A stretch of 64,000 bases of DNA from Streptomyces sp. Tu 3180. Lineage in GTDB: Bacteria; Actinomycetota; Actinomycetes; Streptomycetales; Streptomycetaceae. The notes below the pieces were generated by a model that made no database searches, had not been told where the DNA came from, and saw only the letters and a list, made by a program, of their open reading frames with translations. The DNA is taken from contig NZ_WOXS01000002.1 of the NCBI RefSeq assembly GCF_009852415.1, forward strand, positions 1,634,501-1,698,500, written 5' to 3'. The position numbers and the translations under genes are program-made. Positions 1 through 64,000 of the stretch are shown piece by piece (the first letter of the stretch is position 1; each line of letters begins with the position of its first letter).

Positions 1-775
1 AGCCCGGGAAGGCGCCGCCGGCCGCGGCCACCGGGAAGCGGGAGTACCCCGTGCGGGCGGTGAGCTCCACGATCCGCGCCGGGGTGACCGCCGGGTCGAC
101 CGTCACCAGCGACTCGCGTCCCAGCAGCACGTCCGTGACCGGGCGGGAGCCCAGCTCCAGGGCGTCCTCCAGGCGTTCGGCCTCCTCGGGGTCGAGGAGG
201 CCCGCCTGGCCGGCGTCCTCCACCAGCCGGTTGAGCTGCTCACTGGTGAAGACGGCCTCGACCTCGTCCTTCGGCTCCACGCGGAAGAGCCGCAGGACGG
301 CCCGGGCGCAGGCGCCGAGCGCGAGGGTGACCGGCTTGCACAGGCGGGCGAACCAGACCAGGCCGGGGCTGAGCCACAGCGCGGCCTTCTCGGGCGCCGC
401 CATCGCGAGGTTCTTCGGGACCATCTCGCCGACGACGAGGTGGAAGAAGACCACGACGGCGAGCGCGACGACGTAGCCGAGCGGGTGGACCATGCCGTGC
501 GGCAGGTGGAGCCACTGGAAGACCGGCTCCAGCAGGTGGGCGACCGTCGGTTCGGCGACCGCGCCGAGCGTCAGCGAGCAGACGGTGATGCCGAACTGGG
601 CCGCCGCCATCATCTGCGGCAGGTTCTCCAGGCCGTACAGGACCTGGCGGGCGCGGGCGGTGCCGAGCGGTTCGATCTGGCTGCGGCGGACCGACACGAG
701 CGCGAACTCGGCGCCGACGAAGAAGCCGTTGGCGAGCACGAGCAGCGCGGCGAAGAGGAGTTGCAGCACGCTCAT
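1..775 (-). CDS. CNNM/CBS-domain membrane protein (HlyC/CorC family), C-terminus cut by window edge
   Basis: The start codon is the ATG at 773-775, which overlaps the stop of the upstream paralogue as ATGA, so the two are translationally coupled. The readable protein begins MSVLQLLFAALLVLANGFF and holds the four-helix CNNM (DUF21) membrane domain, with the hallmark stretch VVGEMVPKN near residue 110, followed by the beginning of a cytoplasmic CBS pair (RPVTDVLLGRESLVTV). The rest of the CBS domains and any CorC/HlyC C-terminal domain lie left of base 1. The family includes proposed magnesium/cobalt exporters and sodium-coupled magnesium transporters; the substrate cannot be told from sequence. 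It is a tandem paralogue of the next gene and the two may form a heteromer. Confidence 0.88.
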   Translation of the reverse strand, partial: MSVLQLLFAALLVLANGFFVGAEFALVSVRRSQIEPLGTARARQVLYGLENLPQMMAAAQFGITVCSLTLGAVAEPTVAHLLEPVFQWLHLPHGMVHPLGYVVALAVVVFFHLVVGEMVPKNLAMAAPEKAALWLSPGLVWFARLCKPVTLALGACARAVLRLFRVEPKDEVEAVFTSEQLNRLVEDAGQAGLLDPEEAERLEDALELGSRPVTDVLLGRESLVTVDPAVTPARIVELTARTGYSRFPVAAAGGAFPG

Positions 776-2103
776 CCGGCCGCCTCCACGAGCGGCAGCG
801 GAGCCGTTCTGACCAGACGGATCCGTTCCGCGCGGTAGTGGCCGACCCGGCGCACCGACAGCCGCCAGCCGGGCAGTTCCGCACGGTCGCCGACGGCCGG
901 GATCCGGCCGAGCAGATCGGCGACCAGACCGGCGACGGTCTCGTACGGTCCCTCGGGCGCCTCCAGGCCTATGCGCCGCAGGACGTCGACGCGGACGCCG
1001 CCGTCGACGTCCCAGGCCGGGTTGCCGTCCTCCGGCGGGGCGGCGGCGAGCTCGGGGACGTCCTGTCCGTCGTGCTCGTCGCGGACCTCGCCGACGATCT
1101 CCTCGACGATGTCCTCCAGCGTGACGACCCCGGCCGTGCCGCCGTACTCGTCGACGACGACCGCGATGGGCTGCTCGCTGCGCAGCCGCGTCAGCAGCGG
1201 CCGCACGGGCAGGGTCTCGGGGACGAGCAGCGCGGGGCGGGCGATGCGGCCGACGGGCGTGCGCAGCCGGTCGTGCACGGGCACCGCGAGGGCGTCCTTG
1301 AGGTGGACCATGCCGACGACCTCGTCGATCCGCTCCCGGTAGACGGGGAAACGGGACAGACCGGTGGCCCGGGTGAGGTTGACGACGTCCTCGGCGGTCG
1401 CCGAGGACTGCAGGGCGCTGACCTTCACCCGCGGGGTCATGACGGCCTGCGCGGTCAGCTCGCCCAGGGACAGGGTGCGCACGAAGAGGTCCGCCGTGTC
1501 CTGTTCCAGGGCACCGGCCCGGGCGGAGTGCCGGGCCAGGGAGACCAGTTCGCCGGGGGTGCGGGCGGAGGCCAGCTCCTCGGCGGGCTCGAGGCCCAGG
1601 GCGCGCACCAGGCGGTTGGCGACGGCGTTCAGCCCGGCGATGACCGGGCGGAACAGGCGGGCGAACGCGTGCTGCGGACCGGCGACGAAGCGCGCGACCT
1701 GCAGGGGTCGGGACACCGCCCAGTTCTTGGGGACGAGCTCGCCGATCACCATCTGCACGGCCGAGGCCAGCAGCATGCCGACGACGACCGAGACGCCGGG
1801 TACGACGCCCTCGGGGATCCCGGCCGCCCTGAACGGGCCGCCCAGCAGCCGGGCGAGCGCCGGCTCGGCGAGCATGCCGACGACGAGGGAGGTGAGGGTG
1901 ATGCCGAGCTGGGTGCCGGAGAGCTGGAAGGACAGCTCCTTGAGGGACTCGACGACGCGGCGGGCGCGCCGGTCGCCGTCGGCCGCGGCCCGTTCGGCGT
2001 CCGGTCGCTCGACGGTCACCAGGCCGAACTCGGCGGCCACGAAGAATCCGTTGGCGAGGATCAGCAGGAAAGCGGCTGCCAGGAGCAGCAGGGGGGTGGT
2101 CAT
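772..2103 (-). CDS. CNNM/CBS-domain membrane protein (hemolysin C/CorC family)
   Basis: The 443-residue protein has a full HlyC/CorC architecture. The N-terminal CNNM membrane domain covers roughly residues 1-180, starts MTTPLLLLAAAFLLILANGF and carries VIGELVPKNWAV, the counterpart of the paralogue's motif. A CBS pair follows (about 200-330; RTPVGRIARPALLVPE, VVDEYGGTAGVVTLEDIVEE). A C-terminal CorC/HlyC domain (about 350-435; YETVAGLVADLLGRIP) is a small cytoplasmic module found in this family. It is an inner-membrane protein probably involved in divalent-cation homeostasis, with CBS domains that usually bind adenine nucleotides. It is the first gene of a two-gene unit with the truncated paralogue. 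The substrate is unknown. Confidence 0.9.
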   Translation of the reverse strand: MTTPLLLLAAAFLLILANGFFVAAEFGLVTVERPDAERAAADGDRRARRVVESLKELSFQLSGTQLGITLTSLVVGMLAEPALARLLGGPFRAAGIPEGVVPGVSVVVGMLLASAVQMVIGELVPKNWAVSRPLQVARFVAGPQHAFARLFRPVIAGLNAVANRLVRALGLEPAEELASARTPGELVSLARHSARAGALEQDTADLFVRTLSLGELTAQAVMTPRVKVSALQSSATAEDVVNLTRATGLSRFPVYRERIDEVVGMVHLKDALAVPVHDRLRTPVGRIARPALLVPETLPVRPLLTRLRSEQPIAVVVDEYGGTAGVVTLEDIVEEIVGEVRDEHDGQDVPELAAAPPEDGNPAWDVDGGVRVDVLRRIGLEAPEGPYETVAGLVADLLGRIPAVGDRAELPGWRLSVRRVGHYRAERIRLVRTAPLPLVEAAG

Positions 2104-2259
2104 GATGCCGCCGCCTCCACATGGGTGCGCACCTCGTGGAGCCGGTGCGCGCTATGTCGGCAGGGGGCGGCGCAGGTACTGCAGGACGATCCGTCCATCG
2201 CCGGAGAGGGTCACTCCTCGGGTAGCAGGAGCCCCTGGCGCTCCGGGCGGAGCGGCAGG

Positions 2260-2288
2260 GGCGGAGGCGCGGTCGTCGCGCCTCCGCC
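2260..2288 (-). terminator. Intrinsic terminator-like hairpin after the rib-his-PH operon
   Basis: A perfect 12-bp inverted repeat (GGCGGAGGCGCG / CGCGCCTCCGCC) with a 5-base loop lies about 60 bases beyond the stop of the PH-domain gene on the minus strand. There is no strong T-tract, which is common for Streptomyces terminators. The remaining 2104-2351 sequence shows no convincing gene; it should contain the promoter of the CNNM pair. Confidence 0.6.
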
Positions 2289-2351
2289 CACCAGATTAAT
2301 CACGACAGGGGTGAGCGCGGCAGGGTGGACGGCTCCGACGCGTCCCGCGCC

Positions 2352-2822
2352 TCAGCCCCGGGGCGACTCGGGGCCGGCCGTGGAGCGGGCCTCGACGAGC
2401 GCCCGCAGGGCCCGCGCGTCGGCGATGGCGTGCTGCTTGGCGATGCCCGGCTGGATGCCGAGCGTGGGCAGGCTGGTGCCGTCGCTGAGGTCGAGGAAGA
2501 CCCACGGATCACCCGGCCGGAGATTCACCTGAAGGATCTCCGCCCATTCCAGGCGGCGCCTGCTCGTGATGTTGACGACGGTGACGCCCGCCTCGTCGGC
2601 GACGACCTTCGGCCGGGCCAGCAGGTACAGCACGCCGGCCAGCAGGGCGGCGGTGAACACGAAGCTGATCCGCTCGCCCGGGCCGAGCTGCTCCAGCAGC
2701 AGGGCCACCAGGGTGATGACCACGAAGATCGCGGCGGCGGCCGTGAGCAGCACCGCACGGGTGCGCCCCGGCCGGAAGGTGACGGGCAGGGCGGGCGGCC
2801 CGCCCCGGCTGGCGTCCGACAT
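2352..2822 (-). CDS. PH-domain (bacterial pleckstrin-like) membrane protein
   Basis: The 156-residue protein has two adjacent hydrophobic helices at about residues 24-43 and 52-69, then a soluble region with the pattern of a bacterial PH domain (VVADEAGVTVVNITSRRRLEWAEILQVNL, then WVFLDLSDGTSLPTLGIQ). Proteins of this kind occur widely in Actinobacteria with no settled function. Its start lies 20 bases after the hisG stop, so it is the last gene of the ribE-to-hisG transcription unit. No catalytic residues are evident. The link to histidine or flavin metabolism is only positional. Confidence 0.8.
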   Translation of the reverse strand: MSDASRGGPPALPVTFRPGRTRAVLLTAAAAIFVVITLVALLLEQLGPGERISFVFTAALLAGVLYLLARPKVVADEAGVTVVNITSRRRLEWAEILQVNLRPGDPWVFLDLSDGTSLPTLGIQPGIAKQHAIADARALRALVEARSTAGPESPRG

Positions 2823-2842
2823 GGTGGTGCTCCGGGTCCTGG

Positions 2843-3691
2843 TCAGAGGCGGCAGGCGTGGATGGCCGTGGTGAGGATGGCGCGGGCGCCGATGTCGTAC
2901 AGGTCGTCCATGATCCGCTGCGCGTCCTTGGACGGGACCATCGCGCGGACGGCGACCCAGCCCTCGTTGTGCAGCGGGGACACGGTCGGGGACTCCAGGC
3001 CCGGGGTGAGCGCGACGGCCTTCTCCAGCTGCTCGACCCGGCAGTCGTAGTCCATCATCACGTACGTCCGCGCGACCAGGACGCCCTGGAGGCGGCGCAG
3101 GAACTGCTGCACCTTGGGCTCCTCGCCGTCCGCGCCGGTGCGGCGGATGACGACGGCCTCGGACTTCATGATCGGCTCGCCGACGATCTCCAGGCCGGCG
3201 TTGCGCAGGGAGGTGCCCGTCTCGACGACGTCCGCGATGACCTGGGCGACACCGAGCTGGATGGCGGTCTCGACGGCGCCGTCGAGGTGGACGACGGAGG
3301 CGTCGATGCCGTGGTCGGCGAGGTGCTTGGCGACGATGCCCTCGTACGAGGTGGCGATCGTCTTGCCCTTCAGGTCCGCCGGCTCGCCGATGGTGCCCGG
3401 CTTGGTGGCGTAGTGGAACGTGGAGCGGGCGAAGCCCAGCGGCAGGATCTCCTCGGCGTCGGCGCCGGAGTCGATCAGCAGGTCGCGGCCGGTGATGCCG
3501 ATGTCGAGCTGCCCGGAGGCGACGTAGAGGGCGATGTCACGGGGGCGGAGGTAGAAGAACTCGACGTCGTTCGCCGGGTCGACGATCCGCAGTTCCTTGG
3601 ACTCGCGGCGCTGCCGGTAGCCGGCCTCATGCAGCATCTCCGCCGCAGGGCCGGACAGTGAACCCTTGTTGGGGACGGCGATGCGCAGCAT
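2843..3691 (-). CDS. hisG: ATP phosphoribosyltransferase HisG, long form
   Basis: HisG catalyses the first committed step of histidine synthesis, ATP plus PRPP to phosphoribosyl-ATP. I place the start at the ATG at 3689-3691, preceded by AGAAGGAAG, giving 282 residues beginning MLRIAVPNKGSL. An in-frame GTG at 3742 overlaps the hisE stop but would add 17 residues absent from HisG proteins. The catalytic core with the PRPP-binding stretch EIVGEPIMKSEAVVIRR-type signature and DVVETGTSLRNAGL is intact. The C-terminal ACT-like regulatory domain (about residues 205-282) marks the long, histidine-feedback-inhibited form that needs no HisZ. It lies directly after hisE. Confidence 0.95.
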   Translation of the reverse strand: MLRIAVPNKGSLSGPAAEMLHEAGYRQRRESKELRIVDPANDVEFFYLRPRDIALYVASGQLDIGITGRDLLIDSGADAEEILPLGFARSTFHYATKPGTIGEPADLKGKTIATSYEGIVAKHLADHGIDASVVHLDGAVETAIQLGVAQVIADVVETGTSLRNAGLEIVGEPIMKSEAVVIRRTGADGEEPKVQQFLRRLQGVLVARTYVMMDYDCRVEQLEKAVALTPGLESPTVSPLHNEGWVAVRAMVPSKDAQRIMDDLYDIGARAILTTAIHACRL

Positions 3692-3738
3692 GAGGTCGGC
3701 TTCCTTCTGTGGGGAGGGCTGTTGCGGGGGCTTCGGGT

Positions 3739-4011
3739 TCACAGGTGGGCGTAGACGTCGTCGAGGGAGATGCCGCGGGCGACCATCATCACCTGGACGT
3801 GGTACAGCAGCTGCGAGATCTCCTCGGCCGCCGCCTCCTTGCCCTCGTACTCGGCGGCCATCCAGACCTCGGCGGCCTCCTCGACGACCTTCTTGCCGAT
3901 GGCATGGACGCCCTTGTCCACCAGCTCGGCGGTGCGGGAGGTGGCGGGGTCGCCGTGAGCGGCCTTGTGCTGGAGCTCGGTGAAGAGCTCCTCGAACGTC
4001 TTCTTGGACAT
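3739..4011 (-). CDS. hisE: Phosphoribosyl-ATP pyrophosphatase HisE
   Basis: HisE hydrolyses phosphoribosyl-ATP to phosphoribosyl-AMP, the second step of histidine synthesis, using the product of the adjacent hisG. The 90-residue protein starts [14 protein letters not shown] at the ATG at 4009-4011, preceded by TAAGGACCACC. It shows the all-alpha MazG-like fold motif [20 protein letters not shown] and [18 protein letters not shown], whose acidic residues bind magnesium. In many bacteria HisE is fused to HisI; here it is stand-alone, as is usual in Actinobacteria. It follows ribH by 34 bases and is inferred to be in the same riboswitch-led operon. Confidence 0.94.
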
Positions 4012-4045
4012 GGTGGTCCTTACCCTACGCGGTGACGGGGACTGC

Positions 4046-4531
4046 TCACCGCCAGGGTTCGGACACCGAACGCAGGCAGGCCGCGGTCGCCACCGCCGCG
4101 GTGACCGCCTCGTGCCCCTTGTCCTCGCTGGAACCGGGCAGTCCGGCGCGGTCCAGGGCCTGCTCCTCGTTGTCGCAGGTGAGCAGACCGAAGCCGACGG
4201 GCACACCGGTGTCGACCGACACCTGGGTGAGGCCCTGGGTGACGCCCTGGCACACGTAGTCGAAGTGGGGCGTGCCGCCCCGGATGACGACGCCGAGGGC
4301 GACGACCGCGTCGTAGCCCCGGCCGGCCAGGACCTTGGCGACGACCGGGAGCTCCCAGCTGCCGGGGACCCTGAGCAGGGTCGGCTCGTCGATGCCCAGG
4401 TCGTGCAGGGCGCGCAGGGCGCCGTCCACCAGTCCGTCCATCACCTTCTCGTGCCACTGCGCCGCGATGACGGCGACCCGCAGGTCACCCACATTGCGTA
4501 CGGACAACTCCGGTGCACCCTTGCCGCTCAC
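4046..4531 (-). CDS. ribH: 6,7-dimethyl-8-ribityllumazine synthase
   Basis: Lumazine synthase condenses 5-amino-6-ribitylaminouracil with 3,4-dihydroxy-2-butanone 4-phosphate, the penultimate step of riboflavin synthesis, and usually forms 60-mer or decameric shells. The 161-residue protein starts at a GTG (4529-4531) behind GGAGAC. Family motifs are visible: [31 protein letters not shown] and [18 protein letters not shown]. It lies 21 bases after the ribBA stop and 34 before hisE, inside the rib operon. Confidence 0.95.
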
Positions 4532-4552
4532 GTGTCTCCTCGGTGGTTCTCT

Positions 4553-5841
4553 CTACTGGTTGCCGCAGGCGGGCACGGTCGGCGTGTCCAGCCAGGGCAG
4601 GTCGTGGCCCATCCGGTCCCGCTTGGTGCGCAGGTAGCGGAGGTTGTGCTCGCCCGCGGTGACGGGCATCGGCTCGCGTCCGGTGACCTCGATGCCGTGC
4701 CGGCCGAGCGCGTCGGACTTGTCGGGGTTGTTGGTCATCAGGCGGACGCCGCGCACCCCGAGGTCGGCGAGGATCTGCGCGCCGGCGCCGTAGTCGCGGG
4801 CGTCGGCGGGCAGGCCGAGTTCGAGGTTGGCGTCGAGGGTGTCCCGGCCGCGCTCCTGGAGCTCGTAGGCGCGCAGCTTGGACATCAGGCCGATGCCGCG
4901 CCCCTCGTGCCCGCGCAGGTAGACCACCACGCCCCGGCCCTCGGCCTGGATGCGGTCGAGGGAGGCGTCCAGCTGGGGCCCGCAGTCGCAGCGCTGGGAG
5001 CCGAAGACGTCGCCGGTGAGGCATTCGGAGTGGACGCGGACGAGGACGTCCTGGCCGTCGCCGATCTCGCCGTGGACGAGGGCGACGTGCTCCACGCCGT
5101 CGACGGTGGAGCGGTAGCCGTACGCCGTGAAGGTGCCGTGCGAGGTCGGCAGGCGGACCTCGGCCTCGCGGCGGACGGTGGGCTCGGAGCTGCGGCGGTA
5201 GGCGATCAGGTCCTCGATGGAGATGATCGTCAGGCCGTGCTTGCGGGCGAACGGGATCAGCTCGGGCAGCCGGAGCATGGTGCCGTCCTCGCCGGCGATC
5301 TCGACGATGGCGCCGGCCGGGCGCAGCCCGGCGAGGCGGGCGAGGTCGACGGCCGCCTCGGTGTGGCCGTTGCGCACGAGCACGCCGCCCTCGCGGGCGC
5401 GCAGCGGGAAGACGTGGCCGGGGCGGACGAAGTCGGCGGGTCCGGCGGTGCCGCCGGCCAGCAGCCGGAGCGTGGTGGCGCGGTCGGCGGCCGAGATGCC
5501 GGTGGTCACGCCGTGGGCGGCGGAGGCGTCCACGGAGACGGTGAACGCGGTCCGCATCGACTCGGTGTTGTCCTCCACCATCTGGGGGAGCCGCAGCCGG
5601 TCCAGCTCGTCGCCCTCCATGGGGGCGCAGATCAGACCGCGGCACTCGCTCATCATGAAGGCGACGATCTCGGGGTGGCCTTCTCGGCGGCGATGACGAG
5701 ATCGCCCTCGTTCTCGCGGTCCTCGTCGTCGACGACCACGACCGGGCGGCCGGCCGCGATGTCGGCGATGGCCTGTTCGACCGGGTCGAGGGCGAGGTCC
5801 TCGGCGCCGTCGGTGGGGTAGAGGACGGGTGCCGCGGTCAT
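4553..5841 (-). pseudogene. ribBA: ribBA (DHBP synthase / GTP cyclohydrolase II), disrupted by a one-base frameshift
   Basis: The gene should encode both entry enzymes of riboflavin synthesis. Reading from the ATG at 5841 gives the RibB N-terminus ([20 protein letters not shown]) and then runs out of frame to a TGA at 5653-5655 after 62 residues. The remaining protein, from YGVTTGIS-type and GHVFPLRA motifs to the RibA part (RCDCGPQLD zinc site, [10 protein letters not shown]), lies in the next frame and ends at 4553. One missing base at the four-G run 5672-5675 explains it: adding one restores [15 protein letters not shown] and a 429-residue enzyme. As sequenced, the 367-residue downstream frame opens with an ATG overlapping the upstream TGA, so GTP cyclohydrolase II could still be made, but the RibB site is split. 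Confidence 0.9.
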
Positions 5842-6479
5842 GCGGGCGCTCCTTCCAGTGCGGGCCGCGCGTCGCGGGAGCGCAGCCACCAGTCGCGCAG
5901 GCCCCACAGGACCAGCGCGCCGTAGATGACGTAGACGAAGCCGGAGAAGGCGAAGCCGTTGGCGAAGTTCAGGGGGACGCCGACGAGGTCGACGAGCAGC
6001 CAGGCGAACCAGAACTCGACCATGCCGCGGGCCTGGGCGTACATGGCGACGATCGTGCCGACGAAGATGTAGGCGTCGGGCCAGGGGTCCCAGGACAGGG
6101 ACGGGTGGAGGGTGAACAGCCCGCCGACGGCGAGGGTGCCGACGGCCGCGGCGCCCACCAGCAGGATCCGTTCGAAGGGGGTGGCGAAGCGGATCGCGAC
6201 GGAGCCGTCCTGCGCCTGCCGGCGGCCGCGGTTCCACTGCCAGAAGCCCCAGGCGGCGACGAGCATCACGACGACCTGCTTGCCGGCGCTGCCGGAGAGG
6301 TGGGCGGTGGCGAAGGCCGCGAAGAGGATCAGACCGGAGACGAACTGGGCGGGCCAGGTCCAGATCGAGCGGCGCCAGCCGAGGGCGAGGGCGACCAGGC
6401 CGATCACGTTGCCGATCATGTCCGACCACTTGATGTGCTGGCCGAAGAGGGTGAAGGCCTCGGAGTTGAGCCAGTTCAC
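5838..6479 (-). CDS. ribM: Riboflavin transporter of the PnuC family (RibM-like)
   Basis: The 213-residue integral membrane protein has about seven hydrophobic segments and the PnuC-family pattern ([46 protein letters not shown]). PnuC proteins are facilitators for vitamins whose product is trapped by phosphorylation. Members inside rib operons of Streptomyces davaonensis and Corynebacterium were shown to take up riboflavin and are called RibM. Placement here between ribE and ribBA, with ATGA overlaps on both sides and downstream of an FMN riboswitch, supports riboflavin over nicotinamide riboside as substrate. That assignment is from context, not from binding residues. Confidence 0.87.
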
Positions 6480-7090
6480 TTGGCCGCCCCCTCACCGAGG
6501 GCCCGGTCGCCGATCATCCGCTCGACGTACTTGGCGATGACGTCCACCTCGAGGTTGACCGGGTCGCCGGGCTGCTTGAGGCCGAGGGTGGTCAGGGCGA
6601 GGGTGGTGGGGATCAGGCTGACGGTGAAGAAGTCGGGTCCGGCGTCGACGACGGTGAGGCTGATGCCGTCGACGGTGACGGAGCCCTTCTCCACGACGTA
6701 GCGGGAGAGGTCCGCGGGGAGGGAGATCTTCACGACCTCCCAGTTCTCGGACGGCTTGCGCTCGAGGATCTCGCCGGTGCCGTCGACGTGCCCCTGCACG
6801 ATGTGGCCGCCGAGGCGGGCGCCCAGGGCCATGGGGCGTTCGAGGTTGACGCGGGAGCCGACGGCGAGGGCGCCGAGGCTGGAGCGGTTCAGGGTCTCGG
6901 CCATCACGTCGGCGGTGAACTCGTCGCCCTCGTGCTCGACGACCGTGAGGCAGACGCCGTTGACGGCGATGGAGTCACCGTGCTTCGCGCCCTCGGTGAC
7001 GACGGGGCCGCGCAGCCGGAAGCGACAGGCGTCGTCGAGGGTCTCGACGGCGGTGACCTCGCCCAGCTCTTCGACGATTCCGGTGAACAC
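6476..7090 (-). CDS. ribE: Riboflavin synthase, alpha subunit
   Basis: This enzyme dismutates two lumazine molecules into riboflavin and the pyrimidine precursor. The 204-residue protein has the internal duplication typical of the family: the first lumazine-binding repeat opens [10 protein letters not shown] and holds [11 protein letters not shown], the second holds [16 protein letters not shown] near residue 130. It starts at a GTG (7088-7090) behind AGGAGGACCC. It is the first gene of the operon after the FMN riboswitch and overlaps ribM by four bases. The name ribC is also used for this gene. Confidence 0.95.
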
Positions 7091-7232
7091 TTCCCGGGTC
7101 CTCCTGCCTCTTCGGGCACGGACTCCGGGGCTGTCGATGACGACAGACTACGGGCGAGGACACCGGGAACGACGCCGGACAGAGTTCGCCCCGACGGCGA
7201 ACCGGTACGGCAGCGCGCATGGATGCCCGCCC

Positions 7233-7362
7233 GCCGCGCACTGCCTCCCATCCGGACTTTAACCGTCGGTCCAGGAATTTCACCTGGTCAACCGGCCGCT
7301 GGAGGCGACCGGGTCGCGGACTGTAACCGCCGGTTCGGACTTTCACCGACCCCGGAGTGCGC
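7233..7362 (-). promoter_or_regulatory. FMN riboswitch (RFN element)
   Basis: The minus strand contains the conserved RFN blocks in order: GCACTCCGGGGTCGGTG, AGTCCGAACCGGCGGT, AGTCCGCGACCC, GACCAGGTGAAATTCCTGG, ACCGACGGTTAAAGTCCGGA and GGGAGGCAG. This matches the established FMN-binding aptamer. It sits 142 bases upstream of ribE and should repress the operon when FMN is plentiful. I did not identify an unambiguous terminator in the 7091-7232 linker, so control could be by termination or by blocking ribE translation. Confidence 0.97.
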
Positions 7363-7548
7363 TGCTACTGGTACAGGGCCAGTGTGCCACGCCCGGTCGC
7401 CGTCCATGCGGACGGGGGGTGTGGGGTGGCTCACAACCGGTGACGCCCGGCGCGCCGGGCGGGGTGCGGGGAGCCGGCTCCCGGTCCGCCCGGCGGAGCC
7501 CGGGGTCCAACTCCCGCCCCGTCGTCCGCGTTTGACGGACCGCGAGAT

Positions 7549-7590
7549 TGGTCCATACCTATTGACGCTGTGGTCTAGTCCTCTTAGGGT
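7549..7590 (+). promoter_or_regulatory. Chitinase promoter with direct repeats and a DasR-like operator
   Basis: Two imperfect 12-base direct repeats, TGGTCCATACCT (7549-7560) and TGGTCTAGTCCT (7571-7582), match the direct-repeat pair described in Streptomyces chitinase promoters. The second, with its flanks, also resembles the palindromic DasR responsive element (ACTGGTCTAGACCACT consensus). A plausible promoter overlaps them: TTGACG at 7562-7567, 17 bases, TAGGGT at 7585-7590. DasR is the GlcNAc-responsive GntR repressor. Repression in the absence of chitin breakdown products is inferred. Confidence 0.8.
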
Positions 7591-7621
7591 CTGCGCCAAC
7601 TTCCGTGGAGAGGAACCCACC

Positions 7622-9955
7622 GTGCCGTCCCCCTCACGTCCCGGGGCGAGACCTGCCCTGCTCGCCTCCGCCGCCGCCGTCGCGGGCCTGCTGCTCGCGG
7701 CCCTGCCGGCGACCGTCTCGCACGCCGCCGACCAGGAGTCCTGCCGTCCCGACGGCCTGTACCGGACCCCGGGTGTGGAGGTCCCGTACTGCTCGGTGTA
7801 CGACTCGGCCGGGCGGGAGAGGATGGGCGCCGACCACCAGCGCCGGGTGATCGGCTACTTCACCGGCTGGCGGACCGGCAAGGACGGAAAGCCCGCCTAC
7901 CTCGCGTCCGACATCCCGTGGGACAGGATCACCCACGTCAACTACGCGTTCGCGCACATCGACAAGGGCAACAGGATCTCCGTCGGCGCCGACGGCCCCG
8001 CCAACCCGGCGACCGGCATGACCTGGCCGGGCGTGGCCGGCGCGGAGATGGACCCGGGTCTCCCCTACCAGGGCCACTTCAACCTGCTCAACAAGTTCAA
8101 GAAGCAGCACCCGGACGTCAAGACGCTGATCTCGGTGGGCGGTTGGGCCGAGACCGGCGGCTACTTCGACGACGGCGGCAACCGCGTGGACTCCGGCGGC
8201 TTCTACTCGATGGCCACCCACGCCGACGGCTCGGTCAACCAGGCCGGCATCGACACCTTCGCCGACTCGGCGGTCGCCTTCGTCCGCGAGTACGGCTTCA
8301 ACGGCGTCGACATCGACTACGAGTACCCGACGACCATGAAGGACGCGGGCAACCCGCTCGACTGGTCCCTCGCCAACGGCCGCCGGGCCGGGCTGGTCAA
8401 GGGCTACGCCGCGCTGATGAGGACGCTGCGCGAGAAGCTGGACCGCGCGGGCACGGCCGACGGCAGGCACTACCTGCTGACGGTGGCGGCCCCCTCGTCC
8501 GGCTACCTGCTGCGCGGCATGGAGACCTTCCAGGTCCAGAAGTACCTGGACTACGTCAACATCATGTCGTACGACCTGCACGGCGCCTGGAACGAGTACG
8601 TCGGCCCCAACGCCTCCCTCTTCGACGACGGCAGGGACGCCGAGCTGGCCGCCGCGAACGTCTACGGCAGCGCCCAGTACGGCGGCATCGGCTACCTCAA
8701 CACCGACTGGGCCTACCACTACTTCCGCGGCTCCATGCCGGCCGGCCGCATCAACATCGGCCTGCCGTACTACACCCGCGGCCACAAAAACGTCCAGGGC
8801 GGAACCGACGGCCTGTGGGGCAGGGCCGCCGCCTCCTCCTGCCCGGCGGGCTCCGGCCTGGCCAAGTGCGGCGACGGCGCCGTCGGCATCGACAACCTCT
8901 GGCACGACCTCGACACCGACGGCAAGGAGTCCCCGGCGGGCTCCAACCCGATGTGGCACGCCAAGAACCTCGAGAAGGGGATCGTCGGCGACTACGTCAC
9001 CGACTACGGCTTCCCGGCGGACACCGAGCTGACCGGGACGTACGCCCGCAGGTACGACCCGACGCTGGTCGCCCCCTGGCTGTGGAACGCCGAGAAGAAG
9101 GTCTTCCTCTCCACCGAGGACGAGCAGTCGGTCGCGGCCAAGGCCGACTACGTCGTGGACCGCGGCATCGGCGGCACGATGGTCTGGGAACTGGCCGGCG
9201 ACTACGCCTGGAACGCCGCCAAGGGCCAGTACGAGACGGGCGACACGCTCACCTCGCTGATGTACGAGAAGTTCAGGGCGGCCCCGCCGTACGGCGCGAG
9301 GAAGTCGAACGCGGACCTGCCGGCGGAGGCCGTGGACGTGGGCGTGGAGTTCACGGACTTCAAGCTGGGCGACTCCAACTACCCGATCACGCCCAGGCTG
9401 CGGATCACGAACAACACGAAGACCGCGCTGCCGGGCGGCACGGAGTTCCGGTTCGACTACGCGACCGCCGCTCCGGGGAACGCCTCCGACCAGTCCGGCT
9501 TCGGCACCAGGGTCATCGCCAGCGACCACACGGGCGACAACGTGGGCGGGCTGGAAGGCGACTTCCACCGGGTGTCGCTGAAGCTGCCGGCGTGGCAGTC
9601 GCTGGCGCCGGGGGCGAGCGTCGACCTGGCGTTCAACTACTACCTGCCCGTGTCGACCCCGTCGAACTGGACGGTGACGATCGGCGGCAAGGCGTACGCC
9701 CTCGCCGGGGACCTGGCGCGCGGGACGACCGTCGTCGAGCCGGGCACCGGCACGACGCCGACGGACCCGCCCACCACGCCGCCCGGTGAGCCCGGTGACT
9801 GCGCGGAGCCGGCCTGGGACGCCTCGACCGCGTACGGCGGCGGCAGCGTGGTGTCCCACGAGGGGCACACCTGGAAGGCGCAGTGGTGGACGAGGGGCGA
9901 GGAGCCCGGCACCACCGGCGAATGGGGGGTCTGGCGGGACCAGGGAGCCTGCTGA
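7622..9955 (+). CDS. Secreted GH18 chitinase with C-terminal beta domain and CBM5/12
   Basis: The start is a GTG at 7622 behind GGAGAGGAACC; the reading frame is open upstream but runs through the promoter and riboswitch region. The 777-residue preprotein has a Sec signal peptide (about 1-35, cleavage near SHA/AD). The family 18 glycosidase domain (about 75-560) has the catalytic stretch NGVDIDYEYP: D230, D232 and proton donor E234. A beta-sandwich domain follows (about 570-700; VGVEFTDFKLGDSNYPITP), then a Thr/Pro linker and a chitin-binding CBM5/12 (about 725-777; WKAQWWTRGEEPG). It hydrolyses chitin outside the cell. A single-gene unit with its own promoter and terminator. Confidence 0.95.
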   Translation: MPSPSRPGARPALLASAAAVAGLLLAALPATVSHAADQESCRPDGLYRTPGVEVPYCSVYDSAGRERMGADHQRRVIGYFTGWRTGKDGKPAYLASDIPWDRITHVNYAFAHIDKGNRISVGADGPANPATGMTWPGVAGAEMDPGLPYQGHFNLLNKFKKQHPDVKTLISVGGWAETGGYFDDGGNRVDSGGFYSMATHADGSVNQAGIDTFADSAVAFVREYGFNGVDIDYEYPTTMKDAGNPLDWSLANGRRAGLVKGYAALMRTLREKLDRAGTADGRHYLLTVAAPSSGYLLRGMETFQVQKYLDYVNIMSYDLHGAWNEYVGPNASLFDDGRDAELAAANVYGSAQYGGIGYLNTDWAYHYFRGSMPAGRINIGLPYYTRGHKNVQGGTDGLWGRAAASSCPAGSGLAKCGDGAVGIDNLWHDLDTDGKESPAGSNPMWHAKNLEKGIVGDYVTDYGFPADTELTGTYARRYDPTLVAPWLWNAEKKVFLSTEDEQSVAAKADYVVDRGIGGTMVWELAGDYAWNAAKGQYETGDTLTSLMYEKFRAAPPYGARKSNADLPAEAVDVGVEFTDFKLGDSNYPITPRLRITNNTKTALPGGTEFRFDYATAAPGNASDQSGFGTRVIASDHTGDNVGGLEGDFHRVSLKLPAWQSLAPGASVDLAFNYYLPVSTPSNWTVTIGGKAYALAGDLARGTTVVEPGTGTTPTDPPTTPPGEPGDCAEPAWDASTAYGGGSVVSHEGHTWKAQWWTRGEEPGTTGEWGVWRDQGAC

Positions 9956-9970
9956 CCCTCGTGCGAGACC

Positions 9971-10012
9971 GGCCCGGCGGCGGTGACGACGGCCCTTGCC
10001 CGCCGCCGGGCC
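9971..10012 (+). terminator. Terminator-like hairpin after the chitinase gene
   Basis: A 13-bp perfect stem (GGCCCGGCGGCGG / CCGCCGCCGGGCC) with a 16-base loop begins 15 bases after the chitinase stop. The rest of 9956-10218 shows nothing I can name beyond the presumed promoter of the next gene. Confidence 0.6.
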
Positions 10013-10218
10013 TCACCAGGAGGGCGGCGCACCGGTGCGGGTGCGGGCCGCGGCGAGTCCCGTCAGGCTGGACCTGGTACGACGCCGGCCGGCCCGGGCA
10101 CGCGCGTCCCGCGGGGCGGTCCTCCGGTCCGATGTCACATGCCGCGGTGGCCGCACGGTCCTGGTCGGCGAGGAGCGCTCCAGCGGGGAGCGCCCGGCGT
10201 CCGGAGGGACGGAACGGC

Positions 10219-10974
10219 ATGACCACGATCCTGGTGACCGGCGGTACCGGAACACTCGGCCGGCTCGTCACCGAGCGGCTGCGGGCGGACGGGCACGAGG
10301 TGCGGGTCCTCAGCCGGCACTCCCGGCCGTACGCCGTCGACCTGCGGGAGGGCGGGAGCGGCCTGGACGCGGCCCTCACGGGCGCGCGGACGGTCGTGCA
10401 CTGCGCGACGTCACCGCGCGGCGGCGACGAGAGGGCGGCGAGGAACCTGATCGCGGCGGCCCGGCGGGCCGGGGTGGGTCACCTCGTGTACGTCTCGATC
10501 GTCGGCGTGGACCGGGTGCCGTTCGGTTACTACAGGTCCAAGCTGGCGGTGGAACGCCTGGTCGAGGAGTCGGGGCTGGGCTGGACGGTGCTGCGCGCCA
10601 CCCAGTTCCACGATCTGGTGCTCACGCTCCTCCAGGGCCTGGCCAGGGCGCCGGTCCTGCTGCTGCCGGCCCGGGTGAAGGACCAGCCGATCGACACCGC
10701 CGAGGTGGCCGAGCGCCTGTCCGAGCTGGCCCGGGGGGCGCCGGCGGGCCGCGTGCAGGACATGGGCGGCCCGGAGGTGCGGACGCTCGACTCGCTGGCC
10801 CGCGCGTATCTGCGGGCCACGGGCCGCCGGCGCCCGGTGGTGAAGGTCCCCCTGCGCGGCGCGGCGTACCACGCCTTCCGCGGCGGCGGCCACCTCGCCC
10901 CGGAGCGGGCGGTGGGCAGGCGCACGTTCGACGAGTTCCTGGCGGAGCGGTCCGGGGGCGCGGGACGCCGGTGA
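10219..10974 (+). CDS. NAD(P)-binding oxidoreductase, NmrA/atypical SDR family
   Basis: I chose the ATG at 10219, which gives 251 residues beginning MTTILVTGGTGTLGRLV, a textbook Rossmann GxxGxxG motif at the N-terminus; the open frame further upstream is non-homologous. Other family features are the VVHCATSPRGG and SIVGVDRVPFGYYRSKLAVERLVEESGLGWTVLRATQF segments. It resembles atypical short-chain dehydrogenases of the NmrA/YbjT type (epimerase-like), which often lack the catalytic triad; a YxxxK (YYRSK) is present. It is a single cytoplasmic gene with no informative neighbours and an unknown substrate. Confidence 0.85.
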   Translation: MTTILVTGGTGTLGRLVTERLRADGHEVRVLSRHSRPYAVDLREGGSGLDAALTGARTVVHCATSPRGGDERAARNLIAAARRAGVGHLVYVSIVGVDRVPFGYYRSKLAVERLVEESGLGWTVLRATQFHDLVLTLLQGLARAPVLLLPARVKDQPIDTAEVAERLSELARGAPAGRVQDMGGPEVRTLDSLARAYLRATGRRRPVVKVPLRGAAYHAFRGGGHLAPERAVGRRTFDEFLAERSGGAGRR

Positions 10975-10978
10975 GCGG

Positions 10979-10999
10979 GTCCGCCCCCGCCGGGCGGAC
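10979..10999 (+). terminator. Short terminator-like hairpin after the oxidoreductase gene
   Basis: GTCCGCCC and GGGCGGAC form an 8-bp stem around a 5-base loop, four bases after the stop codon. It lies between convergent genes and may serve both. The rest of 10975-11176 is GC-rich with no gene seen. Confidence 0.45.
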
Positions 11000-11176
11000 G
11001 GCCCCGCGCCGCGCGGGGGTGCGGGGCGACCGACACCCGCGGCGAGCGGACGCGACCGGGCGGGCACGCCCGCGACGGGCGGGGAGTCGTCACCGTCCGA
11101 GGCCGCGGCGGATGCCGGGGTCCTCACGCGGCCCTCCGGCGGGCGCGGACCGGCCGGACGGAACCGCCGGGCGGCG

Positions 11177-12385
11177 TCACACGGCGTCGGAGCGCCAGGG
11201 CACGGGGGTCCCGAAGAGTTCGTCCTGGGCGCGGTCCCGGGCGGTCAGCAGCGCGCCCCGCAGGACCGCGCCGCCCCCCAGGGCGCTGGGCCGCACCTCG
11301 GCGGACAGGGGCGAGAGGGCGGCCAGGCGGTCCTGCACCCGGGAGGCGAGCGCCTCCCCGCCGGCCTGCCCGACCTCCCCGCCCAGCACCACGCACCCGG
11401 GATCCAGCAGTGCGACCACCGACGCGACGCCCACGGCGATCCGGCCGGCCAGCGCGTCGAGGAAACCCGCCCGGGCGGACGCCGGTCCGGTTCCCAGGAC
11501 GGCCGCGCGGACCGCCCCCGCCGCCACCGGCTCGATGCCGGGCTCGGCCACGAGGCCGTACTCCCCCGCCAGCTCCGCGACCGCCGCCGCCCCGGCCAGG
11601 GAGTGGAAGCCGCCCGCGCAGTCCGTGGCCGACGGGAGGCCGTTCGTGCCCGGGACCGGGAGGAAGCCGATCTCGCCCGTGCCGCCGGAGGCGCCCCGGC
11701 GCAGGGTGCCGTCGAGGACCACGGCCGCGCCGGTGCCGTGGCCCAGCCACAGCAGGACGAAGGTGTCCCGGTCGCGGGCCGCCCCGTCGCGCTGCTCGGC
11801 CAGTGCGGCGAGGTTGGTCTCGTTCTCCACGCTGACGCGGGTCCGGGGAAGGCGCTCCTGGAGCGCGGCGACCAGGCGGCGGTGCCACTCGGGCAGGCCG
11901 GTGGAGTCGCGCAGTTCGCCGCTGGCGGGGTCGATCAGTCCCGGCGCGCCGATCCCGACGGTGTGCAGCCGGTCGGCGCCCGCCTCCTTCACCGTCCGCT
12001 CGACCAGCGCCACCGCCTGCTCCACGGCCGGTCCCGTCCCCGCGTCCCCGGTGATGGGCACGGACGCCTCGGCCAGTACCTCGCCGACGAGGTCGGAGAC
12101 GACCACGGCGACGCCCTCGGTGCGCACGTCGAGCGCGGCCAGGTGGGCCCGGCCGGCGACGATGCCGTACAGCTTGGCGTTGGGTCCGCGCCGCTGCTCC
12201 CCCGCCTCCCCGACCACCGCGATCAGACCGGCGGCGGTGAGGCGCTCGACGAGGTCGGCGACGGTCGGCCGGGAGAGCCCGGTCAGCTGCTTCAGCCGAC
12301 CCGCCGTCAGCGGACCCTCCCGCTGGAGCAGACGCAGGGCGAGCCGGTCGTTGATGGCTCTGGCGGTGCTCGGGGATGCGGCCAT
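11177..12385 (-). CDS. ROK-family transcriptional regulator with degenerate zinc motif
   Basis: The 402-residue protein has an N-terminal winged helix-turn-helix (about 18-60; GRLKQLTGLSRPTVADLVERLTA) and a C-terminal actin-like ROK domain (about 80-390; IGAPGLIDPASGEL, VENETNLAALAEQ, GHGTGAAVVLDG, GGTGEIGF). The canonical ROK zinc ligands are mostly missing: GEIGF has Phe241 where the family has His, and only one cysteine (C256) remains where CxCGxxGC is expected. It probably represses the divergent MFS gene in response to a sugar or other ligand, but ligand binding may differ from XylR/NagC-type proteins. Confidence 0.9.
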   Translation of the reverse strand: MAASPSTARAINDRLALRLLQREGPLTAGRLKQLTGLSRPTVADLVERLTAAGLIAVVGEAGEQRRGPNAKLYGIVAGRAHLAALDVRTEGVAVVVSDLVGEVLAEASVPITGDAGTGPAVEQAVALVERTVKEAGADRLHTVGIGAPGLIDPASGELRDSTGLPEWHRRLVAALQERLPRTRVSVENETNLAALAEQRDGAARDRDTFVLLWLGHGTGAAVVLDGTLRRGASGGTGEIGFLPVPGTNGLPSATDCAGGFHSLAGAAAVAELAGEYGLVAEPGIEPVAAGAVRAAVLGTGPASARAGFLDALAGRIAVGVASVVALLDPGCVVLGGEVGQAGGEALASRVQDRLAALSPLSAEVRPSALGGGAVLRGALLTARDRAQDELFGTPVPWRSDAV

Positions 12386-12464
12386 GCCGGGATCCTTCCA
12401 GATCGGCGGGACCGGTCGGGGCGCGGGACCGGCGGGACGGGGTCAGCCGTGCACCCCTTATCTT

Positions 12465-12481
12465 TCAGGCAGGTTCCCTGA
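12465..12481. promoter_or_regulatory. Candidate operator between the ROK regulator and MFS transporter
   Basis: An AT-richer patch in the 144-bp divergent intergenic region carries the inverted repeat TCAGG-N7-CCTGA, flanked by TATC on one side and GATAG on the other. It sits where promoters in both directions should be. That it is the ROK regulator's operator is inferred from position alone. Confidence 0.5.
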
Positions 12482-12529
12482 TAGTTTACGGCCGCACGCA
12501 CGGAACGGACGGCCGAAGGGGGCGGGACG

Positions 12530-13735
12530 ATGGGTGAAGTGGTCCACGGGCGGCACGAGGTGAGGCGGGCGCGGTACGCCGTGGCCGCGGTGTTCGCCGT
12601 GCACGGCGCCGTCACCGGCTCGTTCGCCACCCGCGTCCCCTGGATCCAGGACCACGCCGGGATCGGCGCCGGCCAGCTCGGGCTGGCGCTCGCCTTCCCC
12701 GCGCTCGGCGCGTCCGTCGCGATGCCGCTCGCGGGGAGCGTCAGCCACCGCTTCGGCGCCCGCACCGCCCTGCGCGGTCTGATCGCCCTGTGGACGCTCG
12801 CGCTCGTCCTCCCCTCGCTCGCCCCGAACCTGCTCACGCTCTGCCTGGCCCTGTTCGTCTACGGCGCCACGGCCGGGATGTCCGACGTGGCGATGAATGC
12901 GCTGGGCGTGGAGGTGGAGAACCGCCTCGACAAGTCGATCATGTCCGGGCTGCACGGCATGTGGAGCGCCGGCGCCCTGATCGGTTCGGCGGCCGGCACG
13001 CTCGCCGCGCACCTCGGCGCGGACGCCCGGCTGCACCACGGGCTCGCGGCCGCCGTCCTGACGGCGGTGGGCGTCACCGCCTGCGCCTGGGTGCTGGACC
13101 TGCAGCCCGCCGAGGACGAGGAGCCGCCGCCGCGGTTCGCGCTGCCGCCGCGCTCCGCGCTGCTGATCGGCGCGATCGGGTTCTGCGCGGTCTTCGCGGA
13201 GGGCGCGAGCCTGGACTGGTCGGCGGTCTACCTGCGCGACCAGCTCGACACCTCGGCCGGTCTCGCCGCCGCCTGCACGACCGGTTTCACGCTCACCATG
13301 GCGGTCGCCCGGATCGCCGGCGACCGGGTGGTGGACCGCTACGGCGCCGTCCGCACGGTCCGGGCGAGCGGTGTCCTCGCCGTCCTCGGCGGACTGCTGA
13401 TCGTTCTCGCGCGGCATCCCGCGGTGGCGATGGGCGGCTTCGCCCTGATGGGGCTCGGCATCGCGGTGGTCGTGCCGCTGTGCTTCGCGGCCGCCGGCCG
13501 CAGCGGCGCCAACCCGAGCCTGGCCATCGCGGGCGTCGCGACCATCACCTACACCTCGGGGCTCATCGCCCCGAGCGCGATCGGGCTGCTGGCCCAGGCG
13601 ACCAGCCTGATGGTGTCGTTCGTCCTGGTCACGGTGTTGTCGTGCGGTCTGGCCGGCTTCGCGGGCGTCCTGCGCGCCGGCGACCGCACGAAGATCACGC
13701 GTCCGGACGCAGCAGTTCCCGACCCGCGGCCCTGA
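12530..13735 (+). CDS. MFS transporter, divergent from the ROK regulator
   Basis: The 401-residue protein has about twelve membrane segments and the MFS loop signature between helices 2 and 3 (GSVSHRFGARTALRG). Its N-terminus (AVFAVHGAVTGSFATRVPWIQDHAG) and the segment AGMSDVAMNALGVEVE are typical of the YbjJ-like MFS group, whose substrates are unknown. Pairing with a divergent ROK regulator suggests sugar or small-molecule export or uptake. The 3' end overlaps the convergent thioesterase gene by 41 bases. Confidence 0.87.
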   Translation: MGEVVHGRHEVRRARYAVAAVFAVHGAVTGSFATRVPWIQDHAGIGAGQLGLALAFPALGASVAMPLAGSVSHRFGARTALRGLIALWTLALVLPSLAPNLLTLCLALFVYGATAGMSDVAMNALGVEVENRLDKSIMSGLHGMWSAGALIGSAAGTLAAHLGADARLHHGLAAAVLTAVGVTACAWVLDLQPAEDEEPPPRFALPPRSALLIGAIGFCAVFAEGASLDWSAVYLRDQLDTSAGLAAACTTGFTLTMAVARIAGDRVVDRYGAVRTVRASGVLAVLGGLLIVLARHPAVAMGGFALMGLGIAVVVPLCFAAAGRSGANPSLAIAGVATITYTSGLIAPSAIGLLAQATSLMVSFVLVTVLSCGLAGFAGVLRAGDRTKITRPDAAVPDPRP

Positions 13736-14153
13736 ACGCCTCGCTCCAGGGCGCCGGGCGCAGCGTCCCGGCGTCCAGGCGCACCAGCACCCGGCTGCCC
13801 CGCGCGTACGTCACCGCGCCGTCCCGCGAGCAGAAGCGGAAGCCGTAGGTCAGCCCGGTCCTGCCGAGCCGGTCCAGCCAGAGGTGGACGGCGTAGGCGC
13901 CGGGCCGGGTGACCGGCGCCTCGTAGCCGATCCGGAACTCCCTGACCGCGTTGCAGGCGTCACCGGCCGCGGCCCAGTCGCCCTCGAAGCGGACGCCCTT
14001 CTCCTGCCACAGCTCGGTCCAGGCCCGCTCGACCAGCAGCGGATAGCGGGCGTTGTGCAGCAGCCCCAGCGCGTCGAGGTCGTCGAAGTGGACGGTCACG
14101 GGGATCAGCCGGCCGTAGGACAGGGCGGGGGCGGTCGGGGCTTCGGCGGTCAC
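13695..14153 (-). CDS. Acyl-CoA thioesterase, 4HBT hot-dog fold
   Basis: The 152-residue protein has the single hot-dog domain of the 4-hydroxybenzoyl-CoA thioesterase/FadM type: VTVHFDDLDALGLLHNARYPLLVERAW carries the catalytic-loop Asp followed by the LHNARY substrate-binding segment. It should hydrolyse an acyl-CoA in the cytoplasm; chain-length preference cannot be read. It overlaps the MFS gene tail-to-tail over 13695-13735. It stands alone, facing away from the uracil/xanthine permease. Confidence 0.85.
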   Translation of the reverse strand: MTAEAPTAPALSYGRLIPVTVHFDDLDALGLLHNARYPLLVERAWTELWQEKGVRFEGDWAAAGDACNAVREFRIGYEAPVTRPGAYAVHLWLDRLGRTGLTYGFRFCSRDGAVTYARGSRVLVRLDAGTLRPAPWSEAFRAAGRELLRPDA

Positions 14154-14327
14154 GACGGGGCTCCTGGGAGGTACGGGATGAGTGCCGCCTACAACGAACA
14201 GCGGCGCGCCCTCATCCTAAGCAGACGCTCACCCGAGGCGGACGGGCCCGGCGGGCGGTCCGGAGCACCCCCGCCCACCCCCGACAATGGTCCGGACACG
14301 CTGCACGCACGACGAAAGCGACAACTC

Positions 14328-15746
14328 ATGGATCTCGGCGTCCGCTGGACACTGCACGGCGACGGACGCACCCCGGCGCCGGGGGCGGTGGTCCGCCCCG
14401 ACGAACGGCTCTCCTGGCCCCGCACCGCCGGGCTCGGCGCCCAGCACGTCGTGGCCATGTTCGGGGCGTCCTTCGTCGCCCCGGTGCTCATGGGCCTGGA
14501 CCCCAACCTGGCGATCATGATGTCGGGCGTCGCGACCGTCGTCTTCCTGCTGGCCACCCGCGGCCGGGTGCCCAGCTACCTGGGCTGCTCGCTCTCCTTC
14601 GTCGGCGTCGCCGCGGTCATCCGGGCCCAGGGCGGGTCGAGCGCCACCGTCACCGGCGCGGTGTTCGTGGTCGGTGCCGCGCTGTTCCTGGTGGGGCTCG
14701 CCGTGCAGCGGTTCGGGGCGCGGATCATCCACGCCGCGATGCCGCCCGTCGTCACCGGTGCGGTGGTGATGCTGATCGGCTTCAACCTGGCGCCGGTCAC
14801 CGCCGCCACCTACTGGCCGCAGGACCAGTGGACCGCCCTGTTCGTGATGCTGTTCACCGGCTTGGCGGTGGTCTGCCTGCGCGGCTTCTGGTCCCGGATC
14901 GCGATCTTCCTCGGGCTGGTCTTCGGATACGCCCTGTCCTGGGCGCTCGACCGGATCTTCGGGATGATCCACTCGGCGGACGCGAGCGGCAAGGTCACCG
15001 ACCACTGGCGCCTGGACCTGTCCGCCGTGGGACAGGCCGACTGGATCGGCCTGCCGACCCTGCACGGCCCGTCGTTCGAGTGGTCGGCGATCCTGGTCGC
15101 CCTGCCGGTGGTCATCGCGCTGATCGCCGAGAACGCCGGGCACGTCAAGGCGGTCGGCGAGATGACCGGCGACGACCTCGACGACAGGCTCGGCACGGCG
15201 ATCTCCGCCGACGGCGTCGGCTCGATGCTGTCCACCGCCGTCGGCGGTCCGCCGAACACCACCTACTCCGAGAACATCGGCGTGATGGCCGCGACCCGCG
15301 TCTACTCGACCGCCGCCTACTGGGCCGCCGCCGGCTTCGCCCTGATGTTCGGTCTGTGCCCGAAGTTCGGCGCGGTCGTGGCCGCCATCCCGGGCGGCGT
15401 GCTCGGCGGGATCACCGTCATCCTGTACGGCATGATCGGCCTGCTCGGCGCCCAGATCTGGATCAACGCCAAGGTGGACCTGCGCAACCCGCTGAACCTC
15501 GTGCCGGCCGCCGCGGGCATCATCATCGGCGTCGGCAACGTGACGATGGAGTTCACCGACACCTTCTCCCTCAGCGGCATCGCGCTCGGCACGCTCGTCG
15601 TCATCACCGGCTACCACGCGCTGCGCGCCTTCGCGCCCGCCCACCTCAAGACGCAGGAGCCGCTGCTCGACGAGGGCACGTCCTCCTACGACACGGCCGG
15701 CGAGGACGAGGCGGGCGGCGAGGGCACTCAGCGCGCCAAGTCGTAG
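14328..15746 (+). CDS. Uracil-xanthine permease (NCS2 family)
   Basis: From the ATG at 14328 the protein is 472 residues with 12-14 membrane segments. NCS2 signatures are clear: the substrate-binding IALIAENAGHVKAVGEMTG, with the Glu that contacts the base in UraA, and GGPPNTTYSENIGVMAATRV, with the second Glu. The N-terminal MDLGVRWTLHGDG is typical of Streptomyces members. It imports uracil or xanthine by proton symport for nucleobase salvage; which base is not certain. The ribosome site is weak (GAAAGCG). Its last 19 bases overlap the convergent GH6 gene. Confidence 0.9.
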   Translation: MDLGVRWTLHGDGRTPAPGAVVRPDERLSWPRTAGLGAQHVVAMFGASFVAPVLMGLDPNLAIMMSGVATVVFLLATRGRVPSYLGCSLSFVGVAAVIRAQGGSSATVTGAVFVVGAALFLVGLAVQRFGARIIHAAMPPVVTGAVVMLIGFNLAPVTAATYWPQDQWTALFVMLFTGLAVVCLRGFWSRIAIFLGLVFGYALSWALDRIFGMIHSADASGKVTDHWRLDLSAVGQADWIGLPTLHGPSFEWSAILVALPVVIALIAENAGHVKAVGEMTGDDLDDRLGTAISADGVGSMLSTAVGGPPNTTYSENIGVMAATRVYSTAAYWAAAGFALMFGLCPKFGAVVAAIPGGVLGGITVILYGMIGLLGAQIWINAKVDLRNPLNLVPAAAGIIIGVGNVTMEFTDTFSLSGIALGTLVVITGYHALRAFAPAHLKTQEPLLDEGTSSYDTAGEDEAGGEGTQRAKS

Positions 15747-16927
15747 GCGTACGACGGGGTGAAGGTGCCCGGCGCGCCCCTGCAGCCGTCCGACTCCTCC
15801 GGGAGCTTCACCCACAGGTAGGCGTCGATCCCCGGCTCGCCGGTGCTGAGGGTCGGGGTCCGGCCGAGCTTGCGGCCGGCCGGGTCGCACCACTCGCCGT
15901 CGGCCGGGGCGCCGGCGCCGTTGCGGCTGGTGTCGATCACCGCGCCGAGGCCCGGCGGCCCGTCGAGGGCGTCGAGCACGGCCCGGTCGTAGGCCACCTC
16001 GTCGGCCGTGCGGTGGAAGTTGGAGACATTGCTGAAGATGCCGTCGGAGGACGCGGCCGAGGCGGCCCCGGCCCGGCGCAGCCAGCCGGCCTGTTTCGCG
16101 GGCGCGTTCCAGCCGGAGTGCCCGGCGTCGAAGTAGACCCGGGCCCGGGGGTTGGCCTCCTTCAGCACCCGGCCGGCGCGGGCCAGCGAGGCGAAGCGGT
16201 CGGCACGCCGGCCGGCGGGGAGGCATTCGGCCTGGGCGACCGAGTCCGGCTCGAGGATCACGATGACCTCGCCGGTCCCCAGCCCGGCGGCGAACCGGTC
16301 GATCCAGCCGTCGTAGGCGCCGAGGTCGGGCGCCCCGCCCTGGGAGTGCCCGCCGCAGTCGCGGTCGGGTATCGCGTACGGCACGAGGACGGGCACGCGC
16401 CCCTGCGCCGCACCGCCGGACGCCACGGCACGCACCCGGGCGGTGATCGTGTCCGGGGAGTGGTCCGCGAACCACACCGCGGCCGGCCGGCCGGCGATCC
16501 GGGAGTCCACGACCGCGCGGCGCGGGTCGTCGGGGTTGGCCCGCACCCAGTCCAGGACCTGGGACCGGGGGTGGAGGTAGAGACCGGTGGACGCGGGGAC
16601 CGCCTGCGGCTTCCGGCGGGGCCTCGACGCGGACGGCCCGGGACTCGCCCTCCTCTGCGGGCTCGCCTCCGCCTCGGACGGTGAGGGGGACCGGGTCGCC
16701 GGCGGGGAGGGCGGGAGCACGGCGGGCGGCGGTTCCAGGCGCGGCGACGAGGTCGCCGCCGGCCTCGCCGTGTCCGGGCCGCTCCCGTCGCCGACCGCCG
16801 TCATCATGCCGGTGACGCTGCCGACGGCGACCACCACGGAAGCCGCCGCGGCCATCGCGCCGCGCCGGGCGGCGCGTCGGCGCTCGGCCCTCCGCGCGGC
16901 CAGGCGCCGGGCACGCGAGCCTGACAC
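15728..16927 (-). CDS. GH6 endoglucanase/cellobiohydrolase-like protein, membrane-anchored or secreted
   Basis: The 399-residue protein has an Arg-rich N-terminus, one hydrophobic segment (about 23-42) acting as signal or anchor, a Pro/Ser-rich linker (about 55-110), and a family 6 glycoside hydrolase domain to the end. GH6 motifs include VLVPYAIPDRDC with the candidate catalytic acid Asp, VIVILEPDSVAQ, YFDAGHSGWN, FSNVSNFHRT and YLWVKLPEESDG. GH6 enzymes invert on beta-1,4-glucans. No carbohydrate-binding module is present. Whether it acts on cellulose or on the cellulose-like material Streptomyces makes at hyphal tips is open. Confidence 0.9.
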   Translation of the reverse strand: MSGSRARRLAARRAERRRAARRGAMAAAASVVVAVGSVTGMMTAVGDGSGPDTARPAATSSPRLEPPPAVLPPSPPATRSPSPSEAEASPQRRASPGPSASRPRRKPQAVPASTGLYLHPRSQVLDWVRANPDDPRRAVVDSRIAGRPAAVWFADHSPDTITARVRAVASGGAAQGRVPVLVPYAIPDRDCGGHSQGGAPDLGAYDGWIDRFAAGLGTGEVIVILEPDSVAQAECLPAGRRADRFASLARAGRVLKEANPRARVYFDAGHSGWNAPAKQAGWLRRAGAASAASSDGIFSNVSNFHRTADEVAYDRAVLDALDGPPGLGAVIDTSRNGAGAPADGEWCDPAGRKLGRTPTLSTGEPGIDAYLWVKLPEESDGCRGAPGTFTPSYAYDLAR

Positions 16928-17028
16928 AGTACTGCTCCCCCTCCCCCACGACGGGCGGGTTCCCCCGATCCGGGGAAGCGCCGGGCCCGTCGCCGTCGGC
17001 CCCAGCCTAAAGGTGCGACTCTGCGCTC

Positions 17029-17715
17029 ATGGCGCAGTGCGAACAAGTCCTCACCCCCGTGGACGGGGTCCTCTCCCGTATGCGCGCCCTCGACGCGGCC
17101 CTGCCCGCGCGGGACGGGGTCGCGGTGTTCAACCGCGTCTACCTCGCGGTCACCGAGGCCGTGGACGGGTGCGTCGACGCGGGCCGCTTCACGGACGCCC
17201 GGGCGGCGATCACGCTGGACGTGCGGTTCGCGGAGCGCTATCTGGCGGCGGTCGACGCGGTGGCCCGGGAGCGGCGTCCGCCGGCCTGCTGGCGTCCGCT
17301 GTTCCAGTTCCGCCGCCATCCCGGAGTACGTCCCCTGCAGTTCGCGCTGGCGGGCATCAACGCGCACATCGGCCACGACCTCGCGCTCGCCGTCGTGGAC
17401 ACCTGCCGTACCCTCGCCTGCGAACCCGCCGAGCTCGAGGACGAGTTCGACCGGGTGGGCGACCTCCTCCTCTCGCTGGAGGAGCACATCCGCGAGGAGC
17501 TGACGCCGGGCCCCGATCTGCTCCGGATCGCCGACCCGCTGACCCACCTGCTCGGGGCGTGGAGCCTGGAGCGCGCCCGGGACGCCGCCTGGACGGCGGC
17601 CCGTGCCCTGTGGGCGCTGCGCCGGCTGCCGGACGTCGCGGGGGAGTTCACCGAACGCCTGGACACGGCGGTGGGCTTCGCCGGGCGCATGCTGCTCACC
17701 CCGTTGCCCGGCTGA
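17029..17715 (+). CDS. DUF5995 family protein
   Basis: The 228-residue soluble, mainly helical protein matches my recollection of the actinobacterial DUF5995 family. Recognisable parts are VAVFNRVYLAVTEAV, DVRFAERYLAAVDAV, and a conserved central stretch (LQFALAGINAHIGHDLALAVVDTC) containing two histidines. No signal peptide or membrane segment is seen. The family function is unknown. The gene stands alone; its 3' end is folded into a terminator. Confidence 0.75.
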   Translation: MAQCEQVLTPVDGVLSRMRALDAALPARDGVAVFNRVYLAVTEAVDGCVDAGRFTDARAAITLDVRFAERYLAAVDAVARERRPPACWRPLFQFRRHPGVRPLQFALAGINAHIGHDLALAVVDTCRTLACEPAELEDEFDRVGDLLLSLEEHIREELTPGPDLLRIADPLTHLLGAWSLERARDAAWTAARALWALRRLPDVAGEFTERLDTAVGFAGRMLLTPLPG

Positions 17716-17730
17716 CCGGGCAACGGGGTG
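17697..17730 (+). terminator. Terminator hairpin overlapping the 3' end of the DUF5995 gene
   Basis: A perfect 15-bp stem (CACCCCGTTGCCCGG / CCGGGCAACGGGGTG) encloses the 4-base loop CTGA, so the stop codon TGA (17713-17715) lies in the loop and the last six codons form the left arm. It probably also stops transcription from the convergent operon to its right. Confidence 0.75.
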
Positions 17731-17844
17731 GTTCCCCGGCCTGCGCGCGGTTCGGCGGCGGTGGGCCGGGAGCCCGGCCGGCCGGGGGCGGCGCGAGGGG
17801 ACGGCGCCGCACCGCCGGCCACGCCCGCGCCGGGAATCGAGGAC

Positions 17845-19542
17845 TCAGTCCTCGGGCAGTTCCACCGGGGCGATCTCGTCGTAGACGTCGCCGGGGCCCG
17901 GGTTGCCGGGATCGGTCTCGCCGCCGAAGTGGTGCATGACGCCCCAGACCGCGTTCAGCGCGGTCTGCACGGCCCCCTCGGCCCAGCCGGCCGTCCAGGA
18001 GATGTCGTCGCCGGCGAGGAAGATGCCCCGCTTGTCCTCGGGCAGCCGGTCCTGCATGAAGTGGGTGAACAGGCGCCGCTGGTAGCGGTAGTGGCCGGGC
18101 AGGTTGGCCTTGAACGCGCCCATGAAGTAGGGCTCGTTCTCCCAGGAGACCGTGACCGGGTTGCCGATGATGTGCTTCCTGATGTCGACCTTCGGGTAGA
18201 TCTCGCCGAGCGACTTCAGCATGACCTCCATCCGCTCGTTCGCGGACAGCGGCAGCCACTTCAGGCTGTCGTCGCACCAGGTGTACGACAGGCAGATCAC
18301 GGCCGGCTTGTCCGGGCCGTCGTCCAGCAGGTAGGTGCCGCGGGTCATGCGGTCGGTGAGCGTCATCGACATGACGTCCCGGCCCGTCTCCTCGTCCTTG
18401 TCCAGCCAGAACGGCCGGTCCACCGGCACGAAGAGCTTCGAGCTCTCCATGTAGTGGGTGCGCTCGATCGCGGTCCAGTGGTCGATCGGGAACAGCGAGT
18501 CGTCGCAGGCGATCTTCGAGAGCAGCATCCAGGACTGGGCGGTGAAGATCGCCGCCCGGTACGTGCGGATGTCGCCGTTCGCGTCCGTCACCGTGATGTG
18601 GTTGCCCGCGGTGCGGTGCAGCCGGGTCACGGCCGGACGCGGCTCGCCGTCCGCGTGCAGGGAGCTCAGCGAGGTGCCGTACGGCCAGTGGACGATCTTC
18701 TCCGGCTCGCGCTCCCACAGGCGCAGCGGCAGCTGCTGGGAGCCGCCGACGATGCCGCGGTGGTGGTCGTCGGCCTCGGTGTAGACGACCCGGAGGATCT
18801 CCAGGATGGAGTTGGGGAAGTCGGTGTCCCAGCCGCCGGTGCCGAAGCCGACCTGGCCGAAGATCTCGCGGTGCCGGAAGGACCTGAAGGCCTCGGAGTC
18901 GCAGAGGAAGCCGTAGAAGGTCTGGTTGTCGAGCTTCTCGACGAGCTTCGACCAGATCTCCCGGATGCGCTTGACGTCCCGGTGCCGCAGGGCGCGGTTC
19001 ATGTCGGAGAAGTCGGCGCCCTCCTCCAGGCACCTGGCCCAGGCGTCGGCCACGTCCCGGTACACCTGGGGCAGGTCGTCCAGGGTCTCGGCGTAGTGCG
19101 ACTCGCCCTTGAGGTCGACGACGGTCGAGGGGGTCGCCTCGGCGAGGGGGTTGGGGAACGGGCGGGTCTCGAGGCCCACCAGGTCGATGTAGTGCTGGAG
19201 CGCCGTGGAGGACGGCGGGAAGCGCATCGCGCCCATCTCGGCGGTCAGGGACGGGTCGCAGCCCTCGAAGCCCACGGTCCGCAGCCGGCCGCCGATCCGG
19301 TCGGCCTCGTACACGACCGGCTTGAGGCCCATCTTCATCAGCTCGTACGCGGCGACGATGCCGGACAGACCGCCGCCGATGACCGCGACCTCGGTGCCGT
19401 GCTCGGTCGCGGGGATCTGCCCGAGGCCCGCCGGGTGGGCGAGGAAGTCGTCGTACGCGTACGGGAAGTCCGGGCCGAACATGGTGATCGGCGGCTGCTG
19501 CTCGTCGGCGTGCTCGACGGCGTTGGGCACCGTGGACGTCAT
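17845..19542 (-). CDS. davB: Flavin amine oxidase, probable L-lysine 2-monooxygenase (DavB-like)
   Basis: The 565-residue FAD enzyme starts MTSTVPNAVEHADE behind AAGGAGT. The dinucleotide motif is VAVIGGGLSGIVAAYEL (about 53-69), then EADRIGGRLRT and a C-terminal FAD segment GIFLAGDDISWTAGWAEGA. Several stretches match what I recall of Pseudomonas lysine 2-monooxygenase DavB along its whole length: MFGPDFPYAYDD, GFGTGGWDTDFPNSILEI and PGNPGPGDVYDEI. DavB converts L-lysine with oxygen to 5-aminovaleramide. The nitrilase gene directly upstream resembles DavA, the enzyme for that amide. Specificity for lysine over arginine or tryptophan is inferred from the pairing. Confidence 0.85.
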   Translation of the reverse strand: MTSTVPNAVEHADEQQPPITMFGPDFPYAYDDFLAHPAGLGQIPATEHGTEVAVIGGGLSGIVAAYELMKMGLKPVVYEADRIGGRLRTVGFEGCDPSLTAEMGAMRFPPSSTALQHYIDLVGLETRPFPNPLAEATPSTVVDLKGESHYAETLDDLPQVYRDVADAWARCLEEGADFSDMNRALRHRDVKRIREIWSKLVEKLDNQTFYGFLCDSEAFRSFRHREIFGQVGFGTGGWDTDFPNSILEILRVVYTEADDHHRGIVGGSQQLPLRLWEREPEKIVHWPYGTSLSSLHADGEPRPAVTRLHRTAGNHITVTDANGDIRTYRAAIFTAQSWMLLSKIACDDSLFPIDHWTAIERTHYMESSKLFVPVDRPFWLDKDEETGRDVMSMTLTDRMTRGTYLLDDGPDKPAVICLSYTWCDDSLKWLPLSANERMEVMLKSLGEIYPKVDIRKHIIGNPVTVSWENEPYFMGAFKANLPGHYRYQRRLFTHFMQDRLPEDKRGIFLAGDDISWTAGWAEGAVQTALNAVWGVMHHFGGETDPGNPGPGDVYDEIAPVELPED

Positions 19543-19586
19543 GGGGTACGGACTCCTTGCACAAGAAAGACTGCGGGGGGGGGATG

Positions 19587-20375
19587 TCAGACGAGGGACC
19601 CGTAGAGGCCGGGGCGGCGGTCCTTCAGGTACGGGTTGTTCTCGCGGGAGGCGGCGAGGAGGACGGGGTCCGCGTCGGCGAGGACGAGCTCCTCCGCACG
19701 GCCGGCCCGGGTGCGGGCGACCCCGTCGGGTCCGGCGAGGGTGGACAGGCCCACGAACTCGAACTCGCCCTCGGGACCGACCCGGTTGACGTACGCGACG
19801 TACATCTGGTTCTCGAAGGCCCGCACCGGCACGACCGACTCGGCGACGAACTGGAACGGGTGCATCTGGGCCGTGGGCACCAGCAGGAGGTCGGTGCCGG
19901 CCAGGGCGTGGGCACGCACGTTCTCCGGGAACTCCACGTCGTAGCAGATCATCAGGCCGACGGTGAGGCCGTTCAGCTCGGCCTGCACGACCTGCCGGTC
20001 GCCCGGGGTGAAGTGGTCGCGCTCGAAGCAGCCGAAGAGGTGCGTCTTGCGGTAGTTCGCGAGGCGCGCGCCGTCGGCGGAGACGAGCTGGACGGAGTTG
20101 TGCACCGTGTCGCCGGCGCGTTCCGGGTAGGCGTAGGCGACGGCGATCCCGTGGCGGGCGGCCGTCTCGGCGACCGCGTCGGCCGCGTCGCCGTCGGCGG
20201 GTTCGGCGAGCCGGGCGATGTCGTCGCCGATCGCGTACCCGGTCAGGAACATCTCCGGGGTGACGAGCAGCCCGGCGCCCGCGGCGGCGGCGCGGCCGGC
20301 GGCCTCGTCGAGGACCTTGAGGTTCTCGGCGACGGATCCGGGCCGTCCGGAGCTCTGGAGCAGGGCGGTGCGCAT
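19587..20375 (-). CDS. davA: Nitrilase-superfamily amidase, probable 5-aminovaleramidase (DavA-like)
   Basis: The 262-residue carbon-nitrogen hydrolase has the full catalytic triad: E41 in TPEMFLTGY, K110 in NYRKTHLFG and C144 in MICYDVEFPEN. These motifs and the length match Pseudomonas DavA, which hydrolyses 5-aminovaleramide to 5-aminovalerate. The start is the ATG at 20373-20375 behind GAGGAAC. The davB-like gene follows after 44 bases, so the two form an operon converting lysine to 5-aminovalerate. No transaminase or dehydrogenase for the next steps (DavT/DavD) is in the window. Another amide substrate is possible. Confidence 0.85.
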   Translation of the reverse strand: MRTALLQSSGRPGSVAENLKVLDEAAGRAAAAGAGLLVTPEMFLTGYAIGDDIARLAEPADGDAADAVAETAARHGIAVAYAYPERAGDTVHNSVQLVSADGARLANYRKTHLFGCFERDHFTPGDRQVVQAELNGLTVGLMICYDVEFPENVRAHALAGTDLLLVPTAQMHPFQFVAESVVPVRAFENQMYVAYVNRVGPEGEFEFVGLSTLAGPDGVARTRAGRAEELVLADADPVLLAASRENNPYLKDRRPGLYGSLV

Positions 20376-20417
20376 GCGTGTTCCTCACCGGTACGCGGGG
20401 GTTCGGGGGCCAGATAG

Positions 20418-20515
20418 ACGGTACGGTCGGCCGGCTCGGCCGGACAAGGAGGAGCCGTTGCGCGCCGGTGAGCGGTTCGTTGCGTCCCGGCCGGGGTCGG
20501 CGGCGATTCGTTGCG
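20418..20515 (-). promoter_or_regulatory. Promoter of the amidase-monooxygenase operon with three CGCAACG boxes
   Basis: On the minus strand a plausible promoter is TTGTCC (20442-20447), 18 bases, TACCGT (20418-20423). Just upstream lie three copies of CGCAACG (plus-strand CGTTGCG) at 20456-20462, 20478-20484 and 20509-20515, spaced 22 and 31 bases. Two share the longer CGCAACGAA. The same heptamer is clustered three times upstream of the permease-Lrp operon. Position upstream of the -35 would fit an activator, possibly the Lrp/AsnC protein at 24957-25409. This is inference. Confidence 0.6.
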
Positions 20516-20565
20516 CGGCCCCCGCCGCACCGCGCACCCGCCCCGGATCGCGGGCCGGGGCGGGC

Positions 20566-20593
20566 GTCCCCCGCCGTACGGGAGGCGGGGGAC
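20566..20593 (-). terminator. Terminator-like hairpin after the MFS gene
   Basis: A 10-bp stem GTCCCCCGCC / GGCGGGGGAC with an 8-base loop begins 9 bases beyond the MFS stop on the minus strand. It isolates the MFS gene from the amidase promoter downstream. Confidence 0.6.
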
Positions 20594-20601
20594 CGGCGGC
20601 C

Positions 20602-21804
20602 TCACGGCCGTGTCCCGGCGGCCCGGGCCCGGGGCCCCGTGAGCAGCAGCGCCGCCGTCACCAGGTACGGCACCGCGAACACCGCGAAGGCGGTGCCGTG
20701 GGCGTTCCCCGAGGCGATCACCGCGTAGCCGCCGTAGACCGCGACCGTCGCCAGCTCCGTGCCCAGTCCCGCGACCGAGGTGAGGGTGGCGCGCCCGGTG
20801 CCCTCGATGCGCCGCTGGAGCCGGGCGTCGGCCAGCACGGTCGCCGCCTGGAAACCGCCGAAGGCGAGGGCGACGAGGGCGAGGGCCGCCGGGGTGCCGG
20901 CGGCCGAGCCGGCCGCCAGGGCGAGGCCGGCTCCGGCGAGCAGGACCGCGAGTCCCGTCGTGCCGAGGCGCTCGCCCTCCCCGGCGAGCAGGCTGCCGGC
21001 GGTGGCACCGGTCCAGATCAGCAGGAGCAGCCAGGGAACCGTCTGGTCGGCGACGCCGGTGCCCCGGACCAGCAGGGGCGTGTACTCGTCGAGGGCGCCC
21101 CACACGGCGCTCACGGCCGCGACGAGCAGCAGCGCCCCGCGCACCGACCGGTCGGCGCGGGCCTCGGCGAGTCCGGCGCGCAGGGTCGCCGTCCAGCCGT
21201 CGTGCCCGGCGGCCGGGGAGCGGTGTTCGGGGAAGCGGGTGGCCGTGGCCGCCGCCAGCAGGCACGCCAGCACGCTGGCGGCGCCGACGGCGGTGTGGCC
21301 GCCCCGGGCGAGCACGGGGCCGGCGAGTCCCATGGCCGCCATGACGGCGACCAGTCCGGCCGCGCGGGCCCGGCCCATGACCCGGGCGTAGCGGTCGGCC
21401 GCGTCGAGCCGTTCCAGCTCGTCGTGGACGAGTGCCTCCAGCGCGCCGCTGCCGAGCGCGCCGCCGGCGCCCCACAGGACGAAGCCGACCGCGAAGGCTC
21501 CGTACGACGGCAGCAGCACCCACAGGGCGAAGCCGGCGGCGGTGAGCAGCGGGCCGAGCCACAGCAGCAGCCGGCGGGAGACGGCGTCGGCCCAGGCGCC
21601 GGAGGGCACCTCCAGGGCCACGCCGGTGACCGACCAGAGGGCGAACAGGGAGGAGATCTGCCAGACCGTGAGCCCGGTGTCGCGGAACAGCAGCGCGTAC
21701 ACCGGGTAGAGCAGGACGAAGTCTTCGAGGAACGCGTAGGCGTACAGCGTGGTCGTCAGCCGTCGCACGCGGACGTCGGGCCCGCGCGTGGGCGTGAGAG
21801 TCAT
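20602..21804 (-). CDS. MFS transporter
   Basis: From the ATG at 21804 (preceded by GGGAAGG) the protein is 400 residues with about twelve hydrophobic segments and an MFS-type loop (VPSGAWADAVSRRLLLWLGPLL). The N-terminus MTLTPTRGPDVRVRRLTTTLYAYAF is cytoplasmic. It belongs to a poorly characterised actinobacterial MFS group. Placed between the amidase/monooxygenase operon and the glycosyltransferase unit, with a terminator behind it, it is likely monocistronic. Substrate unknown. Confidence 0.85.
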   Translation of the reverse strand: MTLTPTRGPDVRVRRLTTTLYAYAFLEDFVLLYPVYALLFRDTGLTVWQISSLFALWSVTGVALEVPSGAWADAVSRRLLLWLGPLLTAAGFALWVLLPSYGAFAVGFVLWGAGGALGSGALEALVHDELERLDAADRYARVMGRARAAGLVAVMAAMGLAGPVLARGGHTAVGAASVLACLLAAATATRFPEHRSPAAGHDGWTATLRAGLAEARADRSVRGALLLVAAVSAVWGALDEYTPLLVRGTGVADQTVPWLLLLIWTGATAGSLLAGEGERLGTTGLAVLLAGAGLALAAGSAAGTPAALALVALAFGGFQAATVLADARLQRRIEGTGRATLTSVAGLGTELATVAVYGGYAVIASGNAHGTAFAVFAVPYLVTAALLLTGPRARAAGTRP

Positions 21805-21968
21805 GAGGCCTTCCCGTAGGGGCGGTTCGGACACCGGACGTGGAGGACGTACGGCGCCCGAGGCGGCCCTCGGGAGGCGCGGCTGGTGGATCAATGTCGC
21901 CAGGTCATGACACCGATACTAGCCGGGCCGGACGGGGCCGGCCCCGTCTTTCCCGCACGGCCGGCCGC

Positions 21969-24148
21969 TCACGGCTCCCGGGCGGAGGGCTGGGGCGGCA
22001 GCACCACGTCCCCGCTGCGCTTGAGCCGTTGCCAGGGCAGCCGGTATCCGTTGACCGCGGTGAGGCACGCCTGGATGAGCACCAGGTACATCAGCTGGCG
22101 GTAGGCGATCTGCTGCAGCGGGAGCGCCCACAGGGGCCGCAGGCTCTCGCCGTCGAGGCGGAAGGCGTAGGCCGCGCAGGCGGCCTGCACGGCCAGCACG
22201 CCGGTCCACGCCAGCAGCGTGCCGAGCGGGTCGCCGAACACCAGGCCGTAGAGGGTCAGCAGGTCGATCAGCGGGGCGAGGAGGGGGGTGAGGATCTGGA
22301 AGACGGCCAGCAGCGGCAGGCCGAGGCGGCCGAAGCGGCCCGCGTGGCCGCGCTCGAACAGCGCGTGCCGGTGCTTCCACGCGGCCTGCATGGTGCCGTA
22401 GCTCCACCGGTAGCGCTGGCGCCACAGCTGCCGCGGCGTGGCCGGCGCCTCGGTCCAGGCGAGTGCGTCCTCGGCGTAGCGGATCTCCCACCCGGCCCGG
22501 TGGAGGGCCATGGTGATGTCGGTGTCCTCGGCGAGGGTGTCCCCGCTCATCATCCCGGCGTCCCGCAGGGCCGCGACGCGGAAGGCCCCACGGCGCCGGG
22601 GACGGTGGGCAGGCAGCGCAGCAGGTCGTACATGCGGCGGTCGAGGTTGAAGCCCATGACGTACTCGATGTGCTGCCACCGGCCGAGCAGGCTCCGGCGG
22701 TTGCCGACCTTGGCGTTCCCGGCGGTGGCGCCGACGGCGGGGTCGGCGAACGGCTGGACGAGGCGGCGGACGGTCGAGGGGGCGAAGACCGTGTCGGCGT
22801 CCAGCATCACGACCAGGTCGTGGGAGGCCCGCAGGACACCGGTGTTGAGGGCGGACGCCTTGCCGCCGTTCGGCCGGCGGACGACGGTGACCGACTGGAG
22901 GCCGAGTGACTCCGCGATGTCGGCGGTGCCGTCGTCGGAGCCGTCGTCCACGACGATGATCTCGACGGGATGGTCGCCGGCGGCGAGCGAGCGGAGCGTC
23001 TTGGCGATGCACAGCCTCTCGTTGCAGGCGGGGACGACGACGCTGACCGGCCGGGTGACGGGCCGGCCGGGGCCGGGGCGCGGGCGCCGGTGGGCGTGGT
23101 GGTGGGCGAGGACCGGCAGCAGCACGCACCGCGCGAGGACGAGCGCCCCGACGGCCAGCAGCAGCACGCCGACGACCGACACCACCGTCTGCGACACGGT
23201 CACGGCGGCCACGAACACCCGGCCCTTCCACAGGGTCGCGGTGTCGACGGGGCTGGTGAGGCTGTCGGCGCCGAGGAGGTCCGCGAGGGTGCTGAAGCGG
23301 TAGCCCTGGGCCTGGAGCCGGGGAATGAGGATCTCGAGCGCCTCGACGGTCTGCGACCGGTCCCCTCCCGCGTCGTGCAGGAGGACGACCGTTCCCCGGC
23401 CCGGCACGCTCGGCGTGGCCGCGTCGGCGATCGCCCGGGCGCCCGGCCGCTGCCAGTCCCGGGTGTCCTGGTCGATGAACGCCAGGACGTAGCCCTTGTC
23501 GCCCAGGTGCCGGGCGGCGGACCAGGCCGGCGCGTCCAGGGCGGAGGTGGTCGAGGAGTAGGGCATCCGCATGAGCGAGCTGTTGACGCCCGCGGCCCCG
23601 GCGAGGGCGAGCTGGGTCAGCGCCAGCTCGCGGTCGACGTCGCCCGTCGGCTGGGTGCTCAGGTCCCGGTGGGAGAAGGTGTGCACGCCGATCTCGTGGC
23701 CGGACCGGATCACCTCGCGCAGGACCCCGGGGTGGCGCACGGCCTGCTGGCCGGTGACGAAGAAGGTGCCGGGTGTGCCGTGGCGGTCCAGAACGGCCCG
23801 GACGCGGGGCGTCCAGACGGGGTCCGGGCCGTCGTCGAAGGTCAGGACCACCGTCCGGTCCGGTGCCCGGTAGGTGCTCGGGCGGCCACGGGTGAGGTCG
23901 ACGACCGGGCCGCCGCCGGTGACCTCCCGGGGGACGCCGGCGGTCGGCCGTCCGGTGTGCCCCTCCTGGTCGCCGGAGAAGTCACGGGTCGTGTACCCCT
24001 CGGCCAGGAGCACCGAGACGACGAGGGCCAGCAGGACGAGCGGAACGGTGACGCGGAAGCGGTGCCGGGGCGGCAGGGGTGCCCGGGCCCGCCGCGGACC
24101 GGGCGTCGTCGGTGGGGGGCGGACCGGCCGGTGGGGGCGCCGCCGCAT
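21969..24148 (-). pseudogene. Bifunctional polysaccharide deacetylase / GT2 glycosyltransferase, disrupted by a one-base frameshift
   Basis: Reading from the ATG at 24148 gives a membrane helix (33-50), an extracytoplasmic NodB deacetylase domain (TFDDGPDP at 103-110, HTFSHRDL at 156), a second helix (about 315-345) and the first half of a GT2 synthase (VVVPACNE, VDDGSDDGTAD, MLDADTVF at 448). The frame then shifts and stops at 22550. The next frame continues with AFRVAALRDAG, LAEDTDITMAL, QRYRWSYG and four membrane segments to 21969. One base missing at the C4 run 22586-22589 explains it; the restored protein is 726 residues. The architecture is that of S. coelicolor MatB, which makes a poly-GlcNAc-type surface polymer. 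As sequenced, the acceptor motifs are cut off. Confidence 0.88.
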
Positions 24149-24927
24149 CAGGGGACCCCGGCCGCCGGTGTGTCGCCGGTCGGGGAGGCGCCCGGGGCGT
24201 CCGGGACCTCGGACGGCGTCTCGGGGGCGGGCGCGGGCGGGGTCGAGGGCGGGGCGGGCTGCGGCGTTCCGGGCGGGGGCTCGGGTGCCGGCGGGCCGTC
24301 CGTCCCGGGGGCGGGCGGGTCGTCCGTTCCGGGAGCGGGCGGGGGCGGCGGCGGAGGGGCGGGGTCGCTTCCCGTGCCGGGCCCGGGAGCGGCCGGGTCG
24401 CCGGGGGCCGGAGCGGCGGGCGGCTCCGGCGAGGGCGGCGCCCCCGTCACGGGTGCCTCCGGTCCGGCCGGGGGCGCCGGCCCGCCGGTGGGCAGCTGGA
24501 CGCCGGGCGCGAGGAGCGGCGCTCCGGGAGTGAGGAGCGGGACGCCGGGCGGGCTCGGCGGGACGAGCAGCGGGACCGGCGGGGAGCCCGGGCCGGCCGC
24601 GGTCGTCGTGCCGTCGAGTCCCGGGCGGCCCGGACCGGTCGGGTCGCCGGGCAGCCGGGGCTCCTCGTCCGGGCTCCGCCGTTCCGGTGCGGACGGCGCC
24701 GCGAGGTCCGCGGGCAGCGGCGGCAGCATGGCCTCCGGCGCGAAGGGCGTCGCTCCCATCAGGCTCAGTCCCAGCACCGCCATGTACGCGGCCCCCAGTC
24801 CGGCCACGCCGTGTCCGGTGCGCCGGAGCACGCGCGCCCGCCGGCCGGAGGAGTCGACGAACACGGGGACGCCCGCATCGGTCGACGAGCCAATCCCTTT
24901 ATGTCCGGAATCAGCATGATGCAGCAT
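24148..24927 (-). CDS. Proline-rich membrane protein, partner of the deacetylase/glycosyltransferase
   Basis: The 259-residue protein has a short cytoplasmic head, one hydrophobic segment (about 38-60; GVAGLGAAYMAVLGLSLMGA) and a C-terminal tail of about 180 residues dominated by Pro, Gly and Ala, presumably extracellular and disordered. Its stop overlaps the start of the glycosyltransferase gene as ATGA, so the two are co-translated. A MatA-like accessory role in surface polysaccharide production is inferred only from this coupling. No enzymatic motif is seen. The low-complexity tail could vary in length between strains. Confidence 0.75.
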   Translation of the reverse strand: MLHHADSGHKGIGSSTDAGVPVFVDSSGRRARVLRRTGHGVAGLGAAYMAVLGLSLMGATPFAPEAMLPPLPADLAAPSAPERRSPDEEPRLPGDPTGPGRPGLDGTTTAAGPGSPPVPLLVPPSPPGVPLLTPGAPLLAPGVQLPTGGPAPPAGPEAPVTGAPPSPEPPAAPAPGDPAAPGPGTGSDPAPPPPPPPAPGTDDPPAPGTDGPPAPEPPPGTPQPAPPSTPPAPAPETPSEVPDAPGASPTGDTPAAGVP

Positions 24928-24956
24928 GCCGTCAGCGTACGCCGGAACGCATCCGC

Positions 24957-25409
24957 CTACGTGGGCGAGCCCGACGAGAACCGCCGCAGCAGCGGGGACA
25001 GCACCAGCACGGACTTGGTGCGCTCGACGAACGGCTCCCCGGCGATGCGCTCCAGGACCCGTTCGAAGTGGCGCATGTCGGAGGCGAAGACCTGGGCCAC
25101 CGCGTCCGCGTCGCCGGTGACGGTGGAGGCGGCCACGACCTCCTGGTAGCGCTCCAGGCCCCGCTGGATGGTCTCCGGGGAGGTGTTGCTGCGGCAGTAG
25201 ATCTCGACGAACCCCTCGGTCTCCCAGCCGAGGGCGGCCGGGTCCACCCGGACGGTGAATCCGGTGATGGCCCCGGTGGCGCGCAGCCGGTCCACGCGCC
25301 GTTTCACGGCGGGCGCGGACAGGCCGACCAGCTGGCCGATGTCCGCGTAGGAGCGGCGGGCGTCCTCGGCGAGGGCGTGCACGATGCGTTCGTCGAGATC
25401 GTTCAGCAC
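24957..25409 (-). CDS. Lrp/AsnC-family transcriptional regulator
   Basis: The start is taken as the GTG at 25407-25409, giving 150 residues starting MLNDLDERIVHAL, the standard N-terminus of the family; the ribosome site is weak. The helix-turn-helix spans about 20-41 (YADIGQLVGLSAPAVKRRVDRL) and the RAM effector domain about 64-140. Such proteins bind amino acids and act as octamers on helically phased sites. It lies 10 bases after the amino-acid permease gene in the same operon, which implies control of that permease and perhaps of the lysine-degradation operon that shares its upstream boxes. Confidence 0.92.
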   Translation of the reverse strand: MLNDLDERIVHALAEDARRSYADIGQLVGLSAPAVKRRVDRLRATGAITGFTVRVDPAALGWETEGFVEIYCRSNTSPETIQRGLERYQEVVAASTVTGDADAVAQVFASDMRHFERVLERIAGEPFVERTKSVLVLSPLLRRFSSGSPT

Positions 25410-25419
25410 TGCGGGTGGT

Positions 25420-26898
25420 TCACTTCGCTTCTGGTGTGGCCGGGGCGGCGAGCCGGGAGCGGCGGTAGCCGTACAGGAAGTAGAACACGATCCCGACGGC
25501 CATCCAGACACCGAAGACCACCCAGGTGATCGTGGACAGGCTGCCCATCATCCAGATACAGAACGCGAAGCCGAGGGCGGGCAGGACCGGCGACAGCGGC
25601 ACCCGGAAGGTGCGGGGCATGTCGGGACGGGTCCGGCGCAGCACCACGACGGCCACGTTGACCAGCGCGAAGGCGAACAGGGTGCCGATGCTGGTGGCGT
25701 CGGCGAGCTGGCCGAGCGGGATGGCGGCGGCCAGCACGCCGCAGAAGAGGGAGACGATCAGGGTGTTGGTGCGGGGCGTGCCGGTCTTCGGGCTGACCTT
25801 GGCGAACGCCCTGGGCACGAGCCCGTCCCGGGACATGGCGAACAGGATGCGGGTCTGGCCGTAGAGCACGGTTAGGACGACGCTGGCGATGGCGATGACG
25901 GCGCAGAACGCCAGCAGGGTGCCCCAGAAGGTCTGGCCGGTGACCTCGCGCATGATCTGGGCGAGCGCGGCCTCGGAGTCGGTGAAGTTCCGCCAGGGCT
26001 TGGCGCCGACGGCGACGGCGGCGACCAGGACGTACAGCGCGGTGATGATGGCGAGCGACAGCAGGATCGCGCGGGGCAGGTCGCGCTGGGCGTTCTTCGC
26101 CTCCTCACCGGCGGTGGAGGCGGCGTCGAAGCCGATGTACGAGAAGAAGAGCGTCGCCCCGGCCGCGCTGACGCCGGCCATGCCGAGCGGCATGAAGTTC
26201 TCGTAGTTGCCGGAGCGGAAGCCCTGGACGCCGATGGCGCAGAACAGCACCAGCGCGCCGATCTTCACGACGACCATGATCGTGTTGGCGCGGGCGGACT
26301 CGCGGGCGCCGCCCATCAGGAACGCCATGGCGAGCAGGACCACGATCAGCGCGGGCAGGTTGAAGACGCCGCCGTCGCCGGGCGGGGCGGACAGCGCGGC
26401 CGGGATGGTGACGCCGATGGTGCCGTCGAGCAGTTCGTTGAGGTACTCGCCCCAGCCGACGGCGACGGCGGCGACCGACACGCCGTACTCCAGCATCAGG
26501 CACCAGCCGCAGACCCAGGCGACCAGCTCGCCCATCGTTGCGTACGCATACGAGTACGAGGAGCCGGAGACCGGGATGGTGCCCGCCAGCTCGGCGTAGG
26601 AGAGGGCCGAGAAGAGGGCGGTCAGACCGGCGATGACGAAGGAGAGGGTGACGGCCGGACCGGCCTTGGGGACGGCCTCGCCGAGGACGACGAAAATGCC
26701 GGTGCCGAGGGTGGCGCCGATGCTGATCATGGTCAGCTGCCACAGCCCGAGGGAGCGGCGCAGCGAGCCCCCCTCGCCCTGGCCGCCCTCTGCGACCAGG
26801 CGTTCCACGGGCTTGCGACGCATCAGGCGCGCGCCGACGCCCGGGGCGGGCGGCGCGGTGGGCCTGCTGTTGTGCGGGGGTGCGCCTTGGTCGAGCAC
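25420..26898 (-). CDS. APC-superfamily amino acid permease
   Basis: The 492-residue protein has twelve membrane segments. The APC hallmark GATLGTGIFVVLGEAVPKAGPAV in helix 1 forms the unwound substrate site, and SALSYAELAGTIPVSGSSYSYAYATMGE follows in helices 2-3. It resembles the cationic amino acid transporter (CAT/YfnA) subgroup. It is first in a two-gene operon with the Lrp/AsnC regulator. Import of a basic amino acid such as lysine would fit the shared upstream boxes with the davA/davB-like operon, but this is inference. An earlier in-frame start does not seem needed. Confidence 0.92.
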   Translation of the reverse strand: MLDQGAPPHNSRPTAPPAPGVGARLMRRKPVERLVAEGGQGEGGSLRRSLGLWQLTMISIGATLGTGIFVVLGEAVPKAGPAVTLSFVIAGLTALFSALSYAELAGTIPVSGSSYSYAYATMGELVAWVCGWCLMLEYGVSVAAVAVGWGEYLNELLDGTIGVTIPAALSAPPGDGGVFNLPALIVVLLAMAFLMGGARESARANTIMVVVKIGALVLFCAIGVQGFRSGNYENFMPLGMAGVSAAGATLFFSYIGFDAASTAGEEAKNAQRDLPRAILLSLAIITALYVLVAAVAVGAKPWRNFTDSEAALAQIMREVTGQTFWGTLLAFCAVIAIASVVLTVLYGQTRILFAMSRDGLVPRAFAKVSPKTGTPRTNTLIVSLFCGVLAAAIPLGQLADATSIGTLFAFALVNVAVVVLRRTRPDMPRTFRVPLSPVLPALGFAFCIWMMGSLSTITWVVFGVWMAVGIVFYFLYGYRRSRLAAPATPEAK

Positions 26899-27349
26899 GC
26901 GCTGACTCCTTCGTCACTGCCGGTCTTCCGCGGCAGGGACCGACGGCGCCCCGCGACAGCCGGGACCCGTCGAGCGGGGTCCCCGCCGCACCACGTACAG
27001 CGCGTAACCCTACGAGGTCCGGCGTTGCTGCTGAAATGCAGCAACCTTGCGCACATCCGTAAGATCGTTGCGTTCCTCGCGCCGGGGCGGGTGTTCGTTG
27101 CGCCGGGGCTTTCGTCCGTTGCGCCCGGACCGGTCCGGCCGCGGGGCGGTCCGGCTCCGGGGCGGGCAGGTCCCCGGCCGGGAGGGTCCGCGGATCGGCG
27201 CGCCCGCGGCCCGGCCCGTCGGCGCCCCGGCGGACGGCGGCCCGCACGGCGGCGTCCGGATCCGGACACGCCGCGGCCCCCGTTCCTCCCGGCGGGCGGG
27301 ATCGACGGGGGCCGCGGGAGGACGGGGGCCGTGGGGAAGCCGGTCGCCG
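26899..27349. other. 451-bp intergenic region between the permease and guaB1
   Basis: No gene is seen here. The left part (26899-27123) carries the permease promoter region and its repeated boxes, described separately. The right part (27124-27349) is extremely GC-rich low-complexity sequence. It should hold the guaB1 terminator, for which I found no single convincing stem. Confidence 0.6.
27007..27123 (-). promoter_or_regulatory. Promoter/operator region of the permease-Lrp operon
   Basis: On the minus strand a TAGGGT -10 (27007-27012) is preceded by a perfect 7-bp inverted repeat, TTGCTGC-N6-GCAGCAA (27025-27044), covering the -35 position. Further upstream are three copies of CGCAACG at 27066-27072, 27096-27102 and 27117-27123, spaced 30 and 21 bases, close to three and two helical turns. 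Lrp-type proteins bind such phased repeats. The local AT-richness also marks a regulatory region. Confidence 0.62.
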
Positions 27350-28834
<1,485 letters not shown>

Positions 28835-28966
28835 TCAGCCAGGGGGAAGAGCACGTACTTCATTGTCCCATGTCGACCGGTACGCGGTCCCCGGGCACAT
28901 CGTCCAAGCAGGTCAGAGGGGTGCTGGGAGGAACCTCCAAGAGGGTCCGTGGAGGGGGCCGCCGGC

Positions 28967-28994
28967 GGAGGGGGCGGCGGCGACCGCCCCCTCC
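28967..28994 (-). terminator. Terminator hairpin after the SorC-type regulator gene
   Basis: An 11-bp perfect stem GGAGGGGGCGG / CCGCCCCCTCC with a 6-base loop begins 10 bases beyond the regulator's stop. The rest of 28802-28966 should hold the guaB1 promoter. Confidence 0.65.
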
Positions 28995-29004
28995 CGGCCG
29001 GGCG

Positions 29005-30048
29005 TCAGTTCCCGTCGGGGTCGTTCCGGTTGAGCGCCGGCCTCGGCGCGGGCCCCGCCGTCATCAGGTAGTCCGCGGCCGAGGTGTCCGTCACCAGGCT
29101 GGTGACGAGTCCGGAGCGCAGCACCGCGTCGATCGCGGGTCCCTTGCGCTGTCCGCCCGCGATCGCGACGACCTCGGGGACGCGCCGGAGCTGGTCGGTC
29201 TTGACCGTGATGCACCGCTCCCCCAGGTCCCGGCCGACCCGGCGCCCCTCGGCGTCGAAGAGGTGCGCGGACATCTCGGCGGCGACGCCGAGGGAGGCGT
29301 AGTGCGCCCGCTCCTCGTCGCTGAGCATGTCGTGCACCGTCGAGATGCCCGGCTCCCAGGAGCCGATGGAGACGCAGGCGACGGTGACCTTGTCGAAGTA
29401 CTCGAAGGCGCGCGCGATCCCGGTCTGGTGGCGCAGCGCCGCCGCGGTGGCCGCGTCCGGCAGCAGCATCGGCGCGTAGATGGGGTGGGCGTCGCCCCCC
29501 GACACCTGCGCGGCCCGCCGCACGGCCTCCACCGAGCCGCGCTCGGCGGTCCCGGCGTCGTACACGCCCGTCAGCTGTACGACCGTGCAGGGCGGCAGCC
29601 GGTCCAGGGCCGCCGCCATGTGGATGGTGGACCGGCCCCAGGCCAGGCCCAGCACGTCCCCTTCGTTGACCAGCTCGCCGAGCAGGTCGGCGGCCACCTC
29701 TCCCAGGTTCTCGGGGTCGGGCGTCTCCTCGGCCTCGGCCGGGGACTCGACCACGACGGCGTGCCTCAGGCCGTAGCGGGCGCGGAGCGCGTCGGAGCGC
29801 TCGGCGTCCAGCTCGGCCGGCACGCGGATCTCGATCCGTACGAGATCCCGTTCGAGGGCGGTCTCCAGGACCCGGGCCACCTTGAAGCGGCTGACGCCGA
29901 ACTCCTCGGCAATCTGGATCTTGGATTTGCCCTCGAGGTAGAAGCGGCGGGCCATGGCCGCCGCCTGCACCAGCTCAGCGGGTCCCATCCGCATGGCTGA
30001 CCGGCCCGCCGACATACCCGACACGGCGATCTCCTCACTGCTGTTCAC
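29005..30048 (-). CDS. SorC/DeoR-type sugar-binding transcriptional regulator
   Basis: I place the start at the GTG at 30046-30048, giving 347 residues (MNSSEEIAVSGMSAG); ATGs 12 and 19 residues later are alternatives. The N-terminal HTH (about 25-65; ARRFYLEGKSKIQIAEEFGVSRFKVARVLETA) is SorC-like. The sugar-binding domain (about 90-340) includes GLAWGRSTIHMAAAL and a C-terminal AIAGGQRKGPAIDAVLRSGLVTSLVTD phosphosugar-binding pattern. Such regulators respond to phosphorylated sugars. The neighbour rpe ends 79 bases upstream on the same strand, so a pentose-phosphate effector is plausible but unproven. Confidence 0.9.
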   Translation of the reverse strand: MNSSEEIAVSGMSAGRSAMRMGPAELVQAAAMARRFYLEGKSKIQIAEEFGVSRFKVARVLETALERDLVRIEIRVPAELDAERSDALRARYGLRHAVVVESPAEAEETPDPENLGEVAADLLGELVNEGDVLGLAWGRSTIHMAAALDRLPPCTVVQLTGVYDAGTAERGSVEAVRRAAQVSGGDAHPIYAPMLLPDAATAAALRHQTGIARAFEYFDKVTVACVSIGSWEPGISTVHDMLSDEERAHYASLGVAAEMSAHLFDAEGRRVGRDLGERCITVKTDQLRRVPEVVAIAGGQRKGPAIDAVLRSGLVTSLVTDTSAADYLMTAGPAPRPALNRNDPDGN

Positions 30049-30127
30049 ACTCTGGATTCGCCGTTCATCCTTGCAGATCCGGCGCGGTCGATCAGCCCTG
30101 CTGGGGAGCCGTTCACGTTCCTGACGC

Positions 30128-30814
30128 TCAGTGGTCGCACGCCCACGACGCCTTGCCCGTGGCGGCCTCCGCCTGGGTGCGCAATGCACGTACCGCCTCG
30201 GCCGGGTCCGACGCCCCGTACACGGCGGAACCCGCGACGAAGACGTCGGCGCCGGCGTCGGCGCAGCGCTCGATGGTGGACGCCGAGACCCCGCCGTCGA
30301 CCTGGAGCCAGAGCTCCAGGCCGTGCTTGTTGATCAACTCGCGGGTGCGGCGAATCTTCGGAAGCATGATGTCGAGGAACGCCTGGCCCCCGAAGCCCGG
30401 CTCGACCGTCATGATCAGCAGCATGTCGAGCTCGGGGAGCAGGTCCTCGTACGGTTCGACGGGAGTCGCGGGCCTGAGCGCCATGGAGGCGCGGGCGCCC
30501 TTGGCCCGGATCTCCCGGGCGAGCCGCACCGGCGCGGTGGCCGCCTCGACGTGGAAGGTGACGGAACCGGCCCCCGCCTCCACGTACTGGGGCGCCCACC
30601 GATCGGGGGCCTCGATCATCAGATGGCAGTCCAGCGGAGTGTCCGTCGCACGGGCGAGCGATTCCACGACCGGCACGCCGAGCGTGAGGTTCGGGACGAA
30701 ATGGTTGTCCATGACGTCGACGTGGAGCCAGTCGGCTCCCTCGACCGCCTTCGCCTCGTCCGCGAGGCGGGCGAAGTCGGCGGACAGGATGCTGGGGTTG
30801 ATCTGCACGGCCAT
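30128..30814 (-). CDS. rpe: Ribulose-phosphate 3-epimerase
   Basis: Rpe interconverts ribulose 5-phosphate and xylulose 5-phosphate in the pentose phosphate pathway. The 228-residue TIM barrel starts [14 protein letters not shown]; catalytic and metal residues are in [31 protein letters not shown] and [10 protein letters not shown]. The metal ligands (His of HVD, Asp, His of HLM, Asp of VDGG) are all present. It may share a transcript with the SorC regulator downstream; a divergent MMPL gene lies upstream. Confidence 0.96.
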
Positions 30815-30948
30815 GGACCAAGCCTGCCATGTCCGCGCCCGGATGTTCGCCCCGGTCCAGACCTGAGTCACTCCCCGGATGTTCCGGCGTCCTCCCCCGT
30901 GCCGCGCCGGGCGGGCCGGCGTCCCGCACGGCGGCCACGGGGGTGCGC

Positions 30949-33093
30949 ATGACCGGGAACCGGGGCGTCGGGCGGCTGGTCTGCGGCCCGCGCACGAAGT
31001 GGCTGGTCCTGGCGCTGTGGCTGGTGGTCCTCTTCCTGATGGCGCCGTTCGCGCAGAAGCTCACCGACGCCCAGGACAACGACGCCGCCTCCTGGCTTCC
31101 GGGCTCCGCCGAGTCGACCCGGGTCCTGGAGATCTCCCGGGACTTCCGGCCCGAGCAGATCCCGGCGATCGTGGTCTACGCCCGCGACGCCGGCCTGACC
31201 GCCGGTGACCGGGCGCGGATCGCCGAGGACGTGCAGCGGCTGAAGCGGATGGACGACCACGGCATCCGGGGTGCGGAGACCCAGGGCCCGGTGTTCGACC
31301 GCGCGTCCGGTCCGCGGGCGGCCCAGGTGTTCGTCCCGGTCACGATGGACGAGAAGGGCTGGGAGCGCATCTCACCGGCGGTCGCCGGCATCCGGGGCGA
31401 GGTCGGCACGGGCGGCGGCGGACTGGCCGTGCACGTCACGGGTCCGGGCGGCACCTCCGCGGACTTCGCCGAGGTGTTCGAGGGCATCGACTCCACGCTG
31501 CTGTTCGCGGCCATGGGCGTGGTCGTCGTGATGCTGCTCGTCACCTACCGCAGCCCGGCCCTGCTCCTGGTGCCGCTGCTCAGCGTGATCGCGGCCCTGT
31601 TCACCGCGCAGGCGCTGGTCTACTTCCTGGCCGAGTACGGCGGCCTGACCGTCAACGGCCAGAGCGCGGGCATCCTGACCGTGCTGGTCTTCGGCGCGGG
31701 CACGGACTACGCCCTGCTGCTGGTCGCCCGCTACCGGGAGGAGCTGCGCCGGCACGAGGACCGGCACGAGGCGATGGCGCTGGCGCTGCACCGCGCGGGC
31801 CCGGCGGTGATCGCCTCCGGCGCGACGGTCGTGCTGAGCATGCTGGTGCTGCTGGCCGCCGAGATGAACTCCACCAGCAGCCTCGGCCCGGTGGCGGCGA
31901 TCGGCGTCACGGTCGGCCTGCTGGCCATGCTGACGCTGTTCCCGGCCCTGCTGGTGGTCTTCGGCCGGTGGATCTTCTGGCCGGTGGTCCCGCACTTCGG
32001 GGCGCCCGACCCGACCGGGCGCGGCGTCTGGGCGCGCACCGGACGGAGGATCGCCCGCCGGCCGCGGATGATCTGGGGCGTCACCGCCGTGGTGCTGGCG
32101 GTCTGCTCCCTCGGCCTGGTGCAGATGCGCGCCGAAGGCATCGGCAACGCGGACGCCTTCACCGAGAAGCCGGACTCGATCGTCGGCCAGGAGGTGTCCG
32201 CGCGCTACTTCCCGGCGGGCAGCGGCGATCCGCTCGTCGTCGTCAGCGACCGCGCGCAGGCCGAGGAGGTCGGCCGCACCGTCGCCGGGACCGAGGGCGT
32301 CGTCCCCGGCTCGCTGCGCCTGCCGCCGGGGGCCGAACCGGAGGCCGGCGGCCGGGTCCTGTTCGAGGCGACCCTCGGCGACCCGGCGGACAGCGACGCC
32401 GCGAAGCAGACGGTGGAGCGGGTGCGCGACGCCGTGCACGCGGTGCCGGACGCCGACGCCCTGGTCGGCGGCGGGTCGGCGGCCCTGCTCGACATGGACC
32501 GGGCGACCGCGCACGACAACATGCTGGTCATCCCGCTGGTGCTGCTGGTCGTGCTGCTGATCCTGTGCGCCCTGCTGCGCGCGCTCGTCGCGCCGCTGCT
32601 GCTGATCGCGACGGTGATCCTGTCCTTCGCGGCGGCGCTCGGCCTCAGCGCGCTCGCTTTCCGGCACGTCTTCGACTACGCGGGCGAGACGACCGACTTC
32701 CCGCTGTTCGTCTTCGTCTTCCTGGTCGCCCTGGGCATCGACTACAACATCTTCCTCACCACGCGGATCCGCGAGGAGGCGGTCCGCCAGGGCACGCGGC
32801 CGGGCGTCGTCACGGGGCTCGCCGCCACCGGCGCGGTCATCACCTCGGCCGGCCTGGTGCTGGCCGGGACCTTCGCAGCCCTGGGCACGCTGCCCGGCGT
32901 CGCCTTCGCCGAGATCGGCTTCGCGGTGGCCCTGGGCGTCCTGCTGGACACCTTCGTGGTCCGGTCGGTGCTGGTGACCTCCCTGTTCCTGGACATCGGC
33001 CCCGGCGTCTGGTGGCCCCACCGGCTGGCCCGCGAGGACGGCGGGGGCGGGGCGAGGAAGCCGGAGGCGGGCGTCAGCCGGTCCGGCGGATGA
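30949..33093 (+). CDS. MMPL-family transporter (RND superfamily)
   Basis: From the ATG at 30949 (an in-frame GTG two codons earlier is possible) the protein is 714 residues. Two similar halves each have a first helix, an extracytoplasmic porter-like domain and five helices. The two proton-relay Asp-Tyr pairs typical of MmpL proteins are present: [18 protein letters not shown] in the first half and [17 protein letters not shown] in the second. It probably exports a lipid or hydrophobic compound using the proton gradient. The substrate is unknown, and neighbouring genes give no hint. It overlaps rsmB tail-to-tail by 20 bases. Confidence 0.9.
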
Positions 33094-34492
33094 GCGCCAG
33101 GTACATCGCGTCGGTGCCGTGCAGGTGCGGCCACAGCTGCACGTCGGGGCCCTCGCCCAGATCCGGCACGCCCGGCAGCAGCGGCCGGGCGTCGATCAGG
33201 TCGGTGTCCGGGAACTGCTTGAGGAGGTCGGCGACCACCGCCCGGGTCTCCGCGAGGTGGGGCGAGCAGGTGGCGTAGCCGACGACACCGCCGACCCGCA
33301 CGGACTCCAGGGCGGTGCGCAGCAGCCCGCGCTGGAGCGGGGCGAAGCCGTCCAGGTCCTCCGGCCGGCGCCGCCAGCGCGCCTCGGGACGGCGGCGCAG
33401 GGCGCCGAGGCCGGTGCACGGCACGTCGACCAGCACCCGGTCGAAGCTGCCGGGCCGCCACGCCGGACGCGTCCCGTCGGCGGCGATCACCTGGTACGGC
33501 CCCGGGTTGCCGGCCAGTGCCTTCGCCACCAGCCCGGCCCGGTGCGGCTGCTTCTCCGAGGCGAGCAGCACGGCGCCCCGCTCGGCGGCGAGCGCCCCGA
33601 GCAGCGCGGCCTTGCCGCCGGGCCCGGCGCACCCGTCCAGCCACATCCGGTCACGGCCCTCGACCGGCGCGTGGGCGAGCGCGAGCGCGACGAGCTGGCT
33701 GCCCTCGTCCTGGACGCCGGCCCGGCCCTCGGCGACCGCCGGTACGGCGCCCGGCTCCCCGCCCTCGGTCAGCCGCACCGCGTGGGGCGACCAGCGCCCC
33801 GGTACGGCGGCCTCCTCGCGCAGCAGTTCGCCGGTGGTGGACCGCCCCGGCCGGGCGACGAGCGTGACCTCGGGGCGCTCGTTGTCGGCGCGCAGCAGGT
33901 CCTCGATGCCGGCCCGTCCGCCGCCGAGGGAGTCCCACAGCGCGGAGACGACCCAGCGGGGGTGGGAGTGCACGACGGCGAGGTGGTCCTCGGGATCGTC
34001 GTCGTAGGGCGGCGCGACGCGCTCCAGCCAGCCGTCGAGGTCGTCCTGCGCGATCCTGCGCAGCACGGCGTTGACGAACTTGGCGCGCCCGTCGCCCAGC
34101 ACCACCCGGGCCAGTTCGACCGAGGCGGACACCGCGGCGTGCGTCGGGATCCGCGTCCCGAGCAGCTGGTGCGCGCCCAGGCCCAGCACGTCCAGCACCG
34201 GCGGGTCCACCTCGCGCAGCGGCCGGTCGACACAGGCCGCGACGATCGCGTCGTACGTCCCCTGCCGGCGCAGCGTCCCGTACACCAGCTCGGTCGCCAG
34301 CGCCGCGTCCCGCGCGTCGAAGTCGCCCTTCTCGCGCGCCGCGCGCAGCAGCGGCGGCAGGACGAGGTTGGCGTACGCGTCCCGCTCGTCCACGGCCCGC
34401 AGGGCCTCGAAGGCGAGGATGCGGACGGGGTCCTTCTGGGGCCGGCGGTAGGGCTTGGCGGGCTTGCGGGGCCGACGGGGCTGGTCGCTCAC
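33074..34492 (-). CDS. rsmB: 16S rRNA m5C967 methyltransferase RsmB-like
   Basis: The 472-residue protein has an N-terminal NusB-like RNA-binding domain (about 25-165; ARILAFEALRAVDERDAYANLVLPPLL) and a C-terminal SAM-dependent methyltransferase. The cofactor site is LDGCAGPGGKAALLGAL, and the two catalytic cysteines of RNA m5C methyltransferases lie in VDVPCTGLGALRRRPEARWR and YATCSPHLAE. It modifies small-subunit rRNA. It follows fmt after 76 bases, the common bacterial fmt-rsmB arrangement. Confidence 0.93.
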   Translation of the reverse strand: MSDQPRRPRKPAKPYRRPQKDPVRILAFEALRAVDERDAYANLVLPPLLRAAREKGDFDARDAALATELVYGTLRRQGTYDAIVAACVDRPLREVDPPVLDVLGLGAHQLLGTRIPTHAAVSASVELARVVLGDGRAKFVNAVLRRIAQDDLDGWLERVAPPYDDDPEDHLAVVHSHPRWVVSALWDSLGGGRAGIEDLLRADNERPEVTLVARPGRSTTGELLREEAAVPGRWSPHAVRLTEGGEPGAVPAVAEGRAGVQDEGSQLVALALAHAPVEGRDRMWLDGCAGPGGKAALLGALAAERGAVLLASEKQPHRAGLVAKALAGNPGPYQVIAADGTRPAWRPGSFDRVLVDVPCTGLGALRRRPEARWRRRPEDLDGFAPLQRGLLRTALESVRVGGVVGYATCSPHLAETRAVVADLLKQFPDTDLIDARPLLPGVPDLGEGPDVQLWPHLHGTDAMYLALIRRTG

Positions 34493-34568
34493 GAAAAAGG
34501 TGCTCCGGAAGTGGGGTGGGGTGCGCGGTCCAGCCTACGTCGTCGGGGCGGACCGCCGCCCCGCGGCG

Positions 34569-36336
<1,768 letters not shown>

Positions 36337-36356
36337 GCCGTCCGCGCACCCCGGCC

Positions 36357-36391
36357 CCGCCCTCCCGGACGCACCGCGTCCGGGAGGGCGG
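36357..36391. terminator. Bidirectional terminator between the HTH gene and priA
   Basis: A perfect 16-bp stem (CCGCCCTCCCGGACGC / GCGTCCGGGAGGGCGG) with a 3-base loop lies 20 bases after the HTH gene's stop and downstream of the convergent priA. Confidence 0.75.
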
Positions 36392-36516
36392 TCGGCACGT
36401 CCCGGGCCGGGCTCTCTCCCCCGGGCCCTTCCGAGCGGGGCGGTCCCGTCGCCCCCGCTCGCCCGGGCCCGGCAGAGCGCCGCCGGTCTCCTCCGGCTCG
36501 GTCCGCCGGGCGGGCC

Positions 36517-38664
36517 TCAGCCGATGTCGGGCGGATCGATCCGCACCCACACGGGGTCGCCCCCGCCCCGCGCCATCCGCGCCGCCTGCGCGGCCTTCAG
36601 CGCACCCGCCAGGGCGGCGCCCCTGCCCGGCGGCACCCGGATCAGCCCTCGCTCCCAGTGCTCCCCGGGGGGCGGTCCTCCCGGTCGCCGCGGCCGTCCC
36701 GCGGCGGTGACCGGCAGCGGCACCGGGCCCAGCACCTCCGCCTCCCCGGGCAGTTCGACCGCGCCGAGGAAGTCGGCCACCGCCTGCCCCGGCCCCGACA
36801 CCGCCGCCATCCTCGACACCGGCGGGAACCCCAGCTCGGCACGCTCGGCCAGCTCCCGCACCGCGTGCCCGACCGGGTCCCACCGCACCAGCGCCTGCAC
36901 GGGCCGCAGCGTCGGCTCGGCGACCACCACCACCGCGCCCCCCTCCGACTGCGGACGGACGAGCGCCGCCGCGCCGATCCAGCGGCGCAGCGCGTCCTCC
37001 CCGGCCCGCAGGTCGGGGCGGCCCAGCATGGCCCACCCGTCCAGCAGCAGGGCCGCCGCGTACCCGCCCTCGGCGACCGGTTCCGCGCCGGGCGTGCTCA
37101 CCACCAGCGCGGGCGCCGCCGGCACCGTGTCCAGCACGTGCTCGCGCCCCGAGGTGCGCACCGGGACGGCCGGGAAGGCGCGGCCCAGTTCCTCGGCGGT
37201 CCGCCGCGCGCCCACCACCTGGGCCCGCAGCCGGGACCCGCCGCACTCGGGGCAGTGCCAGCCGTCCTCCCCGCGTCCGCACCAGCCGCACCGCAGATCG
37301 CCGGAGTCCTGTGCCTCCAGCGGCCCGGAGCAGTGCCGGCAGCGCGCCGGCGTCCGGCAGTGGGCGCACGCCATCCGCGGCACGTATCCCCGCCGGGGCA
37401 CCTGGACGAGCACCGGCCCGTGCCGCAGCCCCTCCCTGACGGCCTGCCAGGCGAGCGTCGGCAGGCGCGCCGCGCGGGCGGCCTCGTCGCGCGCGAGGTC
37501 CCCGTCCCCCACGGTGCGCACCAGCGGTACGGCGCTGCGCACCCGCTCCCTCCCGGCGACCAGCGGCCGGGCCCAGCCCGTCTCCACGAGCTGGGCGGCC
37601 TCCACGGTGCAGCTCCAGCTCCCCAGGAGGAACCCGCACCTGTCCTGCGCCGCCCTCAGCAGCAGCACCTCGCGGGCGTGCGGCTGCGGGGCGTGCTGTT
37701 CGCTGTGGCTGTCGTCGCCGTCGTCCCAGACGGCGACCAGTCCGAGGTCCCGCACCGGCGCGAACATGGCCGCGCGCGTCCCGATGACGGCCCGCACGGA
37801 TCCCCGCCGCACGGCGAGCCACTGCGCGTACCGCTTCTCCGGCCCGGCGTCGGCGGTGAGCACCGCGTGCCGTCCCTGGCCCAGCAGTGCGGTGAGCGCG
37901 GCGTCGACGCGGGCGACGGCCCGTCCGTCCGGCAGGACGGCCAGCGCGCCGCGCCCGGAGGCCAGCGTCGCGGCGACGGCCCGCGCCAGTTCCTCGCTCC
38001 ACCGCGGCCCGGGCAGCGCGTTCCACACCGCCCGTGGGGCGCCCCCGAGGGCCAGTGACTCCAGGAACGCGGGCCCCTGCTCGTAACGGGCCCAGGAGCC
38101 CGGCTCGGGCGCCGGGGGCGGCGGCAGCGGGGCGGGCGAGGGCCGTTGCTCGGCGCGGGCGTTGCGCGGCGGCACGGCGAGCTGGAGCACATCGGCGAGG
38201 CTGCCGGCGTACCGGTCGGCGACGGCCCGGGCGAGCCCCAGCAGTTCCCCGCTGAGCACCCGCTCGGGGGAGACGACCTGGGCCAGCGCCGCCAGGGGCC
38301 CCGAGTAGTCGGACTCGGCGAGCCGCTCGACGAGGAACCCGTCGATCAGTCCCCCGCCCTCGCGCCGCCCTTCGCGCACCCGGTGCCGTCCGGCGCCGAA
38401 CCGCACCCGCACCCGCACCCCGGGCTGTGCGTCGGCGTCCAGTTCCTCGGGCACGGCGTAGTCGAAGTACCGGTCGAGATGGAGCACGCCCTTGTCGACG
38501 AGGACCCGGGCGACGGGCAGGTCCTTGGCGAGCGCCGCGCCCCGCCAGGTACGCGGCTTGGCCCGGGGCGCCTTGGCCTTGCGCACGCTCTCCCGGATGA
38601 GCGCGAGCTGCTCGGGCGGCGCGCCCTCGGCGCCCCCGCCCGCCTGTCCGTTCTCGCTGCTCAC
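36517..38664 (-). CDS. priA: Primosomal protein N' (PriA), actinobacterial form lacking helicase motifs
   Basis: The 715-residue protein aligns with PriA by length, an N-terminal DNA-binding domain (VARVLVDKGVLHLDRYFDYAVPEEL) and a zinc-binding insert with paired cysteines (CAHCRTPARCRHC, then CGWCGRGEDGWHCPEC). The ATPase motifs are degenerate. There is no GxGKT/S Walker A in the expected region (GRGALAVLPDGRAVARV), and the DEEH box reads WDDGDDSH. Actinobacterial PriA is generally thought to restart replication forks without its own helicase activity. It follows metK on the same strand after a terminator. Confidence 0.92.
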   Translation of the reverse strand: MSSENGQAGGGAEGAPPEQLALIRESVRKAKAPRAKPRTWRGAALAKDLPVARVLVDKGVLHLDRYFDYAVPEELDADAQPGVRVRVRFGAGRHRVREGRREGGGLIDGFLVERLAESDYSGPLAALAQVVSPERVLSGELLGLARAVADRYAGSLADVLQLAVPPRNARAEQRPSPAPLPPPPAPEPGSWARYEQGPAFLESLALGGAPRAVWNALPGPRWSEELARAVAATLASGRGALAVLPDGRAVARVDAALTALLGQGRHAVLTADAGPEKRYAQWLAVRRGSVRAVIGTRAAMFAPVRDLGLVAVWDDGDDSHSEQHAPQPHAREVLLLRAAQDRCGFLLGSWSCTVEAAQLVETGWARPLVAGRERVRSAVPLVRTVGDGDLARDEAARAARLPTLAWQAVREGLRHGPVLVQVPRRGYVPRMACAHCRTPARCRHCSGPLEAQDSGDLRCGWCGRGEDGWHCPECGGSRLRAQVVGARRTAEELGRAFPAVPVRTSGREHVLDTVPAAPALVVSTPGAEPVAEGGYAAALLLDGWAMLGRPDLRAGEDALRRWIGAAALVRPQSEGGAVVVVAEPTLRPVQALVRWDPVGHAVRELAERAELGFPPVSRMAAVSGPGQAVADFLGAVELPGEAEVLGPVPLPVTAAGRPRRPGGPPPGEHWERGLIRVPPGRGAALAGALKAAQAARMARGGGDPVWVRIDPPDIG

Positions 38665-38715
38665 GCCTGCATTCTTACCAAACGCCGCTGACAGCGGCCC
38701 CGGTCCGGGAACGAC

Positions 38716-38751
38716 CGGGGCCCGGCGTCCCCGAGGGAACGCCGGGCCCCG
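38716..38751 (-). terminator. Terminator after metK
   Basis: A 13-bp perfect stem (CGGGGCCCGGCGT / ACGCCGGGCCCCG) with a 10-base loop that can itself partly pair lies 27 bases beyond the metK stop on the minus strand. Confidence 0.7.
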
Positions 38752-38778
38752 CGGCCGGCTCCGGTGCGGCCGTACGCC

Positions 38779-39987
38779 CTACAGGCCCGCCGCCTTGCGC
38801 AGCGCGTCCACGCGGTCGGTGCGCTCCCAGGTGAAGTCGGGCAGCTCACGGCCGAAGTGGCCGTAGGCGGCGGTCTGGGAGTAGATCGGACGCAGCAGGT
38901 CCAGGTCGCGGATGATGGCGGCCGGGCGGAGGTCGAAGACCTCGTCGATCGCCTTCTCGATCCGCTCGGTGTCGAGCGTGGCGGTGCCGAAGGTCTCGAC
39001 GAACAGGCCGACCGGCTCGGCCTTGCCGATCGCGTAGGCGACCTGCACCTCGCAGCGCGAGGCCAGGCCCGCGGCGACCACGTTCTTGGCGACCCAGCGC
39101 ATCGCGTACGCCGCCGAGCGGTCCACCTTGGACGGGTCCTTGCCGGAGAAGGCGCCGCCGCCGTGGCGGGCCATGCCGCCGTAGGTGTCGATGATGATCT
39201 TGCGGCCGGTCAGGCCCGCGTCGCCCATCGGACCGCCGATCTCGAACCGGCCGGTGGGGTTGACCAGCAGACGGTAGTTCTCGGTGTCCAGCTTGATGCC
39301 GTCGTCCAGCAGCGCCTTCAGCTCCGGCTCCACGACGAACTCGCGGATGTCGGGGGCGAGCAGGGACTCCAGGTCGATGTCGGAGGCGTGCTGGGAGGAG
39401 ACGACCACGGTGTCCAGGCGGACCGCCTTGTCGCCGTCGTACTCGATGGTGACCTGGGTCTTGCCGTCCGGGCGCAGGTAGGGGATGGTGCCGTTCTTGC
39501 GCACGTCGGACAGGCGCTTGGACAGGCGGTGCGCGAGGAAGATCGGCAGCGGCATCAGCGTCGGCGTCTCGTCCGTCGCGTAGCCGAACATCAGGCCCTG
39601 GTCACCGGCGCCCTGCCGGTCCAGCTCGTCGTCGTCGCCCTCGACGCGGGACTCGTACGCCGTGTCGACGCCCTGCGCGATGTCCGGGGACTGCGCCCCG
39701 ATCGACACCGAGACGCCGCAGGAGGCACCGTCGAAGCCCTTCTTCGAGGAGTCGTAACCGATCTCCAGGACCTTGCTGCGGACCAGCGTCGCGATGTCCG
39801 CGTACGCCTTGGTCGTGACCTCGCCGGCCACGTGCACCAGACCGGTGGTGATCAGGGTCTCGACGGCGACCCGGGAGGCCGGGTCCTCGCGCAGCAGCGC
39901 GTCGAGAATGGTGTCGCTGATCTGGTCAGCGATCTTGTCGGGGTGACCCTCGGTCACGGACTCCGAGGTGAACAGACGACGGGACAC
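38779..39987 (-). CDS. metK: S-adenosylmethionine synthetase
   Basis: MetK makes SAM from ATP and methionine. The GTG at 39985-39987 behind AGGGAGCG gives 402 residues starting [22 protein letters not shown]. The ATP-binding signature [17 protein letters not shown] and the phosphate loop [19 protein letters not shown] are intact. Functional as a tetramer in the cytoplasm. In Streptomyces, SAM level influences antibiotic production and sporulation. The 237-bp leader upstream is rich in hairpins. Confidence 0.97.
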
Positions 39988-40224
39988 AACGCTCCCTGGG
40001 GTTGCAGCGGCTGCTGGCTGATCATTGGCGGACGGCGGGGGCTGCACCCGACGCCGTCCGTGGAACAGTTTATCGGTCGCGCTTCGCCACCGGCCCTCCT
40101 GTCTCGCCTCTCGGGAGCGCTGTGACCTGCGGCACGGGCATTCTGCCCATGCCGAGCGACGTTGGCCAGAGGCACCGCGCCGGGGGAGGCGCGGTTTCGG
40201 GGGGTCGGACGGCGGGGGAACCGC
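39988..40224 (-). promoter_or_regulatory. metK leader/promoter region with hairpins
   Basis: The 237 bases between coaBC and metK contain a 9-bp perfect stem (CGGACGGCG / CGCCGTCCG at 40029-40037 and 40052-40060, 14-base loop) close to metK. A hairpin of about 11 bp with one mismatch surrounds TTC near 40129-40155. An 8-bp stem at 40174-40195 probably terminates coaBC. I compared the minus strand with SAM-I, SAM-II and SAM-IV consensus blocks from memory and found no match, so I do not call a riboswitch. Confidence 0.45.
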
Positions 40225-41427
40225 TCATCCGAGGCGCTCGGCCACCAGGTCCCACACGGCTTCGGCCAGGGCTTCCTTGGGGCCGTGGGCGACGGGGGTC
40301 TCGCTGCCGTCGGCGCCCAGCACCACGGCCTCGTTCTCCTCGGAACCGAAGGTCTTGCGCTCCCCCACCTCGTTCACGACCAGCAGGTCGCAGCCCTTGC
40401 GCTTCAGCTTGGCGCGGCCGTTGGCGAGCACGTCGTCGGTCTCGGCGGCGAAGCCGACGATCACCTGTCCGGGCCGCACCCGGTCGCCGGAGATCTCGGC
40501 GAGGATGTCCGGATTCCGCACCAGGGTGACGGGTTCGGGCTCCTGGTCGTCCTTCTTCTTGATCTTCCCGGTCGCGTAGGCCGCCGGGCGGAAGTCGGCG
40601 ACGGCCGCGGCCATGACGACCGCGTCCGCGTCGGCGGCGGCGGCGAGCACGGCCTCGCGCAGTTCCACGGCGGTCCCGACGGGGACGACGTCCACACCGG
40701 CCGGGTCGGGCAGTGCGGTGTTGGCCGCGATCAGCGTGACGCGGGCGCCCCGGGCGGCGGCGGTGCGGGCGAGGGCGTAGCCCTGCTTGCCGGAGGAGCG
40801 GTTGCCGAGGAAGCGGACGGGGTCGAGGGGTTCGCGGGTGCCTCCGGCGCTGACGACGACGTGCCGGCCCCTGAGGTCGGGCTCGGTGACCCCGCGGGCC
40901 AGCACCCGGCGGCAGAGCTCGAAGATCTCGGCCGGGTCGGGCAGCCGTCCCTTGCCGGTGTCGGCGCCGGTGAGGCGGCCGACGGCCGGTTCGATGACGA
41001 CGGCGCCCCGCGCGCGCAGGGTCGCCACGTTGTCCTGGGTGGCCGGGTGCTCCCACATCTCGGTGTGCATGGCGGGGGCGAAGACCACCGGGCAGCGGGC
41101 GGTGAGCAGGGTGTTGGTGAGGAGGTCGTCGGCCAGGCCGTGGGCCGCCTTGGCGAGCGTGTCCGCCGTGGCCGGGGCGACGACCACCAGGTCGGCGTGC
41201 TGCCCGATGCGGACGTGCGGCACCTCGTGGACGTCGTCCCAGACCTCGGTGGAGACCGGGTTGCCGGACAGCGCGGACCAGGTGGCGGCGCCGACGAAGT
41301 GCAGCGCGGAGGCGGTGGGGACGACACGGACGTCGTGCCCCGACTCCGTCAGCCGCCTGAGCAGCTCACAGGCCTTGTACGCGGCGATGCCGCCGCTGAC
41401 CCCCAGAACGACCTTCGGCTTGTCCAC
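40225..41427 (-). CDS. coaBC: Bifunctional phosphopantothenoylcysteine decarboxylase / phosphopantothenate-cysteine ligase
   Basis: CoaBC carries out two steps of coenzyme A synthesis. The GTG at 41425-41427 behind GGGGAGAG gives 400 residues. The N-terminal flavin CoaC half (about 1-180) shows GVSGGIAAYKACELLRRL, the catalytic His region (VPHVRIGQHADLVVVAPATA) and APAMHTEMWEHPATQ. The C-terminal CoaB half shows VSAGGTREPLDPVRFLGNRSSGKQGYALA and AAVADFRPA...KIKKKD, with the conserved lysines of CTP-dependent ligases. It lies downstream of rpoZ beyond a terminator. Confidence 0.96.
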   Translation of the reverse strand: MDKPKVVLGVSGGIAAYKACELLRRLTESGHDVRVVPTASALHFVGAATWSALSGNPVSTEVWDDVHEVPHVRIGQHADLVVVAPATADTLAKAAHGLADDLLTNTLLTARCPVVFAPAMHTEMWEHPATQDNVATLRARGAVVIEPAVGRLTGADTGKGRLPDPAEIFELCRRVLARGVTEPDLRGRHVVVSAGGTREPLDPVRFLGNRSSGKQGYALARTAAARGARVTLIAANTALPDPAGVDVVPVGTAVELREAVLAAAADADAVVMAAAVADFRPAAYATGKIKKKDDQEPEPVTLVRNPDILAEISGDRVRPGQVIVGFAAETDDVLANGRAKLKRKGCDLLVVNEVGERKTFGSEENEAVVLGADGSETPVAHGPKEALAEAVWDLVAERLG

Positions 41428-41475
41428 CGTCTCTCCCCGGACCTCGGAAAACGTACGACCACCCCCCATGAGACA

Positions 41476-41510
41476 CCACAGGCCCGGCAGACGTGCTGCC
41501 GGGCCTGTGG
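41476..41510 (-). terminator. Strong hairpin terminator between rpoZ and coaBC
   Basis: A perfect 15-bp stem (CCACAGGCCCGGCAG / CTGCCGGGCCTGTGG) with the loop ACGTG lies 29 bases beyond the rpoZ stop and 48 bases before the coaBC start. It should separate rpoZ from coaBC transcription, though partial read-through is possible. Confidence 0.8.
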
Positions 41511-41539
41511 AAAAGTCAGCTGCGACCAGCTGGTACGAC

Positions 41540-41812
41540 TTACTGACCGGGGCCTTCGACGGCCTCGGAGGTCAGCAGTCCCGCGTTGATCTCGCGCAGG
41601 GCGATCGAGAGCGGCTTCTCGTGGACGTGGGTGTCGACGAGGGGACCGACGTACTCGAGGAGACCCTCACCGAGCTGCGAGTAGTACGCGTTGATCTGGC
41701 GGGCCCGCTTGGCCGCGTAGATCACGAGGCTGTACTTCGAGTCCGTGGCCTCGAGGAGCTCGTCGATCGGCGGGTTGATGATGCCCTCGGGCGCGGAGAT
41801 GGAAGAGGACAC
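41540..41812 (-). CDS. rpoZ: RNA polymerase omega subunit
   Basis: The 90-residue protein helps assemble and stabilise RNA polymerase by chaperoning the beta-prime subunit. The conserved core is [33 protein letters not shown] followed by [13 protein letters not shown]. The N-terminal [10 protein letters not shown] is short and variable. Its place after gmk is common in bacteria. In Streptomyces, omega loss impairs differentiation and antibiotic production. Confidence 0.96.
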
Positions 41813-41888
41813 GCTCTACCTTCCGATGGATGGGAAAGATTCAGTCCGTGTGACCGCTGGCCGGCTCCGCTGGACGGACCGGCGACGA

Positions 41889-42482
41889 TCACACGACGTT
41901 CATCAAGGCTAGCAGCTCGCGGGCCACGTCCTCGACGGAGGTGTTGACCAGGGTCGTGTCGAACTCCGGCTCGGCCGCCAGTTCGGTCTTCGCGGCCCGC
42001 AGACGGCGCTCGATCACCTCGGGCGACTCGGTGCCGCGGCCCGTGAGCCTGCGCACGAGCTCCTCCCAGGAGGGAGGGGCGAGGAACACCAGCTGGGCCT
42101 CGGCCATGGACTCGCGGACCTGCCGCGCGCCCTGGAGGTCGATCTCCAGCAGGACGGGCACTCCCGCCTCCAGGTGCTCCAGCACCGCCGCGCGGGGCGT
42201 GCCGTAGCGGTTGCCCGCGAACTCGGCCCACTCCAGCAGCTCGCCGTTGGCGATCAGCTTGTCCATCTCCTCGTCGGTGACGAAGAAGTAGTGGACCCCG
42301 TGCTGCTCGCCGGGACGGGGCCCCCGGGTCGTCGCCGACACGGAGAGCCAGACCTCGGGGTGTTCCTTGCGCATATGGGCGACGACCGTGCTCTTGCCGA
42401 CCCCGGAGGGGCCGGAGAGCACGGTCAGCCGCGGACGTGCGTCCGGGGGTTCGGGGGTCGTCCCCCGGGGTGTTGCAGCCAT
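41889..42482 (-). CDS. gmk: Guanylate kinase
   Basis: Gmk phosphorylates GMP to GDP. The 197-residue protein has the P-loop GPSGVGKS at residues 24-31, the GMP-binding segment [22 protein letters not shown] and the lid region [18 protein letters not shown] 17-residue Pro/Thr-rich N-terminal extension precedes the core. It lies 60 bases after ihf and 76 before rpoZ in a likely ihf-gmk-rpoZ unit. Confidence 0.96.
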
Positions 42483-42542
42483 GCAGCGATTATTCCAGCA
42501 ATCGCGGACTGCCCGGGACGCCGGTCCCGGGCCGACCGGGAC

Positions 42543-42866
42543 TCAGGAGCCGGTGCTGCCGAACTCGCGCTCCAGGGAGGCGATCTGGTTGGAACCGAGA
42601 CCGCGCACGCGGCGGCTCTCGGAGATGCCCAGTCGCTCCATGATCTGCTTGGCGCGGACCTTGCCCACGCCCGGCAGGGACTCGAGCAGGGCGGAGACCT
42701 TCATCTTGCCGATGACGTCGTTCTCCTGGCCCTGCTTGATGACCTCGTGCAGGGAGGCGCCGGAGTGCTTGAGTCGATTCTTGACCTCGGCCCGCTCCCG
42801 GCGAGCCGCGGCGGCCTTTTCGAGCGCGGCTGCGCGCTGTTCAGGGGTAAGGGGCGGAAGAGCCAC
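42543..42866 (-). CDS. ihf: Streptomyces-type integration host factor (sIHF)
   Basis: The GTG at 42864-42866 gives a 107-residue protein starting MALPPLTPEQRAAALEKA, identical in design to actinobacterial mIHF/sIHF: a long basic N-terminal helix (RRERAEVKNRLKHSGASLHEVI) and a helix-two-turn-helix DNA-binding segment (LLESLPGVGKVRAKQIMERLGI). It is a nucleoid-associated protein that bends and compacts DNA and in S. coelicolor affects sporulation and antibiotic production. It is unrelated to proteobacterial IHF. The 288 bases upstream hold no gene, only a short inverted repeat (GTGGG-N7-CCCAC at 42985-43001) and an AT-richer patch near 43083-43118, probably the promoter. Confidence 0.95.
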   Translation of the reverse strand: MALPPLTPEQRAAALEKAAAARRERAEVKNRLKHSGASLHEVIKQGQENDVIGKMKVSALLESLPGVGKVRAKQIMERLGISESRRVRGLGSNQIASLEREFGSTGS

Positions 42867-43143
42867 GCCTACGTCACCTCGGATGTCGAACTGTCGGATA
42901 CGGACCGGTGAGGAACCTAGTCGCCCCACACCTGGGGAGGCACGAGCAACACGCTTGCCCGTCCTCCCCCACTGCCTGAAGGGCGTGGGAGGTTCCCCCA
43001 CCCGTCGGAGACTAGCGGCCAACTCCGTCTGAGTCAGCGAGAACAGCGGAAAAGTCCTGGTCAGCCTCCGTCAGGCCGGACATTTAAGACATACTGCCTC
43101 TGATTTGAGCATGTATCCAGGGTCCGGGGAGCACGGAATCCCC

Positions 43144-43165
43144 CGCCGGCCGGTTCAGGCCGGCG
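43144..43165 (-). terminator. Hairpin at the 3' end of the pyrimidine operon
   Basis: An 8-bp stem CGCCGGCC / GGCCGGCG with a 6-base loop contains the pyrF stop codon within the loop/arm. It is the only stem at the end of the operon that I can see. Confidence 0.5.
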
Positions 43166-44000
43166 TCACGGCGGTGCGGATCTCCTCCGCGAAGCGGTCC
43201 GCGGCGTCACGCAGCGCGACGACGTCGGGACCGTGACGCAACACACCCCGGCTGACGTTCGGCACGACGTTGCGCACCGCGCGTCCGAAGACCGCCGGGA
43301 GATCGGCCGCCGTGGCCCCCTGGGCGCCGATGCCGGGGGCGAGGATCGGGCCGCCCATGTCCAGGTCGTACGAGGACAGGTCGCCGAGCGTCGCCCCGAC
43401 CACCGCGCCGAAGGACCCCAGGGGCTCCTCCCCCGCGTTCTCCAGGGCCAGGTGCCCGAGCACGGTGGCCCCGACGGTGCGCCCGTCGGGACGGATCGCG
43501 TGCTGCACCTCGCCGCCCTCCGGGTTGGAGGTCAGCGCCAGCACGAACAGTCCCGTGCCGCTCTCCCGGGCCAGCGCCACGGCCGGGCTCAGCGAGCCGT
43601 AGCCGAGGTACGGCGAGACGGTGAGCGCGTCGGAGAACAGGGGCGCGTCCTCGTGCAGGAAGGACTCGGCGTAGGCGGCCATGGTGGAGCCGATGTCGCC
43701 GCGCTTGGCGTCCATGACGACCAGCGCCCCGGCCGCCCGCGCCTCCCGGACCGTCTTCTCCAGGACGGCGACGCCGCGCGAGCCGAAACGCTCGAAGAAG
43801 GCGCTCTGCGGCTTGAGCACGGCGACCCGGCCGGCGACCGCCTCGACGACCGTGCGGCTGAACCGCTCCAGGCCCGCCACGTCGTCGTTCAGGCCCCACT
43901 CGGTGAGCAGGGAGGCGTGCGGGTCGATGCCCACGCACAGCGGGCCGCGCTCGTCCATGGCCCGGCGCAGTCGCGCGCCGAAGGGTTGCGGACCACTCAT
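43155..44000 (-). CDS. pyrF: Orotidine 5'-phosphate decarboxylase, type 2
   Basis: PyrF makes UMP from OMP, the last step of the pathway. The 281-residue protein starts [15 protein letters not shown]; its start overlaps the pyrD stop as ATGA. The type-2 (mycobacterial-like, larger) family pattern is present: [31 protein letters not shown] and the catalytic Lys-Asp stretch [14 protein letters not shown]. It is the final gene of the pyr operon. Confidence 0.95.
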
Positions 44001-45103
44001 GCCGTTGTCCTCACGTCGGCGCCCACCGCGTCGGCGAGCGTTGCGTACGGGCTGGTGCGCAGGCGCGCGGCGAGCCCCTTGTGGAGGGTGCGGGCCCAGA
44101 AGGGGCCCTCGTAGACGAACGCGCTGTAGCCCTGGACCAGGGTGGCTCCGGCCAGGATGCGCTGCCAGGCGTCCTCGGCGCTCTCGATGCCGCCGACGCC
44201 GACCAGCGTGATCCGGTCGCCCACGCGCGCGTACAGGCGGCGCAGCACCTCCAGGGAGCGTGCCTTCAGGGGTGCGCCGGACAGGCCGCCGGTCTCCTGG
44301 ACGGTGGCGGGGTCGGACCGCAGACCGAGTCCCGCGCGCGCGACGGTGGTGTTCGTGGCGATGATCCCGTCCAGACCGAGCTCCACGGCCAGGTCGGCGA
44401 CCGCGTCGACGTCCTCGTCGGCGAGGTCCGGGGCGATCTTCACCAGCAGCGGCACCCGACGTGCGGAGGAGGTGCGGTCGGCGGCCTCGCGGACCGCGGT
44501 CAGCAGCGGGCGCAGGTGGTCGACGGCCTGGAGGTCGCGCAGGCCGGGCGTGTTCGGCGAGGAGACGTTGACCACCAGGTAGTCCGCGTACGGTGCCAGC
44601 CGCTCGGCGGACTTCACGTAGTCCGCGACGGCCTCGGCCTCCGGCACGGCCTTGGTCTTGCCGATGTTGACGCCGACGACCGTCCTGAAGACGGGCGTGC
44701 GGGAGGCCAGGCGGGCGGCGACGGCCAGCGAGCCCTCGTTGTTGAAGCCCATGCGGTTGATCAGCGCCCGGTCCGCCACCAGCCGGAACAGCCGCTTCCT
44801 CGGGTTGCCGGGCTGCGGCTCCCCGGTCACCGTGCCGATCTCGACGTGGTCGAAGCCGAGCATCGCCATGCCGTCGATGCCGACGGCGTTCTTGTCGAAG
44901 CCGGCGGCGAGCCCGAAGGGGCTGTGCAGGCGCAGCCCGAGGGCCTCGGTGCGCAGTTCCTCGTGGCGCGGCGCGAGCACGGCGGCGACGAGGGTGCGCA
45001 GGACGGGGACGCGCGCGACGAGACGGATCCAGCGGAAGGCGAGGTGATGGGCCTGCTCCGGGTCCATCCGTTTGAACACCAGAGAGAAGAAGTACTTGTA
45101 CAT
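43997..45103 (-). CDS. pyrD: Dihydroorotate dehydrogenase, class 2 (quinone-dependent)
   Basis: PyrD oxidises dihydroorotate to orotate at the membrane with quinone as acceptor. The 368-residue protein starts [20 protein letters not shown], the amphipathic N-terminal extension that tethers class 2 enzymes to the membrane. The FMN barrel includes [16 protein letters not shown] and [14 protein letters not shown], where class 2 enzymes carry Ser as the catalytic base, and [16 protein letters not shown] near the end. A hairpin lies between carB and this gene. Confidence 0.96.
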
Positions 45104-45120
45104 GCCTGTGTCCTCGTGAA

Positions 45121-45150
45121 GAGGGGGACACCGTTTCCGGTGTCCCCCTC
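45121..45150 (-). terminator. Hairpin inside the pyr operon, between carB and pyrD
   Basis: A perfect 13-bp stem (GAGGGGGACACCG / CGGTGTCCCCCTC) with loop TTTC begins 8 bases beyond the carB stop and ends 17 bases before the pyrD start on the minus strand. It resembles a terminator or an RNA-processing/stabilising element that could lower pyrD-pyrF expression relative to the genes before it. Confidence 0.6.
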
Positions 45151-45158
45151 GCCGGCTG

Positions 45159-48459
<3,301 letters not shown>

Positions 48460-48467
<8 letters not shown>

Positions 48468-49602
48468 GCTGGCCCTCCATCAGGGAAACGAAGCGGTCGA
48501 ACAGGTAGGCGGCGTCGTGCGGGCCCGCTGCCGCTTCGGGGTGGTACTGGACGCTGAAGGCCGGCCGGTCGAGCAGCCTGAGGCCCTCCACCACGTCGTC
48601 GTTCAGGCACACGTGGGAGACCTCGGCGCGGCCGAAGGGGGTGTCGGAGACCTTGTCGAGCGGGGCGTCGACGGCGAAGCCGTGGTTGTGCGCGGTGACC
48701 TCGACCTTGCCGGTCGTGCGGTCCTGCACCGGCTGGTTGATGCCGCGGTGGCCGTACTTCAGCTTGAAGGTGCCGAAGCCGAGGGCGCGGCCGAGGATCT
48801 GGTTGCCGAAGCAGATGCCGAACAGCGGGGTGCCGCGCTCCAGCACGCCCCGCATCACGGAGACCGGGTGGTCGGCGGTGGCGGGGTCGCCGGGGCCGTT
48901 GGAGAAGAACACGCCGTCGGGGTTCACGGCGTAGACGTCGTCCACGGTCGCCGTGGCCGGCAGCACGTGGACCTCGATGCCGCGTTCGGCCATGCGCTGC
49001 GGGGTCATGCCCTTGATGCCGAGGTCGACGGCGGCGACGGTGAACTTCTTCTCGCCGATCGCGGGGACGACGTACGGCTCGGTGGTGGCGACCTCGGCGG
49101 ACAGGTCGGCGCCCTTCATCTCGGGCGCCTCCCGGACGCGGGCGAGCAGCGTGGCGTCGTCGCGCACGGCGTCGCCGCTGAAGATGCCGACGCGCATGGC
49201 GCCGCGCTCGCGCAGGTGCCGGGTGAGCGCCCGGGTGTCGACGCCGCTGATGCCGACGACGCCCTGCGCGGCGAGCTCCTCGTCCAGCGAGCGGCGGGAG
49301 CGCCAGCTGGACGGCACGCGTGCGGGGTCGCGCACCACGTAGCCGGAGACCCAGATCCGCTTCGACTCCGCGTCCTCGTCGTTGACGCCGGTGTTGCCGA
49401 CGTGCGGGGCGGTCATCACCACGACCTGGCGGTGGTACGACGGGTCGGTGAGGGTCTCCTGGTAGCCGGTCATGCCGGTGGAGAACACCGCTTCGCCGAA
49501 GGTCTCCCCCACCGCCCCGTAGGCACGGCCGCGGAAGGTCCGGCCGTCCTCCAGGACGAGAACGGCGGGAACCCTGGTGGTTCCCCTGGTGGAGGTTGTC
49601 AT
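48460..49602 (-). CDS. carA: Carbamoyl phosphate synthase, small (glutaminase) subunit
   Basis: CarA hydrolyses glutamine and channels ammonia to CarB. The ATG at 49600-49602 gives 380 residues ([20 protein letters not shown]), overlapping the upstream membrane-protein gene as ATGA. The class I amidotransferase triad is visible: Cys in [17 protein letters not shown], and His and Glu in [13 protein letters not shown]. Directly followed by carB. Confidence 0.97.
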
Positions 49603-50159
49603 CGTGCGCCTTCCGTCTTGGAGATCATCTGGTTCAGGGTGTCGACCCACTCGTTGTGCTCGGCCGCCCGGTCGGAGCGGAAGCCGGAGTCGATCAGCCG
49701 CTCGCCGTGCGCCCAGGTGACGACCAGCAGCCCGCCCTCGGTGAGGACCTTGCCGGCGATGCCCTTGTCGAGCCGGGCGCCGCGCAGCGCGTGGGCCGGG
49801 ACGAAGAAGTCGTCCGCTCCGGGCCGTACGACGTCCAGTCCCGCCTCGGTGAGCGTCAGCTCCGCCCGGCTGCGGGTGCCCAGGCCGTGCGCCACGATGC
49901 GGTCGAGCCACTGTCCGGCGGTGGTGGAGCCGTGGTAGCGGCCGCTCATGCTCAGTTTCGCCGGGCCGGGGTCGTCCGGCGCGCTGTGCAGCTCGGGCAG
50001 GTCGCCCTGGAGCGTGCCGCGCCACTTCCAGCCCTCGCGCATCAGCCAGTAGACGAGCGCGACGAAGAGGGCGAGTCCGAGGACCCAGCCGATCCGGGCG
50101 GCCCAGTCGGTCACTTCCGCCGATTCCTTCTCGGCGGCCAGCAGGATTACAGGTGTCAC
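49599..50159 (-). CDS. Membrane protein of the pyr operon, PH-like
   Basis: The 186-residue protein starts at a GTG that overlaps the pyrC stop (GTGA) and ends overlapping the carA start (ATGA), so it is tightly embedded in the operon. It has one membrane helix (about 22-42; [20 protein letters not shown]) and a C-terminal soluble domain (about 70-186; [20 protein letters not shown]...) resembling a bacterial PH-type fold. A homologue sits between pyrC and carA in mycobacteria too, as I recall. Its role in pyrimidine synthesis is unknown; no catalytic residues are apparent. Confidence 0.82.
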
Positions 50160-51442
50160 GTGAGCTTCCCGTCGACGAGCGTGGCCTTGCCCCGGAGCCA
50201 GGTGTGCGTGACACGGCCCGGCAGCTCGCGGCCCTCGTACGGGGTGTTGCGGCTGCGCGAGGCGAAGCCCGCGGGGTCCACGGGACCACGGTATGCCGTG
50301 TCGACGAGGGTGAGGTTGGCGGGCTCACCTGCCGAGACGGGCCGGCCGTGGCCCTCGGCGCGGCCGATCCGCGCGGGCGTGAAGGACATGCGGTCGGCGA
50401 CGCCGGCCCAGTCCAGCAGGCCCGTGTCGACCATGGTCTCCTGGACCACCGACAGCGCGGTCTCCAGGCCGACCATGCCCATGGCGGCGGCGGCCCACTC
50501 GCAGTCCTTGTCCTCGTGCGGGTGCGGGGCGTGGTCGGTGGCGACGATGTCGATCGTGCCGTCGGCGAGCGCCTCGCGCAGCGCCCTCACGTCCCGCTCG
50601 GTGCGCAGCGGCGGGTTGACCTTGTAGACCGGGTTGTAGGTGCGCACCAGCTCGTCGGTGAGGAGCAGGTGGTGCGGGGTGACCTCGGCGGTGACGCGGA
50701 TGCCGCGGGACTTGGCCCAGCGGACGATCTCGACGCTGCCCGCCGTGGACAGGTGGCAGATGTGGACGCGGGAGCCGACGTGCTCGGCGAGCAGCACGTC
50801 CCGGGCGATGATCGACTCCTCGGCGACGGCCGGCCAGCCCCCGAGCCCCAGCTCGGCGGAGACGACGCCCTCGTTCATCTCGGCGCCCTCGGTCAGCCGC
50901 GGCTCCTGCGCGTGCTGGGCGACGACGCCGTCGAAGGCCTTCACGTACTCCAGCGCCCGGCGCATGATCACGGCGTCGTGCACGCACTTGCCGTCGTCGG
51001 AGAAGACGGTGACGCCGGCCGCGGACTCGTGCATGGCGCCCAGCTCGGCGAGCTTGCGCCCCTCCAGGCCGACGGTGACGGCGCCGACGGGCCGCACGTC
51101 GCAGTAGCCGTGCTCGCGGCCGAGCCGCCAGACCTGCTCGACGACGCCGGCGGTGTCGGCGACCGGGAAGGTGTTGGCCATGGCGAACACGGCGGTGTAG
51201 CCGCCGCTCGCCGCCGCGCGGGTGCCGGTCAGCACGGTCTCGGAGTCCTCGCGGCCGGGCTCGCGCAGGTGGGTGTGCAGGTCGACCAGGCCCGGCAGCA
51301 GCACCTTGCCGCCGGCCTCGACGACCTCGGCGCCCTCCGCCGGGAGCCCGGTGCCGACCCGGGCGATCGTCGCGCCGTCGATCAGGACGTCCTGCGGGTC
51401 CCCGCCGAGCACCTTCGCACCGCGGATCAGGATCTTGCTCAT
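50156..51442 (-). CDS. pyrC: Dihydroorotase
   Basis: PyrC cyclises carbamoyl aspartate to dihydroorotate. The ATG at 51440-51442 gives 428 residues ([19 protein letters not shown]). Zinc ligands are in [13 protein letters not shown] (first HxH), and in the histidine-containing [18 protein letters not shown] and [12 protein letters not shown] segments. This is the class I, AllB-like type. It starts five bases after the pyrB stop. Confidence 0.96.
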
Positions 51443-51447
51443 CGTTC

Positions 51448-52476
51448 TTACTTCTCCTCGGCCGCGGAAGGGGTGGGTGCGGACTGCTCGTCGGAAGGGT
51501 GGGCGGCGGACGGGCGGGTCCGGGTGAGCGCCGGTTCGTTGCCGCCCAGCAGCAGGTAGAGGACGGCCATCCGGATGGAGACGCCGTTGGTGACCTGCTC
51601 GACGACGGTGCACCGGTCGGAGTCGGCGACCTCGGCGGTGATCTCCATGCCGCGGACCATCGGGCCGGGGTGCATCACGACGGCGTGCTCGGGCATCCGC
51701 GCCATGCGGTCGCCGTCGAGGCCGTAGCGCCGTGAGTACTCGCGCTCGGTGGGGAAGAACGCGGCGTTCATCCGCTCGCGCTGGACGCGCAGCATCATCA
51801 CCGCGTCGGACTTGGGCAGGTTGCTGTCGAGGTCGTAGGACACCTCGCAGGGCCAGGACCCGACGCCGACCGGCAGCAGGGTCGGCGGGGCGACCAGGGT
51901 CACTTCGGCGCCGAGGGTGTGCAGCAGGTCGACGTTGGAGCGGGCGACCCGGCTGTGCAGGACGTCGCCGACGATGGTGATGCGCCGGCCGGAGAGGTCC
52001 TGGCCGAGCCCGGCGTCCCGGCCGACGAGCCGGCGCCGCATGGTGAAGGCGTCGAGCAGGGCCTGGGTGGGGTGCTGGTGGGTGCCGTCGCCGGCGTTGA
52101 TGACGGCGGCGTCGATCCAGCCGGAGGTGGCCAGGCGGTACGGGGCGCCGGAGGCGCCGTGCCGGATGACCACGGCGTCGACGCCCATGGCCTCCAGGGT
52201 CTGGGCGGTGTCCTTGAGGGACTCGCCCTTGGAGACGCTGGAGCCCTTGGCGGTGAAGTTGATGACGTCCGCGGACAGCCGCTTCTCGGCGGCCTCGAAG
52301 GAGATCCGGGTCCTCGTCGAGTCCTCGAAGAAGAGGTTGACGACGGTCCGGCCGCGCAGGGTCGGCAGTTTCTTGATCGGCCGGTCGGCGACCCGGGCCA
52401 TCTCCTCGGCGGTGTCGAGGATCAGGACGGCGTCGTCGCGGGTGAGGTCGGCGGCCGAGATGAGATGACGCTGCAT
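51448..52476 (-). CDS. pyrB: Aspartate carbamoyltransferase, catalytic chain
   Basis: PyrB condenses carbamoyl phosphate with aspartate. The 342-residue protein has the carbamoyl-phosphate site [19 protein letters not shown] and the [15 protein letters not shown] segment, and [10 protein letters not shown] for aspartate binding. The C-terminal 30 residues are Pro/Thr/Ser-rich and probably disordered. No pyrI regulatory chain is present; control is expected through PyrR upstream. Confidence 0.96.
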
Positions 52477-52578
52477 CTGTCAGGCTCCGTAGGGCAGTTC
52501 ATTGAGGCGAAATCGGGCAGACGGGTACGCGCGAGGGCGTGCCGAGCCGGCGCACGCCGTCGACGTGCGCCCGATGTG

Positions 52579-53173
<595 letters not shown>

Positions 53174-53300
53174 CTTAAAGGACGTCGGATTGCGTGACTC
53201 AGGCTATCAGGTCGCCGTCCGGGCGGAACGACACCCCCGATCACCCTTATGGCGTAACCGACCTTCGCTACCACGGAAGAGTCGGCGTGGACCATTCGGC

Positions 53301-53343
53301 TTGACGCATGAGAGTAACGCTGCGTAACCTCACAGTGAGTTAC
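53301..53343 (+). promoter_or_regulatory. bldD promoter with tandem BldD boxes
   Basis: A promoter TTGACG (53301-53306), 18 bases, TAACCT (53325-53330) overlaps two abutting 15-base sites. GTAACGCTGCGTAAC (53314-53328) fits the published BldD consensus nTnACnCWGnGTnAn exactly; CTCACAGTGAGTTAC (53329-53343) fits with one mismatch. BldD is known to repress its own gene with c-di-GMP. The sites would cover the -10 and transcription start. Confidence 0.85.
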
Positions 53344-53399
53344 CAGCCGCGCGGCATGGAAACCCAACCAGTCGCGTCGACACAGTGCCGGGGAGCTAT

Positions 53400-53903
53400 A
53401 TGTCCAGCGAATACGCCAAACAGCTCGGGGCCAAGCTCCGGGCGATCCGCACCCAGCAGGGCCTTTCCCTCCACGGTGTCGAGGAGAAGTCCCAGGGCCG
53501 CTGGAAGGCGGTCGTGGTCGGTTCGTACGAGCGCGGCGACCGCGCCGTGACCGTGCAGCGCCTCGCGGAGCTGGCGGACTTCTACGGCGTTCCGGTGCAG
53601 GAGCTGCTGCCGGGCACCACCCCGGGAGGCGCCGCCGAGCCGCCGCCGAAGCTGGTCCTGGACCTGGAGCGGCTGGCCACGGTGCCGGCCGAGAAGGCGG
53701 GCCCGCTGCAGCGCTACGCGGCGACGATCCAGTCCCAGCGCGGCGACTACAACGGCAAGGTGCTCTCGATCCGCCAGGACGACCTGCGCACCCTCGCCGT
53801 CATCTACGACCAGTCGCCCTCGGTCCTCACCGAACAGCTGATCAGCTGGGGCGTCCTGGACGCGGACGCGCGGCGCGCGGTGGCCTCCCACGAGGAGGCC
53901 TGA
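53400..53903 (+). CDS. bldD: BldD, c-di-GMP-responsive master regulator of development
   Basis: BldD represses sporulation genes during vegetative growth when loaded with tetrameric cyclic di-GMP. The ATG at 53400 gives 167 residues, the known length. An N-terminal XRE-type HTH (about 8-70; QLGAKLRAIRTQQGLSLHGVEEKS) binds DNA, and the C-terminal domain carries the bipartite c-di-GMP signature RGD (114-116) and RQDD (125-128). It is transcribed alone from an autoregulated promoter, divergent from pyrR, and closed by a strong terminator. Confidence 0.98.
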   Translation: MSSEYAKQLGAKLRAIRTQQGLSLHGVEEKSQGRWKAVVVGSYERGDRAVTVQRLAELADFYGVPVQELLPGTTPGGAAEPPPKLVLDLERLATVPAEKAGPLQRYAATIQSQRGDYNGKVLSIRQDDLRTLAVIYDQSPSVLTEQLISWGVLDADARRAVASHEEA

Positions 53904-53945
53904 GCGCACGGCGCTCCGCACATCGAGCAGACGAGCAGAAACGTA

Positions 53946-53988
53946 CCGCCGGGGTGGCCGGACCTGCACGGTCCGGCCACCCCGGCGG
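53946..53988 (+). terminator. bldD terminator
   Basis: A perfect 18-bp stem (CCGCCGGGGTGGCCGGAC / GTCCGGCCACCCCGGCGG) with a 7-base loop begins 42 bases after the bldD stop. Confidence 0.85.
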
Positions 53989-54023
53989 CGCTTGACGGGC
54001 GTCCCGGTTCACCGGGGAGCACG

Positions 54024-54072
54024 ATGCGCCGGAGGGCCCGCAGCGACTCACGCTGCGGGCCCTCCGGCGCAT
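54024..54072 (-). terminator. nusB terminator
   Basis: A perfect 22-bp inverted repeat spans 54024-54045 and 54051-54072 (left arm begins ATGCGCCGGAGGG) with loop ACTCA, 15 bases beyond the nusB stop. It stands back to back with the bldD terminator. Confidence 0.85.
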
Positions 54073-54087
54073 CCGTCCCCGAGCCCG

Positions 54088-54522
54088 TCAGACCTCGTCG
54101 CGGCGCAGCGACGGCTTGAGCTCCTTGAGCCGGCCGAGCAGGCCGTTGACGAACGAGGGCGACTCGTCCGTGGAGAACTCCTTCGCCAGCTGCACCATCT
54201 CGTCGAGGACGACGGCGTCCGGGGTCTCGTCGACCCAGATCAGCTCGTAGGCGCCGAGACGCAGGATGCTGCGGTCGACGACCGGCATCCGGTCGAGCGT
54301 CCAGCCGACCGAGTACTGGCCGATCAGTTCGTCGATGCGGCGCGCGTGCTCCGCGTAGCCCTCGACCAGCTGCATCGTGTACTCGCTCACCGGCGGCTGC
54401 CGGGTGTCGGTCCGGGAGTGCCGGATCCAGTCCGCGAGGACCGTCAGGACGTCGGCGTCGCGCTGGTCGCCCTCGAAGAGGATCTGGAAGGCGCGCTTGC
54501 GGGCCGTGTTGCGGGCAGCCAC
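54088..54522 (-). CDS. nusB: Transcription antitermination/rRNA processing factor NusB
   Basis: NusB with NusE (S10) binds boxA in rRNA leaders to keep polymerase processive. The 144-residue all-helical protein opens MAARNTARKRAFQILFEGDQRDADV and carries ELIWVDETPDAVVLDEMVQLAKEFSTDESPSFVNGLLGRL, the conserved C-terminal region. It begins two bases after the efp stop, so efp-nusB form an operon, as is common in Actinobacteria. Confidence 0.96.
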   Translation of the reverse strand: MAARNTARKRAFQILFEGDQRDADVLTVLADWIRHSRTDTRQPPVSEYTMQLVEGYAEHARRIDELIGQYSVGWTLDRMPVVDRSILRLGAYELIWVDETPDAVVLDEMVQLAKEFSTDESPSFVNGLLGRLKELKPSLRRDEV

Positions 54523-54524
54523 GG

Positions 54525-55091
54525 TTAGCTGTTCACCCGGCCGAGGTAGTCGCTGGTGCGGGTGTCGACCTTGATCTTCTCACCGGTGGTGATGAAGAGC
54601 GGGACCTGGATCTGGTGGCCGGTCTCCAGCGTGGCGGGCTTGGTGCCACCGGTGGAGCGGTCGCCCTGGACGCCCGGCTCGGTCTCCTGGATGGTCAGCT
54701 CGACGGCGGCGGGCAGCTCGACGAAGAGCACCTCGCCCTCGTGCTGGGCCACGGTGGCCGTGAAGCCCTCGACGAGGAAGTTGGCGGCGTCGCCGACGGC
54801 CTTCCGGTCGACCATGAGCTGGTCGTAGGTCTCCATGTCCATGAAGACGAAGTAGTCGCCGTCCATGTAGGAGAACTGCATGTCCCGCTTGTCGACGGTG
54901 GCCGTTTCGACCTTGACGCCTGCGTTGAAGGTCTTGTCGACGACCTTGCCGGAGAGCACGTTCTTGAGCTTGGTGCGCACGAAGGCCGGGCCCTTGCCGG
55001 GCTTGACGTGCTGGAACTCGACGACGGACCAGAGCTGGCCGCCTTCGAGCTTGAGCACCATGCCGTTCTTGAGGTCGTTCGTGGAAGCCAC
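54525..55091 (-). CDS. efp: Elongation factor P
   Basis: EF-P rescues ribosomes stalled on polyproline. The 188-residue protein has three beta domains. The tip loop PGKGPAF carries K33 between prolines/glycines, the sequence associated with actinobacterial EF-P that works without lysine modification. The C-terminal OB domain and the family signature [23 protein letters not shown] are present. It lies 62 bases after pepQ. Confidence 0.96.
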
Positions 55092-55153
55092 GGTTGAGGA
55101 ATCTCCTGGACTGGACTGACGTGGACGACCCCGGGGCGGCGCACAGCGCGAGG

Positions 55154-56259
55154 CTAGAGCGCGAGCAGCTCCTTGGTCGTGATGGTGAGTAGCTCGGGTC
55201 CGCCGTCCGCCTCGGGGCGTACGACGAGCGTGTCATCGATCCGGACACCACCCCGGCCCGGGAGGTGGACCCCCGGTTCGACGGTGACCGGCACGCAAGC
55301 GTCCAGTTTACCCATGGCCGCAGGGGTCAGCCGAGGGTCCTCGTCGATTTCGAGTCCGACGCCGTGCCCCGTGAGGACGGGGAGGGCGTCGGCGTACCCC
55401 GCGGAGTCCAGCACCTGGCGTGCCGCGCGGTCCACGTCGCGGCAGGCGGCGCCCGGCACCAGGGACTCCCGCCCGGCGCGCTGGGCGGAGAAGACGAGGT
55501 CGTACAGCTCTATCTGCCAGTCCGCGGGGCCGTGCCGATGACGAAGGTGCGGCCGATCTCGCAGCGGTAGCCCCGGTAGGTGGCGCCGAGGCAGACGGAG
55601 AGGAAGTCGCCCTCCTCGACCCGGCGGTCGGTGGGCCGGTGGCCCGGCCGCCCGGCGTTCGGGCCGGTGGCCACGGAGGTGGGGAAGGCGGGGCCGTCGG
55701 CGCCGTGGTCGACGAGGCGGCGCTCCAGCTCCAGGGCGAGGTGACGTTCGGTGCGGCCGACCAGGATGGACTCCAGCAGCTCGCCGAGGGCCTGGTCGGC
55801 GATCTCCGCGCCGATGCGCAGACAGGAGATCTCCTCCTCGTCCTTCACCACCCGGAGCTGTTCGACCGCGCAGCCGACGCCCGCCAGGCGCAGCCCGGGG
55901 GCGGCCGAGCGGACGGCGCGGTGCCGGGTCACGGTGAGGTGGTGCTCCTCGACGGCGAGGGAGTCGGCGCCCTGGGCGGCGGCGAGAGCGGCCGCCGCGA
56001 CGGCGGCGTCACCGCCGGTCCCGGGCACGACGTGCACGCGCAGCGCCTCGTCGGGCCGGGCCTGCGGTGCCCGGTCGTCGGGCGGACCGGCGCACACCAG
56101 CACGTCCTCGGTCCTGCCCAGCAGCAGCACGGCGTCCTCGGGGGCGGTACCCGCGAGGTAGCGCACATTGGCGGGCCGGGACACCAGCGCCGCCGCGCTG
56201 CCGCCCGCGTTGCAGCATTCCCGTACCCGCGTCCGGCGGACCGCGTACACCTCTGACAT
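55154..56259 (-). pseudogene. pepQ: Xaa-Pro peptidase-like protein (M24B), disrupted by a one-base frameshift
   Basis: Reading from the ATG at 56257-56259 gives the creatinase-like N-terminal domain and the start of the pita-bread domain to RCEIGRTFVIGTAP, then runs out of frame and stops at 55510. The next frame continues ([50 protein letters not shown]) to 55154. One missing base in TCCGCGGGGC (55521-55530) accounts for the break; the restored protein is 368 residues. Even restored, metal ligands are unusual: Cys in SVCLG for the first Asp, Glu in RCEIGRT for the second, Asp in RIDDT for the last Glu; His and the middle Glu remain. Peptidase activity is therefore uncertain. Confidence 0.85.
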
Positions 56260-56607
56260 GACCCGAGCCTATGAGCGGTGGCCGGATACCGCCGGTCGAG
56301 ACGTCCGAGTGGGCGTCGGGCTCCGGCGGTGCCCCGGGAACCGCGGGGCGTGTGGCGCGGGTCGTGCGCCGCGCGGCACGGGCCGCCGTGCGGTGCGCCC
56401 CGCCGTCATGGACGCGTCGTGCGGCGGTGGCGCCTCGGGACGCCGGGGCGCCGCGGGGCGCGCGGACGGGGATCCCGGTGCCGCGGGCGGCGGTCCCGGT
56501 GCCGCGGGCGGCGGTCCCGGTGCCCGGCCGCCGGCCGCACCGCGCCGGCGGAGGAGGTCACGCCCGTGCGGTCGGCGTCGGCGGCGGATGCCGGGGAGGG
56601 GCCCCTC
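56260..56607. other. 348-bp intergenic region upstream of pepQ
   Basis: No gene is supported. The stretch is extremely GC-rich, contains a 21-bp tandem repeat (listed separately) and must carry the pepQ-efp-nusB promoter and the end of the ATP-binding protein's transcript. Open frames across it look like artefacts of the base composition. Confidence 0.6.
56474..56524. repeat. 21-bp direct tandem repeat, 2.4 copies
   Basis: Two exact copies of a 21-base unit (begins CCCGGTGCCGCGGGCGG) at 56474-56494 and 56495-56515 are followed by nine bases of a third. Read as protein in one plus frame it gives AAGGGPG twice, but there is no supporting start or homology. Likely a replication-slippage product in intergenic DNA. 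Confidence 0.85.
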
Positions 56608-57459
56608 TCACCACTGCGGCGGGCTCGCGATGGCCCTCGCCAGGACGTCGTCCAGTATTCGGGCCGTTTCCGGTATGTCGAGCTGGGAGTTGTCGATGAT
56701 CGGGAGCCCCGAGCCGTACCAGCCGGCCATGCGGCCGTGGATGCGGGCGACCTCCTCGTCGCCGAGGCGGCGGTTGCCGGAGCGTTCCGCGTTGCGTTCC
56801 AGGACGATGTCCAGGCCCGGCAGGAGGACGACCGGCAGCAGACCGGGACCCACGTGCCGCTTCCAGCCGCCGAGGCCGACGACCGGGCGGTCGGGGAAGA
56901 CGGCGTCGTCGAGGATGCACGAGATGCCGTTGGCGAGGAAGTTGCGCGCGGCGAAGCCGCAGGTGCGGCGGGCCAGGCGGTACTGGGCCTCGGAGTTGTC
57001 GTTCCACCCCGACTGCGGGTCGGCGAAGCCCGAACGCACCCACTCGCGCACGTCGTCGAGGCTGATGTGCGCGGTGGGGACCCGGCGGTGGTCCGCCCAG
57101 TACTTGGCCACGCTGGTCTTCCCGGCGCCCGCGGGTCCGATGAGCAGCACGGCGATGGTCGTGGCGGCCGGGTCGGGGGGAGCGGCGGCCTGCGGGGCGC
57201 TGGGCATGGCGACCGGGCCGCCGGGCGGCAGCGGCACGTGGCCGGTGGTGTCCGGCGGCGGGGGCATCGAGGCGTGCCGCGGGCCCGCGGGGGGCGGGGT
57301 GGGCCCGGGCGGAGGCGCGGGATAACCCGGTGCCGGAGGCGGCACGGGAGCGGGTCCCTGGTGCGCTCCCGGGTGGTGTGCGGCCGGTGACCAGCCGGCG
57401 GCCGGTCCGTGCCCCGGCTGATGGGGCGGCGGCAGCGGTGAACCCACTGCGTGCTGCAT
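56608..57459 (-). CDS. P-loop ATP-binding protein with proline-rich N-terminus
   Basis: The 283-residue protein has an N-terminal 95 residues rich in Pro, Gly and His, then a nucleotide-kinase-like domain (about 100-283) with Walker A GPAGAGKT at 108-115. ISLDDVREWVRSGF, with a possible catalytic or substrate Asp pair, follows, and an AAA/zeta-toxin-like layout continues (CILDDAVFPDRPVVGLGGWKRH, VLLPGLDIVLERN). It resembles ATP-binding proteins found between aroB and pepQ in other streptomycetes, as I recall; the substrate is unknown. A small-molecule or RNA-end kinase activity is conceivable. Confidence 0.82.
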   Translation of the reverse strand: MQHAVGSPLPPPHQPGHGPAAGWSPAAHHPGAHQGPAPVPPPAPGYPAPPPGPTPPPAGPRHASMPPPPDTTGHVPLPPGGPVAMPSAPQAAAPPDPAATTIAVLLIGPAGAGKTSVAKYWADHRRVPTAHISLDDVREWVRSGFADPQSGWNDNSEAQYRLARRTCGFAARNFLANGISCILDDAVFPDRPVVGLGGWKRHVGPGLLPVVLLPGLDIVLERNAERSGNRRLGDEEVARIHGRMAGWYGSGLPIIDNSQLDIPETARILDDVLARAIASPPQW

Positions 57460-57513
57460 CCGGTGCCACTCCGTCTCGTTCTTCTGGGCTCGGTCCGCCT
57501 CCGGGGCGCTTCA

Positions 57514-57578
57514 GCCGGTGTCGAGGGGGCGAGCGCGCTCGGCCCTCGGGCCTGCGCGCTCGCCCCCTCGACACCGGC
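57514..57578 (-). terminator. Long hairpin downstream of aroB
   Basis: A perfect 24-bp inverted repeat (left arm 57514-57537, begins GCCGGTGTCGAGGG; right arm 57555-57578) encloses a 17-base loop that itself contains GGCCC-TC-GGGCC. It lies 175 bases beyond the aroB stop and 55 bases before the start of the ATP-binding protein on the minus strand, so it likely terminates the aro operon. The rest of 57460-57752 shows no gene. Confidence 0.75.
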
Positions 57579-57752
57579 GCGTCCCTTCGGCTCACTCGCC
57601 GCGGGCGATGGGCGCTGACAGCAGGGGGGTACCCCGCGTGCCACCGAACGGTACCGCCCCCTGTCGTCGTTGTGTGAACGACCGGGAGCGGTCAGGAGTG
57701 CCCGCCGCGACGCGCCGGTGACCGGCGCGCCGGGCGCACGGGGACTCCCGGG

Positions 57753-59355
<1,603 letters not shown>

Positions 59356-59359
<4 letters not shown>

Positions 59360-60540
59360 CGGATGGCCAGGTTCTCGAGGTACGCCGTCACGTTGCGGCG
59401 GGTCTCGGTGACGCTGTCGCCGCCGAACTTCTCCGCCACCGCGTCCGCGAGGACGAGGGCGACCATCGCCTCGGCGACGATGCCGGCGGCCGGCACGGCG
59501 CACACGTCCGAGCGCTGGTGGTGCGCCGCGGCCTCCTCGCCGGTGGCGACGTCCACGGTCCTCAGCGCCCGCGGCACGGTCGCGATCGGCTTCATCGCCG
59601 CCCGCACCCGCAGCAGCTCACCGGTGGTCAGCCCGCCCTCGGTGCCGCCGGAACGGCCCGAGGCGCGCTTGATGCCCTCGCCGGTGGCGACGATCTCGTC
59701 GTGCGCCCGGGAGCCGGGCACCCGCGCCAGGTCGAAGCCGTCACCGACCTCGACGCCCTTGATCGCCTGGATGCCCATCAGCGCGGCGGCGAGCCGGGCG
59801 TCCAGACGCCGGTCCCAGTGCACGTGCGAGCCGAGCCCGACCGGCACGCCGTACGCCAGCACCTCCACCACACCGCCGAGGGTGTCGCCGTCCTTGTGGG
59901 CCTGGTCGATCTCCGCCACCATCGCCTTCGAGGCGTCCGCGTCCAGGCAGCGCACCGGGTCCGCGTCCAGCTTCACCACGTCGGCCGGGGTCGGGTACAC
60001 GCCGTACGGCGCCTTCGCCGCGGCCAGTTCGACGACGTGGCTGACGATCTCGATGCCGGCGGTCTCCTTCAGGTACGACCGGGCCACCGCGCCCAGCGCC
60101 ACCCGGGCCGCGGTCTCGCGGGCCGAGGCGCGCTCCAGGACCGGCCGGGCCTCGTCGAAGCCGTACTTCTGCATGCCGGCCAGGTCGGCGTGGCCGGGGC
60201 GGGGGCGGGTCAGCGGGGCGTTGCGCGCCAGGCCGGCCAGCACCTCCGGGTCGACCGGGTCGGCCGCCATGACCTGCTCCCACTTCGGCCACTCGGTGTT
60301 GCCCACCATGATCGCGACCGGAGAGCCGAGCGTGAGGCCGTGCCGGACACCGCCGAGGAAGGTGACCTCGTCCTGCTCGAACTTCATCCGGGCACCGCGC
60401 CCGTAGCCCAGCCGCCGCCTCGCCAGGTGGTCCGCCACCATCCGCGTGGTGATCGGCACGCCGGCGGGAAGACCCTCCAGCGTCGCGACGAGTGCGGGAC
60501 CGTGGGACTCCCCCGCGGTCAGCCAGCGCAACCTGCTCAA
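59356..60540 (-). CDS. aroC: Chorismate synthase
   Basis: AroC makes chorismate from EPSP using reduced FMN. The start is an unusual TTG at 60538-60540 behind GGAGGAGC, giving 394 residues beginning [19 protein letters not shown]; the family's first signature GESHG is at once visible. FMN/EPSP-binding [36 protein letters not shown], the invariant [15 protein letters not shown], and [15 protein letters not shown] are present. First gene of aroC-K-B. Confidence 0.96.
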
Positions 60541-60722
60541 CGGTGCTCCTCCGTGCTCGCGCCCCGGTACTGCCTGCGTACGCGTCTCCTCGCGTACGGC
60601 TGCGGCGTGACGGGGTGCGCGGCCCCGGTCCGCCACCTCCGATCCTCCCACGTCCGGGCCGCGGATCAGGCCGCCGGTCCATCAGGCGGACGGGCGGGGG
60701 CACGGGCCGGACGGCCGGGGAG

Positions 60723-61094
60723 TCAGGCCGGGCCGTCGCCCTGTCGCTGCTGCCGGGGCGCGTGGGCGCCGAGGAAGTCGGCTCCGCTCGGCTGCTGCCG
60801 CGGCGGCGCGTACTGCCCCAGGTGGTCGGCTCCGCTCCCCTGCGGCCGGGGGGCGTACGGACCGAGGTGGTCGGCTCCGCTCCCCTGCCCGTACCCGGCC
60901 GCCGCGTGGACCGGCCGGCCCGCGCGGACGGCACGCCGGTGCGCGGTCCTGCGCCTGATCCTGATCGCCCAGGACGCCACCACGGCGAGCACGATCAGGA
61001 CCAGCACCGTGATCTGCACCCAGTCGGGCAGGAAGCCCAGCACGGACTCGAACACCTGGGACTTCACCGACGCCGACGGCATGGCTGCGGACAT
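60723..61094 (-). CDS. Small membrane protein with a tandem SGADxLGxxAP repeat tail
   Basis: The 123-residue protein starts MSAAMPSASVKSQVFESVLG, has one membrane helix (about 25-45; WVQITVLVLIVLAVVASWAI), a basic cytoplasmic stretch (RIRRRTAHRRAVRAGR) and a C-terminal tail. The tail holds three 15-16-residue repeats at 71-85, 86-101 and 102-116 (GSGADHLGPYAPRPQ, GSGADHLGQYAPPRQQ, PSGADFLGAHAPRQQ). The repeats diverge at DNA level, so they are maintained as protein. It lies between aroE and aroC on the same strand. No function is known to me; a linear binding motif is plausible. Confidence 0.78.
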   Translation of the reverse strand: MSAAMPSASVKSQVFESVLGFLPDWVQITVLVLIVLAVVASWAIRIRRRTAHRRAVRAGRPVHAAAGYGQGSGADHLGPYAPRPQGSGADHLGQYAPPRQQPSGADFLGAHAPRQQRQGDGPA

Positions 61095-61109
61095 GGAACG
61101 CGTTCCCCT

Positions 61110-61138
61110 CCCCGGTTCCGCCCCCTGCGGAACCGGGG
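61110..61138 (-). terminator. Terminator-like hairpin after aroE
   Basis: A perfect 12-bp stem (CCCCGGTTCCGC / GCGGAACCGGGG) with a 5-base loop begins 5 bases beyond the aroE stop; the small membrane protein starts 15 bases later, so its translation or promoter must overlap this stem. Confidence 0.65.
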
Positions 61139-61143
61139 GGATC

Positions 61144-61980
61144 CTAGCGGGTGGCCAGGGCCTGCTCGCCCGCTTTTCGCATGGCCTCCAGCGGGGCCGG
61201 TGCCCGCCCCGTCATCTGCTCGACCTGGAGCACGGCCTGGTGCACCAGCAGGTCGAGCCCGCCGACCACGGCACCGCCGTACGCCGACCAGCGGGCCGCG
61301 AGGGCGGTCGGCCACGGGTCGTAGAGCACGTCGAAGAGGGCCGCGGGGCGTTCCGGGACCGCCCGGGCGAGGCCGTCGGTGACACCCGCCGGGGTCGTGG
61401 CGACCACCAGCGGGGCGTGCAGGGCCTGCTCGGCGTCGTCCCAGTCCGCGATGCGCACCGTCGCGCCGAGCCGCTCGGCCCACTGCCGCATCTCGGCGGC
61501 GCGGGCCTCGCTGCGGACGTAGACGGCGATCTCGCCCGTGCAGATCCGCGCGAGTGCGGCGAGCGCGGAGGAGGCGGTGGCGCCCGCGCCGAGGATCGCG
61601 GCGGTGTCCACCGCGTCGATGCCGTGCTCGCGCAGGGCGGCGACCATGCCGGGGATGTCGGTGTTGTCGCCGGTCCGGCGGCCGTCCCGGGTGAGGACGA
61701 CGGTGTTGACCGCGTCGACCGAGGCGGCGGTGTCGCTGACCGAGTCCAGCAGCGGGATCACGGCCCGCTTCAGGGGCATGGTCAGCGACAGCCCCGCCCA
61801 CTCGGGACCGAGCGTCTCGAAGAACCCGGGCAGTGCCTTCTCGTCGATCTCGAAGCGGTCGTACGTCCAGCCCCCGAGTCCCAGCTCCGCGTAGGCGGCG
61901 CGGTGCAGCACCGGGGAGAGGGAGTGGGCGATCGGGGAGCCGAGCACGGCCGCCCGCTGCGCCCCGGCCCTAACTGGCAT
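61144..61980 (-). CDS. aroE: Shikimate dehydrogenase
   Basis: AroE reduces 3-dehydroshikimate with NADPH. The 278-residue protein has the shikimate site AAVLGSPIAHSLSPVLHRAAYAELGL and a catalytic Lys in TMPLKRAVIPLLD. The second catalytic residue is Asp in GDNTDIPGM, and the NADP site is ILGAGATASSALAALA. The start (ATG at 61978-61980) lies within the end of mltG; the 11-base overlap implies coupling. It is the fourth shikimate gene in this stretch, separated from aroC by the small repeat protein. Confidence 0.95.
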   Translation of the reverse strand: MPVRAGAQRAAVLGSPIAHSLSPVLHRAAYAELGLGGWTYDRFEIDEKALPGFFETLGPEWAGLSLTMPLKRAVIPLLDSVSDTAASVDAVNTVVLTRDGRRTGDNTDIPGMVAALREHGIDAVDTAAILGAGATASSALAALARICTGEIAVYVRSEARAAEMRQWAERLGATVRIADWDDAEQALHAPLVVATTPAGVTDGLARAVPERPAALFDVLYDPWPTALAARWSAYGGAVVGGLDLLVHQAVLQVEQMTGRAPAPLEAMRKAGEQALATR

Positions 61981-63613
61981 TGAACTTTTCCTTCAGCTTC
62001 AGGAAGTCGTCGTGCGTCTTGGCGAACTCGGTCTTGTTCACGCCGTCGGTGGCCACGAAGTAGATCCAGCCGTCCTCCGTGGGGTCCAGCGCAGCCCGCA
62101 GGGCCTCTTCGCCGGGGTTGCCGATGGGTCCGGGCGGCAGGCCCTTGTTGGTGTAGGTGTTGTACGGGTCCTGGTTGCTGTTGATCTCGGACTCGCTGAT
62201 GTGGATGTTGCTCTCGCCCTGCAGGTAGTTGAAGGTCGAGTCGAACTGGAGCAGCTGGTTGGTCTCGGTGTTGGTGGGCTTGAGCCGGTTGTAGACGACC
62301 TCGGACATCTTGCGGAAGTCGTCGTGGGTCTTGCCCTCGGCCTGCACCAGGCTGGCGACCGTCACCAGCTCCCACGGCCCTTCGAGACCGAGGCTCTCCG
62401 CCTTCTCCTCGAAGTCCAGTGCCTCGTACTTGGCGACGGCCTGCTCCACCATCTTCCTCAGCACGTCCTCGGGCTTCTGCCCCTTGGTCACGCCGTAGCT
62501 CGACGGGAAGAGGAAGCCCTCCAGCGGGTCCTTGACGTTCTCGTGGTTCATCGCCCATTCGGGCAGGCCGAGGTTCTTCCACTCGGTCTCGGCGACCTCG
62601 GCGGTGGTGCCTTCCTTCACCTTGAGGCGCTTGTCGATGAGCTTGTAGATGTCGACGTTGCGCTTGCCCTCGGCGATGATCAGGTTGTTGCGGCTCTTCG
62701 GGCTGAGCATCAGCTCGACGGCGCTGGCGGCCGACATCTCCTTCTCCAGCGTGTAGACGCCGTCCTGGATCGTCTTGCCCTGGGGGTTGCTCTGCTGGGC
62801 CGCGACGAAGGCGTCGACGCTCTTGACCACGCCTTCTTCCTTGAGCACCTGGCCGATGGCGTACCCGCCGGCGCCCTTGGGGATCGTGACGGTGACCTGC
62901 TGGCCGTTGCCGTCCCCCGCGAAGTCCGGGGCGCTGCCGAAACGATCCTGGTAGAACTGGTACCCGAAATATCCGATTCCGGCGATGCCGCCGCCGAAGA
63001 CCATGACCACCACGAGGCAGGCGAAGCCGTTGCGCCGCTTCTTCTCCTTGCCGCTGCGGCCCCGGCGCTCGCCGCGCCCGCGGCGGTCGCCCGGCTCGCC
63101 GTCCCGGCCGTCACCGTCGTCGCCGCCGCCCGCGAAGAAGGCGTGTTCGCCCTGGTCGGGGCCCGGGTCCCAGTCGGTCTGCGGCTCGGGTTCGGCACGC
63201 CGGCGGCCGGGCGCCGGCGGCGGATAGGCGTCGGGGGTGCTGTAGGGGTCGGCCTGCTCCCCGCCGTACGCCCCGGTCTGCTGCCCGTACGGGTCCGCCG
63301 GGCCGGCGGCGTACGGGTCCTGCGGGTGGGCGCCGGTCTGCCAGCCGCCGGTGTCGTACTGCTGCTGAGGGGGGTACTGCTGGTCGTGCTGCGGGTACTG
63401 CTGCGGCTGGGGGTAACCGTCCTGCTCGGCGGCGCCCCAGTCGCCGTACTGCTGCTGGGCGTGCGGCTGCTGCGGGTAATGCTGCGGCTGGCCGCCGTAG
63501 GGGGACTGCCGGTCCTGCTGCCCGGCCTGCTGTCCTCCCCATCCGCCGTCTCCGTACAACGGATCGTCCGGATGCCACGGTTCGGAGCCTTGGCCCCGGC
63601 CATACTCAGTCAT
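61970..63613 (-). CDS. mltG: Endolytic murein transglycosylase MltG (YceG-like)
   Basis: MltG cleaves nascent peptidoglycan strands at the membrane. The 547-residue protein has a 190-residue cytoplasmic N-terminal part very rich in Gln, Pro, Tyr and Gly, a basic patch (RRGRSGKEKKRR), one membrane helix (about 196-221) and an extracytoplasmic LysM-like plus YceG domain. The active-site motif reads ASLVQAEGKTHDDF, with Glu at 426; E. coli has EKE at this spot, so one of the two glutamates there is Gln here. The low-complexity tail is typical of actinobacterial versions. It follows ruvX and overlaps aroE. Confidence 0.93.
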   Translation of the reverse strand: MTEYGRGQGSEPWHPDDPLYGDGGWGGQQAGQQDRQSPYGGQPQHYPQQPHAQQQYGDWGAAEQDGYPQPQQYPQHDQQYPPQQQYDTGGWQTGAHPQDPYAAGPADPYGQQTGAYGGEQADPYSTPDAYPPPAPGRRRAEPEPQTDWDPGPDQGEHAFFAGGGDDGDGRDGEPGDRRGRGERRGRSGKEKKRRNGFACLVVVMVFGGGIAGIGYFGYQFYQDRFGSAPDFAGDGNGQQVTVTIPKGAGGYAIGQVLKEEGVVKSVDAFVAAQQSNPQGKTIQDGVYTLEKEMSAASAVELMLSPKSRNNLIIAEGKRNVDIYKLIDKRLKVKEGTTAEVAETEWKNLGLPEWAMNHENVKDPLEGFLFPSSYGVTKGQKPEDVLRKMVEQAVAKYEALDFEEKAESLGLEGPWELVTVASLVQAEGKTHDDFRKMSEVVYNRLKPTNTETNQLLQFDSTFNYLQGESNIHISESEINSNQDPYNTYTNKGLPPGPIGNPGEEALRAALDPTEDGWIYFVATDGVNKTEFAKTHDDFLKLKEKFNAS

Positions 63614-63739
63614 CGATCCCCTAGAGCCGCGAGGGGGCGGTCACCCGGCCGCCTGACGACCCCGGCTTCCGTCCCGCCTCTCTCTGTGCGGAGGCTGTTC
63701 GAATGCCACCGCATCGCGCGGAACGTTACCGTATCGCGA

Positions 63740-64000
63740 TCAGATGACCACTTCGACGCCCTCGCCGGGTGGTTCGTCTGACACCCGTTCGGATTCCAGT
63801 GCCTGCTGGAGGATGATCACAGCGGCCGCCTGATCGATGACGGACCGTCCCTTCCTGGACTTCACCCCCGAGGCCCGCAGCCCCTGGCTCGCCGTCACCG
63901 TGGTCATGCGTTCGTCCACGAGCCGCACCGGAAGGGGCGCGATCACGCGGGCCAGTTCCTGGGCGAAGCCGCGGACCTTGGCCGCGGCCGGACCCTCGCC
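63740..64000 (-). CDS. ruvX: RuvX/YqgF putative Holliday junction resolvase, N-terminus beyond window edge
   Basis: The last 86 residues are visible, starting [20 protein letters not shown] and containing the family's conserved [19 protein letters not shown] and the Asp in [19 protein letters not shown]. RuvX-type proteins have an RNase H fold and act in 16S rRNA 5' processing (YqgF) and possibly recombination. The tail [14 protein letters not shown] is variable. mltG follows after 126 bases on the same strand, the common alaS-ruvX-mltG-aroE order. Confidence 0.93.

Follow-up and report, generated by a model that had tools for sequence, protein, structure and literature searches.

The closest described systems are the matAB genes of S. 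coelicolor and S. lividans (SCO2963-SCO2962 and SLI_3306a-SLI_3306). They are two translationally coupled genes encoding a membrane protein, MatA, and a MatB protein with an outer CE4 domain and a cytosolic, PgaC-like GT2 domain (PMC4391728, PMC5972031). In the mat locus of S. coelicolor, matB is followed by the acyltransferase gene SCO2961 (PMC4391728, PMC5972031), and the product of canonical MatAB was identified as PNAG (PMC5972031). A GT2 synthase of the PgaC/IcaA kind, an N-deacetylase and a membrane partner also make up the core of icaADBC in Staphylococcus and pgaABCD in E. coli. The pair of genes analysed here shares these parts with both kinds of system.

Organization of the pair in the window

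The window, which is the whole stretch of 64,000 nucleotides analysed, carries the pair on its minus strand. The upstream ORF (24148..24927, -) encodes a MatA-like protein of 259 aa, recognized by the motif common to MatA homologues. Its short N-terminal part bears the PVFVDSSGRRAR..RR motif and is followed by one hydrophobic segment and a proline-rich tail, in which 36% of the residues beyond the hydrophobic segment are proline. No family was found in this protein by a Pfam and NCBIfam scan at E 0.001. The ATG of matB overlaps the stop codon of matA (TGATG). The same one-base overlap was seen for 15 of the 17 MatA genes examined in the clade described below, the window included; the exceptions are L045, which has a run of N, and L012. 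In L012 (genome G027) the nearest matB start lies 65 nt from the matA stop, perhaps through another one-base slip.

The MatB-like gene is divided over two frames. Its first part (22550..24148, -; 532 aa), identified by Pfam and by its translation, comprises an N-terminal membrane helix, a NodB/CE4 domain, a membrane helix and the first half of the GT2 domain, the helices being assigned from the predicted model of an orthologue, L040. The second part (21969..22589, -; about 205 aa), identified by PF13632 and PF13641, lies in another frame and holds the TED and QxxRW motifs of GT2 and the C-terminal helices. The Pfam domains of the NodB-GT2 gene are Polysacc_deac_1 and Glycos_transf_2. TFDDG, HTFSH, RMPY, DTRDW and LLHD, which we take to be the CE4 motifs, are visible in the translation. 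VVDDGS and LDADT, presumably the corresponding GT2 motifs, are in the first part, and the catalytic motif set is thus divided over the two frames.

An earlier note on this DNA had proposed a coupled pair of a proline-rich single-pass membrane protein and a NodB-GT2 fusion of the MatAB type. The overlap on the minus strand confirms the coupling, and the 259-aa ORF agrees with the membrane protein, its one hydrophobic segment making a single pass probable. The fusion stands as far as the presence and order of both domains are concerned; it does not stand as a single ORF from 24148 to 21969, as the frame of the ATG stops at 22550. The MatAB-type assignment is upheld by the NodB and GT2 domains, the upstream MatA and the likeness of the GT2 domain to PgaC/IcaA.

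An Lrp/AsnC-family regulator gene, identified by Pfam (24957..25511, -), ends 29 nt before matA, and an amino-acid permease gene (25420..26898, -) overlaps the lrp ORF; the two possibly form one transcription unit. Downstream of the pair lies a gene for an MFS transporter (20602..21804, -), also identified by Pfam. No Rfam match up to E 0.1 was obtained over 20000-28000. A scan of 20500-27400 with the sigma-70 consensus, which serves poorly for Streptomyces, found no promoter-like site; two terminator-like sites in the same interval fall at 27071-27091, outside the pair.

Compared with MatAB of S. coelicolor, the window pair is at another site, lacks an SCO2961-like neighbour, has a MatA tail richer in proline and has a matB whose frame is broken in this assembly. 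Likeness to the S. coelicolor locus was drawn via the canonical-type copy of the same genome. Unlike icaADBC and pgaABCD, the window pair has synthase and deacetylase in the order of a fusion, spread over two frames in this assembly, with no IcaC-like gene nearby and no family match for MatA.

Copy number, clade and insertion site

The genome (G000) has three MatA-MatB pairs. MatB-like genes were found at C2:1657053, 3366985 and 4805547, the remaining matches covering one domain or part. Three MatA domains were detected at E 2e-24 or better (the next match was at 0.13), one upstream of each MatB. The earlier note had left open whether the window pair was the only system of the strain or a second one. 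The whole-genome search rejects the former option; the latter is right in that the pair is an extra copy and wrong in the number, the pair being one of three and not the canonical one.

L009 (C2:3366985) is the copy of canonical type: an IcaC-like acyltransferase gene lies downstream of it and smpB upstream. The latter is presumably SCO2965, which we take to stand beside the canonical mat locus. The window pair does not have this layout, being at a different site with no acyltransferase found beside it. Since L009 has the layout of the studied mat locus, the window pair is, judged by sequence, an extra paralogue of the canonical mat genes. The MatA motif is common to both copies, and their MatB proteins are 52% identical. 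Each of the eight genomes of the clade that were examined (G000, G026, G027 and a further five) carries a canonical-type copy, and those of the seven genomes other than G000 are 80-93% identical to L009. The third pair, L010, likewise has the MatA motif directly upstream, a NodB-GT2 fusion and a PgaC-like GT2 domain. It differs from the window pair in belonging to its own clade, in its short MatA tail (59 residues) and in having an acyltransferase gene downstream. L010 is flanked by a CofH/MqnC-type radical SAM gene and an FAD-dependent oxidoreductase gene.

The MatAB family itself is already known; new here are the number of copies, the clade and the motif in MatA. Among the openly accessible papers listed, none was seen to describe more than one mat pair per genome, or this clade; PMC6629963, in its available part, does not concern mat copies. 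Pellets hamper industrial Streptomyces fermentations, and matAB deletion has been used to build dispersed strains (PMC12173525). In strains with two or three MatAB pairs, all pairs need considering in such designs.

To define the MatA motif, the pattern P[VI][FY]VDx[STA]GRR was applied upstream of MatB in 123 loci. It was found in 97 of them; many of the 26 unmatched loci have short flanks. Two positions outside the search pattern are nearly fixed, Arg15 (97/97) and Gly18 (95/97). A profile built from 22 segments and run over 61 genomes gave 47 domains in 30 genomes, of which 43 were directly upstream of a MatB-like gene. MatA was present in 30 of 31 MatB-bearing genomes, and the other 30 genomes, which gave no MatB match, have none. 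The four exceptions are in G028 and G040, with MatB on a different contig, and in G013 and G024, where MatA-type domains (G013:C1:5118484 and G024:C18:21670) have no MatB-like match listed beside them. MatA was absent upstream of 9 of 52 MatB-like loci. With this motif MatA gains a sequence signature; according to the available part of PMC5972031, no known domain had been found in the protein. The proline content of the MatA tail has a median of 34% in the window clade and 20% in other MatA proteins.

A tree of 121 rows was built on positions 56-521 of the window matB. The window and 17 other loci form a clade of 18 with a support of 1.0, and L120 groups with this clade at 0.79. Nine clade loci adjoin the same MFS gene (the window, L012, L040, L041, L042, L047, L049, L052 and L060), with lrp and the permease gene ahead of the pair where flanks allow. 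The other nine (L011, L043-L046, L048, L050, L051 and L054) have none of the permease, lrp and MFS markers, and the five of them inspected stand in at least three different neighbourhoods (L046, L048 and L054; L050; L051). Among 121 genomes of the genus, 73 gave a match at E 1e-150 or better; identity reached at least 75% in three, and the next was at 58%.

The site itself is found empty in four relatives (L185, L187, L189 and L190), in which the MFS gene comes immediately after lrp; one of these genomes, G026, has a clade copy elsewhere. The gene next to lrp was matA in two of 28 lrp loci (this genome and G027) and the MFS gene in four. A carbon-nitrogen hydrolase gene within 1.5 kb was seen in 10 of the 28, and none of the markers was downstream in 12. 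Occupied and empty sites alike retain the stretch that precedes the MFS gene. Given this preservation and the adjacency of lrp and the MFS gene in the four relatives, the simplest reading is that the MatAB pair was inserted between the two genes, with lrp at the upstream edge of the insertion.

Two further features of this spot were observed. In L235 (G013) and L236 (G007), the interval between lrp and the MFS unit holds 6-7 kb of other genes, so that the spot seems to be a recurrent insertion site; those of G013 include HAD-hydrolase, ABC-transporter and GntR/UTRA regulator genes. Ahead of the MFS gene, at 21891-21908 (-), this unit carries a conserved five-codon ORF, ATGACCTGGCGACATTGA (MTWRH stop). 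It is preceded, at a distance of 7 nt, by TAGTAT in the window and by TAGCAT, TACCAT and similar hexamers elsewhere. The ORF is followed by a strongly folding leader (z -3.7) and is conserved irrespective of the presence of matAB. Eight of 46 genomes carry it, each in a single exact copy, and it has no Rfam match. One possibility is that it serves the transporter as a leaderless leader-peptide attenuator.

The frame break in matB

The frame opened at the matB ATG (24148) ends at 22550 after 532 codons, and the remainder of the gene is in another frame, at 21969-22586. The break is located at a run of four G (22586..22589, -), between the DxD and TED motifs of GT2, where the frame of the relatives requires one extra base. 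The two halves overlap by one base in the window, and all 111 comparison loci (L009-L119; some genomes are possibly present in both collections) are in frame with a gap of 0. The junction reads GTG GGG CC in the window and GT[GC] GG[GTC] GC[CG] in 16 clade members, and the frame is open across it in all 17 other clade members, L051 included. The 15-base junction word was present in one of 139 fetched loci, L001, which is the window locus itself. A conserved or programmed frameshift as a shared feature is thereby ruled out.

The first part of the gene is 72-86% identical to the 17 other clade members, far beyond chance, and the second part is 84-91% identical to the C-terminal part of clade members. 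The dN/dS of the C-terminal part was 0.18-0.34 against seven orthologues and lay below that of the N-terminal part in 7 of 7 comparisons, which makes an old pseudogene unlikely. Against L040 the values were 0.25 after the break and 0.28 before it, both halves being similarly constrained.

To place the break in its surroundings, a 464-kb region of G000 that includes the window was scanned for frameshifts against 500 kb of a relative, G027. Twelve rows were flagged among 284 orthologues; seven were dismissed by eye as 5'-end, intergenic or antisense artefacts, and five internal breaks were retained, every one of which lacks a single base at a run of G or C. Besides matB they affect the M24 peptidase gene (55525-55531, about 55527, -) and the N-terminal part of ribBA (about 5671-5674, -) within the window, and, outside it, the P-loop of ruvB (C2 about 1720106) and a gene for an AMP-binding enzyme (C2 about 1577532), the identities of these genes being taken from Pfam. 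As its ORF stands, ribBA has a DHBP-synthase domain without the first 41 model positions. For matB and ribBA we infer the loss of one base from a run of five, since the relative uses other codons. The reverse scan flagged 8 rows in 274 orthologues of G027 against G000, several of them single bases at runs; this is a raw count, whereas the five breaks of G000 are those left after sorting by eye. As G027 also shows flagged breaks, they are not peculiar to G000, and the scan by itself cannot separate error from mutation. Five-base C/G runs number 249 per 100 kb in G000 and 236 in G027, with no genome-wide shortage of runs visible.

An assembly slip is the probable cause of the break, and likelier than a pseudogene, because similar one-base breaks affect ruvB, ribBA and two other genes nearby. 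The simultaneous loss of ruvB and ribBA would be improbable in a healthy strain, and a long-read assembly of a Streptomyces genome needed 205 indel corrections, nearly all of them at G or C homopolymers (PMC4832174). The nearby breaks and these homopolymer corrections weigh against a genuine break, which would leave this copy dead in the strain and matB-2 a young pseudogene, tolerated through the two remaining pairs or selected by a culture favouring less aggregation. We regard such a loss as rather unlikely. It would fit the absence of the base from the assembly at a spot that is intact in every comparison locus, the presence of two other MatAB pairs in the genome, and the breaks flagged in G027, which may partly be real. 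The non-pelleting S. lividans PM01 arose by a one-base deletion in matA (PMC4391728), which makes a genuine frameshift in a mat gene plausible. The C-terminal half of matB shows no relaxation, although a very recent loss would not show it either. A one-base back-slip of the ribosome on GGGG, at GTG GGG CCT, would restore the frame of the relatives and give full-length MatB from the existing sequence; as no comparison locus uses such a shift, we consider it highly improbable.

Synthase type and proposed product

The intact clade orthologue L040, in which a single chain holds the NodB/CE4 and GT2 domains, was used to classify the synthase; the two halves of the window gene likewise have PgaC/IcaA as their closest GT2 model. 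Its GT2 domain scored 176 bits with the PgaC_IcaA model, 102 with MftF, 85 with NodC and 60 with CelA; the canonical-type MatB, L009, scored 192, 101, 63 and 68 bits, respectively. Both miss the equivalog cut-off of 422 of PgaC_IcaA (TIGR03937), so that by family model the likeness to PgaC/IcaA stands and equivalog membership does not. The earlier note had named a closer match to cellulose- or hyaluronan-type synthases as evidence against its assignment. Among the family models compared, which included CelA and no hyaluronan-synthase model, PgaC/IcaA is the best and CelA is far lower.

Structural and sequence comparisons were less specific. The predicted model of L040 MatB (24 sequences, mean pLDDT 80) shows a membrane helix, the CE4 part, a long helix, the GT2 domain and a helical bundle, in this order. 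The CE4 part resembles a GlcNAc deacetylase (Z 25), and the synthase part resembles processive synthases. PcManGT and hyaluronan synthase lead its fold neighbours, the latter with a Z of 26.8 as against 21.6 for BcsA. No PgaC/IcaA structure was among the best 50 rows of each fold search, and the fold therefore cannot decide between likeness to hyaluronan synthase and to PgaC. A PDB sequence search was not decisive: within E 0.1 the frame of the C-terminal part matched three different sequences, each of them a cellulose synthase at about 4e-7, and the first part gave deacetylases and then weaker GT2 matches including hyaluronan synthase.

The product of the window-type MatAB is most likely an accessory PNAG-like adhesion polymer, as suggested by the family models. 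The sequence does not reveal how this polymer is linked or substituted. A polymer other than PNAG, such as another beta-linked amino-sugar chain (for instance a chitin-like one that is deacetylated afterwards) or one resembling hyaluronan, appears doubtful. The resemblance of the CE4 part to the NodB, PdaB and PgdA models, which represent enzymes of 1,4-linked chains, would suit it, as would the hyaluronan and chitin synthases among the fold neighbours and the limited identity between the paralogue and the canonical-type copy. Against it, PgaC_IcaA outscores every other GT2 model by over 70 bits, and canonical MatB has the same CE4 likeness yet yields a dispersin B-sensitive polymer (PMC5972031).

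For the PNAG-like product we propose the following route. The cytosolic GT2 domain of MatB would polymerise N-acetylglucosamine, and the chain would pass outward through the membrane helices of MatB itself, according to the predicted topology. The outward-facing CE4 domain would then remove part of the acetyl groups, which would make the polymer partly cationic and adhesive. By analogy with the part suggested for IcaD with IcaA, the membrane-proximal PVFVDxSGRR segment of MatA may assist the synthase, and the proline-rich stalk may extend into the wall. The pair appears to have been inserted behind the permease/lrp unit in the lineage of the strain, and co-expression with that unit may follow. 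Taken as a whole, an accessory paralogous pair, matAB-2, that makes a PNAG-like polymer and whose matB break is most likely a slip is an explanation in which we have good confidence.

A search for an acyltransferase-3 gene around the 18 clade loci was negative for every one, while six of six controls were positive, and 90 of the 103 other tree rows have one. Thirteen of the 103 rows outside the clade also show none, five of them (L059, L062, L091, L095 and L118) with at least 3.8 kb downstream; the absence is thus not unique to the clade. Since no IcaC-like gene was found beside the pair, its product may well be free of O-acyl groups, barring an acyltransferase that acts in trans from another locus. 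Only tentatively, we extend this to a relocatable two-gene glycan module without an adjacent IcaC-type partner, which might make a non-O-acylated polymer and, in one lineage, render hyphal adhesion responsive to amino-acid supply through the permease/Lrp unit. Whether the IcaC-like protein serves in PNAG export or in acylation only was called outstanding in PMC9558356, and strains of the clade bear on this question as natural carriers of a pair without an IcaC-like neighbour.

The opposite arrangement was observed in L073, L077 and L120. Their MatB proteins have the same CE4 and GT2 core as that of the window and, in addition, a C-terminal acyltransferase-3 domain in the same ORF. With lengths of 1142, 1150 and at least 1023 aa, they are in effect IcaB, IcaA and IcaC fused.
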